Assembly (NCBI GenBank): GCA_037951105.1
Contig: JBAMJV010008471.1
Location: 1-64,000 of the forward strand
DNA from: Echinarachnius parma
Lineage: Eukaryota; Echinodermata; Echinoidea; Clypeasteroida; Echinarachniidae
DNA length: 64,000 nucleotides
Direction of reading: 5' to 3'
The first letter of the stretch is position 1. Every line of letters starts with the position of its first letter. Positions 1 through 64,000 of the stretch are shown in pieces. Under the pieces are notes generated by a model. The model was given only the letters and a program-made list of their open reading frames with translations, was not told the origin of the DNA and searched no databases. The position numbers were made by a program, and so were the translations under genes.

Positions 1-1132
1 AACCTGCTTTTGTTAGCGCACTCTCAGATCTATGCGTTCAGATGATGTTTCATGCAGTAGCGTTGGAAAACATGGCAGCTCTCAGTGGTCTGTCAAAACA
101 GTTGATAGTGGTTTTAAAAACTTGTTTATTTCCATTATTAATTATTGATATACTGGAATTATGCAAATGTATCAGTAACAGTAAGAGAGAAGTCCAGCGT
201 TTCGTTCCCCTTTAATTCACAGTACTCGATAAGACATATGCTATTTTGCAGCACTCAAAATTCCACATAATATGTATGGATGCGTATTGTATTATTGCTG
301 TACATACTAAGTGAGGGCGTGTGATTTTCTATTTATGATACAGTACATATATGCGTATTGTGTATCTATTTATGATACAGTACATATATGCGTATTGTGT
401 ACTGCAGGTTTGCAACTAGCCACATTGCAATCTGCCAATCAATATTTGCTTTTCCACCCTGTTTGGCTAGGAGAATCCAGCCAGTTGATAATCAACCACG
501 ATCTAGTGTCATATTTACAGTAAATATCTCGTCCCCACAACTTCATTTGATCAGCACCGGAAATATCTTACAGTGTTATTGACAAATATTACTGTCAAAA
601 CCTAAGAATACGTCAGGGATTAACCTTTGTTCCTTTCTTGTTACAATTTAACACCAATTGATGTGTTTTTCCACACTGTTTGGCCAAATTGGCTTGAAGA
701 ATCATCCCTGATTTATGAGCCATGACATTTCATATTTAAACTATAAATTTCTGATCACAAAACATACATTGTAATTTTAAAACACAAATACCAGAAATAT
801 CTGTCAGAACAGTCAAATTATTAAAATTAACAATGTCATGTGATTTACAAATATTACGATTCCATCTCCAATGTTCATACTGAATTTCCAAATGTGTGGG
901 CCCTGTGGGATTTGTGTGTGATTTATTCAGTCATTTGATAGCGATGCTGTGGAATTATGCAAACAAATACGAGAGTGGGTGGTCTGGTTACAGTGTGTTC
1001 TGTAACTCTATGCCTTCGTCATGTGACAATGATATTTTTGCATTTTTTTACACAAATATCAGTGAATTTGTGACAGTGAAGGGTCTAGTGAACAATGTTG
1101 ACAGGACACTGAAAGTCAATTCACTAATTATA
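1..1132. other. Non-coding stretch with weak repeats
   Basis: I see no supportable gene here. Positions 329-402 hold two tandem copies of a 37-bp unit containing TGATACAGTACATATATGCG. Positions about 80-235 are homologous to about 50838-51015, sharing the words CAGTTGATAGTGGTTT and TTATTTCCATTATTA, so they are two dispersed copies of one unnamed repeat. The short ORFs in this stretch have no recognisable protein features. Confidence 0.5.
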
Positions 1133-1138
1133 TATGCA

Positions 1139-1778
1139 AGCCTCCGCTTGCTTTTTCTGTACTGGCCCATTTGGGCAAATTTGATTTAGAACATTTAGAC
1201 AATTTGGAAATTTTACTTGCCCCAATTTAAGATTTACTTGCTTGCCCTCCCACTTCTAGATTAGATGTTCTCTTGTAGTTAAAGGGATCTAGTAACTTTA
1301 TGTGCAAAAAGTGATGAATGGTTGGTGCAATGTATATTGTTGTTATCTCATATGTCCACAGGGTATTGTGTGAAAATTTCAAGTCAAATGGACATTGTAT
1401 GGCCAAGTAATGAGCAAAAATGCAAAGTGATATTCAGTAACTCACTGCACTCACTTTGTACACGGAAGAAAAACTCGCCCGGAGTTTTTCTTATCTGAAT
1501 ACTTCAATCATACATATCTTTGTAACGAAAGGGAAATTTGAAAAACCGAAACCTGTCCCATGATTTTATTGTTAATACGAATACAACAAGGTATAAGGGA
1601 ACCGCTAGAATTAAAATTTTATTTTGAGGATTTGGACAATGTTACTAAGTCCCTTTAAACAATTATTTAGTTGCCCGATCGGGCAAGAAAACTAGACAAT
1701 TTGTGATATTTCACTTGCCCAACACCAATTTTTACTTGCCCCGGGCAAGTAGGCACGTGCTAGTGTCTAGCCCTGAAT
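1139..1778 (+). mobile_element. Degenerate CAGGGCTC-type element split by a TTAA MITE
   Basis: The two flanks (about 1139-1278 and 1659-1778) read as one short repeat, with TTGCCC and GGGCAAG words and an end close to TAGTGTCTAGCCCTG. The same repeat is uninterrupted at 36952-37251 and 48998-49278. The middle, 1279-1658, is a separate TTAA-flanked element that inserted later. The CAGGG/CCCTG ends and an 8-bp duplication at the 37-kb relative suggest a hAT-like non-autonomous family; that is inference. Confidence 0.6.
1279..1658 (+). mobile_element. TTAA-flanked MITE, family 1, copy A
   Basis: This 380-bp element is bounded by TTAA on both sides. The left end reads TTAAAGGGATCTAGTAAC and the right end GTTACTAAGTCCCTTTAA, giving imperfect terminal inverted repeats. 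Three more copies lie at 13740-14127 (+), 31603-31986 (-) and 37931-38309 (-). The TTAA target points to piggyBac- or Kolobok-type transposition. There is no coding capacity. Confidence 0.8.
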
Positions 1779-3245
1779 TATGGATGAGGCATGCTGTGCA
1801 AGAATGTAAGATTTTATCATGTCATTTGGAAATCAAGATCCGTGACAGTGATGGGTGACGGTGACCAAAATAAGAATTTTATACATTTTGGCTGGTCCAA
1901 AGTCGAAAATTACTGTTCAGGTATTAAGCGGTGGACCAATGTTTATTTATAAAGGATTAATTGTTAAATCTAAAGAATGTTATAGAATTAACAAACAGGT
2001 TTGGTTTTGTGAAAATAGATGTCAACATTCTTTATTGTTCATGTGCAATGAACATTATTTTTGTCCCTTTGGTTTGAGAACTTCAAAATGCAATTGTCAA
2101 AGATTCAGTTTGTTTTTAATACTGTATACATATTACATACAATGTCACACACATTCCATTCATACAATTATGAAAACAAGAACCTTTCAATATTTATAAG
2201 AGTAAATATTGATTTTGATGGAATTTGTCTGGGAAAAAAAAATCTGTAATGTTAACCACAACAAAATTAGTGCAGAGATTACAAACCTCGCCCACATGTA
2301 TTGTTAGCGAAGAATCACTGGCCACATAATGGGCATTTTCCTCTATCCTTCAACCGTGAAACATGGATCTACTGTATGCAACTTGTTTTGACTTTAAGTT
2401 AATCTATTTGAGAATTAACCTCCATCGCTATTTCTTTTGTGTTTTGCTGCATTCCTTCCTTTTTTTGCTTTCTTTTTTAAAGGAAAAGTTCAAGCCATTT
2501 GAAGTATGATTTTCCCTGACCTGACTGCAGTTTAGAGACTGAAAACTTTGTTGTTGTCAGGATTATTTGTTCAATATCTTTGTATCTTTGTATCATTCTC
2601 AATACTATACACTTATTATGTTGCTTGTAAACTGGTGTTCCCTCTGAACATTGAAACATAAGCCATGATCAAGAAATTGTGCTGCCTCATTCAAATAGGA
2701 AATCGCTGAACTTACACACATACATACATGTACATACGTGGGTATTAAAGTAATTCACATACATGTCATCGCTAACTCGAGCTTTTCTTCAAGCCTTATC
2801 AGTTTCCTGAACAAGAAATTATGGTTTTACTTACTTGTAACTCATTTTATAAAACCAGGAAATTATCCTGAACTGCTGAACATGACTCATGAACATATGC
2901 TTGAAGCTAATGTGGAGTGATTTGTAGAATCTGAATACATGAAGCAATAACATTTTCTAACATACATGTAAGACATAGATTAAATATCACCAATTTTGTA
3001 CCAAAATTGATTATATACATTCTTTCACAAGTGTGAAAAATTCAAATTATGTAGTTCTTGAAAATTGGACATGATGAATTTGACCAGCACTAAAATGTCC
3101 AATTCTATTGGAACCTTTTGGAATATTCATTCAGAAAATTAATGTTGCTATGGTAAGAGAAACATTTGGACTTGCAGTTTGCCAATTTCAACCTTTCACC
3201 ACACCAAAAAGCAAGTATCCCTGCACTCTGCTCAAATGTGTGTAC
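1779..3245. other. No gene or clear repeat seen
   Basis: This is AT-rich sequence with several short ORFs of up to 114 codons, one at 1855-2199 on the + strand. None has domain-like composition, a convincing splice context or recognisable similarity. I treat the stretch as non-coding. Confidence 0.45.
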
Positions 3246-3470
3246 ATGATGACATAAACGGTACCCCGGGGTACCAGACGAAAATCCGCCATTTTGTTTA
3301 ATTATTTATTTAATTTTTAGGGCTGTACTGTGGGTATAGCGTGCATACCATCATGCGCTGTGCATGCACAACGCAATAGCTGCGGTACGGTTGGACGCAA
3401 GATGGCACCACACAACGCGGTACCCCGGGGTACAACAGTACCCCGGGGTACCGCGTGTGTCATCACATGT
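3246..3470. mobile_element. MITE with GGTACCCCGGGGTACC palindromes
   Basis: The ends are imperfect inverted repeats: left CATGATGACATAAACGGTAC and, read inverted on the right, CATGTGATGACACACGCGGT. The 16-bp palindrome GGTACCCCGGGGTACC or a near-copy sits once near the left end (3260-3275) and twice near the right end (about 3419-3457). No ORF of note is present. It is probably a foldback or MITE-type element of unknown superfamily. Confidence 0.6.
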
Positions 3471-4059
3471 AGAATGTACATGTACACATGTATGTATGTA
3501 CTTATAAATTGTTCATCTGTTATGTCCTGTACTTGTGTATTTTACTGTAGGCTACATGTAGATATGATAATGCTATCACAGCATGATTGATATAATGGAC
3601 GTATGAACATGTTTTCCTATTAAGAATAACATCTCTCCATTCATAGTATCTATTGCTTCAAACCTCGCCAGTGTACTGTACACTACATGTACCACCCGCC
3701 GAGGCGGGTGAAATGCACTAAGTGCTAAAGCATGGTATATAGTTGAAACATACAAATGTAAATATGTATTATTAGATCTACCCCGTCGTCAATGCGCACC
3801 GCTGAGTGGCAGGATGTAGGAATAATAATATAAACAGTATTATCTGATAACCCCTTTTCACAAACTGTCATTTATGGCAACATTTTAGATTGTTTCACTT
3901 TCAGACTGTTTTGCAGAAACGGGGTAACCTTCGAATGCACAGAATCGGGCTCAGTGTACACATGGATGGAGTCCATGGTGTACAATTACAATTATATCGA
4001 TATCGGAAAAATCCAATACGACAGAGTTTAGTATGGTCAGGACTCTTATCTCTGTTTAT

Positions 4060-5240
4060 GGCTTTGTGGTATGCGTGTGGTACGTACTTTTGGCACATTT
4101 TGAGTGGCTTTGATTATTATCAGGACTAGAGGAAAACTAAAGACGTTTTTTTGGGTGGTTAGCCACGTTTTTTTTCCAAATAAAATGTCGGGCTTTTTTT
4201 TTCTTCCAAGACCTTTTTAGAAGGTCAGCATCACGATGAGAACAGTATCTGGTCCTCCCTGTTATAGTATGCAGTGAAAATAATACACGGGGGCTCATGC
4301 AGGACGATTTAGCCCCAGGGCCCAGACATGCCTAAAAGAGCCCCCCCCCCCCAAATCTCAAAAGAACCCCTAAATTTGCATAGAGTTCAATGTTATTATG
4401 CAGGCTAGCTTGAATAGTGGCCCTTGAAAAATAAATGTTAGTTTTTCTCTGCAAGATGGGTACTTCTCTGCAAGATGATTTGCATCCGGACTGGAGGAAG
4501 AGCTTATATAAATTATTGTTTAGGGTGTTTAGTAGGCATTATTTTTGTTTGCATCAAGTATTACACTGTTTGACTTAAAACCCCCAAATGGTTCAACTCT
4601 TGGGGTGGTTGTGAAAGGGGTCCTAGTTCTCACCGTTTGTGGTATCATGCATGGCAAGCACATGTTGAGGGGCTGTGATTTGCAACAGGACTGACCATTT
4701 CGGGAACATTAAATGTTATTTAGACCTTTTCTGGACCGTTTTAGAAGGTCTATGTTACATGCATGTAAGTATTGATGTGAAAGGGGAGTCCAGTTCTCAC
4801 TGTTTGTGGTACGTTTGGCCAGCACATGTAGAACCATGGATCGTACTAGCGCTAGTACGATCCATGGTAGAACTGACTTGCATCAGGACTGCCCATTTCA
4901 GGTATGTCCATGTACCACTTCTGGTTCTTCTTTGGTCTACTAATTGTGTATGTTTGTGTATAGTTTGATGTGAAAGGGGTGCTGGTTCTCACTGTTTGTG
5001 GTATGCATGGCGAGCACACGTTGAAGGTCTGTGATTTGCATCAGAACTTGAAGAAAATGTATAATTCCTGAAAATTAAAATGGGATAGCTCAGTGTGAAA
5101 GGGGTTGGAGTTTCTCACTGTTTGTGGTATGCATGGCGAGCACATGTTGAGGGGGCTGTGATTTGGACTGGAGGAATCCCGACCCTCGACCCCAGAATCA
5201 CAACAAACCCCTTGTCCATCACTCCACAGATAGACCTGTC
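4060..5240. repeat. Diverged tandem repeat, about four units
   Basis: A module containing GTGAAAGGGG, TCTCACTGTTTGTGGTATGC, GGCGAGCACATGTTGAGGG and CTGTGATTTGCATCAGGACT recurs at about 4610-4750, 4775-4920, 4970-5085 and 5093-5200. A weaker relative lies at 4020-4130. Spacing is irregular (about 120-190 bp) and copies are diverged. No reading frame is conserved across units, so I do not call coding sequence. Confidence 0.65.
4828..4873. mobile_element. Micro-palindrome insertion with 7-bp direct repeats
   Basis: Positions 4835-4866 form a perfect 32-bp palindrome whose left half is CATGGATCGTACTAGC. It is flanked on both sides by GTAGAAC (4828-4834 and 4867-4873), as expected of a target-site duplication. 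It lies inside one unit of the surrounding tandem repeat, so it is younger than that repeat. A second locus of the same design is at 38735-38776. Confidence 0.6.
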
Positions 5241-5304
5241 CAGTGATGTAGCTCTTCTTTGAGTCATTCAAACATTTATTTTGATTTGTCTATATAGCTT
5301 TCAA

Positions 5305-5526
5305 CCAAAAGGCGCTAAATCCACTTTTTCAACTTCCGAGGAAAACAGGTTTCTTTGTCCCACTTTGTACACGTGCCTATGGGAATATGAAAATTGAACT
5401 TTCTATATTTCGATTTTGAGTGAGATATTTGTCGTAAAATGTGGATTCCTAGATGGCTACGTGGATTATACATGTAGATATATCGTTAACTCAATTTGTA
5501 TGGAAAGTGGATTTAGCGCCTTTTGG
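5305..5526. mobile_element. Foldback MITE with AAGGCGCTAAATCCACTTT ends
   Basis: The left end CCAAAAGGCGCTAAATCCAC is repeated in inverted orientation at the right (TTTAGCGCCTTTTGG). The element is about 222 bp and has no coding capacity. I could not define a target duplication, so the superfamily is unknown. Confidence 0.6.
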
Positions 5527-6819
5527 AAGTGAGCTCTTATTTTGAGTTTCACTTTCATCTTCTCAGTGTTCTACATGTCTGGGTTGTTCAGATTAGGGTT
5601 TGAGTTACCATGGGGGTGGAGGATGGGGCACTTATCACTGTCTGTCTGTTTACAAGTCCCGTCTATCCTCAATATTTCCCCCCATCTCAACTTTTCTCTT
5701 GGAACTTTCTCTCTCTTTTCCATAAATCCATCCACAGATCCCTTCCAGAGAGACATGATTGAGCTATTCTTCTTTCAAGTCAAACATTTATTGTGATGTA
5801 TTTGGATGTTTGCTCCTGTCTAGTACGCTCTTTTTCTCTGTCCATCATTCTGTCTTGCCCCCATCCCCACTCCTTCTTCTCCCTTTCTCTTCCCATATTA
5901 ACCCGTTCCCGTTGAGTTCCTGAAATCCCCATGTAGACTTTGTATGCAACCCACCGGGTTCCCGTAGTCAAGGGATTAATATTATCACAATCTCTATGTC
6001 TGTTACTCTATTAAAACAGTCTGCATCACATCTATCTCTGTCTCTCTATAAACTAACAATTTCTTTTCATCTCTACCTTCATTTTACCTTCCCCCCCCCC
6101 CATCCCTCAGACCCTCACCCCCCCCCCCCCTTTTCCATATCCCCATCCCCACATCATCACATCCCCACATCCCATACCCCTTCTCTATCTTCCTGAACCT
6201 CCTCTTGAGCTTTCTGTCTTTCAGTATCTTGCATAGATGTAAAAGTTCTGGTAAAGAGAGTACAGTTTTGGTCAAACCGAATTTGAGTAACCAAAACCTG
6301 CACCATTACATTACAAACTAATAGTTATAACTCCACCATGCTCGAAAGGAATACAAAATTACAAACGACTAAGTAAAAAGCCTGTTATCATTAAAAAAGA
6401 GCTGTTCAAACTCAAGAGGGCACTCTCTAAAAACTCATTGGTTTCAACCATTTTAAATAAAATATTGTGCATGTGATGGTTTGTAAAAATAGTGATTAGA
6501 TAGAGAGATAATCAACAACTATTAAAAAACTTCTTTTGAAAATTGTTTAAAAGAGGAAGCATTTTTAAATTATTTTTTTAACGGTTGATTCAAAATTATT
6601 GAATAATTGTGGGGCCCCACATTTATTACAAATGGTTACGTTTATGGATATTTCAGCCGTTTCTGAACCGATTTTGATCAAATAAAGTTTATTCTGTCAT
6701 TAAAATATTATGCTCTTTCAAATTTGACACTTAATTTTTCATTATCTCAAAAAAATTATTATGTGTAGCGCCCTCTATACCAAAACTCAACCAACCTGAC
6801 CCTATAGATCTACTACATT
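5527..6819. other. No gene seen; pyrimidine- and poly-C-rich
   Basis: Pyrimidine-rich sequence with two poly-C runs near 6092-6130. The ORF at 5542-5796 and the opposite-strand ORF at 5780-5971 follow this composition bias. I see nothing convincing here. Confidence 0.4.
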
Positions 6820-7480
6820 AAAATGTACAATTTGCTACTGAGAATGGATGATTATTGATAATTTTGCCTTTTCTACCATTGAAAATATGTTTCCCCTCAT
6901 TATAAGATAATTTCAGATTTTCATATTCACTGCCCCCTCCCTCTGACTTATTTCTCTCGGTAGCGTTGCCATTTATTGTACCTGCTGTATTTTCTGCTGT
7001 ATACGTACATAAATAGATCTGTTACATGTATACTTCCATGATATATGCAAATGTACAATTTGCTAACCGATACAACTATGATAATTGATAATTGTGCCCT
7101 TTCTACCATTGAAAATATGTTTCCCTCATTATAAGATAATTTCAGATTTTCATATTCACTGCCCCCTCCCTCTGACATAGCGTTGTCATTGTACCTATTG
7201 ACATTTTCTGCTGTGTACATACATGTGTACTTCCATGCTACATGGACAATTTGATACTGCTCAGACAAATATGATAACTGCCCTTTGTAACATTGAAAAT
7301 ATGTTTTCCCTCATTATAAATAAGATAATTTCAGATGTTCATATTCACCGACCCCTCCCTCCAACATATTCTCTCGGTAGCTTTTCCGTTTTAAATTGTA
7401 CCTGCTGGTATCTTCTGCTTACCATGCTGTGCAGATGGGCAATCTGCTGGCCTATTGAGACAAATGGGGTATATGACAAT
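6820..7480. repeat. Tandem repeat, three units of about 180-230 bp
   Basis: The words CATTGAAAATATGTTT, TAAGATAATTTCAGAT and CATATTCACTGCCCCCTCCC recur at about 6875, 7105 and 7289, in units that also share TTTCTGCTGT and ACTTCCATG. Copies are moderately diverged. ORFs on either strand follow the repeat and are not credible genes. Confidence 0.7.
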
Positions 7481-8096
7481 GGATGAGTGGACTGTGTAAA
7501 ACATGTATGTGTGTAATTGGTGTATGGCAGTCCAGCTATCTATAGATCTATACCAGTTAATGCATTTCCACATCATTACCCATGCCCCTCTTGCTATGTG
7601 CGTGATACAGGGTTTGCCGTATGTACAATCCAGATACATGTCGTCTTTGAATAAAACAATTTTGCTAAAACAGTTATTAATACATTCCATATCAATACTC
7701 TATTCTTCTTGCATGTTGCCGGACGCACAATATCTGCCGTCCTCGAGTAAAACAAACAAGCTAACAATTATTGTAAAGGTTTCAGACACTAATTAATACA
7801 TTTTCATTATTTTTCAGGTATTTTATTATTTTTTTTCCTGGCATGTACAATAATATAGACCCCGATGTGACACATTTATTTGAACCCCTGGAATGATAGT
7901 TCAACACAAAAAGGATAAAGACTACATGTACAGTGTATGTCAAATTGAATACTATGGTGTAAACTCTAAAGTATGTTTATATCTGCTGTAGATCATACAT
8001 CCATGTAGATGTACAACACAATAACCTGAATTGTGTGTTTACACATGTGTACCTGTATGTAACATATTACAGCCTACAGTTTTCTCTTTGTATTAT

Positions 8097-8180
8097 AATG
8101 TATGTATGTGTGTGTCTGTGTGTTTGTGTGTGTGTGTGTGTGTGTGTTTGTTTGTGTGTGTGTATGTGCATGTATGTAGT
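8097..8180. repeat. TG-rich microsatellite
   Basis: An interrupted (TG)n tract with TATG and TTTG variants. A 75-codon Cys/Val-rich ORF across it is an artefact of the repeat. Confidence 0.85.
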
Positions 8181-9055
8181 GTCTGTGAACACTTTAACAT
8201 GTTTGATGTGAGGCACTCAATTGTCCCTCCTTTATTCTCCGTGTTACAGACAATTTGAATATATACAGATCATGAATGACGCATTTTAAAACATGTATGT
8301 AGTTTGTTCGTATGTGCATACATGACACTACATACACATTGCAAATCACTCATGGTACAATATATGTGTGTCTGTCCGTATTCACTACCTGCGCTGTGCA
8401 TGTGGGCAGTGTCGGACGTGTCTATTCTTGGAATGGCAAATGATGTCATCTATGAGCGCACGATGTTAAAGCCCGAGATTAAAATGTTTTTCTCTTTTAT
8501 CTTTCATTATATAGTAAAAATCTTATTTGAGATCCAGTTTTGGGGTTTGAACTTGGACACAGTGTACATTGATATTAAGTCAAGTACAGTGTAGTGTACA
8601 TGAATCTTTATCTCAATGACTATATTAATTGTATAGGGTGTATGTAATTCACATAATTGTTCATATGCCGCACAGATCTACTGACCAGTGCAATTTACAT
8701 GCCATGTACATTCACAGTGCATTGAAATACATGGAGCAGTATTGATTTGTTGCTGTAAGAGACAATAAAGGCATATATATGCATGAGCATAATCAATAAT
8801 TGTTAAAGGGTGCGTAGATGTGCACAATTTCACAGATAATGATGTGGAAGTGGAAGTAGTGTTATTTCTTCTTTACGAAGACCTCATTTATATAATATAT
8901 AGCCTTTAAAACACGTATCCAGAATGAAGCGTCATTTTAAACGATTGAAAATCATAAAATTGCCCACTTTGCATACTCATCATACATGAACATCAACAAG
9001 ATACCATACCTTCAAGGTCATGTGTGGTACAAAGCTGCAAGCACACATAATTTAC
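8181..9055. other. No gene seen
   Basis: AT-rich sequence rich in ACATGT words. The 96-codon ORF at 8304-8594 has no recognisable features. Confidence 0.4.
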
Positions 9056-9057
9056 AG

Positions 9058-9264
9058 TTACACCGTGGACAAAAATAAAAAAATTATATTGGGGGCTACT
9101 TTTCAATCTTGCTTGCATGAAAATAATACTCTAAATTTTGTTTTGCATTAAAAAAAAAATTGCAAATTTACGGGAGCAATTGTAAGGTCTTTGGGGGCTC
9201 ACTTTGGGCATTTTGGGGCCAAATAACCCAGAGCCTCTATACATGTATTTTCACTGACAGAGAG
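9058..9264. mobile_element. Degenerate GGGGGC-type hAT-like MITE
   Basis: Shares TTGGGGGCTACTTTTCAA, a long A run and TTTGGGGGCTC/TTTGGGGCC words with better copies at 21496-21687, 55474-55730 and 58849-59170. The right end TATTTTCACTG matches the family end, but I could not find a clean left end or target duplication. Confidence 0.5.
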
Positions 9265-9614
9265 GTAATAGTTAACTCCAAATTCCTCTGTCATTCCCTA
9301 CCCTGTTTGTTGATACACCACTATGATACAGTGCTTTTCTTATCTTTAGTGCTGACAGAAGCCACTCTTTATGTAAGTTACATTGTAGTTGACTTAATGG
9401 TGGGATTAGGAAGATGACCGCTACCATTAATAAAAACTAAGTACTGTCTGAGTACACTCATAAGTGCGCTCGCTTGAAGTGGACTGGATAATGGAGTGGA
9501 CATGTCCAATGACAGTGACGACCAACCTTACCTGACTGTTGCATGCACAGTGTACACAATCTGTGCTTGCATCAGGTATTGCTGATAGTGGGAGTGCCTT
9601 GGTACATTTGTTCA

Positions 9615-9776
9615 GGGGCCCCGTTGCGGAAAGAGATACAATTGATTGTAAGTTGCAAATAATTGTAAGTCAGATCATATAAATGTGCAAATCTGATTGG
9701 TTGAAATGCACACATTTTCTGACTTACACTTAATTGTAACTTAGAACTGATTGTATCTCTTTCTGCAACAGGGCCC
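9615..9776. mobile_element. Foldback MITE with GGGCCCCGTTGC ends
   Basis: The left end GGGGCCCCGTTGCGGAAAGA and the inverted right end GGGCCCTGTTGCAGAAAGAG match, and both continue into GATACAATTGATTGTAAG or a close variant. The whole 162-bp element is nearly self-complementary. It abuts a SINE-like sequence on its right. Confidence 0.75.
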
Positions 9777-10105
9777 ATGTCTTTGTCTTTCAAGTACGAA
9801 GGTCGTAGGTTCAATGCCCGACCCAGTATGCCTAACTTCAGGTCCTTTTGCAAGCTTTGCCCTCATTTGCTGCTGTCTACCCATGGTGTGTGAATGGGTA
9901 CTCTGTCTCTGTGGGATAGAAGGGTGTCTTTAAAGCATCTGTGCACATAGGTAACAGATAGCATGGTGGATTGAATACTCCTTTGGGAGTGGCAAATGTG
10001 TGTGACAAGTGTGGATTGAATATGTATTGTGTGTGTATCTGTGGACCAAGGTTATTATAATTTGAATAGCTTAGAGATGACAATCATATAAGGCGCTGTA
10101 TAATC
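9777..10105 (+). mobile_element. tRNA-derived SINE, 5'-truncated
   Basis: A Pol III B-box-like word GGTTCAATGCCC lies at 9808-9819. It is followed by the body seen in other tRNA-SINEs (GTGTGAATGGGTACTCTG) and a tail ending in AAGGCGCTGTATAATC. No convincing A box is present, so the left part seems lost or displaced by the adjoining foldback element. Confidence 0.6.
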
Positions 10106-10524
10106 AAAATGATTATGTACTAGGTAGGCTTTACGTGGCCTTGTGGTTCTCTGGTGCGAAATAAATTTGTTGACCAGTGCCAAACATAGTTAGCGTCTGA
10201 TTGCCCGTCAATTGGATTATTAGGGAGATAAGTACATGTATGGACTGGCATTTTGCCCTTGTGTTTGTGAAAGGGAAATCAAGCTTGAACACTGTGTGCA
10301 AATGATAAGTACGCACGTACGTACGTACATAAGTATGTAGGCCCACTGCAAAACGTGTTTCCCCGAATTATTAATTGAACATCAGCTTTCATCCGAACTG
10401 AGCAAATATGTGTGAATTATTTCAGCGTGTTTGACGATTGGGGATGGAAATTGGCAAGGACAGGGGAGGTTGACCTTGTGAAGCTGTATGGATGAATGAG
10501 ATGAACTTGGGTGTAACACAGGAA

Positions 10525-10690
10525 TTAAATTTTTTTTTAGGGGGCTACTTTTTCAATCTGATGGATATCACAAAATATTTCACATAATACCCTAGATGGT
10601 AATTTAAGGGGCTATCTACTGATTTCAGGGGGCTATTTTGAAAATTAGGGGGCAAAATCGCCCTCAGCCCGTGTATTTTTCCTACCCTGA
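10525..10690. mobile_element. Degenerate GGGGGC-type hAT-like MITE
   Basis: Has the family words TTAGGGGGCTACTTTTTCAA, AGGGGGCTATTTTGAAAA and a right part GCCCGTGTATTTTTCC. The ends are eroded and no target duplication is clear. Confidence 0.5.
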
Positions 10691-10939
10691 AACCCTTGCC
10701 TATGTACAAAAATCAATGGAAAAGTCTAGATGGGGATTTCAGCATCTTGAAGGGTACGGGTTAAAATTAAGTGCATGTACCAGTAACCATCCCCATATAT
10801 TCTTTAGCTCATTACCCGATCCTCGGAACAAAAGAATTCAACACAAATCGTGCTCAACACAAATGACTCATACATTCTGTATAAATTGTGATCCATTTTT
10901 TGTACACCCTGTATGTTACACATCCATTCATCCTTTAAA

Positions 10940-10998
10940 CGATGCCAAGGATATCAGGACTGACCCAGACGAAGCCACCAAGATGGACATTAACTGAT
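10940..10998 (+). pseudogene. Decayed E1 exon copy 1
   Basis: A short block translates as DAKDIRTDPDEATKMDIN. It aligns with the E1 segment DSKDPTNDPDTPAKMDVT. Only the end of the repeated unit is recognisable, and the upstream part and splice site are lost. It lies about 196 bp before the equivalent words of decayed copy 2. Confidence 0.6.
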
Positions 10999-11059
10999 TG
11001 TGTGTTTTAAAGTGGATTTGCTTTGTGTTTTCTATGTTCTTTTGGTTATTGTATTCCAG

Positions 11060-11195
11060 GTGAAGCTACGTCAACATGAGGTGATCTGGACAACGGTCAA
11101 TTGAGTGCCACAGGAGATACCAATGAGTGCTGTAGGAGATTCTAAGGATTCTACGAACGACCCAGACACACCCGCCAAGATGGACTTAACCAACA
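11060..11195 (+). pseudogene. Decayed E1 exon copy 2
   Basis: This block begins directly after GTATTCCAG, the same 3' splice-site sequence that precedes E1 exactly 190 bp downstream. It repeats E1 words such as GAGGTGATCTGGA, GAGTGC and ACGAACGACCCAGACACACC. An in-frame stop follows within a few codons of the acceptor, and there is a net deletion relative to E1. It is therefore a non-functional duplicate of the splice acceptor plus the first third of the exon. Confidence 0.75.
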
Positions 11196-11249
11196 GGCAC
11201 AAATTAAATTTATTCTAATCATTTTTTCTGTTTTATTGTTGTATTCCAG

Positions 11250-11555
11250 GTGATAGCACAACAAATGGACCTGAAGCAACGGAAGGTGATCTAGAGAACA
11301 GCCATGTGAGTGCTGCCGCAGATTCCAAGGATCCCACGAACGACCCAGACACACCCGCCAAGATGGACGTTACAGATGGTGCTGAAGTAAACGCCAACGT
11401 GACTGCCTCGGCCACGACAGACAATGCCATTGTAGACAATGCCACAGTGACCACAGACAATGCCCAGGTGGTTGATAATGTTGAGGTGACCACCAGTCCA
11501 GAGGCCAATGCAAATCTTCCAGCAGACAGTAACGCAAATGCTCCTTCAAGAACTG
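11250..11555 (+). CDS. E1: acidic low-complexity exon of MAP7-like gene
   Basis: The exon follows TTGTTGTATTCCAG and ends at a GTACGTG donor (G|GTACGTG). It is 306 bp and enters and leaves in phase 1, so it is a symmetric exon. The reading frame is open throughout. The peptide starts DSTTNGPEATEGDLENSH and becomes Ala/Thr/Asp/Asn-rich with recurring D-N-A/D-N-V and T-T units, which suggests a disordered, negatively charged segment. I recognise no domain. It is assigned to the same gene as the downstream exons because its exit phase fits E2 and composition is similar. Two decayed duplicates lie just upstream. Earlier exons, including the start codon, were not found in the window. The gene name rests on E4 and E5 only. 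Confidence 0.7.
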
Positions 11556-12251
11556 GTACGTGACGTTAACATACAGCAAATCCTACATTTGTAACCCTTT
11601 TCCCCTAACCATGTTTGTAAGCCATCAATTGAGAAGTTTTATAGACATAAATGGCAAGTCTCCTGGATGTAATACCTATAGATACCCACCTGGACAGCAA
11701 ACTGTGAAATCACAAAAAGAAAGATGATGATAACGTACTTACAAGGGATCTGTTACTCAATAGGGCAGCTTCTCCCCCATTATATGCAGAGGGCCTTTTT
11801 TTTGGTTTCTTCCTCTTTGTGAAGGGTTCTGTAACGTAAATGCTTGTTTGAATTACGCATTCTTTGCACTGACTGTTATAACCACACTATCCACTGAGAG
11901 TTTTTGCAAGTTTCTGCTGAGTGTAGGTGAAAAGGGTTAAGTACTATCCTATATAACTTCCAAGAAGAAAAATGAAAGCCTTGGGAACTTGATTGCTGTT
12001 GGCCTGTGCCTGCCTTTTAACTCTCCACCTCTTTGATAATATACAAATAATTACTTTAAAATTATTTTCAATTAAGTCTCAAGATACAAATTTTTAACAC
12101 ATGGTAATGCTTTCAGATGATTTCCTCTTTTCTGTTGTGACTTTTTTAACTGCACTAATGATTCATTTTCTCAGGTTATTAAACATTGAATATTTTCTAT
12201 TGATGACAAATCTTTATCCCACCAACTATATTACTTAACACAAACCTCTAG
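11556..12251 (+). other. Intron 1 (696 bp)
   Basis: Lies between the E1 donor GTACGTG and the E2 acceptor CCTCTAGCAG. It is AT-rich and I see no repeat or gene in it. Confidence 0.6.
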
Positions 12252-12761
12252 CAGACAGTGACAAGGATCTCATAGAGCAAGATAGTCTTGAGGATCTAGA
12301 GCCCCTACCTGAAGCCCAAGAGGACTTGCCTCCAAGCGAGGACAAACCTCAGGCTGACGAGCCTGAGGAACTCGAAGACCCTACCCAGACAGAAGATTCA
12401 GAGAACAAAGACAGTCATCAAGATGCCATAGCTGGTGAAGAAGAAGACCCTAGAGAAGATATACAAGAGAAATCCCCAGAGTTGGTACGAGGGGAGTCCT
12501 CAGAAGGAAAGTCTCGGGACGATCCTGATGAGGATGGTGAAGCAGGAGAGGTTCAGGGTGGAAGTAACCACTCTGAGGATATCGTCCAAGGAGCAGTTCG
12601 GGATCATAACCTCCATGACTTGTCCCTGGAGTCTCATGAAGTCTCTGGAATCATGGAAGGGTCGACCCACGATCACTTTGAGGTGCCCTTCAGTCCAGCC
12701 TACTCAGAGTCCAGGACCTATGACATCCTTATTGACACGGACAGGGACTTTGGATCCGAAG
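12252..12761 (+). CDS. E2: long Glu/Asp-rich exon of MAP7-like gene
   Basis: A 510-bp exon, phase 1 in and phase 1 out, ending G|GTAACG. The peptide begins DSDKDLIEQDSLEDLEPLPE and remains very acidic for about 110 residues, with many E-D, D-P and S-E pairs, as in disordered linkers or casein-kinase target regions. The last 50 residues are more ordered in composition and include HDHFEVPFSPAYSESRTYD. The acceptor is a tandem TAGCAG: use of the first AG adds one Ala, use of the second does not, and both keep frame. Without splicing the frame would run to a stop at 12862, giving a possible retained-intron end. I recognise no domain. The open frame, composition and phase match to E1 and E3 support a real exon. 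Confidence 0.8.
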
Positions 12762-13739
12762 GTAACGGGAAGGCCTGCTCCAAGAACTGTGTTGCGGCTG
12801 TCATACAGGATGGCTTTACTAATAGCATGATAGAAAAAAAAATCCTCAGCATTGTGTACTAACAATTAACAAACGGCACTTGCTAGATGACTAACATTGC
12901 TTTCATACACCTCATTAAAAAAGAATAGCTTGGTTTACATTGAAACATTGAAAGTAATTCATTGCATGATTTTCTTACAGGTTGGTTTTGAATTGCATCT
13001 TATCGACATAAGTATCCAAATCATTGGTTTCATTTTCAGCATTTGATTAATATCTATTATATAGCATTGTTATAGCCTGCTTTTTGTTTTGATATCATTG
13101 GGTATAAAGGTTATTCCATTGCGTGCAAACACCTCTTAAAATCAAATGTGCATCTAAATAAAAACATGACATGAGTGATAAGGTGCGGTGAAGCAAATAT
13201 AGTTTTGATAGACTTCATTAGTTCAAACAGATTATCACTAGGTAAGCACTGTATTTGGGGTCATTTCACATTCATTTTGTAACCTTGTTTTTGAAATATA
13301 ATTTCAAAGTGAATAATGCACTTTATTAGTAGATCATCTATTACAAGTTCTAAGAGAGGGAGAATACATGAACAAAGTTCTCCTTTATTTTTTTAATCAA
13401 ACTAATGTAATGATGCAATCTTTAATAAAGCAAACTGTAAAGAAAAACATATTTTGAGGAATTCATGACAAGAAAAATTGAACTGCAATACGGTAATACC
13501 CAGACAATATTCAAATACATGTATGCACATGAATGCATGTTATAGGCCATGTATCAAAGAAAAAGTAAGAACTTGTTCCGTGGTAATCATGGAACTCGGG
13601 AGATCAGTATTGAGTCAAGTCGTTAGTTTCAACACATTGCTGGGGGCATGACCGGGAGATATATCACCAATTACGGATCAATCTGTGCAAGTAAATTGGG
13701 ATTAACCCCCAGCCAGTATCATGCTTTTCCAGAGGTACA
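12762..13739 (+). other. Start of intron 2, no further feature seen
   Basis: AT-rich intronic sequence downstream of E2. I see no gene or clear repeat. Intron 2 as a whole runs 12762-40344 (about 27.6 kb) and contains most of the repeats listed below. Confidence 0.5.
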
Positions 13740-14127
13740 TTAAAGGGATCTAGTAACTTTGTTGACATGTGCAAAAGGTGATGAAGGGTTGATGCAATGT
13801 ATATTGTTGTTATCTCATATGTCCACAGGGTATTGTGTGAAAATTTCAAGTCAAATGGACATTGTATGGCCAAGTAATGAGCGAAAATGCAAAGTGATAT
13901 TCAGTAACTCACTGCACTCACTTTGTACACGGTTTCAAAACTCCACCAGAGTTTTTCTTATCTGAATACTTCAATCATACATATCTTTGTAACGAAAGGG
14001 AAATTTGAAAACCGAAACCTGTCCCGTGATTTTATTGTTAATACGAATACAACAAGGTAAAAGGGAACCGCTAGAATTAAAATTTTATTTTGAGGATTTG
14101 GACAATGTTACTATAAAGTCCCTTTAA
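13740..14127 (+). mobile_element. TTAA-flanked MITE, family 1, copy B
   Basis: 388 bp, bounded by TTAA. The left end is TTAAAGGGATCTAGTAAC and the right end GTTACTATAAAGTCCCTTTAA, in the same orientation as copy A and with near-identical interior words (CACAGGGTATTGTGTGAAAA). Confidence 0.85.
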
Positions 14128-14885
14128 GATTGTATTTGGGGACCAAGGCCTCCAGAAATAGCCTCATTAGTAATCTGATGATCCCAATTTACGATTGCTT
14201 GGATGCTTGCCCGCCCGTGTTGCATGTCTGAATGGGCACAGAGAGTTTAGTTGCAAAATGCAGTACTTCCGTTTTGTCAACAGATATATTTGCGATCGAA
14301 ACTGGTGAGATGTCAAGAAAAAAAATTTGCTAAGATGTGATACTTTTGAACTTATATCTTGATATAATGAGCGAAGTATCAGTTGAAAGGCATATTTTTG
14401 TATAATCTATACAATGGCCTTGCTCTGAAAATTATACAAACTGGTTTTTATTGCTCTTTGCAACAAAACTCTTCACATGATGTAGGTAGATGTATTGCAC
14501 ATGAATACACATGTACAAGCATCTTATTGGTCGCTCCAATCAAGATTGTATTGAGCAAATTGTATGTCCTCGGGCCATCTGAAAGTTCATTGCACAAGCG
14601 CGGGGCTGCAAATTTAGCATTATATTTTATTTTGTTTATTTTTGGGGGGTAATACATAAAGATAGAGTACATACAAGTTCACAAGACTCTCGTAGTTAGA
14701 TTGTAATTTGTCGTTACATTACATTGTACATTTTCTCTTCACTATAATGGCAATTTTGCTGAATGGTACTACAGAAGTTGGCTGTTTGCATGAATAATTA
14801 AGAAGCCAAATTTGCTTTGCTTGGTGTTTACTTGGCGCCAAGCTTATTTGTCATCACCTCTCTAGTTGCTGCATAGTGGTTGTAA
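14128..14885. other. Intronic, no feature seen
   Basis: AT-rich sequence in intron 2 with no recognisable repeat or coding block. Confidence 0.4.
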
Positions 14886-14887
14886 TT

Positions 14888-15205
14888 ATGGACGTGGTGG
14901 GGCAAGATTGGTAGAGCGCGCGCGCACTTTCCGATCTCGAGATCCTGAGTTCGAACCCAGCCCACTCCGTTTGTCCTTCAGCAAGACAACTAATCCACAT
15001 TGCTGCTCTCTAGTCTACCCAGGAGTATAAATGGGTACTTGGTCGGGTGTTAATTAGCCTTCAGCGCCCGTTGGGCAGCTGGGTTAGTATGCTCCCCAGG
15101 GAGTTGAGATGGTGCACAAGATAATTGTGCGGGTTTGACCAGTAACTGATGATCAAGGGTAATAATAATGCGCTTAGAAACATTGTATTAAGCGCAAATC
15201 AAAAC
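14888..15205 (+). mobile_element. tRNA-derived SINE
   Basis: A box-like word GGCAAGATTGGTAGAGC (14901-14917) and a B box GAGTTCGAACCC (14947-14958) are spaced as in a tRNA. A non-tRNA body follows (AATGGGTACTTGGTCGGGTG, CTGGGTTAGTATGCTCCCCA) and then a tail with AATAATAATGCGCTTAGAAA and AAGCGCAAATC. This is the standard layout of a tRNA-headed SINE. It is probably not a working tRNA gene because no acceptor stem is evident. Confidence 0.8.
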
Positions 15206-15259
15206 AGATCAAATCAAATGATTATAGAGTCCCAAAGCAAAGGCATAGAAAAAACAATT

Positions 15260-15355
15260 GCTTATTATTATTATGCATAGTGCCCATACATGTAATAGCG
15301 CCTAATATGTAATAAGATGTCGTCTCTATAAAGCGCTTTACACTATTATTACCCC
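15260..15355 (+). mobile_element. SINE 3' tail fragment
   Basis: TTATTATTATGCATAGTGCC, then AGCGCCTAATATG and TATAAAGCGCTTTACACTAT. These are words typical of the 3' portion of tRNA-derived SINEs. The 5' part is missing. Confidence 0.5.
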
Positions 15356-15917
15356 GGTCATAGGATTTTGCCAGCCTGCACACATTGTATGCACCACAAT
15401 GTATGTGGTGTCCTTGCTGTATGCTTTACATTAATTTGAATGGAATCTGAAACCGATTCTTCTGAATATCAGTTTACTGAAATTAGAGACTTTGATTTTA
15501 GTGTGCAACATTATGGTTGGGACGAAAATAATTGTGTTCCCTTATCAAATCTCCTAATTATGAAACTAATTTTAGCGAATAGAAAGAGACAGTATAAATT
15601 CATGTATAACTCGCATGAGTTGCTTCATGTGAAATTTTGTAGGTTGCCTTTCTTGACATGTCATTCTTGCCGTTTGATAGCCATGGATAACATTTCTTCA
15701 GACGCCAGGCCTGGGGGTCTGTATTGATTCAGGTGTTATAGTTTAATTTATGTGCTGCATACTTACAAACCAACTTCAAAAAAGAGTGCACATAATACAT
15801 ACATAATATGTCTCACCAAACAGGGCTCTCCCATATATATTAAGCTTTTCTTCCAGGTGGCCAAATTGACACATCAGATAGAATTCCACCATAGACTTGT
15901 GTGTTGTAGATCCTAAT

Positions 15918-17803
15918 TGTATCCCCCGAACCACTTCGGGGGATACTATGGATTTGGCCTCGTCGCGCCGCCGCCGCGTCCGCCGCGTCCGCCGCAGAGA
16001 TTTTCTTGTGAACGCTCTACAGGTCCGAGTTCTTGTCCGATCATTTTCTAATTTGGTATGAAGGTGTATTAAGGAAAGAGGATGAAGCCTATTGATTTTG
16101 GTGTGGGGCGGAGTCCTGGTTGCCATGGTAACCATGATATAAAGAAATAGTTAAGATTACCTTGTGAACGCTCTACAGGTCCGAGTTCTTGTCCGATCAT
16201 TTTCTAATTTGGTATGAAGGTGTATTAAGGAAAGAGGATGAAGCCTATTGATTTTGGTGTGGGGCGGAGTCCTGGTTGCCATGGTAACCATGATATAAAG
16301 AAATAGTTAAGATTACCTTGTGAACGCTCTACAGGTCCGAGTTCTTGTCCGATCATTTTCTAATTTGGTATGAAGGTGTATTAAGGAAAGAGGATGAAGC
16401 CTATTGATTTTGGTGTGGGGCGGAGTCCTGGTTGCCATGGTAACCATGATAACCATGATATAAAGAAATAGTTAAGATTACCATGTGAACGCTCTACAGG
16501 TCCGAGTTCTTGTCCGATCGTTTTCTTATATGGTATGAAGGTGTATTAAGGAAAGAGGATGAAGCCTATTGATTTTGGTGTGGGGCGGAGTCCTGGTTGC
16601 CATGGTAACCATGATAACCATGATATAAAGAAATAGTTAAGATTACCATGTGAACGCTCTACAGGTCCGAGTTCTTGTCCGATCGTTTTCTTATTTGGTA
16701 TGAAGGTGTATTAAGGAAAGAGGATGAAGCCTATTGATTTTGGTGTGGGGCGGAGTCCTGGTTGCCATGGTAACCATGATATAAAGAAATAGTTAAGATT
16801 ACCTTGTGAACGCTCTACAGGTCCGAGTTCTTGTCCGATCATTTTCTAATTTGGTATGAAGGTGTATTAAGGAAAGAGGATGAAGCCTATTGATTTTGGT
16901 GTGGGGCGCGGTCCTGGTTGCCATGGTAACCATGATATAAATAAATAGTTAATATTACCTTGTGAACGCTCTACAGGTCCGAGTTCTTGTCCGATCATTT
17001 TCTAATTTGGTATGAAGGTGTCTTAAGGAAAGAGGATGAAGCCTTTAGATTTTGGTGTAGGGCGGAGTCCTGGTTGCCATGGTAACCATGATATAAAGAA
17101 ATAGTTAAGATTACCTTGTGAATGCTCTACAGGTCCGAGTTCTTGTCCGATCATTTTCTAATTTGGTATGAAGGTGTCTTAAGGAAAGAGGATGAAGCCT
17201 ATTGATTTTGGTGTGGGGCGGAGTCCTGGTTGCCATGGTAACCATGATATAAAGAAATAGTTAAGATTACCTTGTGAACGCTCTACAGGTCCGAGTTCTT
17301 GTCCGATCATTTTCTAATTTGGTATGAAGGTGTATTAAGGAAAGAGGATGAAGCCTTTTGATTTTGGTGTGGGGCGGAGTCCTGGTTGCCATGGTAACCA
17401 TGATATAAAGAAATAGTTAAGATTACCTTGTGAACGCTCTATAGATCCGAGTTCTTGTCTGATCATTTTCTTATTTGGTATGAAGGTGTATTAAGGAAAG
17501 AGGATGAAGCCTATTGATTTTGGTGTGGGGCGGAGTCCTGGTTGCCATGGTAACCATGATCACCATGATATAAAGAAATAGTTAAGATTACCATGTGAAC
17601 GCTCTACAGGTCCGAGTTCTTGTCCGATCGTTTTCTTATTTGGTATGAAGGTGTATTAAGGAAAGAGGATGAAGCCTATTGATTTTGGTGTGGGGCGGAT
17701 TCATCGTTGCCATGGTAACCAAGAACAACGTACACCACCAAACTTGTTCAGTTCACAATATTACAACCCACAAAAGTGCAATGCAATTGGTTCGGGGGAT
17801 ACA
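15918..17803. mobile_element. 1.9-kb inverted-repeat element carrying a minisatellite
   Basis: The left terminus TGTATCCCCCGAACCACTT is matched in inverted orientation at the right (inverted read TGTATCCCCCGAACCAATT). The left end also forms a perfect 12-bp-stem hairpin at 15919-15946. The inside is almost entirely an 11-copy tandem array. Non-autonomous elements with a tandem-repeat core and short subterminal inverted repeats are known among Helentron/DINE-like families, but I see neither a diagnostic Helitron end nor a protein. The superfamily is therefore open. Confidence 0.6.
16005..17720. repeat. Minisatellite, 156-bp unit, 11 copies
   Basis: Units start at 16005, 16161, 16317, 16482, 16647, 16803, 16959, 17115, 17271, 17427 and 17592. 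Period is exactly 156 bp, or 165 bp where a 9-bp ATAACCATG-type duplication follows GGTAACCATG. The last unit is truncated. Units contain CTCTACAGGTCCGAGTTCTT and GGTTGCCATGGTAACCATGA. Copies differ by a few percent only, so amplification or homogenisation is recent. Confidence 0.9.
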
Positions 17804-17821
17804 TGTGCTCGGCTGCGCGAC

Positions 17822-17960
17822 CCGCCGAGCGCGCAATTTCTAGTTCTTTGGTGGCCCATGCAGGATTTTGTAGTGGCCAAATGAAATTTCTGGTGGCCAT
17901 TGGCACCTGGGCCATTGGGGTGAGCCCTGCCAAACATCAAGGAAAATATTATCAGGGCTA
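17822..17960. repeat. Degenerate GTGGCC-rich element fragment
   Basis: Short words such as TTTGGTGGCCCATG, GTAGTGGCCA and GGTGGCCATTGGCACCTGGG, ending in GGGTGAGCCCTGCC, suggest a decayed relative of the CAGGGCTC-type elements at 32.8, 37.0 and 49.0 kb. Confidence 0.35.
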
Positions 17961-17999
17961 GTAGAGTCAAGTTTCCCTTCATGTAGCACTACAACATTT

Positions 18000-20395
18000 T
18001 AGAGAATTTGTAGAGGCTTTGAAATTGTTTTGGGTGGCTCTTTTGGATATAGCCGGGGCTACAATGTAAATAACACAGAACCACAGCATATTGGTCTAAA
18101 TTATTTGCGACTCTGAATCTAGGTGAAGCTTCTGCCTTTGGATTTTGCATTATAATTATGTCAGTTTATTGATATTAGTGTAAGACCTACAAATTTTACG
18201 ATGTAACTACAGTGCATACATACGCAATTGAGGAAAAGATTGCTGAAGAGGGAATTGGGTTAGTATGGAATATAATCTGGGTATTGTACATATATATGCG
18301 AAAGGCATTAGATTCAAAGAAATATGATTATTTATTGTGATTTTGAAGGTAAGATCCTTGGAGCTTTGCCCATCGTGGTTAACGCTAAATTTAAAAATAT
18401 ACGTAACATGCTCTGCTCGGAGGAGATGTGATTAGGCTTCTTGAGCTGGTATGTAACTGTAACCATGACAACGGAGCAATAAAGGAAAGGAGAAAAACGC
18501 AGTAATTTCCTTTTCTTTTCATGCCACGATGGCTTTCTGTATCCCACGGGAGAATTCAATTACTTTGTGGGAATTTTCTTGGTAGTTGGCTGCCACGTTT
18601 TTTAAAATCTTAATTTGTGTCCAAACCTCAATCTCCTTCCCTGGAATAGCGAGGCTTGATTCCTTATTTCCTCTGACGGCATACATAATGTATTGTAGGG
18701 GGACTAGGGCCACATTGCACTCATTCACAATGATTTAATGGGTTTATGATAATTGCCCATTTCTTGTAATGTCAGACACGAATGATAATTCCTGCCAAGA
18801 AGTTATTGGTACTAGCATCTAGTGTACTTTTATACTCAACAATGTATTTTAAGCGGGTGGTGGAAGGGGGGGGGGGGGGGGGGGGGTGGGAGAGGGGGAA
18901 GGTGGGCTGTCGTAACACACATTTTACAGAAATCTCAAATTTGTATTAACATTTGAGTCTGTAATAGGAGACAGGTCTGCAGCCCCCTTGGAGTTTTAAA
19001 AATGACCATATTTGGGCAAGAAGCACCCAACATTCGGGGAAAAGCATACTGTCTAATTCGGCGCAAAATCATTGTTTTCAGGCAAACTCATATCATATTC
19101 GGGCAGAAGCGTGTCATATTCAGAATAAATCAGGTCATGTTTGGTCATATTCGGGAAAAGGGATAAAAAGTACATCATTTTCACTTTCAGGCAGTTAAAT
19201 GTTTATAAATAAACCCCCCCCCCCTTTTTTTTTTGCTTGTCAGGTGAATATGGGGAAGATGGTATTCAGGCAAAAGATCTCGGCCCCCTTGGAAAAAATG
19301 TGCCCCAACGAGCAACAGCAGTGTTTGAATAGTTGGTGTTTGAATTCTTAGAAGTTAGAACTAAACAGGTGTCTTCTATGGACATACTGTACATATACGT
19401 GCACAGTCATACAATGTCATGTCCAATGTAAATGTCACCCATTACAAGCACTGGGATAGCAAAGTGCATGCACACTACTCTGTGATAGATAGTATTCTTG
19501 CTGGATTAGAAGTAGTCTTGCTTTCAGACTGACCATAAAAACCTGTCTTTCCGTCTCTAGGATCTTGCATTAACTACCAAACCTAATACAAACAAAAACA
19601 TATCATTTGTTTAACTTTTATTGCACATTATAATTCAATGTTTGGTTAATTAGGAAATACTTAAGAAAAAAAGGAGTGCATTGATTGAAGACTAGACTCT
19701 CATAGTCTCAGTTTGCAAACTCAATTAGATTCATGTTTGATACAGAGATGGCAACCTGTTTTAAAAAAACAGTTTACTGGGCATCAAGTCTTGATCAAAG
19801 CAAGTCTTAACTCATAGCAGACAAATTGGTTCTCTTTTTTTCTCTCTCCTTCCCTTTCCTTCTTTCTCTAAATTATTTATGAGATCTATACCCATTGATC
19901 CAAAATGGTAATGAAGGGGAGAGCACACACAGTCATTGTTAGTAGAATGATAGTAATCTGACCAACAGAAAACAAAATATAGATAAATTGCAAGAAAATT
20001 AGAATCTTTGAAATCTGGATCGATTTCTGTTTTAGATATTAGGAAACTCACTGTTTATTATAGATGCTCAATCCAGTTGTCTGTTGTAGATACATAGTTG
20101 CTTTGTTTGCATTCAACAATGTTATGTCAAACAGAATTATAAAGAAATTCAAATTAGTTATCATAAATATTACGTAGCCTTTATCATTCCTTGCTTTTTT
20201 TCCTTTTATCCCTTTATCCCCTTCCCCTTCCAATTTGAAATCTTTATTCCTTTTGTTTATAGTAATTAGTAATTTTTACTAAAATTGTTTAGGCTTGTAT
20301 TAATTAGAACTAAAAGCTTTCCTCCTTGAAAAGAACTCATTATCCTAATGTGCAATAGTTACATCTGATAAACACCTCTCCATTCTGTATGATGC
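18000..20395. other. Intronic; poly-G tract and TTCGGG words
   Basis: No gene seen. A G run lies at about 18868-18895. Positions 18970-19310 contain repeated ATATTCGGG/ATATTTGGGCA words bracketed by inverted CCCCCTTGG, a degenerate repeat without clear ends. The rest is plain AT-rich sequence. Confidence 0.4.
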
Positions 20396-21487
20396 CCTGT
20401 CCTCCACCCTCTGAATTAATAGCCTAAATGGCGCCCTCCCATCTTTCTCGGAGATACAGTAACCAGAAGGTGATGTTTATTAGGATGAGTAGCCTTGGTA
20501 TTATGCAGGCGGAATGAAACTGAGCAAGTGCTCCAAAATCACTTGCTGATTGTAATATCTGGGCGAGGAGGCATGACTTGGTCTAACATCCGAGGACTAG
20601 GGCTCCCCAAAATGATGATGCAGGACCAGCCCTAATGAAAAGGACCAGCCATAATTTCACTGGTTGAATCACCCTCTTAAATTAATAGCGTAAATGGAAC
20701 CCTCCTACCTTTCTCGGAGACACTGTAATCACAAGGTGACATTTAATTTGGATGAGCAGCCTTGGTATAACATGTATGCTGAAGGCAGAGTGAAACTGAG
20801 CGAGTGCTTTAAATTCACCCTCTGATATCTGGGTGAGGAGGCATGACTTGGTCTAACATCCGAGGACTAGGGCTCGCCAAAATGATGACGCAGAACCAGC
20901 CCTAATTAAAAGGACCAGCCATAATTTCTCTGGTCGATGACCTAGGTGGGGTTGAATCACCCTCTTAAATTAATAGCGTAAATGGAACCCTCCTCTATCA
21001 CTCGGAGATACCGTTATCAAAAGGTGATGTTTAATTTGGATGAGCAGCCTAAGTGGTATTATGCAGGCAGAGTGGAGCTGAGCAAGTGTTCTAAAATGGT
21101 CTAACATCCGAGGACTAGGGCTCGCGGAAATGATGAAGCAGGACCAGTCCTAATCAAAAGAACCAGCCATAATTCCACTGAGCCCAGAACTACATGTAGG
21201 TAGGGTTGAACCACCCTCTAAATTAATAGCGTAAATGGAACCCTCCTCTATCACTCGGAGATACCGTTATCAAAAGGTGATGTTTAATTTGGATGAGCAG
21301 CCTAAGTGGTATTATGCAGGCAGAGTGAAGCTGAGCAAGTGTTCTAAAAAAACCTTGTTTATTGTGACATTTGGGCCAGGCATGATTTGGTCTGACATCC
21401 GAGGACTAGGGCTCGCCGATACCAATGCTGCAGGAGGACCAGCCATACTTCAAAGGACCAGCCCCACCTCCACTGATCTTTAGACTA
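20395..21487. repeat. Four diverged tandem units of about 250-290 bp
   Basis: The words AATTAATAGCGTAAATGGAA, GGTGATGTTTAATTTGGATG and ACATCCGAGGACTAGGGCTC recur, with unit starts near 20414, 20680, 20968 and 21221. Units differ by substitutions and small indels. An 82-codon ORF at 21235-21483 spans the last unit and is not shared by the others, so it is not a gene. Confidence 0.85.
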
Positions 21488-21495
21488 CATGTAGG

Positions 21496-21687
21496 CAGGG
21501 GAAAAATTCAAATTCATATTTTGGGGGGCTACTTGTCAAGCATGCATGCATGAAAATAACGCTCTAAAATTGGTTTTGTATTAAACTCTAGATGCAAATT
21601 TGTGGGGGCTCTTTTCTAATATTCGGGGGCTCTTTTTGGCATTTTGGGGGCGAATTCGCTCGAGCCCCTGTGTTTTTTTTTTCACTG
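21496..21687. mobile_element. GGGGGC-type hAT-like MITE with 8-bp duplication
   Basis: The element starts CAGGGGAAAAATTC and ends TTTTTTTTTTCACTG. It is flanked on both sides by CATGTAGG (21488-21495 and 21688-21695), an 8-bp target duplication typical of hAT elements. Internal GGGGGC words link it to the copies at 9, 10.5, 55.5 and 58.9 kb. It has no ORF. Confidence 0.8.
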
Positions 21688-21787
21688 CATGTAGGGGTGG
21701 TTGAAACTTGAACCTTCACAGTTAAATGAAACTGAGCAAGTGCTCTATAGTGCACAATATGCAATCTACAAATTGTTAATTTGTTCA

Positions 21788-23728
21788 TTTTTAGGAAGAC
21801 GCATTCAAATATATTATTTAAAGAAAAAATAATCTGTTAATATTAATGTTTGGTTTGGTTGTGGAGCAGCCGGCTCGGTGCACACGCTGAGATTGTCCCA
21901 TGTTGACCATAAAGCGCAATATTACTGCTTTTTCTTTTGCGTCTTTGTTTGATCTGGGCAAACAGAGAAAGCGAAAGGTTCACGGCTTCTGGCACGACTA
22001 CATCGATACCAAATCAACGGATCCATTCTGGACTCTGTTTGCTCTTCATAATCACTACTACCAAAACCTTTTGTAATTTATCAAATTAAAGATATCAACT
22101 GATAAACGTTGCATACTTTCCTAGATTTACTCTAGAGAAAGCAAAATTTTCTCTACGTTTTGCGCAATTTCATCGATGCCCAATCAATGCTTCCAAACTG
22201 GATTGTGTTTGCTGTCCATTATACAATACAAAAATTGATTTAATTTTTTTCCTTGAACTATACACACATGTCTCCTCACCAGTGTTATTGATAACTGATA
22301 TTATGTTCATATAAACCGTTCAGTTATAATCATATGGAAAGCAATGTTGGAAGACCAACCTGGACCCCTCTTTGTTCAGATTGATTTTCGACGCTCCGTG
22401 CGAGGAGAGAGCCTTTCAATGCTGGCAAGCGCCATGCTGTGCCACGGTTGCGTGTGCGTGTGTATTTTGTCGCGGCCGTAAGAGGGAGAGAAAGTGGCAC
22501 GTGTCTCGTGTACAGTAGCAGCTTGCACCAAAATACTGTGAATCATATTCTGCGTATTCGAATTAACCCACGCGTTGCCAAGGCCATGAAAAATGCAATG
22601 GCCTTCTTTGATAGTTGGGTACCATGAGTGTGAAAGCAAGTGTGATACAAATTACTGTATTAATAGTTTGTCCCTTTGTTCCGAATGCGCTTCTTTGTCC
22701 CTTTAAAGTGTATCATACATTATACAAACATTGCAGTGTAATGTCATGTTGTTGGAGTGGTGCCAACATTTGTCAGCATTTGTGCGATAATTGTGTGACT
22801 AATTTTAAGGCAGGACCTCCCTTTTGTTGCTAACGTTTGTAAAGTTGAATAATATTTGGGCTGAGCACCTGTTGTGAAGGTTTTGATAATACAAAGGGAT
22901 GCTAATCAATGTTTTAATTGTTTTCTTCTAACAGTCATCAAATTACATCATGTTTCTATTTAAGTATAATTAGATGATGAGATGATAAATGCTTTTATAC
23001 ATTGATTTAGTTATGTTGTTCAATTGAAATTTAAAAAATAAAAATTAAGTATTGGAAGTAGACAATTTATCTGGATGTTATGAGCATCATACATACATGT
23101 TTATAATGATTGTATTCAAAACAATTAGATTACAAGTAATTCAATTGTTAAATTTAAAAAAAAATAAGTCTGTTTCCTAATATCTTTTGTATATATATAT
23201 AAAATAGGTATTGAATAGATACTTTATCTATGAAATGAACACCAGACATGCCATTTTCTTTTTAGTTTTGTTGGCGGAGTCTTAAATCCTAGCTTCCCAA
23301 ATTGTTCTTGAAGTCTGCAGGTTCAGCACTATAGAGCCCGAACCGACGCAAACTCCGGAGTTAGTCTCTGTTCCAGTCCCTACATGTAGATTAGAGACAC
23401 AAATCGGTAAAACAAGTGTGAATATTTTTTTTTCTGCTTCTGTATGTTGTTGTCGTCACGCTCCATTTCCTAGAGGCCTCAAATATACTATACTACACAT
23501 AACGTCTTTCACCTTCTCACCGCAATGTTTATCCTAGCCTGCTGTCAAGACTTTTCCGCTGAGGTTTTTCTCTGAATGCAGCCTCTTCATAATGCATCCC
23601 GCATTTGGGGTTGTTCAGGAGTCTGGACTGCTATTCTGGTTAAATATGCTTGGCTAGAGTTGATCAAAGGCTACTTAATATGTCGTCACTCATATATCAT
23701 CTTTATTCCACTTCCTTTGCTTTCTGTT
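21788..23728. other. Intronic, no gene seen
   Basis: Plain AT-rich intron sequence. The ORFs here (up to 87 codons at 22376-22639) lack any recognisable feature. Confidence 0.4.
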
Positions 23729-23730
23729 CT

Positions 23731-24500
23731 GGGCCATTCTTTGAAAAGTGAAACTTTTTTGGAAAAATTGAAGTTTTATTTTTCTGTAGTTTTGTTCCAT
23801 TTTTGGAATGATCCATGTGTAAAGTTTCATGAAATACATGATTTGAAGTTTAAAATGAAACTTTTTTACTCATTTGCATAAATTTACATATTTCAATATT
23901 TTTCTAATAATCATAATTCAGAAAATAATCAAGATATCAAAAGGATAATTAGCAAGCTCATTCTTCTCACTTTCCTGTACAGGTTGATACCAACTTTGTA
24001 AAAATTCAACCTTTCATTCTTTTCTAAACCCGATATTATAAAATTCCCATTTTTCCATTCATATTGTACATGTCACACACGTGACCACCCCAAAATGTCA
24101 CACACGTGACCAGACGTTGCCACATAATTAAGTACTATAAAAAACAACGGTTTGATATAATTCTCATTCATTGCTATTGTTGTACTTACAAATGTATAGT
24201 ACTTCTCTGGTAATAAGATGAACATTATAGCTATTCATATTTTAAAGAATTTTCCAAATGAAATTTAGTTATGAAAAAAGCGCTCCGTGCGAAGTCACAC
24301 ACGTGACCCATGCCATTTGACCTCTGACATTGAGTTACGTAATCCTTATAAAATCTTTTGTGTTAAGTTTGAAAGACTACAACATATTCAAGTCACATAT
24401 GAAGTAAAAAATCATTATAGTCTCATACTTACTGAAATATAAGCATCCCATTTCAAAATTTGTCATGTTTTGGGTCACACACGTGACCAAGAATGGCCCT
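23731..24500. mobile_element. Foldback-end element with TCACACACGTGACC motifs
   Basis: The left end GGGCCATTCTTTGAAAAGTG is matched by an inverted right end (AAGAATGGCCC). TTCT flanks both sides and may be a short target duplication. The motif GTCACACACGTGACC, or a near-copy, occurs four times inside, at about 24071, 24097, 24295 and 24476. The element is about 770 bp and has no coding ORF. Confidence 0.55.
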
Positions 24501-25472
24501 TCTGTGTGTTATTACTTGTTGCTATTTTCCCCTTGGCTATTTCCATGGCAATTTCTTTTCCTTTTTTTTTCTTCTTTCATTTTTTAAATCCTTGTATCAA
24601 ATGTGTATGTTTGTAATTACTTTTCTCTCCCAAATAACAGTAATCCTTTGTGGCAATTAATTTCAATTTCATTTCTTATGTAATACTTTCAGTTCTTTAT
24701 ATTCTCACATATTTATACTCTTTTTCTCTCCAAAATAAACATTTCTGGCAGCAAATAATCCTTTGCAGAGATTAACTCTAGATCAGAGGTTGATAGAAAT
24801 ATAATTGAAGAAAAAAAACAGAACATTTGTTCATGAATATTTCTGCTGATTTATTCTCGCTTTCTCCACATGTGCTGCATCATACATGATGTTCCGTTCC
24901 ATTATGGGATGTATATCATCTTTACCTTTGTAGCCTGTGTTTCAGGCTTATTGTTATCGAGAAAAAAAGATAGGCTTGAAACATTTTTCAAAACACTGAC
25001 TTTGGATTAAAACAAGAGAAGATAACACACCAATTGATACATTAATTTCACTTACAAGTAGAATAATATCAAGTTGTAAATGCTTTTGGGTAACATTCAG
25101 ATGATTGAGAATGATTTAAAAAATAAGAAAACCAGAGGAAATTCACTCGGGCAGAATATTCTAGGCTATGCAGAAACCTATAGATGTTTAATTCACTAGA
25201 TGAAGTATCCAGTCCACGTCAAGTAGACCTGAAATCCCTTAATTTCATTCAGCCCATTTATTCTGGAAATAATAATCAAATTCATTAGTCCAGTCAGCCA
25301 TGAAATGACCTTGAGTACAGCACAAACTATTTCCTCTCTCACTGAAAAAAAACCCCCTGGAATATTCGCCATCTCACGTTCAAAGTCTTTCTACGTCATA
25401 GTCTCTACTCATCATCTATACTTAGCATAACTATTGTTGTTAATGATATATGGACTCCCCATATTTAATAGA
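24501..25472. other. Intronic, no feature seen
   Basis: AT-rich, with no recognisable repeat or coding block. Confidence 0.4.
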
Positions 25473-25795
25473 ACAGTCAAACCTGTCTTAGTGGCCACCT
25501 GCCTGTAGCAACCAACCTCCCTACAGTGGCCAACAAAATGATGCCCTGCATAGAAAAACAATATATTGTTAAACCTGTCTATAAGGCCACCTGTCTAGAA
25601 CAGTCAAACCTGTCTTAGTGGCCACCTGCCTGTAGCAACTAACCTCCCTACAATAGCCAACAAAATTCATGCCCTGAATAGAAAAACAATATATTGTTGA
25701 ACCTGTCTGTAAAGGTCACCTGTCTATAGTAGGCATCTTTTCTTGAAGCACTTCCTGTGGGTTGTCACTATACACACTTTTGACTAAGTACTGTA
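25473..25795. mobile_element. TCAAACCTGTC-type MITE with internal duplication
   Basis: Starts ACAGTCAAACCTGTCTTAG. Two tandem copies of a roughly 128-bp unit follow, with GTGGCCACCTGCCTGTAGCA and GAAAAACAATATATTGTT. The right end is degraded (ACACTTTTGACTAAGTA). Related copies at 58.5 and 61.8 kb end ACACAGGTTTG. CAGTC ends in a TA context suggest a Tc1/mariner-like family. Confidence 0.6.
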
Positions 25796-25809
25796 TTCAA
25801 ATGTAATGC

Positions 25810-26515
25810 ACAGTAGAATGCAGAATTGCATTTATGAGAATAAAATTACAGTACACTAAACTGACATTTTGAAAGGTTAGTATTCATGATATAATCGGTG
25901 ACCTGATGATTGCATGCACAATTTGCATGGTTTATTTGACATTCTTTGTTCACTTCACGATCGTTCACGATCATTCTACGAAACAGGTAAACTGTTGTCC
26001 CTGCATTTATGTATTGAACTAATGTTATTACCCACTGGTCACTAATACCATTATTTATATTAAATGAACGGTAATGCTGAATTGCAATTGGTGCATGAGA
26101 AATTAGAGTACTAGGTAGTGTTAAATGTGGTATTTACACTAACATAACAAGTTTTTTAGAGCGTTACCACCTGATGAATGTATGCGCAATTGCATAAATT
26201 GTTATTTTTTACTTTGTTTTCTTTGGTAATCAAATCTATAATATTCGTCATCTCTCTTCTGTCCTTTATCTATGACCATTCTTTGACAAATGTTCAAATG
26301 TTTCCCTACATAAAGGGAAGGCTAGATGTATATTTATTAGCCACTAACTCCTGATAAGTTAGTAATTCTATTTCTGAAAATTTTGCAAATGATGATTTGA
26401 AAATTTAGAGTAGGTAGATTTGACGTAATATTTACACTAACATTAATTAATTAGCAGAGTGCATCTATAGTATTGTTCATTGACGAATGCCTGCAATGCG
26501 CAATATGGCTTACAA
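25810..26515. repeat. Three diverged tandem units of about 270-300 bp
   Basis: Blocks containing AATGC(A/T)GAATTGCA, TATTTACACTAACAT and ACCTGATGAATGTATGCGCA recur three times with substantial divergence. No frame is conserved. Confidence 0.5.
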
Positions 26516-27955
26516 CAAAATTATGTAGGATGACATGACATTCAATATCCGACATTCAATATTAACATTGGATCAAATTAATCTACATCTGATATCAGTC
26601 GCTAGGAGACCATTTTGGAATGCATATTAGCATTATGTTTGCTGAGCTAATGAGCTTTACCATTAGACTGTACCGTATGTAATTGACATGTTAGTAATGA
26701 GGGAGCGACCTTTTATAAAAAAAACCTGGGAGTCATTGTTCACATATGTCACACAGTGCAGAGTAGATGAATCCACTACACACTTTGTTACAAATGTTTA
26801 GACCCTAGCATATCCTTTTCTGGTATTTTTGGAGATGGACATGCAGCTGTCATTGTGTTATTTCTTTTACATTATTGTAGAAATCTGACCGCTATTTAAA
26901 CATATTTTTATCCATCAAATCTGAGTGATATTGAAACAAAATTTACACTAGTAAACCTCATTACTAGCGTAAAAATATTCTTGGGACATCTTATTATCAT
27001 ACACTTATTCATGGCACCGACAGGTAACTGAAACGGTAACCATCCAAACGTTTGGTTACCGAACGAATATAGCAAAACCAGGCACTTGTAGTAATTCATG
27101 TTTTGAAGAAATTGGCATTTTAAGTTCACGCAATGTGTGTAAAAGACCTATGATTGTAAAATTGAAACAATCATATCTTCGCCAATTGTTGACCAATTAG
27201 TTCGAACGAAGCATCAAATGAAAGCTTGTGTGATGAGGCCTTTCTAATGGTGTGAAAATCAACATTTTGATTTTTACCGACAAGTGCCGGGTTTTGCTAT
27301 TGCCGGTCATATATTCTAAAGTCAATGGTAGAACAGGTAAATCGTACACAAACACTGTGTGTACATTTATATTCTGTTGCCCAGTATCCTGATTAAATCC
27401 AAACGAAAACGGCGGCCGTATAAGTGTAGGATGGTGGGAATTCAAATGCAAGGGAAATGGGGGGAGTTGTGGAATTAACAGGGGAAGATCATGGAGAACT
27501 TGTCATGAATATTTAAAGAGGAACGGTGGTGGGCCCAGGTGGGGGTTTTGTAGGCAAGAAGATCAATGTTTAGTCCCTTGCATTACCCCACAAAAACAAC
27601 ACAGAAACAAGAAAAAAGGGACAAATCTAAATAGGCTTATTATTCATAGGAATTAATGAAGTCTTTGGACAGTTAAATAGACTAATGTAGGGCTTCAGAT
27701 TATTGTAAATTTTTTTTTTGTTGCCACCACTACATGTACCTCCAAGTCACCCTATATTTGGACAAAACCCATCCCATATTTGGGCAAAACCACCTCATAT
27801 TGGAGCAAAATTACATGCATTCCAACGGCATGTACAGGTTATTTAATGAACACTGTTCGTCTATAGTGTATGAATGACAAATGGTAAAATGCCACATACA
27901 TCAATGTACATATATGGTGCTTATGATCTAGATAAGATGTTGAACTACTATTAAA
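26516..27955. other. Intronic, no gene seen
   Basis: No supportable gene. The opposite-strand ORFs at 26908-27129 and 27197-27451 lack any domain-like feature or splice support. Confidence 0.4.
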
Positions 27956-27957
27956 TC

Positions 27958-28640
27958 AGGGGCCACCTGTATTTTTCAGCCAACCTGCCTACTGTGGCCA
28001 CAAATGGTGGTTCCTTGCAGGAAAACACAATACTGAGGTATGTGTCTATAATGGCCACCTGTCGATAGCAGCCAACCTGCCTATAGCAGCCAACCTGCCT
28101 ATTGTGGCCACCAACAGTGTTCCCTTGCAGGAAAACACAACACTGTTGTACCTATCTATAATGGCCACCTGTCTATAGCAGCCAACCTGCCTACTGTGGC
28201 CACAAATGGTGGTCCCCTTGCAGGAAAACACAATACTGTTGTACCTGTTTATAATGTTCACCTGTCTATAGCATCCAACCTGTCTTCTGTGGCCACCAAC
28301 AGTGTTCCCTTGCAGGAAAACTCAATACTGTTGTACCTATCTATAATGGCCACCTGTCTATAGCAGCCAACCTGCCTATTGTGGCCACCAACAGTGTTCC
28401 CTTGCAGGAAAACACAATACTGTTGTACCTGTCTATAATGGCCACCAGTCTATAGCAGCCACCCTGCCTACTGTGGCCACAAATGGTGGTCCCCTGCAGG
28501 GAAACTCAATAATGTGGTATGTGTCTATAATGGCTACCTGTCTATAGCAGCCAACCTGCCCACTGTGGCCACAGACGTGATCCCCTGCAGAGAAACACAA
28601 TACTGTGGAACTGGTCATAGAGGTCAACTGTACAAGGTGG
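27958..28640. repeat. 92-bp tandem array from the TCAAACCTGTC family
   Basis: About seven units of roughly 92 bp contain CTATAATGGCCACCTGTCTA, TAGCAGCCAACCTGCCTA and TTGCAGGAAAACACAATACT. ATGGCC-type words recur at 28051, 28161, 28254, 28345, 28438 and 28529. The first spacing is longer because of an extra 18-bp AGCCAACCTGCC duplication. It ends near GGTTTTGACTGTAA, a remnant of the family terminus. Minus-strand ORFs through it are repeat artefacts. Confidence 0.85.
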
Positions 28641-29059
28641 CTTGTGGCCTCTTGTTTATTCTGGGTGGTTTTGACTGTAAGAAATCTGTGAGCAATCTCT
28701 AATACAGATAGGTAAATCCTTGTATTATAGAAGTACATGTAAGAAAATTATAATTTCTACTATATCCTTTCTAGCCATCAAATTTCGATCAAGGCCTTTA
28801 TCCATTTTCCTTCATTTTTAGATATATCAAAAATATCTAATTACCTTGTTTTCCTCAACCTCCCTTTTCTTGCGATCTATTTCCCCTCAATATCTGTATT
28901 ATTTGTCCCTCCTGCAAGTCCCTTATGTGTCCTTGGTCATTGAATAGCTGTCATTGTGTCGTAAGGCCTGCAAATTGGAAGTCCCCCCACCAATATTGAT
29001 TATTCCTCCAGTAATATGTCTCCCCTTCGAGACAGAAACCTGACCTTCTGTGATCAAAC

Positions 29060-29640
29060 AGTCAAATGCAAGTGATACGTTTTACCACCACCCTTTCACA
29101 CATGCGTAGAAAGCATCGTATCCGGCAGGTTGCATATGGATAGACCATGTATGAGAGGACATTTCAGTGTCTGATATATGTATCTACAAGTGCAATGCAA
29201 GTGATACGTCTTACCACCCTTTCGCACGTGCGTAAAAAGCATCGTATCAAATGGTGGACTAATGGATACATCTTGCCACCCTTTCACACGTGTGTAAAAA
29301 GCGTTACAAGTATCAAATGGTAGACTAATATATAGATGCTTGTTGAGAGGACATTTCAGTGTCTGATCAATGTATCTACAAATCGAATGCAAGTGATACG
29401 TCTTAACACCCTTTCACACGTGCTTGAAAAGCATTGTATCAAATGGTGGACTTATGGATAGACGCTTGTTGAGAGGACATTTCAGTGTCTGGTCAATTTA
29501 TCTACAAATCGAATGCAAGTGATACGTCTTACCGCCCTTTCACACATGCGTAGAAAGCATCATATCCAGCAGCTTGCATATGGATAGACCATGTATGAGA
29601 GGAAATGTCAGTGTCTGATCAATGTATCCACAAATAAAAT
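29060..29640. repeat. Tandem repeat, about 126-bp unit
   Basis: GCAAGTGATACGT recurs at 29068, 29197, 29389 and 29515, with the shared words CACCCTTTCACACGTGCG, AAAAGCATCGTATC and GAGAGGACATTTCAGTGTCT. One unit carries an extra 66-bp partial duplication (the 192-bp spacing). Confidence 0.85.
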
Positions 29641-29889
29641 GTTCACTGAGTAAAATGAAATGTTATTTACTGTACAGGCGTACATGGCCTACATGACGGA
29701 AGTATTGCAGTGAACAGAATACATTTATGAATCTCATAAAACTACAAGAAATTTGGTCCATGTCAGACCAGTTTGAATATTCAAAATGCAAATGTCCATC
29801 TTTAATATCCTTATTTCAAATTTCTTGTGTCTGAAAGGTTTGCCTGGTATACATTTTGTAAGTAGAACGTCAGATCACCAGTTATATTA

Positions 29890-30790
29890 TGATTAAAAAA
29901 GAGGCGGAGAGTTCTGCTATTTTGGGCATGAAAGAAATAAGACACAGTAATATGTTGAAACAGTTTTGCTATCCAGAGAAATTATACAATGCTGGGGAGA
30001 AATACTAGATGCAAAAAGAAGAAGGTTGAAACAGTTTTGCTATTTTGGCCGCGAAATTGATAACATTTGTATGTTCCGGTGTTGCTGTTTTGGGCACGAT
30101 AGAAATGAGAAATTGTAAACCGTTCTGTTTCTCAGGAGAAATTATGTATTTTTCTGGGGTGGAAATGCGATGCAAACAATAACAAGGCTGGAATTATCAA
30201 TCTATTTTTGGTATAAAAATACATTTAATTTGCTCATCTGTCAAAGTAATCCCAGATGTCAACAAGTGTGCATGTAAATATCTATAATTTTATTTATAAA
30301 TGGCCGAAGACCTTTTCAAAAACACATCGTTTGAAGAGCAGGCAACGGTTGTATGAAAATATTAATAGTACTGGCAAAAGCTGTTTATTCTTATTTTTGA
30401 CTTTGCCTTTTTTTTTTCTTACAGTAAAATCACAAATTTATTTATTAATTTCCTCCTTCAAAACCAAATTATTTGTGCTGCAGTTTGTTAAATGGAGAAG
30501 AGGAGAAAATGGCTGAGACTTAATACTCTGACTACTACTGGAAAAAAATGTTTGTTCTCAATTTTGATATATGGCTTTTTTGGTTAATTATGTAAAATTG
30601 CAGAATCGTAATTAATTCATCTATAACCATAAATAAGATGAATTAGTTGATGATGTCTGCAAAGTAAACAGTTTGTGCTGCTGTTTTTTAAAAATGTAAT
30701 GGAGAAGCGGAGAAAATGGTCGAGTATAGAACAACGAATAGTACTAGCAAAAGCTTGTTCTTTTTTGACATGGCCCAATATATTGTTGCA
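29890..30790. repeat. Weak tandem duplications
   Basis: At 29900-30180 the words TTTTGCTATTTTGG and GAGAAATTAT recur two to three times. At 30355-30780 ATTAATAGTACTGGCAAAAGC and TTGTGCTGC plus GGAGAAGAGGAGAAAATGG recur twice. Both are old and diverged. Confidence 0.45.
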
Positions 30791-31602
30791 GTTTAGATTG
30801 CAAAGGCATATTTCCCTGCATCTAATACCATTTGATGAATCAATTAATTAGTGATGTCTGCTAGGCGAGACGAAACAAACAGGCCGAGTACGGTGTTTTG
30901 ACAGACTATATATGCGCATTGTAATAGCCATATTTGTTTTGTTAGTCTTGCTTGGTGAAATAAGCCGTTAGTCATCACATATACGTACCGAGTTGACAAT
31001 TGTCTTATAATCATGCAATTAATGTACAATGATAGATCACTATAATATATTATATTAATTGTGTATGTTGAAGTACAATGTATAAGGTAACGTAAAATAT
31101 GTGCAATCCGCCAATCCCATTAAAAATGGGCCATACAAATAAATTAATTAATATTCGATCCATTAATTATATCAATGCAAGTGAATACAAAATGCATAAC
31201 GTTTACCCCATATGCATGCAATGAATAGGAATTCATAATTACATAATTTGTAAAATACCTCGATTAAACTTGTTCGTTATAATAATTGTACATTGTGATT
31301 AATACTAATTGTGATGTTCATCAATGGATACAATACAATGTACACAATGATGATAATTCCATACCTCTACAGTATGTATTGGGAATAAATTACATCTAGA
31401 TGTATTTCTATTACATCTGCCTCTTGTGGAAACCTTTATGAGGGAGGATGTACACAAAAGTCAAGGTCGTGTGTGGGCTGGTAGAGTCATATCCCAGTCT
31501 CCCCATTGAAAAAGTAATCATGCATTTACATTTACATGTACATAATATATCCTCTCCCATCTTAATATTAAAGGAAGCATTCAATTCAGCACACTGCCTC
31601 CT
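30791..31602. other. Intronic, no gene seen
   Basis: AT-rich sequence. TTAAAGGAAGCA at 31568 and an inverted TGCCTCCTTTAA just before copy C may be chance or a tiny TTAA element. Confidence 0.35.
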
Positions 31603-31986
31603 TTAAACGGATCTAGTAACATCGTCAAAATCAAATTGGAATTCTAGCGGTTCCCTCATACCTTGTTGTATTCTTGTTGTATTACCAATAGAAGCATGGA
31701 ACAGGTATTGGTTTGTTCAAATTCCCTTTTGTTATAACCTTATTTATGATTGAAGCGTTCAGATTTTTAACTATCCACTGGATAGTCATAACTGTGTGCA
31801 AAGTCAGTGCGATGAGTTAGCAAATCTCGCTTTGCTCTTTTAATCATTACTCGACCATATAACATCCATTCAACGTGAAATTTTCACACATTACTCGGTG
31901 GTGGACAAATCCGTCACAAACATTTACATTATGTCCACCATTCATCATTCTTTGCACATGATAACAAAGTTACTAGATCCCTTTAA
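31603..31986 (-). mobile_element. TTAA-flanked MITE, family 1, copy C
   Basis: 384 bp in opposite orientation to copies A and B. It is bounded by TTAA, with GATCTAGTAACATCGTC at the left and AAAGTTACTAGATCCCTTTAA at the right. It is more diverged than copies A and B. Confidence 0.8.
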
Positions 31987-32464
31987 CTCCTTTAATGCAC
32001 TTTCATATCATGAGCTAAACTTTACATGTAGTTCCAATAAGCTCTCTACAGATGGTTGTGCAAAATGGACAATTGATTAACATCCTGGAAATTAGAAATG
32101 GTCAGAGCTTGAATGATATTGTTTAGGACTGGTGTATAAACAATATCTTTAAGTAGCAAACAGAAATATTTTGTGATACAATAAATACAATATGTATGAT
32201 AATTCCACCTTTGAAATCAATGGGAATTCATTTTCTCTGCTCTCGCATTCTGCAAAAGGCTTCATGAGGATTGGAGAGTCAAGGTCACATGCACATTGAG
32301 CATGTATGGCAGCTTCATCTTGAAGTCTCCTCATTAAAAAAGTATGATATTAATATGGCTAAGACTCCTGTTTATTAGGAAGCATTCAATTGAAAAGTTA
32401 TTGGAATGTAATTATTATAATACCTTTCACATCATGACCTGGCTCATGCTTTCTTGAGCCAGAG

Positions 32465-32701
32465 TCTGTATCAATCAAACTGCTATTCTGCTGTAAATTC
32501 ATTTTTTGAAAGAATATAAAGGTACCCACATAACAGAGACAAAATCCAAAGCCAGGAAATTTAAGAATAACCGGTTAGAACTCACGAGTCTGTATCAAAC
32601 TGCTATTCTGCTGTAAATTCATTTTTTGAAAGAATATAAAGGTACCCACATAATAGAGACAAAATCCAAAGCCAGGAAATTTAAGAATAACCGGTTAGAA
32701 C
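32465..32701. repeat. Two tandem copies of about 120 bp
   Basis: The block from GTCTGTATCAA through AATAACCGGTTAGAAC is repeated at about 32465-32584 and 32587-32701 with very few differences. It is a young local duplication. Confidence 0.9.
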
Positions 32702-32793
32702 ACAAGATTACCTTTAAAGGTAGTTCAGATTCGTAAATCAGACACGTGGTGCCTTCTTGCGAACACCCTACGCACAGTGCGTGATACATAGGG

Positions 32794-33034
32794 CAGTGCT
32801 CGAAATTACCATAGGCCTGCTGGCCCGGGGCCACTAAAAATTAGCTTCAGGCCACCAAATTTCAGTGATACTAAATTCTACTGGCCCGATCGGGCTAGCA
32901 AATGTAACAGAATTTGTCATGCTTTCCTTTGTTTGAGGCCACCAGATATAGGTTTCAGGCTACTAGAAGTTGAACAATCTTGTTTTTACTTGCCCGACTG
33001 GGCCGCAAGGCAAAAATGTTAATTTCTAGCATTG
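32794..33034. mobile_element. CAGTGCTCGAAATTA-ended element
   Basis: The left end CAGTGCTCGAAATTA is matched by the inverted right end (TTAATTTCTAGCATTG). The interior has GGCCTGCTGGCCCGGGGCCA and TGGCCCGATCGGGC, resembling the 37- and 49-kb CAGGGCTC elements. Flanking octamers agree only partly, so the target duplication is unproven. Confidence 0.55.
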
Positions 33035-33461
33035 ATAAAGGCTCTGTGTTTGAATATGCAGTGTGCAAAAACTAGCCTCTAGTTCAAAATGGCGAACGGA
33101 AGTGTATAGCATCTCCTCAGCATAACGATCTTTATTAAACTAAATTAATACACAAAGGAAACTGACCAGAAATATATTGTATAAATGAAAAATGAGCAAA
33201 GATCTTTAAACTAGACGGGGGAAAAGTGAATTCCAATTGAAAGGCCTCCTGAGCACTCTGACCTTCCGTCATAATGATGTTCACGACTCGCTCACTCACG
33301 AGTCCGCCTTAACTACTCATTATACCTCGTCTGGCGTTTTTAAAGTGATCCATTATTAACGCCATCAGGTTTTTCCGAAAGTGATATTTGAGACTCGGAG
33401 TCGTAGACCAATATCATAAAAGCTTTCTTCAGGATGGTGTCTGAGGATGGTTTTAAACAAA

Positions 33462-33792
33462 ATGAACGCTGTTTACCTGGCAAAAAAAAATTGAATAATT
33501 TATGTCAGATTGTATCACCTCCTGCCCATTGATTTTGACTACAATTGAATAGCAGTCCAGAACCCTTTTAATACATGTACAGTCATGAATATCTCTCCAT
33601 TATTGGGGAGACATTAACAAAAAAAGGAATGTAAAAGCTGTTTACCTGGTGAGAAAAATGTGAAAATTGATGTGGGATTGTATCACCTACCGCCCGTTGA
33701 TTTTGACTACGATTGAAAAGCAGTCCAGAGACCCTTTTAATACAGTCATGAATATCTCCATTATTGGGGAGACATTCAAACAAAAAAAACTG
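33462..33792. repeat. Two tandem copies of about 165 bp
   Basis: GCTGTTTACCTGG, GATTGTATCACCT, TTGATTTTGACTAC and TATTGGGGAGACATT occur in the same order in both units. Divergence is modest. Confidence 0.85.
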
Positions 33793-34571
33793 TAACAGAT
33801 CTAAGTGATTTTGGTTGAATTGGCAAAGTTAATGGATCACTTTAACTACCCCCTCTACTGTCTGGTGTTATATTTAATTAGGGATAGGCAGAGCTGCCAA
33901 GTCTCCCTGATTTTGCAGGAGTCTCCCTGAAAATAGACCAAGATTAATGCATTGGATTTCATCCCATCAGCCAATCTCCCTGATTATATTTATTATTGTC
34001 ATATCTCCCTGATTTCTGATGAAATTTCCCTAAATATTTCTGATTGTTGAATTTCAATGTTGATAGCTCTGGGTAGGATTTGACAAAACATTTCTTATAT
34101 TCTTGATGTAATTTTTCTCGCAAATAGCGTTCTCTATTTCTTTGTTAGGTCAAACGCAGTTTTCATCGTAAAGTCTTATCTTCACGTTCCATCCAGATCT
34201 CTTTGGTTTGACAGTGATTTAAGATTTGTTGTTCCCTTTAAAATTTCCTTTCAAACCACCTCTTCCCAAAAACATTCTTTTTTGTCGCTATCTTTCTTGT
34301 CTTTCTTTAAATATCTTTCCTTCTCATCTCTTCCATCTCTCTCTTCCCTTTCCATCTTATTTGATCGATCTCTCCCTCCTTAATTTCTCCCCCCTTTCCC
34401 CTCTTTTTATTTTTATTTGTATTCCTCCGAATGTGCCTATTTACCCGGAAACAACAAGTCAGGCTTGCAAGCAAGTTACCACGGCAACCGAGGACACGGG
34501 GAGGAGGGGGGGACAAAGACGACTAGAAGCCTCAAAGTCAAAATGATGGGATCTTTGTCCTGAGTAGACAG
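33793..34571. other. Intronic, no gene seen
   Basis: Includes a pyrimidine-rich stretch at 34220-34430 that gives long but compositionally biased ORFs on both strands. I reject these as genes. Confidence 0.4.
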
Positions 34572-35910
34572 CGTGTCGCTCTTATTCTTTTTTTGATACA
34601 TCATGAGGAATGGCCATTTAATTACCTCACTTTTATTATTAAAGAATATTGTCATTCTGAATGACGGAGAAGGAAAAGTGGGTAATTTATATATATGTAT
34701 CTTCATGTGGCTGACCATGGACGTATACGGACGCTTGACTGACGGGTTGCTATTATAAGATACAGTAGGAGTTTGATACAATGTAACTTAATTGTATGGT
34801 GAATATGTTTTACACTTCATGACTCTCTACTCTCAAGTCTTGATTTATTCTGGAAGCAGATCATATTATGATAAAAAGATGTGAACAGGTTTGTACGAAG
34901 AAATTGAAATGCCCAGTTATCTTTAAATTTATTTTGCATTTATTTTCTGTGAACATTTACTTTTTTTAAATAGAATTGAAATAATAAAAACTGTCCTTTA
35001 CTGACAATTTTATGCGTATTTACTATCATGTCCCCCATAAATGGCACAAATTTTGGGCACTATGCTCTCTTATCTTATGTCTCTCTTATTCTTGATACAT
35101 CATAAGGAATGGCCATTTAATGACCTCGCTCTAATATTAAAGAATATTGTCATTCTGAATGACGGAGAAGGAAAAGTAGGTAATTTAAATGTACGTGTTG
35201 TACATGTGGCTGACCGTGGATTTGAATGGACGCTTGACTGACGGGTTGCTTTTATAAGATAGTAGTTTGATACAATGTAACTTAAAGGCAAACGCCAGTA
35301 ATGGGAAACGCCCCAAACACAAAAAATTCAATGTACACTCTTATTACCAATCATGTGAAAGAATATAATGTTACTAATATGGGATTATAAACATTTGGCC
35401 AGGAAACCGCCTACTAATGGATATATTTGCAAAATTATAAAACTGATTTACAGTAAATTGATCGCCAACGTGGAATCGCACATACACTATGTGCAAAACT
35501 CCACGTGTTCCGCACATGGTTTCCGGTATGCGGCCATTGGATTTTTTCCGATATTTCTGCATGTAACGATGTTTAGGTTCGGATTTTACCACACAAGTTC
35601 TTTTTAAATACTTAATCAACAATATTGATCAATTATTGTGGCCAATATAAATGTTTTCTGTAACTTTCCCAAAACTGTTATTCATCTTTAAATGTAGGTG
35701 AATATGTTTTATACTTTATGACTCGCAACTCTCAAGTCTTAATTTATTCTGGAAGTAATTGAAATTGAAATGCCCAGTTATCTTTGAATTTATTTTGTAT
35801 TTATTGTCTGAACATTTTCTTGTGGAATTGAATTGAAATAATAAATACTTTTCTTATTGACAATTGTGTGTATCTCATATCATGTCCCTCATAAAGTGAC
35901 ACGAATGTGG
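34572..35910. repeat. Tandem segmental duplication, second copy interrupted
   Basis: Copy 1 is about 34572-35058. Copy 2 is about 35070-35283 plus 35695-35910. Both share GGAATGGCCATTTAAT, GTCATTCTGAATGACGGAGA, GACGCTTGACTGACGGGTTG and GAAATGCCCAGTTATCTTT. Copy 2 contains a 400-bp insertion absent from copy 1, so copy 1 preserves the empty site. Confidence 0.85.
35280..35695. mobile_element. TTAA-flanked MITE, family 3
   Basis: Inserted in copy 2 of the segmental duplication. It begins TTAAAGGCAAACGCCAG and ends CATCTTTAAATG, with TTAA at each end. The corresponding site in copy 1 has a single TTAA (GTAACTTAATTGTATGGTG). The ends share an imperfect CAGT-NN-TGGGAAA inverted block. Confidence 0.75.
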
Positions 35911-36744
35911 GGCATATCAAATGTTTTATTAGTGGGATGGGGGGGGGGGGGGGGTTGCCATTGGGGATACTTTCTATATATGCCTGCATTAAAATGTGTT
36001 CATATTGATACTGAACTCAAGCTCAATAAGAATCACAGGGACTCATTGTTATTTTTCTGGGCTCTTTTTATCATCTCATAGGCTAAATTGCCTCTGTCGC
36101 CTATGAGCCCCCATGAGTTGTCATTGGCTCGTGCACTGCCCACCCAATCATATACTTGTACAATGTATCTCACTCTGCACCTTTCCAATGACCATTATGG
36201 ATATTATCCGCACTGTGCATGCATGAGGCATAATGTGCATCGTCCGTAGCCTAGGTTTGTGATACGGCATGCGGACTGTCAATTAAATACGACAAATGCA
36301 TGTCGTCGATTTGAAAATGCGTAATTTTTATGAGTAACCAGCAAGAACCAATGCATTGACTGCAATCGTATTATGTTGTCTTTAGTTTAGGCACATTGTA
36401 GCAGTGTTGAATTGAATAGATAGATATATATATATATATTTTTGTAAGGTCAGGCTATTATTCCATTTTCATTTGTTTAGCCAAATGTTACATTTGATCA
36501 GAAATAGTATGCAATCTGGACCTGTACATGTGTATGTCACCTGTTGAAATTCCACTTTGCGTATACATGTTCACGTACATACGCACCAACATTATGTACA
36601 AAATATGTAAGTACTGTATTAGCTAGCGGTAGGAGTCTGTCTGTGTACACAGGTTTGTGATGATGGACATGCAGAATCAGTTTGTCTGATAGAAGAGGCA
36701 ATGGCATAGCTAGCCTGGGTAAACCCTCATGTAACTTGCTGATT

Positions 36745-36930
36745 GGTCTACAGCCATTTGGTCTACTAGAAAATTATAAATTTGGGGGCTTATGATTATT
36801 ATTATGGATTATGATTAGGGTTAGGGTTAGGTTTTGGGTTAGGGATCGTGTTTGGAGTTGGGGAAATCAAGGTTAAAGGCATCAGGGTAGACCAAATGAG
36901 TTGTAGACCAACTGAGTGTAGACCAAGCGA
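36745..36930. mobile_element. GGTCTAC-ended element with telomere-like core
   Basis: The left end GGTCTACAGCCATTTGGTCT is matched in inverted orientation near the right (GGTAGACCAAATGAGTTG, TGTAGACCAA). The interior 36815-36844 reads TTAGGGTTAGGGTTAGG followed by a degenerate unit. The telomere-like block is part of this element, so it need not mark a chromosome fusion. Confidence 0.5.
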
Positions 36931-36951
36931 ACATAAACTAATCCACATGGG

Positions 36952-37251
36952 CAAGCCTCCACACTAACTTTTTTCTGTACGGGCCCGTTATAGGGCCAGT
37001 AAATCATAAATCAAATTTTACTTGCCCAAAAAGATAAATTACTTGCCTAATACTTCTAGATGAGATTTACACATGTATACAAAATTGCAATTTCCCTTGA
37101 AAGTTGAACAATATTTAAAATTAGTTGCCTAAAATTAGTTGCCCAATCGGGCAACCAAATGAGACCCCTTAATCACTTATGACATTTTACTTGCCCGACA
37201 TCAATTTGTACTTGCCCCGGGCAATAGGGCAAGTGCTAGTGTCGAGCCCTG
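36952..37251. mobile_element. CAGGGCTC-type hAT-like MITE
   Basis: Starts CAAGCCTCCACACTAAC and ends TAGTGTCGAGCCCTG. The flanking octamers are CACATGGG (left) and TACATGGG (right), a 7-of-8 match consistent with an aged hAT target duplication. The interior carries TTGCCC and GGGCAAG inverted words. This is the intact relative of the interrupted copy at 1139-1778. Confidence 0.65.
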
Positions 37252-37255
37252 TACA

Positions 37256-37370
37256 TGGGGGGGGGGGGGGGGGGGGGGGGAGGTAGGGCAGAGTAGGGCA
37301 AGGGTTGTAGGGAATGCAAGTATTAGGGGAGGGGGCAGCTTCCCCCCCCCCCCCCCCCCCCCAGAAATAT
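37256..37370. repeat. Paired poly-G and poly-C tracts
   Basis: A G tract at about 37256-37280 is followed by a C tract at about 37340-37362, able to pair as an inverted repeat. Run lengths are likely unreliable in assembly. Confidence 0.7.
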
Positions 37371-37930
37371 AATTTCTGTTTTTGTGGTCCCTATATTCAA
37401 TCTTTTTAACCCCATGGGAAAAGGATATGGGGGAGGTTTGAGGGGGGAGTGGACAAATATTATAATTTCTACAGGGGGTTAATTTTCCTTTCTGTTCCCC
37501 CCACCTCCCCCTTCCAGCCCGGTTTTTCTGAGGGGGTAGGGGTGTAGGGGGATAGATTACAGCATTCCAGATTTCCTGCCCAATTTAGCAGCATGTAAAT
37601 AAAGCCCATCATGGGATCATACAGGGATAACGATGGGCTTGACCTAGTAGCTTTATTTTCTTCTCTTTTTTTACTGGAGTTGTGTCATTAAACGCAACCC
37701 CCTGACGGGAACCAGACAGATAGTGATGATGATGATGATGTCGTCGGTTGAGAGTGAGAAGGGCTTTAAGTCGATTTTTTGCTAAATTGAGTTATAAATG
37801 CATACGATCTTGAAGGTTGGAGTTTTCCTCTCAGTGATGCCAAATTTTCAGAAAATAATCATCTCTAATTTTTAAAACATTCCACAAATATAAAAGTGAG
37901 CTTCCTTGGTTTCTACATGGCTTTTAAACT

Positions 37931-38309
37931 TTAAAGGGACTTTTAGTAACATTGTCCGAATCCTCAAAATCCAATTGGAATTCTAGCGGTTCCCTCATGT
38001 ATTCGTATTAACAATAAAAGCATGGGACAGGTTTTGGTTTTTCAAATTTCCTTTTCGTTCAAAATATATTTACGATTGAAGTGTTCAGATGTTAAATTAT
38101 CTACTGGACCGCAAAAACCGTGTACAAAGTGAGTGCAATGAGTTAGTGAATATCACTTTGCATTTTCGCTCATTTCTCGGCCAAATAAAATCCAATTAAC
38201 TTGACATTTTCACACATTACTTTCTTGACATAAGATCGCATCAATACACATTTTTATTAACCACGCATCACTTTTTGCACTTGTCAACAAAGTTACTAGA
38301 TCCCTTTAA
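37931..38309 (-). mobile_element. TTAA-flanked MITE, family 1, copy D
   Basis: 379 bp, inverted relative to copies A and B. Left end TTAAAGGGACTTTTAGTAAC, right end GTTACTAGATCCCTTTAA. Confidence 0.85.
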
Positions 38310-40344
38310 TTATGGTTATCTCCGAAGTACAAAGAGTGACTTACCGCCCTTCTCTTTCGCAACCGAAGAAGATGATGTGATGATACTCCTAGAGAATGTC
38401 AACAAACACTCACTTCCAGAGCTGTGGGCATACGTGGCTGGCTGCGGGGCTAGCCTTGCCTCAAGACTTAAATATTCCCAAAATGATTTACTGTCAACAA
38501 ACAATGCATTGGTGTGCTAATAAGGCACTATGACTATTGGATGACAGATCTATGGATCTCAGTGCCCGACAAGTCTTGTCTCCAGACTTCATTAATTTTC
38601 AATACATTCATGATGTGCTATATATTTTGTTTGGTAGTTGTGTCGGCCTTCAATATTGAATATTCACTAGTAAGTCAGCAAATGATGTAATGGCCCGGTG
38701 TTGGGTGACATCCGTGTATCTCATTATATGATTAGTCTTACCAAGGAGGTATAAGGTTATACCTCCTTGGTCTTACCTCATGACTTTAGAATGTTCCAAT
38801 TAACAATGTTTTTTTTTGTTTTATGTATCCTGTCTGGTATAGCATCCAGGGCTTAAAAGCATACAAGATTTCCATTTAATATAAAATAAGAATGTCTTCA
38901 AAAACTAAATAGATCATCTCTAAATGTGTTTCAAAATAGTCTTGTCCTCCTTTACCACTTATTGTCAGCAAAATTAACATATTTGATTGAATACAAGATG
39001 CATATTAAACTCATCTAGATTTCAATATCTATGTTATATTTGTAAGTAGTCTGGCCACTTTTGCTTTGTATGTGATCATCATTATTTTCTAGGACTACTT
39101 TTGTCTAACTTATCTTTACTCCAGATTAAAACATTTGTGTTTACTGTTACGTAACTAGCATTAAATTATTTCTGGGATAGGTGTGTCTGAGTCAGACTAG
39201 GCTAGTCTCCGGACTTTTATACCTAATTATTTAATACGGATAACATTGTTTTGGGGACTAGAACAATTGAGAAATCTAATTGATTCATGTATGATTAAAT
39301 GAGTATGTTGTAGAGATTGTAAAATGTATTAATAAGTCATTTTCTTTTATATCACTGACAATTTCATTTGATTTAAATGCAAATTTATTTAAAAATAATT
39401 ACATTTTTTATGCTTTAATATTCATTTTGCTTTAATTCATTAAAAAAAATACTTCCCATCAAATAAACATTCAAAGCCAAAATAATAGACTTGTTTCATT
39501 TCATCATTTTGCTTTTGATGTCAAACTTGCCATTGAAAAATTGCATTAAATGATCAATTATAATTATAATTTAAGTTACTGTATGCATATCATGTTGCAA
39601 ATATGCCCCCCCCCCCCCCTAAAAGAAAAAGAAGAAGAAGAGGAAACAAGTAAAAAGAACATCACTAATTAACTTTGCACCTCCACCCCCCCCCCCCCCC
39701 CCCCAAAAAAAAAATTTAAAAAAAAATAAAATAATAATAATAATAATGATACTAGACTTTGCAGCAGCTCAATAATTGAAAAAGAGAATAAATATCTGCC
39801 TCATTCAGTAGGATGCAATGTTATCAAATGAAGATGAATTATTTCATTTGTATCTAGTACAGTTTGCATTTTTACAATGTTAATTGTATGATTTAAAAAT
39901 TCAATCATTGAATATACTTTGTGCTTATAATATTATACATGTGAATCGGTATTCATGAAAAAATAATTTCAAGTGATTTGAGTCTTATCAACCATTTAGT
40001 ATTATATATTCTGCATGATAATCTTTTGTCATGATTTGTACTATGTTCTCATATTCTGAATGGTATTTTTTTCAACATAAACACCAGGGGCCCAGTCGGA
40101 TATTAAAGCACAAACAAGATTTGTCCAAGTTTAGCAGCCTGTAAAGTAAACTGAATCTGGTGGCTCTAAACAAAGAAAAACAAAGAAATATTTGGTTGCC
40201 AATTTAGTTGGATCAAATTGTACAGAGCAGTAATGAAATGTTGGTGTTCCCTGATCTAGATTATTTTTAGCAGGCCCTGGGTCAGTGCTAATTTTAGTAA
40301 ATTGTTTATGAATAATATTTTTATTTGTATTTCTTGTCGTTCAG
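38310..40344 (+). other. End of intron 2, no gene seen apart from the micro-palindrome
   Basis: AT-rich sequence with C and A runs at about 39605-39620 and 39685-39735. An 81-codon ORF at 38275-38520 overlaps the end of MITE copy D and lacks splice signals or recognisable features. I do not call it a gene. Confidence 0.45.
38735..38776. mobile_element. Micro-palindrome insertion with 7-bp direct repeats, second locus
   Basis: Positions 38742-38769 form a perfect 28-bp palindrome with left half CAAGGAGGTATAAG, read through its GG centre. It is flanked on both sides by GTCTTAC (38735-38741 and 38770-38776). As at 4828-4873, the insert starts CA and ends TG and the duplication is 7 bp of the form GT-NNN-AC. 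The two palindromes share design but not sequence. Confidence 0.55.
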
Positions 40345-40443
40345 ATGGCACAGAAAGCAGAGGGACAGCGGACGCAACCTATGAGGATCTGAACACGACT
40401 GCTACCACAGACGACAACTCACCACGGCAGCGGAAAGAACCGG
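40345..40443 (+). CDS. E3: short exon of MAP7-like gene
   Basis: A 99-bp exon after TTTCTTGTCGTTCAG, ending CCG-G|GTATAC. It enters and leaves in phase 1, completing an Asp codon from E2 and giving the first base of a Val codon to E4. The peptide is GTESRGTADATYEDLN followed by a Thr/Asp-rich stretch and a basic end RQRKEP. I recognise no domain; it looks like a flexible link between the acidic N-terminal region and the basic helix. Its acceptor resembles the E4 acceptor (TTCTTGTCGTTC words), perhaps from shared ancestry. Support comes from the phase match on both sides and an open frame. Confidence 0.65.
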
Positions 40444-40710
40444 GTATACATAGCCACTTTTCATTTGTACTTTTTGCTTTGTAGTATTGCTGTTAGTGAC
40501 TATGCCTTAATAGAACTGAGTATATAGCCCCTTTCCACTCTTACTTAGCGACTACGCCTAGAAAGAACCGAGTATATCCACTTTTCATTCCTCCTTTTGG
40601 TTTGTAGTATTGTTGTTAGCGACTACGCCTAAAAAGAACCGGGTATACATAGCCACTTTTCATTCTTACTTTTGCTTTGTATTATTGTTGTTGTTAGCGA
40701 CTACGCGTAA
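40434..40710 (+). repeat. Tandem repeat of the E3 5' splice site
   Basis: The E3 end plus donor (AAAGAACCGGGTATACATAG) and following intron words (CCACTTTTCATT, TTTGCTTTGTAGTATTG, TTAGCGACTACGCCTA) recur at 40438, 40513, 40565 and 40636, with spacings of 75, 52 and 71 bp. The copy at 40629-40650 preserves the donor-like sequence exactly. Confidence 0.8.
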
Positions 40711-41256
40711 TTAAACAGTGAAGCCTTCTGCGTATGTGTCAAACATATAGCAGATGTAGCTAAATAACTAAATTGGATGTTTATTGCTTGATTACTAGTC
40801 TCATGAATGTTGAAAATGAAATAGTCATTACCATCATTATATATTTTGTGAATTCAAACACAGAAAACATACCAGAATACCAAGATTTAGCAATCCAGAG
40901 GTCTCTGGTTTGATTCCTGTGGAAGTCCATCCATTTGACTTTGCTCTTTTTCATCATTTATTTTGGTTAATTTAATGGTGTTTATACAGTGCTAGATGTG
41001 TTCCCACATCTTGTCACATACACCACGGCCAATAAACATCTTTTACTCACTTTTAATAAGAGGTATAACACAGAGCTACCCGAGGACTAGCCCACTTCTG
41101 TAGCTTTCACTACGTATAGTAGATTGTGGCCTAGTGCTAATGAATCAGAGTTATGCGCAGCCTTTAAATGTGCCAATTTGGCATTGGAAGGAATTTAACT
41201 TTTTTGGCACGGGATGGACTTTTAACTTTTTTAAAACTAGAGGTGTAATTTACCGT
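40711..41256 (+). other. Intron 3 interior
   Basis: AT-rich intron sequence before the exon array. No other feature seen. Confidence 0.5.
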
Positions 41257-41292
41257 CATGATTATCGTTTCTTGTCATTCTTTTTGGTTCAG

Positions 41293-41411
41293 TGCTAGAC
41301 GTGTCCAAGCTGAAAGAGCGCGAGGACAGGAGTGCGGGCAACAGACAAGCTCGCCTGCAGAAGAAGTCGGGTGACGTGAAGGAGAGGAACGGGCAGAGGA
41401 TGTCCAACTAA
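41293..41411 (+). CDS. E4 array copy 1 (truncated exon candidate)
   Basis: Acceptor TTTTTGGTTCAG. The frame reads LDVSKLKEREDRSAGNRQ, continues with the ARLQKKSG block and ends RMSN-stop. A weak internal donor G|GTGACG after the KKS codons would give a 78-bp phase 1-1 mini-exon. If spliced in without that donor it would truncate the protein. Its upstream flank is the most diverged of the eight, as expected of the outer edge. Confidence 0.4.
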
Positions 41412-41483
41412 CATCATTCATCCACTCTCAATAATAGAATTCATCATAATGATTGTTGTTTCCTGTCGTTCTTCTTGGTTCAG

Positions 41484-41602
41484 TGCTAGACGCGTCCAAG
41501 CTGAAAGAGCACGAGGACAGGAGTTCCGGCAACAGACGAGCTCACCTGCATAAGAAGTCTGGTGACGTGAAGGAGAGGAACGGGCAGAGCATGTCCAACT
41601 AA
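41484..41602 (+). CDS. E4 array copy 2 (truncated exon candidate)
   Basis: Same layout as copy 1, with acceptor CTTCTTGGTTCAG. The frame differs from E4 by KEHED for KERED and LHKK for LQKK, and ends SMSN-stop. The weak internal donor reads G|GTGACG. Confidence 0.4.
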
Positions 41603-41674
41603 CATCATTCATCCACTCTCAATAATAGAATTCATCAAATTGATTGTTGTTTCTTGTCGTTCTTCTTGGTTCAG

Positions 41675-41793
41675 TGCTAGACGCGTCCAAGCTGAAAGAG
41701 CGCGAGGACAGGAGTTACGGCAACAGACAAGCTCGCCTGCAGAAGAAGTCGGGTGACCGAAAGGAGAGGAACGGGCAGAGCATGTCCAACTAA
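41675..41793 (+). CDS. E4 array copy 3 (truncated exon candidate)
   Basis: Frame with RSYGNRQARLQKKSGDRKER, ending SMSN-stop. The weak internal donor is G|GTGACC. No indels relative to E4 within the shared part. Confidence 0.4.
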
Positions 41794-41865
41794 CATCATT
41801 CATCCACTCTCAATAATAGAATTCATCATAATGGTTGTTGTTTCTTGTCGTTCTTCTTGGTTCAG

Positions 41866-41984
41866 TGCTAGACGCGTCCAAGCTGAAAGAGCGTGAGGAC
41901 AGGAGTTCCGGCAACAGACGAGCTCGCCTGCAGAAGAAGTCGGGTGACCGAAAGGAGAGGAAAGGGCAGAGCATGTCCAAGTAA
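41866..41984 (+). CDS. E4 array copy 4 (truncated exon candidate)
   Basis: Frame with RSSGNRRARLQKKSGDRKER, ending SMSK-stop. Shares the GDRKER variant with copy 3, suggesting these two are close duplicates. Confidence 0.4.
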
Positions 41985-42056
41985 CATCATTCATCCACTC
42001 TCAATAATAGAATTCATCAAATTGATTGTTGTTTCTTGTCGTTCTTCTTGGTTCAG

Positions 42057-42175
42057 TGCTAGACGCGTCCAAGCTGAAAGAGCGCGAGGACAGGAGTTCC
42101 GGCAACAGACGAGCTCACCTGCAGAAGAAGTCAGGTGACCTGAAGGAGAGGAACGGGCAGAGCATGTCCAACTAA
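42057..42175 (+). CDS. E4 array copy 5 (truncated exon candidate)
   Basis: The peptide is identical to E4 over LDASKLKEREDRSSGNRRAH and the following LQKKSGDLKERN, apart from the truncated end GQSMSN-stop. It is the copy closest to E4 in protein sequence. Confidence 0.4.
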
Positions 42176-42247
42176 CATCATTCATCCACTCTCAATAATA
42201 GAATTCATCATAATGGTTGTTGTTTCTTGTCGTTCTTCTTGGTTCAG

Positions 42248-42366
42248 TGCTAGACGCGTCCAAGTTGAAAGAGCGCGAGGACAGGAGTTCCGGCAACAGA
42301 CGAGCTCACCTGCAGAAGAAGTTGGGTGACCTGAAGGAGAGGAATGGGCAGAACATGTTCAACTAA
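42248..42366 (+). CDS. E4 array copy 6 (truncated exon candidate)
   Basis: Frame as copy 5 except KKLGD for KKSGD and an end QNMFN-stop. Confidence 0.4.
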
Positions 42367-42438
42367 CATCATTTACCCACTCTCAATAATAGAATTCATC
42401 AAATTGAATGTTGTTTCTTGTCATTCTTCTTGGTTCAG

Positions 42439-42557
42439 TGCTAGACGCGTCCAAGCTGAAAGAGCGCGAGGACAGGAGTTCCAGCAACAGAAGAGCTCAC
42501 CTGCAGAAGAAGTCAGGTGACCTGAAAGAGAGGAACAAGCAGAGCATGTCCACTTAA
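42439..42557 (+). CDS. E4 array copy 7 (truncated exon candidate)
   Basis: Frame as E4 except RSSSNRR and an end NKQSMST-stop. It shares intron words with E4 (CATTTACCCACT-like, ATCAAATTGAATGTTG) that separate copies 6-8 from the others. Confidence 0.4.
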
Positions 42558-42629
42558 CATCCTTTACCCACTGTCAATAGTAGAATTCATCAAATTGAAT
42601 GTTGTTTCTTGTCGTTCTTCTTGGTTCAG

Positions 42630-42784
42630 TGCTTGACGCATCCAAGCTGAAAGAGCGCGAGGATAGGAGTTCCGGCAACAGACGAGCTCACCTGCAGAAG
42701 AAGTCGGGTGACCTGAAAGAGAGGAACGAGCAGAGGAGAATGGCTGCTGAGGAACGGAGGCGGCAACAGGACGCCGCAGACAAG
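42630..42784 (+). CDS. MAP7: E4: MAP7-type basic/acidic helix exon, full-length copy
   Basis: A 155-bp exon: acceptor TTCTTGGTTCAG, phase 1 in, phase 0 out, donor GACAAG|GTTTGT. The peptide is very rich in K, R and E and ends EERRRQQDAADK, with no Pro after its start, so it should form a long charged alpha-helix. Together with the start of E5 it resembles the end of the microtubule-binding helix of MAP7/ensconsin proteins, where a RRR-A-A-V-E-E-KRR-like block is followed by a D-K-E-R-like block and an R-W-S-W motif. Such proteins bind microtubules and recruit kinesin-1. It is the eighth unit of a tandem exon array and the only one with the full coding continuation and a good donor. The family call is by eye. 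Confidence 0.78.
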
Positions 42785-43192
42785 GTTTGTTAATTTTTTG
42801 ATATCTTCTTACTAGAAACCGTGATGTCTTTGTTGGAGAGTTTTTAACCAATTTCTAATGGCCATTTCCCTGTCCGTTTCCTATATGTTTGACATCTAGA
42901 AGGTTCTTGCAAAAGCAAAATGATGCGGACCAAGTTTAGAATGGACTAGTAGGATACTTTAATTCAGCTCCATTTTGTGTGAAACGGGAGGTCATGGAAC
43001 TTCAAAAATTAGTTTAGATGCTGACCGTTTCGCCACATTTTGGTCGGATAGGTAACGGAAGGAGAAACGGTGCAGTGTGACTAGGCCATGAGGCTTGAAA
43101 CTCCCGTTTTGTTTTCACTTCATTAACATTAGTGGGTGAGAAGTAGTAGTAGTAGTTGAAGAAGAACAATCAGTGATTATGTCTCTTGTGAT

Positions 43193-43616
43193 TTAAAGGG
43201 GACCACCAGGCAAAGAACAACACATAATTATATGTTTTGGTACCGTTTTGTGATATCAAATAGATACCCAACATTTTGCAAAGGGTTGTGTAAATTCACA
43301 AATAAAGCAATAAATTACCACCACTTTATACAGAACCACTATTATTTCCTGGTTCCGTACGAGCCAAACATTTGCGAGTGTGCCAAAGCTATTCACGCGT
43401 ACATTTGGAGACACTAGAATCCCGGACGATTCGTTCGCTCTGGACATATGAACACATGCAGACCCATGAACGCATGCTTTAGAATGGTGATACGTTTTTC
43501 CAATTATATATTTTTTTTTCTGGAAACATTTTTGTGAACTTGTTGATGGAATGGACTACTAAAGATGTTACCTTTCATTTATAATGATATTATTTTTGGG
43601 TGGTGGTACCCTTTAA
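43193..43616 (+). mobile_element. TTAA-flanked MITE, family 2, copy 1
   Basis: Left end TTAAAGGGGACCACCAGGCA; right end GGTGGTACCCTTTAA, with AGGG-N-ACCACCA as the terminal inverted repeat. 424 bp. Its inverted partner lies at 44098-44528. Confidence 0.85.
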
Positions 43617-43649
43617 GTTCTGATTTTAAGTTCCATGGGAATGTTAATA

Positions 43650-43691
43650 AGTAGAAACAAGCAGGGGAGAATGCAGAACGCCACAGACACA
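43650..43691 (+). pseudogene. Decayed E4-like exon copy i
   Basis: AGAAACAAGCAGGGGAGAAT followed by GCAGAACGCCACAGACAC aligns with the E4 words AACGAGCAGAGGAGAATGG and CAGGACGCCGCAGACAAG, with the middle deleted. It is cut on the right by a foldback element. Confidence 0.6.
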
Positions 43692-44012
43692 CTGGCCCGG
43701 ATTCACAACTGAGGTTTGTACAAACCATGGTTTAAACCATGGTCTACATCTATGGAGTGCTGCTCGTATACAAGTAAAACAATTTCTTATTTCTAATTAC
43801 ATGACTGTAGATCTTGCTAATCAGCAAATTTTCACCATCTGAGAAGACAAACATTTATTTGGTGCATTCAGTAAATGTGTACCATCAACATTGTTAACAA
43901 TTAAGGAGTTTATATTCTTTCTCCATCAGTCTACAAATGGCACTCCATAGATGAAACCATGGTTTGAACCATGGTTTGTACAAACCTCCTTTGTGAATTC
44001 CACCCACTGGGT
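43692..44012. mobile_element. Foldback element with ACCATGGTTTAAACCATGGT
   Basis: The left arm GGCCCGGATTCACAACTGAG then GGTTTGTACAAACCATGG is mirrored at the right (CCATGGTTTGTACAAACC, TTTGTGAATTCCACCC). Arms also contain a 20-bp palindrome. Size is about 320 bp with no ORF. CACTG occurs at both flanks and may be part of a target duplication. Confidence 0.65.
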
Positions 44013-44097
44013 AACATAAATACAACTCAAAGAGAACAAGTGATTAGTCTGCTTTTGGGACTAGTATTAGCCATTAGAATAAACTCCTGATTTTAAG

Positions 44098-44528
44098 TTA
44101 AAGGGTACCATCACCCCAAAATAATATTCTTATAAATGAAAGGTAACATCTTTAGTAGTCCATTCCATCAACAAGTTCACAAAAATATGTTTCCAGGAAG
44201 AAAAAACAAATATAATTGGAAAATGCATCATTCTAAAGCACTCATTCACGGGTCTGCATGTACGAGACTACTTTGTCCAGAGCGAACGAATCGTCCGGGA
44301 TTCTATTGTCTCCAAACGTACGCTTGAATAGCATTGGCGCACTCACAAATGTTTGGCCCGTACGGAACCAGGAAATAATAGTGGTTCCGTAAGTGGTGGT
44401 AATTAATTGCTTTGTTTATGAATTACACAACCCTTTGCGAAATGTTGGGTATCTATTTGATATCACAAAACGGTACCAAAACATATAATTATAAAATGTG
44501 TTGTTCTTTGCCTGGTGGTCCCCTTTAA
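44098..44528 (-). mobile_element. TTAA-flanked MITE, family 2, copy 2
   Basis: Inverted relative to 43193-43616: left TTAAAGGGTACCATCACCCC, right CCTGGTGGTCCCCTTTAA. Sequence agreement with copy 1 is high over the whole length, so a transcript across both could form a hairpin with arms of about 425 bp. Confidence 0.85.
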
Positions 44529-44738
44529 TGGCAATGTTTGTAAAGATACCTGAGGAAAGGGTGCAGGTAGAGGCACCGGCGCCGATTCCATCCGAAAAGA
44601 CAATGCATCATTGTTTGTGAACAATGCTCTGCCCCCCCAATGCATTGTGTTTTCGGATGGAATCGGCGCCAGTGGGTAGAGGAGATTGGCTGGCAAGGAC
44701 CATAGCCGGCAACAGGACGTGGCAGACAATATGGGTTA
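44529..44738 (+). pseudogene. Decayed E4-like exon copy ii, interrupted
   Basis: 44675-44738 (GGTAGAGGAGATTGGCTGGC, then CGGCAACAGGACGTGGCAGA) aligns without gaps over about 20 codons with the 3' half of E4 (GCAGAGGAGAATGGCTGCTG, CGGCAACAGGACGCCGCAGA). An in-frame TAG precedes it and the donor is lost. The left part (44529-44573) matches weakly. A 101-bp MITE splits the copy. Confidence 0.7.
44574..44674. mobile_element. 101-bp palindromic hAT-like MITE
   Basis: Starts CACCGGCGCCGATTCCATCC and ends inverted (GGAATCGGCGCCAGTG). Arms of about 31 bp have one mismatch. The octamer GGTAGAGG flanks both sides (44566-44573 and 44675-44682). Removing the element restores the alignment of the decayed exon copy to E4, which independently supports insertion. 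Confidence 0.85.
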
Positions 44739-44829
44739 CATTGAAAATCTGGTAGAGAACCATCGATTAGATCTCTTGTGGGTTTTATCTGGACCGAAGA
44801 ATACACTTCTTATTTAAAGTTCTGTGGTG

Positions 44830-44916
44830 ATGTTTGTAAAGTCGCATGAAGAATAGGACCACGTAGAGTTGAATAGCAGCGAGGGTCACAGGCAGCTACA
44901 TGATGCCGAAGTCAAG
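44830..44916 (+). pseudogene. Decayed E4-like exon copy iii, donor kept
   Basis: The end reads EGHRQLHDAEVK and then AAG|GTGGGT, aligning with E4 ending ERRRQQDAADK and AAG|GTTTGT in the same phase. The frame is open for about 19 codons before a TAG, and I see no acceptor. It is probably an old duplicate whose 5' splice site still looks usable. Confidence 0.55.
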
Positions 44917-45122
44917 GTGGGTTACTCAGACAGGCATGCTAAGATGTTAGTCTACCCTTGGACAACATTTATGATTTCAAATTTGGATTTAATTTTCATC
45001 AGTCTCCCCAGCGATGTTGTCATGTACAATTAATGATACAATTAATAATAATGGGTTTAGATTTTTTTTTGCAGCGTTTAAAAATATTTTATGTTTTCAC
45101 ATGTGTGTCTCCCAATCATCAG

Positions 45123-45558
45123 GAGCGCAAGGATGCGATACTAGCAAAGTCAAAGGACAGAGAGGATGTGAGCCGATTCACCCGCGAGAAGCGTCGGTCA
45201 TGGAGTGCGTTTGGGGCGCGGGGGGAAGCGAGCACGCCGACCCCCAGTGCCTCCATGCCGCGGGGGCGCAGCTCCGACCGGCTGACCTCCTCGGCCAAAG
45301 GTCGCTCGTCCACAAACCTGACCGGGTCCAAACAACTCTCCAGCTCCGTCTCCAACATCTACCACCGCTCGGTCAAGCTCGTGCGGCTCGGCCCCAACGA
45401 CGATGACTGGTTTGAGATGCACGTGCCGGAACAAAGTAAGAATTTGGGCGTGCCTGAGCGCCCGCCCTGGGATCCGTGTCGTTCGCCTGTCGGTTCGCCT
45501 GTCGACGCATTGCGCTCGTCATCACCCGGCCACCACCGATCCACCCCAAACCTTGCAT
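45123..45558 (+). CDS. MAP7: E5: MAP7-type exon with RRSWS motif and Ser/Pro-rich tail
   Basis: A 436-bp exon: acceptor CCCAATCATCAG, phase 0 in to match E4, phase 1 out at a GTAAGC donor. It begins ERKDAILAKSKDREDVSRFT and continues EKRRSWSAFGARG, which matches the MAP7 pattern of a K-E-R-x-x-A helix end followed by an R-W-S-W-G-like motif. A disordered basic Ser/Thr/Pro region follows with RSSDRL, SSTNL, VRLGPNDDDWFEMHVPE and STPNLA blocks. These resemble the phospho-rich linker after the microtubule-binding helix of this family. Base composition is much richer in GC than the surroundings. A second donor A|GTAAGA at 45436, also phase 1, would remove the last 41 codons. The following exon was not found. 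Confidence 0.85.
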
Positions 45559-47777
45559 GTAAGCTTACTAAAACGACTCCTATACCCTATCTATCCTCAC
45601 TGATCTTTCACACTTCTGCCTCCGGACAGTGCAATACTGTAGAGTGCACCCTTAGGTGTAATAAATAGTCTTCTCTAGTCGGTGCTACTAGTGCTCAGTA
45701 TTAAGCTGCTCTTCATTTCAAAGATAGTTTGCTATCAAACTGGTTCTTATAATGGCAGCACACATTTAAATTTAGACTTTTATTCATCTCAGGGGGTCAT
45801 TTTCAACGAATGATACTTTCAGTCTATTTCCGTCTATTACTACACAATTAAAAGTTATTGAAAACTGATACTTACTGGAAAATTGATAACAATAATAAGT
45901 AACCATGCATTTTTTTACACTAAATATAAAGAATAGGAATTTGATATGTAATTTGTGGTGTTTATTGGAATGACGGGTCACATTACCTAATTATGAATAT
46001 TTTGTTATAATAATATGCCTAAATGGATGATGGGAGAAGCCCGATTTAAGGTATTTAACTGAAATTAATTTACATAATCTACATTTGAAGTAGAATTGTG
46101 CCATTAAACTAAATTTATTTGATTATCTTGTATTACAAATCCCTAGTTACGATCAGTCCTCAGAACGCAATTTCAGCTTTTTCATATTAATTAAGGAGCC
46201 GAATGTTACATATATCTTTTCATGTTAAAAAACAATTAACAATCTCTGTATGAAATTTCCTCTTTTTTGTGTCAAATTTTCAGGTAAGGAATATCTTACA
46301 AATCATCATCCTTTTCAGTATTTATTATTTACAATTATCTCTTCTTAATTTTTTGTAAACCCCTTGAGCTTTCAGTTAAATTTTCATTCTACAATACTCT
46401 TTTCATTCAATCATCTTTTCAGTTCAATCATTTCAGTTCCTAATAGTTTCTTCCCATAAATCTTTTCAAGTCAGATTATTTTCATCCTTGATTTCTTTAT
46501 ATCAGTTAAATCATTAATTTACACAAAATGTTGTTTAGTCGTTTGTATGGTCAGTGCTGCATGTAATTCTTTTACACTCATGATATTATTTTTTGGATGA
46601 AATTTCCCTTTAATTTTGTGTGAAAATAAGTCTGCACATGTTGCGCTTTCTATTAATTACATGATACACCATAGGAGTACCCAATGCTTTAGAATATTCA
46701 CAAAATATTTGAGGCAAAACATACTTTGTAAATCTTGCTTTTTCTTTGGTTTTATTTGTTATTCCTTAACTATTGTTGAGACAAACTGGATAAATCTAGT
46801 TGATAATACCCTCCAAAATCGTTTGCCTTTTATGCATTTTTAAAAATTTGTTATTAAAAAACAACAATTTTTAAAGAAGAACAAGCTAACCCTTTATCAA
46901 TTATTGTTGATAATTTCTACATTTTCTCAACATTGGTCATTCAAATTTATCAAATGTCCATGCACACATACCTCTAACCATTTAACCCCCTTCAAAATAA
47001 CCTGTTTAGTCAACCTTATGGTGACTGCTTTATAGCACATATTCCTTCTTCCAACACTTGCGGCGTACAACAAACATAACAATTCACTATCATTTACTGA
47101 CAAATTTATATCAAGATTTGTAGGAATTTTGTTTTTTTAATTTCCCCTTTTGGCACCTAAATGTTATCTTTTTATTTCAAAGCAACATTTCCACCAACCA
47201 CACATTTCTGCACATTGTAGAATGTATTACCATTAAAATAAATTGTCTTTATTTTATTTCATGTACAGTTTGTGAATCGAGTGCACCATTATTGATATCA
47301 AATTTCCCCCTTTCTATTTATGTGTCCATTCCCATTGCTAAAAAAATGTCCTCCCCACCCTCATTTTGTCTAAATATTTTGTTTGTAAAGATGGTGCACT
47401 GCTTTGATATATCAAATTGTGTCAAATTGTGACCAAATAAATGTCACTTGTAGGCGAAAAAGTGACATAATTATCATCTTTTTCATATGATAGCTTGACA
47501 AAATTCTGCTTAACGTGCAAAGCCTTTTTTTGGTCCCCCCCCCCCTGTTTGCCTATAAAAGTAGCCATATTTTGCAAATTGATGTCTCTCTTGACAAAGT
47601 CACAAACTTTTACAATTTGGTCACCTTTTCCCTGATAAACCGCAAATAAAAATGGAAAGGACTATAATTATACATAACGGGGATCTAAATGTTCCAGCAA
47701 AAGGGAATTTATATTTCCTTTTTATTTGATGAAAATTGTATGGGTATGGGCATCATTTTTGCATTTTGTGTGTGACC
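45559..47777 (+). other. Intron after E5, no gene seen
   Basis: Strongly AT-rich with many ACTTTTCA and TTTTCAG-like words. No exon matching the phase-1 exit of E5 could be supported. Confidence 0.5.
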
Positions 47778-47964
47778 AGGGGGGTGTTTCACAAAGATCC
47801 AAAGTTGAACTTAACTCTAAGTTGAAACCTAACTATTATGGAAAGCCATTTGTAGCCTTGGAATAAAATTTATTGAAAAACAAAAAACAAGAATTTTATA
47901 CTTTTCATAAATGTTGCATCAAGAACATGATATCTCCTTAATAATAGAAAATATTAATGATTTT

Positions 47965-48062
47965 AATCAACATTTAAATAATAATAATAATAATAATGGT
48001 GCTTATATAGCGCATTATACATGGTCTCAATGCGCTTTACAATTCAATGATAATAATATACA
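47965..48062 (+). mobile_element. SINE tail fragment with AAT microsatellite
   Basis: (AAT)n followed by GGTGCTTATATAGCGCATTA and TCAATGCGCTTTACAATTCA, words of a tRNA-SINE 3' region. It is inserted in the foldback element. Confidence 0.55.
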
Positions 48063-48277
48063 CTATAAAACTAGCATTATATCAGGCTATACAAAATATG
48101 AAACTTCAACTTAATTCATGACAATAATTATATAGCATAAATCTAACAGAACATAAAGAAAATATATAATTAATAATTACACATTGCATATACTGGGAAT
48201 TAGTTTATTACAAGTTACCAGAAAATTACATTGACTTAATGAGTGAAGAGGTGTGTTTATACCTTTGAAAAAGGACC

Positions 48278-48726
48278 TTAAAGGACCTATAGCGTCTAGA
48301 TGGCCTAATTTTCACAATTCGGCTCTCTATATATCGGCTCTGAAGAAAAAGAATTTGGCAGTCATTTCTCATGAAATCAATCAATTTTGGGGTAATTAGT
48401 AAATATCTAATTGTCCTGGGAACGCCCCTTTTAAATCGCCAAAATGTGACGTCATCTAAAGTACGGACTAATGAACTAAATTCTGTAGATGACGCGTCAT
48501 GACGTAAGCCAATGAATTGTCAATTACATGTCAATTACGCTGCCGATTCTGGACCCTAAATGTGGGTGGGGCGTAAACTGGCTGCTAAATGAGATTTGGC
48601 ATTAGAAAATAGGTCTTAAATCACTACTGTGTTTATTTTCATGGATTTTTTTTCGGCAGACCTATTTTACAAGTCATCAACTATGGAATAAGTGCCAAAG
48701 TACGTTGTATTCTTTAGGTCCTTTAA
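48278..48726. mobile_element. TTAA-flanked MITE, family 4
   Basis: Left TTAAAGGACCTATAGCG; right TTCTTTAGGTCCTTTAA. 449 bp, TTAA at both ends, nested inside the 47778-48820 element. The interior contains TGACGTCATC and GATGACGCGTCATGACGT words. Confidence 0.75.
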
Positions 48727-48997
48727 CAACAATTTTTCAAAGAAACTAGTGGCTTTCCATACTTTTTAAGTCCAACTTAGAGTTAAGTTCAACTTAGAAT
48801 CTTTGTGAAACACCCCCCAGCTCTTGCCCAAACAGGCTCTTGTTGGCTACTCATGTTAGGCAGATAATTGGTTTTAAGTGAAGTTGATATTTATGCCAAA
48901 TATATAATTTTTAAAAATGAATTAAGTATTGATTTTAAAAATCTTTGGATTTTTGTAGACCAGAGCCTGATCTAATTTGCGAATCATGTTACATGTG

Positions 48998-49278
48998 CAG
49001 GGCTCCACACTTAACTTTTTTGTCAGGGGCCTGGTGGGGCCAGTGAAATAATTTCTTCCCATTTCTGGTGGCCCGAAAGAACAATTTACTTAACTTTTTA
49101 CTATTCAAAATCTCACTCTTTCTTGAAAGGAAACAAGATTTTTCTGATTTTTTTTGTCGGATTGAAAATCTGCTTGCCTGATTGGGCCACTAAAATATGA
49201 CTTTTATACATTTTTGCTAGCCCCAAGTGCAATTTCACTGGCCCCGGGCCAGCGGGCCAGTGCGAGTGTCGAGCCCTG
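48998..49278. mobile_element. CAGGGCTC-type hAT-like MITE
   Basis: Starts CAGGGCTCCACACTTAAC and ends GAGTGTCGAGCCCTG. CATGTG flanks both sides directly. The interior repeats GGGGCCAGTG and GGCCCGGGGCC-type words. It is related to the copies at 1.1 and 37.0 kb. Confidence 0.65.
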
Positions 49279-50737
49279 CATGTGTATGTCACAGATCACT
49301 TTAACATTATGGAGCACAATCATAGCACTCAAAATCATATTGGTCAGTACACTTCTATTTTCAAACTATTTTGTTTTATTAACATTTCATCATTTCGTTT
49401 CTCTATACTTCTCTTCTTTTGTATCATGTTGTGAACAAATTCATACAAACTGGATGATGATTATGTAAGATCAAAGATAATTTCCCTTACTGTTAAAACA
49501 AATTACACCAGATCATATATAAACCAACGTTTTTGTATCATTTTAAGACACACAGCATTAACACAGTTCAGGAACTTTTAAAATGGTTTTCAATAATTGA
49601 AAATAATAAGTAATAAATAATTAATAATTGAGAATAATTGAATTTGGACAATAAAGAATTTCCATGACAATGACAATCAAATCAATCAATCACTCAATCA
49701 ATAATGTTTACTAAGAATATATGGAGCTGAATTAAAAGGTGATAATATTCTGAGGACTGATCTGTAAAAAAAAAAAAAGAAGTAAAATATAAGTGTCATT
49801 CTTTTTTTCTTTTTTTTAAAGAATACACTGGTGCCCTTTTTCATCGCTTTTTTTTTTTTACAGCTCACAAAGTATGACGAACGAGGTGTTATATTATACC
49901 CGGTAGATTATTAATTAGATTACTTAATTAGAATATGGGCATTAATTATCAATTGAAGTTCTCTTCTAGAAGAAACCCCAAAATACATAAAAAGGTATAT
50001 TGAGTAGGTGTTTGGGATCAATTATTCCCTGATATGCCCCAAACTACAGGCTATTCCATATTTTCCCCCCAAGAGTTAAACGTGCATAATGTAAAGCCAG
50101 GCTCTAACATTAGCCCCCCGAAAATGACATTTTAATTTTAATAGTGTATCTATAGGTGTTAGGAACCAATATTGCACTGGCTGAAAAAAGAACCCCCCCC
50201 CCCCCCCCCCCCACCCTTTCGCTATCTCCTTAAAAATAAAGCAACTTCCAGCTTGATGACCCCTGCATTGTTATTGTTTTGTTGTTTTCCAAGACGTGCA
50301 TGTCAAATTAAACCTGAATTATAAGTTTTCCCCTACCCCAATTTACCTAGATCCTGTCCGAAAGTCCCATATTTAAAACAAATATTTGATATCGGTTTGC
50401 CATGTAGGAAATATAGCCACAATCAATTGAATTTGAACATGCATGCTCCCCAGCATGTTGTTTTCATGTTGCTCTTGCATGAAAATTCTGATAGAACATT
50501 GGAAAATCTTTCTATCCCCACCCCCCCCCCCCTTCCCCCTCCCCCAAGCTTGTAAACAGTTTGTTCAATGGAGCATTGTTTGTGCATCAGTGAAAGCTAT
50601 CAATGTTGTAGTTAGTTACATTGTTATTTTTGATGTTTGATTTTTTATACAATTGATTAGAATTGATAGTCACTTTAATAGTGTTTTTGAGATTCGATGC
50701 ATGTTTGTTGTGAAAGGGGAGCCAAAAGCTGGTATTT
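49279..50737. other. AT-rich stretch with homopolymer runs
   Basis: C runs at about 50190-50212 and 50520-50531, and T runs near 49800-49860. At 49864 a strong acceptor-like TTTTTTTTTTACAG precedes 16 open codons (LTKYDERGVILYPVDY), but its phase does not fit E5, so I do not call an exon. Confidence 0.4.
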
Positions 50738-50739
50738 TC

Positions 50740-51020
50740 GCTTACTTGTTACTGAAAAGTGCATAATTCCAGTAACTTCTAGTCTAGATTGTCTCTTGGG
50801 TATCACTAATTATGGAAATAATCAATGTTATATGAAACCAGCTCCAGTGGTCAGTCGAAACAGTTGATAGTGGTTTCAAACACAGTGATTATTTCCATTA
50901 TTAGTGATTCCCAAGATGAAATTAGACGACTATAAGTGACAGGAATTCTGCAATCATCAGTAACAGCAAGCATACATTCCAGCGTTTTATTTCCATTTAA
51001 CACTGTAGTCCTGCTTACCC
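50740..51020. mobile_element. Foldback element related to 80-235
   Basis: TCACTAATTATGGAAATAAT on the left is mirrored by ATTATTTCCATTATTAGTGA on the right. The right half aligns with about 80-235 of this window. Terminal limits are uncertain. Confidence 0.5.
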
Positions 51021-51452
51021 CTTGTCTTAGTAGAAAGTCGTGCATGTAGAATATTTACTATTGTTGTGGAATTAAAAATCTTGATTTATAACATTATGTT
51101 TGAATGGTCGCAAATCTATTATAAACTACCTGACCAAATCTTATTGTTTCTCTTATTAAGTATGTGTATTTATTTTCATATTGTTTTAAGAGTTTCAAAT
51201 TCAATTGATACATCATGAGCCTGTGCATGTACAATGTATTTTTGTCTTCTTCTTCATGATGAAAGTTAATGTTTGACAGGTTTGAGCATGAATACGTATT
51301 CAAAGTTTCATATTGAAGTTGTCGTGATACCAATGATATTGTTTGTTGAACTAATTTGCTGTTAATAGGGTAATATAAATCCTATAAATCATGAAAGTGT
51401 CTTGGTGGTATCATGGCCGGATATAGATTATTTTAATACATTACTACTTGTT

Positions 51453-51745
51453 ACTTCAGCCTTTCCCTCCTCCTTTACTTCAGCCTTTCCCTCCTCCTTT
51501 ACTTCAGCCTTTCCCTCCTCCTTTACTTCAGCCTTTCCCTCCTCCTTTACTTCAGCCTTTCCCTCCTCCTTTACTTCAGCCTTTCCCTCCTCCTTTACTT
51601 CAGCCTTTCCCTCCTCCTTTACTTCAGCCTTTCCCTCCTCCTTTACTTCAGCCTTTCCCTCCTCCTTTACTTCAGCCTTTCCCTCCTCCTTTACTTCAGC
51701 CTTTCCCTCCTCCTTTACTTCAGCCTTTCCCTCCTCCTTTACTTC
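51453..51745. repeat. 24-bp minisatellite, 12 perfect copies
   Basis: The unit ACTTCAGCCTTTCCCTCCTC plus CTTT repeats 12 times, with starts every 24 bp from about 51457 to 51721 and no visible mismatch. Each unit is pyrimidine-rich on the + strand. Because 24 is divisible by three, it opens ORFs of 145-148 codons (TSAFPSSF and LLQPFPPP repeats). These are repeat-driven and lack splice or start support. Confidence 0.95.
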
Positions 51746-51749
51746 CTCT

Positions 51750-52365
51750 TCTTCATTTTCTACCTCGTCAATTCTCTTCTTCTTTTTTCTTTGCCTTTCT
51801 TTATCTCATTGTATTTCCTATTCTTGCTGTTCCAAGTGATATTATTAATCATTTTATTGACAGCCAGAGTGGATTAATGAAGAATATATGTTGAAGAAGA
51901 AAAACTTTGAAAGTGCTCATCATTTTCCTTCAAATTATATCCCATTTCCCCTACTTTTTCATACTTTTTACCCTCTTTATTCTTTTATTTTCTCCTTCAT
52001 CCTCTTCTTTTTCTTGTCTCACTTCCATCTTTTATATTTTCATCCTATGACTGTTTCAATCATAACTTAACAGTTTTATTTCAGACACTCTATTTTGATT
52101 ATATAGAGAAAGAGGTGTGAAGAAAGAAAACTTTGAAAATGCTACTCCTTCATAATTTGTATCATCTTCCTCCTTTCTTCTTCTTTTTCTTCATCTTCCT
52201 ACTCTTCTTTTCTTGTTCTTCCTTTTCTCACTGATAACTAGTCGCAATTTGATCGACAGCAGAAGTTGAGCAAAGAAAATAGATGTTGAAGGAGGAAAGA
52301 CAACCTTACAAATACAAGCTAACAAGCTTGGTTGTCAATAATTGTAATGTGTTTCTTTTTCTTGG
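51750..52365. other. Pyrimidine-rich stretch
   Basis: Sequence rich in CTT/TTC, continuing from the minisatellite, with partly repeated GAAGA-AAACTTTGAAA words at about 51890 and 52120. No gene seen. Confidence 0.45.
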
Positions 52366-52367
52366 TC

Positions 52368-52645
52368 GCATTTCGCATTTCAATAGAATATTTTGAGAGT
52401 TGATTATGGTCCGTATTTACCTTTTATTCTGCCTCTGATGAAGATTCTCCTAGGATGGAAAGTTACATTATGCATAGATGCTGTAGTAACATGATCTTTG
52501 TTCATGTTTGATTTCATTTTGCATTTGCATTTTGCATTTAAATAGAATATTTGAGAGTTGATTATGGTCAATATTTACCTTTTATTCTGAAGATTCCTCT
52601 AGGACGGAAAGTTTAGGCCCTTCTAGAATGTTACATTCCAGATAG
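52368..52645. repeat. Two tandem copies of about 155 bp
   Basis: AATAGAATATTTTGAGAGTT, GATTATGGTC, ATTTACCTTTTATTCTG and GGA(T/C)GGAAAGTT occur in order in both units. Confidence 0.75.
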
Positions 52646-55320
52646 ATGATACACTTGATCTTTGTTCGTCTTCAAATTTCTGTATGGGAAGAAACTATTA
52701 GCTTCTCTTGTTTTCCTTTGACTTTTTGGTTACATTACCTCATTTGTCTAGAAAGATTTATGTCCATATCTCTTACAAGGGTGGTATTTATTTATTTCCC
52801 TTTTTGTGGATTTGTATTGAAATTCTCAAGGACGGGGAACTTTTATCTCACTATTTACTTTTCGGGGTCGAATTTAGAACTTAAATTTAGATCACAGAAT
52901 TGTGAACTCCTTCACTCCATTTCTTTGATCTGAAAGGTTTGACACCCCGGATTCTTTGTGTTGCATTTATTTAGCGTTTGCCCAGAGCGTTAGACCCAAC
53001 CTTGTAATCCTATTATATATAGCGGAAAGTATGATTGATGACAAAAACGAGACGTGCTATTGTCGCGGGTCGGTCGTCTTTTGAAAATGAGTATATTGCC
53101 CCCCGATGTGATATTCCAGTGAGGTGGAAAAATTGTATAATTCACGCTGTTCTCGCTCTATTCTTGAAACGTCTTGCCACTTTGATATGAAACGCACGCA
53201 TTTGATAATGGTTCCTGTAATTGGGAGGTTGACTTCATATTTGTAGCCGTACTGTTAATGCATCAGTTGACCATGATTATTTCAATGATCACTTGATTTT
53301 GGTATAACATGCATTCAAATAGAGAGACCAGAACGTGAGTTTTTCTGTTATGAATGAACCTTTAATGACAGATCTTTAGTCACTTTTTGATATCGGTGCT
53401 GGATTTGTTGGCAAGCTCACATATTACATACCTGTTGATGCTTCGTCCCCATGAACTTAATTTGGCTGTGGGAATTAAAAAAACAAGGAGCAAGTACCCG
53501 GAGAGGTAAAATTTGTAGTTTCCTGCATGAGACATGAACATCAGACAGCAGCCATACAGTCATCTTTAACTCCTTCACACCCAGGTGAATGCGTTTGTAT
53601 GGCATGTTGCGTCGTGAACATTGAAACTCTACTGGAAAGTGCATGGTGCGTCGTAAGAGTTAATAGAACGTCTCTTGTTTTCGGACCAGCTGTGCGTTGT
53701 TGCACGGTTGTGCAAGTTTGGGAGTCATTGTGAGCCAGGCCGGATGCTAAATAAAACATTGATCAGTCTATTAAATTTGGATGTGCAGAATGTTGACTGC
53801 ATGGACCAATCTTTTGCCTTGTTTGAACATAGAAGTACATTTGATAATCATACACTATTTCGTTGTACTTTGATAGTTTACAAGGAGTTTGTTGTTGTAC
53901 TTTAGAGTCGCATGAATGTTTGAACAATTCTCGTAGCCTAGTCTGAAATGCACATCGAGCAGGATGCTATTAGATTATCATACATTTTATTAGTCTATTT
54001 TTGGATGTTTGTAGGGTTTGGACCAAACGTTGCTTTGTTTGCATACTTTTTCTCTCCGACACCTGATTAAATTTAAAAGGATTTTTTGTGGATGTGTTTT
54101 TATACAATTGAACAGAAGTTGAACATTTCTTGGTGTTTTTTCGTTAGTTGGCAGCTCACATGACTTGTAGCTGGACCAAAGTTTTCTTGCGTCAATCTTA
54201 ATATTCAAGTATTTTCTTTCCGTGCAATATTTAATATTCAATCATAATTTGGACAGTTCTTGCATATTGTTTCTACACTCCACCCGATTGTGCAAATTCT
54301 CCTATAGATACATTGTCTTGTTTATTAACACTCGGCAGTACTGGAATCCAAGTAGTTTTGTGAATCGTGTTTCACAGACTTCATTAATAAAAGCACAAGT
54401 TTTTCCCTGTGGCATTCAGCTGCTCACGCAACTTATGACTCGATCAAAACATTTGTCTCACTCGTTTGAACTCGCATGCACTTTTCCTTCCCTCCTCTGC
54501 GCATTATGAAAAAGCAGGTTATCATTGTTTTTGTTTTTAATTACCTAGAGCTGGAATAAATGCGTACATGATACATACAATGCCCATAATAGACAGGTTC
54601 CTCACTTATCGGCTACTCACATGACTGTAATAAAGTACACCTGCTGGTAGTCATTAGCATTGTAAAAACATTTTGAAACAGAAATTTAATTTTGGATCTA
54701 TTTTAATAGAGTGTTTGTGCTCTTTGTTATTAGTTATTGTCGTTTGGAAAATTCAAATATAGAACGGACCGAGGTGTTTTATGTCAGAGCATTTTACATG
54801 GCAGATTCCTATATGGAGGCTGAACAGATAAAGAAGTTTGGATGCCACTGGATTTTAAGTGTTAAAAGTAATTAGATATAAGAGTACATGGCGGATTCTA
54901 ATAGATGGAACTGAACTGATTATGCTGTACATAACAAGTTGCATCCAACCATTTTGTATGATAACCTCATGAAATACCAAACTTGTCCTAAAGAGAGAGT
55001 TTATACACTGCCTACACAAATATTGAACAAAGACAAATCTGGATTACTTTTGAGATACAAGGAAGGATCTTGTTCATCTATAGATCTGAGGATTTAAATA
55101 ATCCCCTTTGGATTCCTGTGTACCTGCACTGCAAAAGGTTTCTAGTAACAATTTGGAACAGCTTAGAAAAGCGTTTTTTTTGTCGGCCTCCAGTTCTGAA
55201 ATGCAAACATCTGGGTGTTTTCGCGATATGGATTTTGTGACATCTTTCCCAATTAGCGTTGTGGATAATTTATAAACTGTTTGGAATTTTAAAAAATTTG
55301 TGAGAGAGTGTGATTCTTTG
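52646..55320. other. T-rich stretch with faint degenerate modules
   Basis: No gene supported. Between 53720 and 54780 loosely similar blocks recur (TTAGTCTATTTTTGGATGTT, GGACCAA, CTCACATGACT), suggesting a very old tandem repeat. The + strand is T-rich across 51-57 kb. Confidence 0.35.
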
Positions 55321-55357
55321 TGGACCAGGCGAGCAGTTCTAAGGCGACGCAAAGATC

Positions 55358-55397
55358 ATGCATGAAACCAAAGCAAAAAAGACTGCAAAGTCAAAGG
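55358..55397 (+). CDS. Candidate alternative first coding exon
   Basis: ATG at 55358 opens MHETKAKKTAKSK and reaches a near-consensus donor AAG-G|GTGAGTAAAG. It exits in phase 1, the same phase that the exon after E5 must accept. This could be the start of a shorter isoform of the MAP7-like gene. Read as an internal exon from the AG at 55328 it hits a stop in the frame E5 would impose. No promoter motif is evident. This is a weak call. Confidence 0.25.
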
Positions 55398-55473
55398 GTG
55401 AGTAAAGACTGTCTTCTTTTTTAACCCATTCAGGACTGGTCCCGACTTGGGCGAGTGACTAGGGAGAATACAT

Positions 55474-55730
55474 CAGCGAAAAAAATACACGGGGGCGGCG
55501 GGCGAATCTGCCCCCGAAATGCCCAAATTCGCCCCCGAAAAAAAATTTTTTTGTTAGATTTTCTGTTTGGATTGTGATCAAATGCTTATAAAATGATCAC
55601 TTACATCATTATAGCTTATTAGTAGCCCCTGAAATTCGAAAAAGAGCCCGGATATTTGTAGCCCTCGAAAATTGAAAAAGTAGCCCCCGAAAATGGAGCC
55701 CCCGAAATAAAAATATTAATTTTTTCGCTG
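55474..55730. mobile_element. GGGGGC-type hAT-like MITE with 8-bp duplication
   Basis: Starts CAGCGAAAAAAATACACGGG and ends TTAATTTTTTCGCTG. GAATACAT flanks it on both sides (55466-55473 and 55731-55738). The CAGCG ends and 8-bp duplication fit the hAT superfamily. The interior is GCCCCCGAAA words in both orientations. It is non-coding. Confidence 0.88.
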
Positions 55731-55826
55731 GAATACATGTTGTAGCAAAATCAATTGATAAGTCTTGAACTGGTTAATACTCATGTAGGGTAACATAATA
55801 GATCTAGACAATATTACTTGACTCGT

Positions 55827-56105
55827 ATTATTAAATTCAAACATAGAGGAAAAACTGACTAGTAATATTCATTTTCAATCGACGTTTCTTATTAAATTCA
55901 AACATAGAGGAAACTGACTAGTAATATTCATTTTCAATCGACTTTTCTTATTAAATTCAAACATAGAGGAAACTGACTAGTAATATTTATTTTCAATCAA
56001 CGTTTCTTATTAAATTCAAACATAGAGGAAACTGACTAGTAATATTCATTTTCAATCGACTCTTATTATTAATTCAAACATATTATAGAGAAACCGACCA
56101 GAAAT
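55827..56105. repeat. Tandem repeat, about 60-bp unit, five copies
   Basis: TTATTAAATTCAAACATAGA, GGAAACTGACTAGTAATAT and TTCATTTTCAATCGAC recur at about 55828, 55889, 55949, 56008 and 56065. The last copy is diverged. Confidence 0.9.
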
Positions 56106-58125
56106 ATAATACGACTGAAAAAGAGCAAAGAAAATGGCTCAGATTATTATTGAAAATGACTCTTATGATTGATAAACTTCCAGTTTCACTTGTTATCAAT
56201 TCTTGTTATCATCTTTGATGATTATTCTATTTATTTTTAGCTTGGACATATTTATCTTGTATTTTGATGTTACATTTCTATTGGTGGATTGGGTTAATAC
56301 ATGTATGTGTTGAACATGACCAACAGTTGAATCTAGATATAATGTATAAGATATTAATAATATTAAATAATGATTAGGCCTGATTGTGATAAGACTATTT
56401 GTTCTTGGTATCATTCATGCAGTGTGATATACAGCATACAGTACAGCCCCTGCATCTACTGTATGTAAATGTATGTATGAACCCATTACCTCCAATAAAG
56501 TAAACACTAGTCTATGTGTGGGATGAACTCACCAGCACGCACTCGAAACTATTAATTACGGTGACTTCAAGACTTGGCGGAAAATTGATATGGTACATGT
56601 AGTTATCTTTCATTGTGGGCTGCTTACGTGTGCCCTATCACATGTTTGTCTGGATTTGTCATTGTGGGGACTTTATAGACCAGTACTACATTACCAGTAC
56701 CTAGGAGCCTCGTGGATTTTTAGTTTTAGTTTCAAGATGAAGTGAGACTTATTACCTCGGACCCCCTCTTGGAGTTTGGAATTTGTTTGATCTATGGACG
56801 CTCTGTTTTTAATTTGTCAACGTTAATTATGAAATACTTCATGTATTAGTTTCACATACTTTATTCGTGGAATTTTTTTTGAGGGGAAAATTATTTTTGG
56901 ATGCAGCTACTATTTGATTGGAATGATTTCTTGACATTCTTTCTGTGACTTGGAGTCCTTGTGGACATTCTTTAGTGGAATGCTACGTGGAAAGTCTTTC
57001 TGGGCAATAGCTGGGCTGGTATACATGAAGGTAGCGGTCTACTGGTAGACTCTCTTCAATTGATGTTCAAGCTCTTCCATGAACATGTATGTTACCCGTT
57101 GTGCGTATTTTTGGACGAGGAATTCTTGGATGAAGACTAAAGATTTGGTCATTTTGCCTCTGATGAAGTAACTGCCAGGATTAAAAACACATATTTCCTA
57201 GACTCCAGGCTACCCTTCTTGGCAGTGGAGTAGTTAAGCGATCATCTAAATGGCTTATTTGTGTTAATGACTGGCCACAATATACTGTCAATATATACTT
57301 TGCTTCTTCATGAGACTGTAGTTTTGTAATTTGTAAAAAACTTGTCTGCAACTTTACGTCAACGACAAAGACTTTTGGAGGATCATTTTTCAGTGCTCAG
57401 TTGCTCTTTTCCCCGTCAAGATTTGGAGTAGTTGAGTGGTCATCTGTGGCTATTCTGTGTTTCTGAGTGGTCACCTGTGGCTATTCTGTGTTACTGAGTA
57501 GCCATGTCATGTTCTTCTCCGCACAATGAGACTTTACAGTTTTGGCAGCCAGTCGAAGGTAACACAGTGGTCTTAGATGCTCATCTTTAAAGGGGGATGC
57601 AGTTTTATGTATAAACAAAAGATTAACAGACACATTTCTTTGTTTTCAAAGAAGCTGGTTAATTTGTTGTGTGATTTCCCTCAAATGTTTTTATTTCCAG
57701 GCCATTAGATCTAAATGTACACATGTGTACATGTGTTTTAGTATTTAATTTCCATATTAAACAGTGTTGCAATATGCTCTCGGACAATGTTACCCAATAC
57801 CTCAACAAGGACAAATATTTAAGTCATGTTTGAATGTATTATAAGAATGTATCATTACATTTATTTCCATTTTTGCAGTGTTTACTACCAAGATCATGTT
57901 TTCTCTCTGTTTTTACCAACATTTTCATTCTTGTTGACAACATTGTTCAGATCACTTTGCTGCATGACTTGTTCAATCGCATATAATGTCATGTGTGTAC
58001 TGATTTTTTCTTTACATGTGTTATTGTTTAAAAAAAAAATTAAATATGTACATCTGGTATTTATAATGTTTTATGTATACAGTGTGTGGGGGGGGGGGGG
58101 GGAGTTCTTTATACTAAATGTTGAA
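56106..58125. other. No gene seen; small repeat at 57430-57505
   Basis: GTGGTCACCTGTGGCTATTC with TGTGTTTCTGA repeats about 2.5 times at 57430-57505. The 126-codon ORF at 57826-58206 spans a poly-G run and part of a MITE and is not credible. Confidence 0.4.
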
Positions 58126-58128
58126 ATG

Positions 58129-58265
58129 GGCATTCTCTTCAAAGACGTGCCAACGACTTGGCATGCATGCCTAAAAGAACCGATGCGCTTTACAAATTGC
58201 ATCTAGAACACAGGTTATTTTAGTCATGCATACCAAGTCGTGGGCACATCTTAGAAGAGAATGCC
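58129..58265. mobile_element. 137-bp foldback MITE with 8-bp duplication
   Basis: The left arm GGCATTCTCTTC plus GACGTGCCAACGACTTGG is mirrored at the right (CCAAGTCGTGGGCAC, GAAGAGAATGCC). TTGAAATG flanks both sides (58121-58128 and 58266-58273). The 8-bp duplication suggests hAT or a similar superfamily. Confidence 0.85.
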
Positions 58266-58536
58266 TTGAAATGAAATGCTTGAAATGTATACAAATCATT
58301 TTAGTGTATTTAAATAATTGATACATGTGTACTTTAACTTTAATGCAATCACTTGATGTCGGTAAACTTTGCAGCAAGAGTGGGGAATGTGAAATTTCTT
58401 TCATCTTTGCTGCTTCATACACATTCAGGACTAAAAATTTTAAAAATCATCATTGAGCAATATAGACAATTTCACTTGTCTAACAAACTTAAATTGATGC
58501 ATGTTTATTTGCCTGGTGATCTGGGGACATGCTATG

Positions 58537-58793
58537 CAGTCAAACTTGTCTTTATAGTGGCCACCTGTCTATAGCAGCCAACCTGCCTGTAGTGGCCACA
58601 ACAATTGTTCCACTGCAGAGAATATCAATGTTATGAAATTTGTTGATTAGCGGCCATTCTGCTAATAGTGGCCACCAAAAGTGTTCCATTGCAGAGAAGA
58701 AAAAAATGTTATGAAATCTGTCTACAGGTCACCTGTCTGCAGTGGTCACTTTTCTAGTTTCCTTTGGGTGGTCATTATACACAGGTTTGCAAT
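58537..58793. mobile_element. TCAAACCTGTC-type MITE
   Basis: Starts CAGTCAAACTTGTC and ends GGTGGTCATTATACACAGGTT, with GTGGCCACCTGTCTATAGCA inside. Ends are inverted repeats of each other. It is the same family as 25.5, 28.0 and 61.8 kb. Confidence 0.7.
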
Positions 58794-58825
58794 CAGATGG
58801 TTAGCCTGTTCCTAATTAATGAAAT

Positions 58826-59226
58826 TCAGTAAATAGAAAGGTTGCCACCACCCCAAAAAATACACGGGGGCGACGGGCGATTCGCCCCCGTTCAAAAAAG
58901 TTTTTAATTTTTTTTATTAAAAAAAAAAAAATTTTTTTGAACATCTTTTTGCATGATCGGAAAGCGCCAGAAACGTACCAAACATGGCATAATCGGATAG
59001 ATCACATCATGATAATCATTTATTAGGCCCTTGAGCAATGAAAACGATATTTAAAAAAAAGAGCCCCCGTGAGCCCCAAAATAGCCCTCGTGAATAATTT
59101 CACGAGGGCGTTTTTCTCTCTCAAAATTTTCAAAATCGCCCTCGTGAAAAAAAAAGTATTTTTTTCGTTGGTTGCCACTTGCCAGGTTTGTACCTGGCAA
59201 GTGGCAACCTTTCTATTTACTGAATT
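58826..59226. repeat. Perfect hairpin palindrome split by a hAT-like MITE
   Basis: Without the 58849-59170 insert and one copy of its duplication, the sequence is a hairpin with 36-bp perfect arms (arm ends AAATTCAGTAAATAGAAAGG and ACTTGCCAGGT) and a TTGT loop. The right arm is at 59191-59226. It is older than the insertion but has no arm mismatches. Confidence 0.75.
58849..59170. mobile_element. GGGGGC-type hAT-like MITE with 8-bp duplication
   Basis: Starts CACCCCAAAAAATACACGGG and ends GTATTTTTTTCGTTG. GTTGCCAC flanks it (58841-58848 and 59171-59178). The interior has CGGGCGATTCGCCCCCG and an inverted CCCTCGTGAA/TTCACGAGGG pair. Confidence 0.88.
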
Positions 59227-59499
59227 TTTTTGGATGCATTAATTTACTTTGCCATTTGCTTAGTGCTATTTGCAAGTAAATTTTAATTTTGATATAACAG
59301 TGAAAAACAAGGCGGTCAATTTCTGTTCAGAATCCACCAACTCTTAAGAGCCTTAATAAAGATTATTTGTTTTTGCATTTTCATCATAGCCCAAAGCCTT
59401 ATAAGCATTTTTGGGACCATACCTATGACCCAGAACATAAAGATTTACGATTAATCTTACAATCAATTGATTGATCGTACAATTAACTATAAAGGATTG

Positions 59500-59736
59500 T
59501 ACCGTAAGCCGGGGTGACTTTGGCCGCCAGGGTGACTTTTGCCACTTTTTTTAGATAAATGTATTTCATCAATCCTCATATTTTAGAACAAATTTCTTAT
59601 TGTTTCAAATACATTCCTATAGGGTAATGTATAGAAACAGAAATTAGTTCTAAAGAGTGAGACTTGATGAAAATACATCCTTCTCAAAAAGTGGCAAAAG
59701 TCACCCTGGCGGCCAAAGTCACCCCTGTTTACGGTA
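59500..59736. mobile_element. TA-flanked foldback MITE
   Basis: TACCGTAAGCCGGGGTGACT at the left is mirrored at the right (AGTCACCCCTGTTTACGGTA). Arms of about 45 bp include TTTGGCCGCCAGGGTGACTT. TA at both edges fits a Tc1/mariner-type target. 237 bp, non-coding. Confidence 0.8.
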
Positions 59737-60508
59737 CGTTCAAATAATTTAATTGTACAAAAGTGAATATTTATGTTAGAGGGCCCTGACTAGGTTAAAA
59801 ACAAAGACAACTAGACATACTGTCCATGTTTATCGCTGAATCTTTGTAATGCTCAACAAGGTTTCAACAAGGAATTGCATCAATGCGAGATGATTTGAAG
59901 TCAACATTACAAATGCTTAATGAGATGGTTCAGAGTTTCTGACTTCTTGCAGCAATGCATGTATCATGTATTTTTTGTTTCCGATCATTTCATCACATTT
60001 CATGTTATATTATTTTTCTGTATTTTTTATAACAAAAGCGACACACAAACGACCAAGGCCCAAAGGTAACATACATGTACCTCATTTTTCAGAAACTTTC
60101 GTAACCGTGCATCTTTTGAGCGCTACAGTTTTGTCTGTTGAATTAATCAAACGTTTTTTGTCGCTCCATGTGATAATTTGTTTACGTATATATACGGTAC
60201 AGCCTAAATTTAAGGCATGAAAACACATTGCATACATTTAAAGACCTGTCTGTTTTCCAAAAATATACATTCAAGTGTATGCTTTGATTTGTCAATTATA
60301 TTTACCGTATACTTGTATGCTTAATTTTTGATTTGATCGATGTCTCTAACATTTTGATTTCAGCTTTGTGCTTTTATTATTTTGTCATGTTTTATTGACT
60401 CACTTTTGTTGGTGCTTTCTCTATATGATGCAGTATTCAGATATGAATTGAAGCTAGTTCAAGTGTTTTTGTACGACAGAGTATTACGTTTCTATGAAGT
60501 GAATCTGA
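59737..60508. other. No gene seen
   Basis: AT-rich. The 84-codon ORF at 59966-60220 has no recognisable feature. Confidence 0.4.
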
Positions 60509-60741
60509 GGCCCATTTCATGAAAGGCTCTTAAATATGTTCGTACACAACCTTGGTATAACTTTGACAATTACGGCAACACGTGTTGCATGAAAGCGTCT
60601 TTGCTATTATACTTCCAACCTTGTCCTTTGTGATCGGTACAAATGCCATCTGTATGTGCGTAGATCAGTCACAGTCATGTGACAGTTACATGTAAGACGG
60701 TCTTAGCTATTAAATAAAGAGCCTTTCATGAAACGGGCCCC
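60509..60741. mobile_element. Foldback MITE with GGCCCATTTCATGAAAGG ends
   Basis: The left end GGCCCATTTCATGAAAGGCT is mirrored at the right (AGCCTTTCATGAAACGGGCC). 233 bp, no ORF. No clear target duplication. Confidence 0.75.
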
Positions 60742-61760
60742 GGAATTAGAAACAAAAATACTTTAAATGGAAGGAAACTACCGTTGGGATATTAAAGAGA
60801 ATGACACTTGCCTAGGAAAGATAATGAATGCATCATTTTGTAGGATTGCTATGGGCTGTGAAGACATTATTTTCTTGTCATTTTCTTTCACATTTGTATC
60901 AAATTGAATTAATTTTTTTGTTGGATACATTATAATTTACTTCATTTTCCATTTGATTTGAATGTTCAAATTTAAGTTTACCTTTTCATTTGCTTTGTTT
61001 GTTTTTTAATGTTTAATTGCATGTGATAAAGACGCATTTTATTATGATTTCTTTGCCGTTAAGATATTCATTTCACGTTTCTGGAACTATTTGTATTGCC
61101 ATGTGATTTACAGACTACAGTACTTTTCAGTACACTCCAGTTAGAAGAAACATCACACAATTGGAAGGCTTGAAATAAACACTGGCGGGGGGGTCTTTGG
61201 GCTACCAAAATGTAATTCATGCCAAATTTTTAGGATTACCAGACTGGGTTCCACTAAATGCTACAGAATTTGTTATGTTTTTCCTTGTTTTCAGCAACCC
61301 AAATCCTGTTTTGGGTCACCAAAATTATATTCATGCCAAGTTTTACCTGCCCGGCTAGGCATCCAAACTGCATTTTCATGTACCTTCATTCTTTGTTTTG
61401 GACCACCCAAATCCTCTACCAGGCCAATACCCACTATATGGAATAAAACAATGTTAAATCCTGTATTGTTGAATTATCAGTATGAATGATGCCAGTGGTT
61501 TGAGTAACCAAAAGTGGGAGGCAGTGGGTGGGGGGGGGGGGGGGGCAGTGCCCCACCACTTTGGTCCTTATCCCCCCTCTCCTGATGGAAACATCAATAA
61601 AGAGTTATTTTGATAAAAGTTTTGATTCTAATTCTGTACCTGGGTGTCCCACCCCCTATTTTTAACACTCCACCCTTGTAGTGAAACTTTGCTACGACAA
61701 CCTCTGAGAAATAGAAGGTTTTCGATCGCAAATCTAGAACGTGGATTATCACATCACTGT
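60742..61760. other. No gene seen; degenerate repeat and poly-G
   Basis: 61165-61440 contains CCAAAATTATATTCATGCCA-type words, faintly like the 32.8-kb element. A G run is at about 61530-61548. Confidence 0.35.
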
Positions 61761-61768
61761 GATGTGAG

Positions 61769-62185
61769 TACAGTCAAACCTGTCTTAGTGGCCACCTGTC
61801 CGTAGCAGCCACCCTGTCTTTAATAGTGGCCACCAAAACTGATCCCCTGCAGAGAAAAACAGTCTGTCTATAGAGGTCACCTGTCTACAGGGCCTACTTG
61901 TATTGTTTCCCCTTGGTAGTCACCATGGGCATCGACAGGGGGGGGGGGGGGGGGACATATCCCCCCCCCCCCCCACATTTGAAAGTGGAGGGGATTGTCC
62001 CCCCAACTTTTTCATAATATGTATACAATATGTATGCTTGATTCAATAGCTTTCACTACTTATTATGTGAAATTTCTGCCTCAGGTATGCACCAAATCGC
62101 ACAATTTCAAGCCCCAAAACGCAAAAGCTCCCTACAGTGGGAGGGGGACATCCCCTTGGTAGTCACTAAACACAGGTTTGACTTT
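61769..62185. mobile_element. TCAAACCTGTC-type MITE split by an insertion
   Basis: Left end TACAGTCAAACCTGTCTTAG and right end ACACAGGTTTGACTTTA are inverted repeats with TA at both edges. It is interrupted by 61924-62150. Same family as 25.5 and 58.5 kb. Confidence 0.75.
61924..62150. mobile_element. 227-bp insertion with 16-bp direct repeats
   Basis: TCCCCTTGGTAGTCAC flanks both sides (61908-61923 and 62151-62166). The insert contains a G tract followed by a C tract and AGTGGAGGGGATTGTCCCCC. The long duplication is more typical of target-primed retroposition than of cut-and-paste transposons; the family is not recognised. Confidence 0.6.
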
Positions 62186-62756
62186 AGTAGGTCCTACTGT
62201 GAGTTTACTCGGCGTTCACTTTCAGTCTTCTTGCAGAGTACGGCGCCAAATTTGACAAATTTGACATCCTCCTCTAGAAGAGTGGACATCGAGTGAACGT
62301 TCACGGGGCCATCAATGTGAGTTCACAATGAGGTCCTGGTCCAATTTAGGTCCTGCCCTTACGTTTCGTTCACTTTCAGTCTTTCTAGCTGATTACGACG
62401 TCCTCAAAAGGATGGGAGGTAAACGTGGGGAGAATTTTGGGGCCGAGCCTAATTGTGACAAATTCGCTTTTTAGGATTGTAATAAAATATATGATGTTTG
62501 TTGAGTACATTGTATGTGCTGGTCGCAGGTGCTGATTACCAAACACTTGTAGGATGTTATCTTTTACATCAATAATGTATTTTCTTATTAGCTTTCACTT
62601 ATTATTTATAGTTCTTTACTGGTTGCTAATTTAGTCAGGTTCACTATGTAAAGTTGTAAACTTTTTTTGGGGATTTGTAAACCTATACATTTTTGGAATC
62701 TGTATAGTATAAGAAGTCAGAAAACCAATGTTTACAATTTGCCGGAAGCATTTATG
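62186..62756. other. No gene seen
   Basis: Words like GTTCACTTTCAGTCTT recur at about 62213 and 62386. Nothing else was noted. Confidence 0.4.
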
Positions 62757-63895
62757 GCGGCCATCTTGGATTTTCAAAATGGCCGCCATAACAATAGGTG
62801 TTTCTCATTATCTCAGCTTCCAGGTGGCCTAGAGTAATGATTTGAACGACTAAACATATGTTTTCATGGATGGGGAAGACAGTGGTACAATGTAAAATAA
62901 GATAAACATAACCACAAAGCGGCCATCTTGGATTTTCAAAATGGCCGCCTTGAAAATCAGTGTTTTTCAATATTTCAGCATTCAAGTGGCCTAGAGTAAT
63001 GATTTTAATGGCTACACATATGTTTTCAGGGATGGGGAAGACAGTGGTACAATGTAAAATAAGATAAACATAACCACAAAGCGGCCATCTTGGATTTTCA
63101 AAATGGCCGCCTTGAAAATCAGTGTTTTTCAATATTTCAGCATTCAAGTGGCCTAGAGTAATGATTTTAATGGCTACACATATGTTTTCAGGGATGGGGA
63201 AGACTGTGGTACAATGTAAAATAAGATAAACATAACCACAAAGCGGCCATCTTGGATTTTCAAAATGGCCGCCTTGAAAATCCGTGTTTTTCAATATTTC
63301 AGCATTCATGTGGCCTAGAGTCATGATTATAACGGCTAAACATCCATTTTCAGGGACTAGGAGGCCAGTGGAACAATGTAAAATTAGTCAAACATAAGGT
63401 TCCATAAAGCGGCCATCTTGGATTTTCAAAATGGCCATCTTGAAAATCAGTGTTTTTCAATATCTCAGCATCTAAGTGGCCTAGAGTCATGATTTTAATG
63501 GCTAAACATACATTTTCAGGGATTTGGAAGCCAGTGGTATGAATTAAAATACCGTAAGCTACACACAACCACAAAGCGGCCATCTTGGATTTTCAAAATG
63601 GCCACGAAAATGTGTTTTGTTTCACTATTTCGGCATGCAAGTGGCGTAAAGTCATGATTTTAACGGCTAAACACACATTTTCAGGGATGAGGAAACCAGG
63701 CATGGTACAAAGTAAATGAATCTAAACATTACCCAAAAGTGGCCATCTTGGATTTTCAAAATGTCCACCTTGAAAATACGTTTTTTTCTCACTATTTCAG
63801 CATCCAAGTGGCTTAGAGTCATGATTTTAATTGGTAAACATACATTTTCAAGATGAGGAAGCCAGTGGTTTAAAGTAAAGTAAGGTTAACATGGA
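62757..63895. repeat. 162-bp satellite-like array, seven units
   Basis: GCGGCCATCTTGGATTTTCA recurs at 62757, 62919, 63081, 63243, 63409, 63575 and 63739. The first four steps are exactly 162 bp; later ones are 164-166 bp and more diverged. Units share AAATGGCCGCCTTGAAAATC and AAGTGGCCTAGAGTAATGAT. A minus-strand ORF (62752-63324) encodes 54-residue repeats only because 162 is divisible by three. It closes where spacing changes, so I treat it as a by-product. Confidence 0.92.
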
Positions 63896-64000
63896 ACTGG
63901 TGCAGAGCCTGGCCCCATAATGTGGCATGGATCTGGACTCGTTGGATGTGCTGCTTGAGATGCAATGCTGACATATCCGCCTGCTTTGAGGTAGACTTGC

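Follow-up and report, generated by a model that had tools for sequence, protein, structure and literature searches.

Within the window, by which we mean the whole analysed stretch of 64 000 nt, we observed five predicted exons on the plus strand, the fourth of which is the last copy of a long tandem array. The features are as follows (slashes mark the exon–intron border of a splice site):

11250-11555, plus strand: exon A, predicted, 306 nt, phase 1-1
12252-12761, plus strand: exon B, predicted, 510 nt, phase 1-1
40345-40443, plus strand: exon E3, predicted from sequence, 99 nt, phase 1-1, donor CGG/GTATAC
41257-42735, plus strand: 191-bp array of eight 143-nt cores and seven 48-nt spacers
42630-42784, plus strand: exon E4, the last array copy, 155 nt, phase 1 in and 0 out, donor AAG/GTTTGT
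45123-45558, plus strand: exon E5, predicted from sequence, 436 nt, in phase with E4

The predicted exons A to E5 join in phase and read open (with the end of E5 placed two bases later in that reading). Some 27.6 kb separates exons A and B from E3 downstream; judged from phase only, A and B would belong to the same gene as E3 to E5, which may extend beyond the window. An earlier note on this DNA had called the gene MAP7-like. We aligned the predicted protein with human MAP7 and with MAP7D1 and ranked each alignment against 500 shuffles. E4 and E5 together scored Z 10.2 against MAP7 and Z 9.4 against MAP7D1 (0 of 500 shuffles as good in either case), and E4 alone reached Z 6.3 against MAP7. E5 alone was not significant, as 19 (MAP7) and 27 (MAP7D1) of the 500 shuffles aligned as well. 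The microtubule-binding domain of human MAP7 is described as a helix of about 130 Å that lies along the protofilament (PMC10908866, PMC10232616). The predicted protein would resemble this MAP7/ensconsin helix in being charged and long, with E4 and E5 aligning to the C-terminal half of the human helix, whereas a single copy of E4 does not reach the length of the human helix region. An AlphaFold2 model of E4 (51 residues, computed without alignment) gave one helix with a mean pLDDT of 89 and a pTM of 0.44. The Pfam search yielded no family above the cut-off and the PDB search no relative, both for E3–E5 and for the whole predicted chain; the only PDB match listed was an antibody (E 1.2). The MAP7 domain of Pfam is the C-terminal, kinesin-binding one, and a crude scan of 45.6-64 kb found no charge-rich segments. 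Weighing the alignments to MAP7 and the helix model of E4 against the lack of a Pfam or PDB relative, we consider a MAP7-like gene probable, not proved. The assignment made in the earlier note is moderately supported: E4+E5 and E4 speak for it, whereas E5 alone, Pfam and PDB speak against it. Searches of this locus against tRNA models and Rfam returned no match, a DNA pattern search in viral contigs found 0 relatives, and none of 75 pattern matches to E5 in prokaryote genome contigs was a relative. The top-ranking literature matches listed contained no description of this array in a MAP7 gene.

The array extends over 7.74 units. Tandem Repeats Finder reported it at 41258-42735 with period 191, 7.7 copies, 93% matches and 0% indels, and the repeat search gave a spacing of exactly 191 six times in succession. 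The motif TTGGTTCAG occurs eight times on the plus strand of the window, every time inside the array and in 191-bp steps, which places the exon starts at 41293, 41484, 41675, 41866, 42057, 42248, 42439 and 42630, as had been proposed. Each 143-nt core comprises 36 nt of intron end (polypyrimidine tract, CAG) followed by 107 nt of exonic sequence from the start of E4. The alignment of the copies and the splice-site scores support the earlier claim that the duplicated unit spans the intron–exon boundary, so that each copy carries its own acceptor. What is observed directly is the repeat together with its register and edges. The 48-nt spacer was found at seven places in the window, all of them within the array. 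An origin of the spacer from intron sequence of the left flank was not supported, as 919 of 1000 shuffles aligned equally well. In copies 1-7 an open frame of 39 codons, which includes the codon shared with the preceding exon (about 38 had been noted), ends in an identical stop; only in copy 8 does the frame remain open into the complete exon E4.

Pairwise identity among the eight copies ranges from 85.9 to 96.9%, with 44 variable columns and no indel. Differences at 44 columns mean that the copies did not simply arise from one read duplicated. An assembly artefact, or a real but shorter array whose copy number was collapsed or expanded, therefore appears very improbable to us, although the amphioxus repeats discussed below are reported with copy numbers that are wrong or differ between assemblies (PMC3087553, PMC3902484). 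Mean identity to the remaining copies is 0.887, 0.910 and 0.913 for copies 1, 7 and 8 and 0.920-0.944 for copies 2-6. Identity drops as the distance between copies grows, and the edge copies are the least alike, which supports the homogenisation that had been suggested. In 41257-42592, of the 44 changes inferred for copies 1-7, 14 affect consensus CpG positions (n = 18), as expected for methylated CpG. In a fixed-step comparison we counted 0 gap runs per 76 mismatches in the array versus 60 per 269 in seven other arrays of the window. The earlier description of an indel-free array is correct; however, this is not unique, as three other Tandem Repeats Finder rows with a period of at least 50 (two of which overlap) also show 0% indels. 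Absence of indels as a proof of selection was set aside for this reason and because the non-exonic part of the unit is indel-free too. The window as a whole is minisatellite-rich (G+C 37.4%), with other large tandem arrays at 15998-17721 (156 bp x 10.9) and 62757-63892 (162 bp x 6.9). At 51451-51745 we observed a perfect 24-bp repeat (12.3 copies, 100% matches), which on the minus strand encodes KEEGKAEV within an open frame of 125 codons.

Tandem repeats of this make-up, termed 'mirages', have been described from cephalochordates, namely in the amphioxus genes for Adh3, the globins BflGb6 and BflGb9, TnC and PGBD5 (PMC3087553, PMC3902484). The BflGb6 unit of 150-160 bp consists of intron end and exon start, is present 6 and 3 times in two haplotypes with 81-100% identity, and is homogenised inside with the edges excluded (PMC3087553). 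RT-PCR is reported to have shown regular splicing for the globin mirages (PMC3087553), and the published mirages are described as without effect on regular splicing (PMC3087553, PMC3902484). The lancelet PGBD5 gene is reported to contain more such repeats, two of which were made into an extra exon by annotation; the authors omitted this exon, for which confirmation was lacking (PMC3902484). The array shares with the amphioxus cases the minisatellite-like tandem units across an intron–exon boundary, which lie on the 3' or 5' side there. It differs from them by its eight acceptor copies, the absence of indels, the 48-nt spacer, a candidate in-frame exon of 78 nt in every unit and a second array at the donor side of the same intron; furthermore, globin splicing was seen by RT-PCR, while that of the array is predicted from DNA sequence.

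As the array agrees with the published mirages in make-up and edge behaviour, we filed it as a mirage of which the last copy would normally be used, and this is the reading we lean towards. It is favoured by the authentic complete exon at one array edge (copy 8, 42630-42784), by a tandem unit that includes the intron–exon boundary, by edge copies that are the most diverged around a homogenised inside, and by two other boundary duplications on this strand, one at the donor of E3 and one at the acceptor of exon A. A minisatellite-like tandem duplication across the 3' end of the intron and the start of E4 in the probable MAP7-like gene would underlie the array; unequal exchange would have built it and homogenised its inside, while the edge copies drift. 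To judge from the published mirages, the spliceosome would normally join E3 to copy 8, and copies 1-7 would leave with the intron. We take copy 8 to be the one used because no other copy extends to the complete exon. That copies 1-7 are simply skipped is not self-evident, however, as their acceptors reach the score of the copy 8 acceptor in our splice-site scoring, for which a generic weight matrix was used.

Two further boundary duplications and a decayed copy from E4 lie on the same strand:

10941-11188, plus strand: decayed acceptor-side duplication upstream of exon A, with a copy at 11037-11188 and a fragment at 10941-11002
40433-40710, plus strand: donor-side boundary array at E3, about four imperfect copies of about 50-77 nt, with indels
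44678-44729, plus strand: decayed duplicate of 3' E4 sequence (42732-42783) in the following intron, 81% identical, 0 of 500 shuffles as good

The copies at E3 consist of the last ~11 nt of E3, the donor and the intron start, and the E3–E4 intron has boundary minisatellites at both of its ends. Upstream of exon A, the copy scored 109 (shuffle maximum 25) and the fragment 52 (27); the copy carries indels and is interrupted by a stop when read in the frame expected. The region 10927-11373 can be described as three tandem copies of exon start plus acceptor, spaced by 197 and 183 nt, of which only the last (exon A) is open. At 43653-43673 there may be another fragment of the E4 tail, but its match is marginal, being equalled by 2 of 500 shuffles. 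From the duplications at E3, exon A and the E4 tail we conclude that this locus tends to duplicate its boundaries and that other copies have decayed. Downstream of E4 there are also two copies of about 430 bp in opposite orientation (43193-43619 and 44095-44528, 88% identical), which enclose a smaller inverted repeat (43701-43760 and 43940-43998); these inverted copies (43193-44528) look like short inverted-repeat transposons near TTAA.

Inspection of the exonic part revealed a feature that the earlier note did not mention: a GTGAC lies exactly 78 nt past the acceptor in eight of eight copies. Only the last unit had been credited with the full exon and a good donor; the full exon holds for copy 8 alone, but the good donor does not, as all eight copies have the GTGAC. 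In the seven upstream copies this delimits the following candidate mini-exons:

41293-41370, plus strand: candidate mini-exon 1, acceptor TTCAG/, donor CGG/GTGACG
41484-41561, plus strand: candidate mini-exon 2, donor CTG/GTGACG
41675-41752, plus strand: candidate mini-exon 3, donor CGG/GTGACC
41866-41943, plus strand: candidate mini-exon 4, donor CGG/GTGACC
42057-42134, plus strand: candidate mini-exon 5, donor CAG/GTGACC, among the two best-scoring
42248-42325, plus strand: candidate mini-exon 6, donor TGG/GTGACC, the weakest
42439-42516, plus strand: candidate mini-exon 7, donor CAG/GTGACC, among the two best-scoring

With the generic matrix the donor-like sites of copies 1 to 8 scored 7.0, 6.6, 6.7, 6.7, 8.3, 4.4, 8.3 and 6.7, and the donors of E4 and E3 scored 4.1 and 3.1. 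The 78 nt correspond to 26 codons with phase 1 at both ends, and they contain neither stop nor indel in any of the eight copies. Since the GTGAC follows the acceptor by 78 nt in every unit, each unit can be a complete, symmetric, stop-free exon of 26 codons. The frames of about 38 codons in copies 1-7, if used, would only truncate the product; it is through the 78-nt in-frame reading that copy choice, as raised in the earlier note, could matter to the protein. For a mirage this in-frame exit means that occasional inclusion of a copy would add 26 residues and not a stop, and such harmless accidental inclusion may explain why so many good acceptors are tolerated.

If the acceptors of copies 1-7 were used without the mini-donor, the reading would stop after 39 codons, and truncation or decay would lower expression, the array acting as a series of poison exons. 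Such a function is compatible with seven acceptors that match the real one in strength, each followed by an identical stop. However, it needs a donor past the stop, and copies 1-7 have neither the E4 donor nor a common strong GT there; moreover, seven traps would be costly, and we regard this function as improbable.

A further reading takes the copies as a chain of seven nascent introns, in which copies 1-7 are spliced as 78-nt mini-exons of phase 1-1. Each of these introns would measure 113 nt and would run from the GTGAC donor within the exonic sequence of one copy to the acceptor of the copy that follows. Every copy used would add 26 residues (VLDASKLKEREDRSSGNRRAHLQKKS), so that helix length could vary by transcript. 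Such splicing is possible but in our view doubtful. In its favour, an in-frame donor is present in the exonic part of seven of seven upstream copies, acceptor AG and GTGAC are kept in all eight, exons A, B and E3 are likewise of phase 1-1, and the joined reading of E3, seven mini-exons, E4 and E5 is open. On the other hand, all copies have a C at donor position +5, and their donor-like site descends from that of copy 8. Equally strong in-frame sites are not rare: in the 1506 nt of the five predicted exons we counted seven sites scoring at least 6.65, four of them in frame, including one right at an exon start. By chance alone, AG and GT would be intact with P 0.50 and a stop would be absent with P 0.46. 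The idea that one extra mini-exon restores the vertebrate helix length was rejected, as the match to human MAP7 was equalled with 427 of 1000 shuffled mini-exons.

For evaluation of constraint we compared variation among copies 1-7 inside and outside the 78 nt. Non-CpG positions are variable at 5 of 64 sites in the 78 nt versus 24 of 109 elsewhere (Fisher P 0.020); when CpG is defined more widely, the counts are 3 of 61 versus 21 of 104 (P 0.006). The lower variation persisted in a stratified permutation (P 0.013; P 0.01 with G+C strata added), but with fewer copies the test gave P 0.18 (copies 2-6) and P 0.07 (copies 1-6), both of which count against constraint and the former also against a chain of nascent introns. 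An unguided circular scan with the wider CpG definition placed the least variable stretch at -26..+82 (P 0.026), i.e. the tract, the exon and the first five donor bases; with consensus CpG it was located at -20..+40 (P 0.025). A block of -20..+83 gave P <0.001 but, unlike the 78-nt block and the scan, was chosen after the site counts had been seen. Both scan minima favour the nascent introns, and lowered variation from the polypyrimidine tract to the mini-donor is not predicted by the pure decay of a mirage; the lack of indels where the seven other window arrays have many also speaks against a mirage. Codon changes give a different picture. In the 78 nt of copies 1-7 we found 9 nonsynonymous and 6 synonymous changes and no stop, and neutral simulation gave means of 9.6, 4.7 and 0.75, respectively. 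The codon test therefore fits neutrality (P of at least 6 synonymous changes = 0.31), which agrees with a mirage and counts against nascent introns. The pN/pS ratio (Nei–Gojobori-type, without CpG correction) is 0.39 over eight copies and 0.53 over the 35 codons of copies 1-7, values that stand against a mirage in their uncorrected form. Coding constraint on the mini-exon is suggestive only.

A precedent in kind for such introns comes from the potato RdRp gene, where an intron is reported to have been gained when an intron end was duplicated along with the adjoining exon start, exonic sequence of the upstream copy supplying the new donor (PMC4974935). Both cases involve a tandem duplication across the 3' boundary and a donor in the upstream copy; in contrast, the potato intron goes back to one duplication and is documented by RNA reads, while the sand dollar array has seven in series, seen at the DNA level. 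Homologous exons in series within one gene are also described for tandem exon duplications and mutually exclusive exons of Dscam1 and others (PMC9013439). The array differs from these in that copies 1-7 hold the exon start only and would be cassette-like or additive (phase 1-1) if spliced, and in that the last exon is of phase 1-0 and needed.

In tau, repeat exons set the repeat number. By nascent introns, genomic copy number and splicing choice could likewise set the length of the microtubule-binding helix, in steps of 26 residues, an outcome that we consider unlikely though conceivable. If the copies are merely skipped, as we would expect of a mirage, the array is one more, unusually regular mirage, and an example of how splicing can adhere to a single acceptor among eight that are nearly identical. 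Were the copies spliced instead, the locus would present intron gain in progress, seven times at one place and with all intermediates present, and the donor strength that turns a fragment into an exon could be read from six natural donor contexts (CGG, CTG, CAG or TGG with GTGACC or GTGACG).
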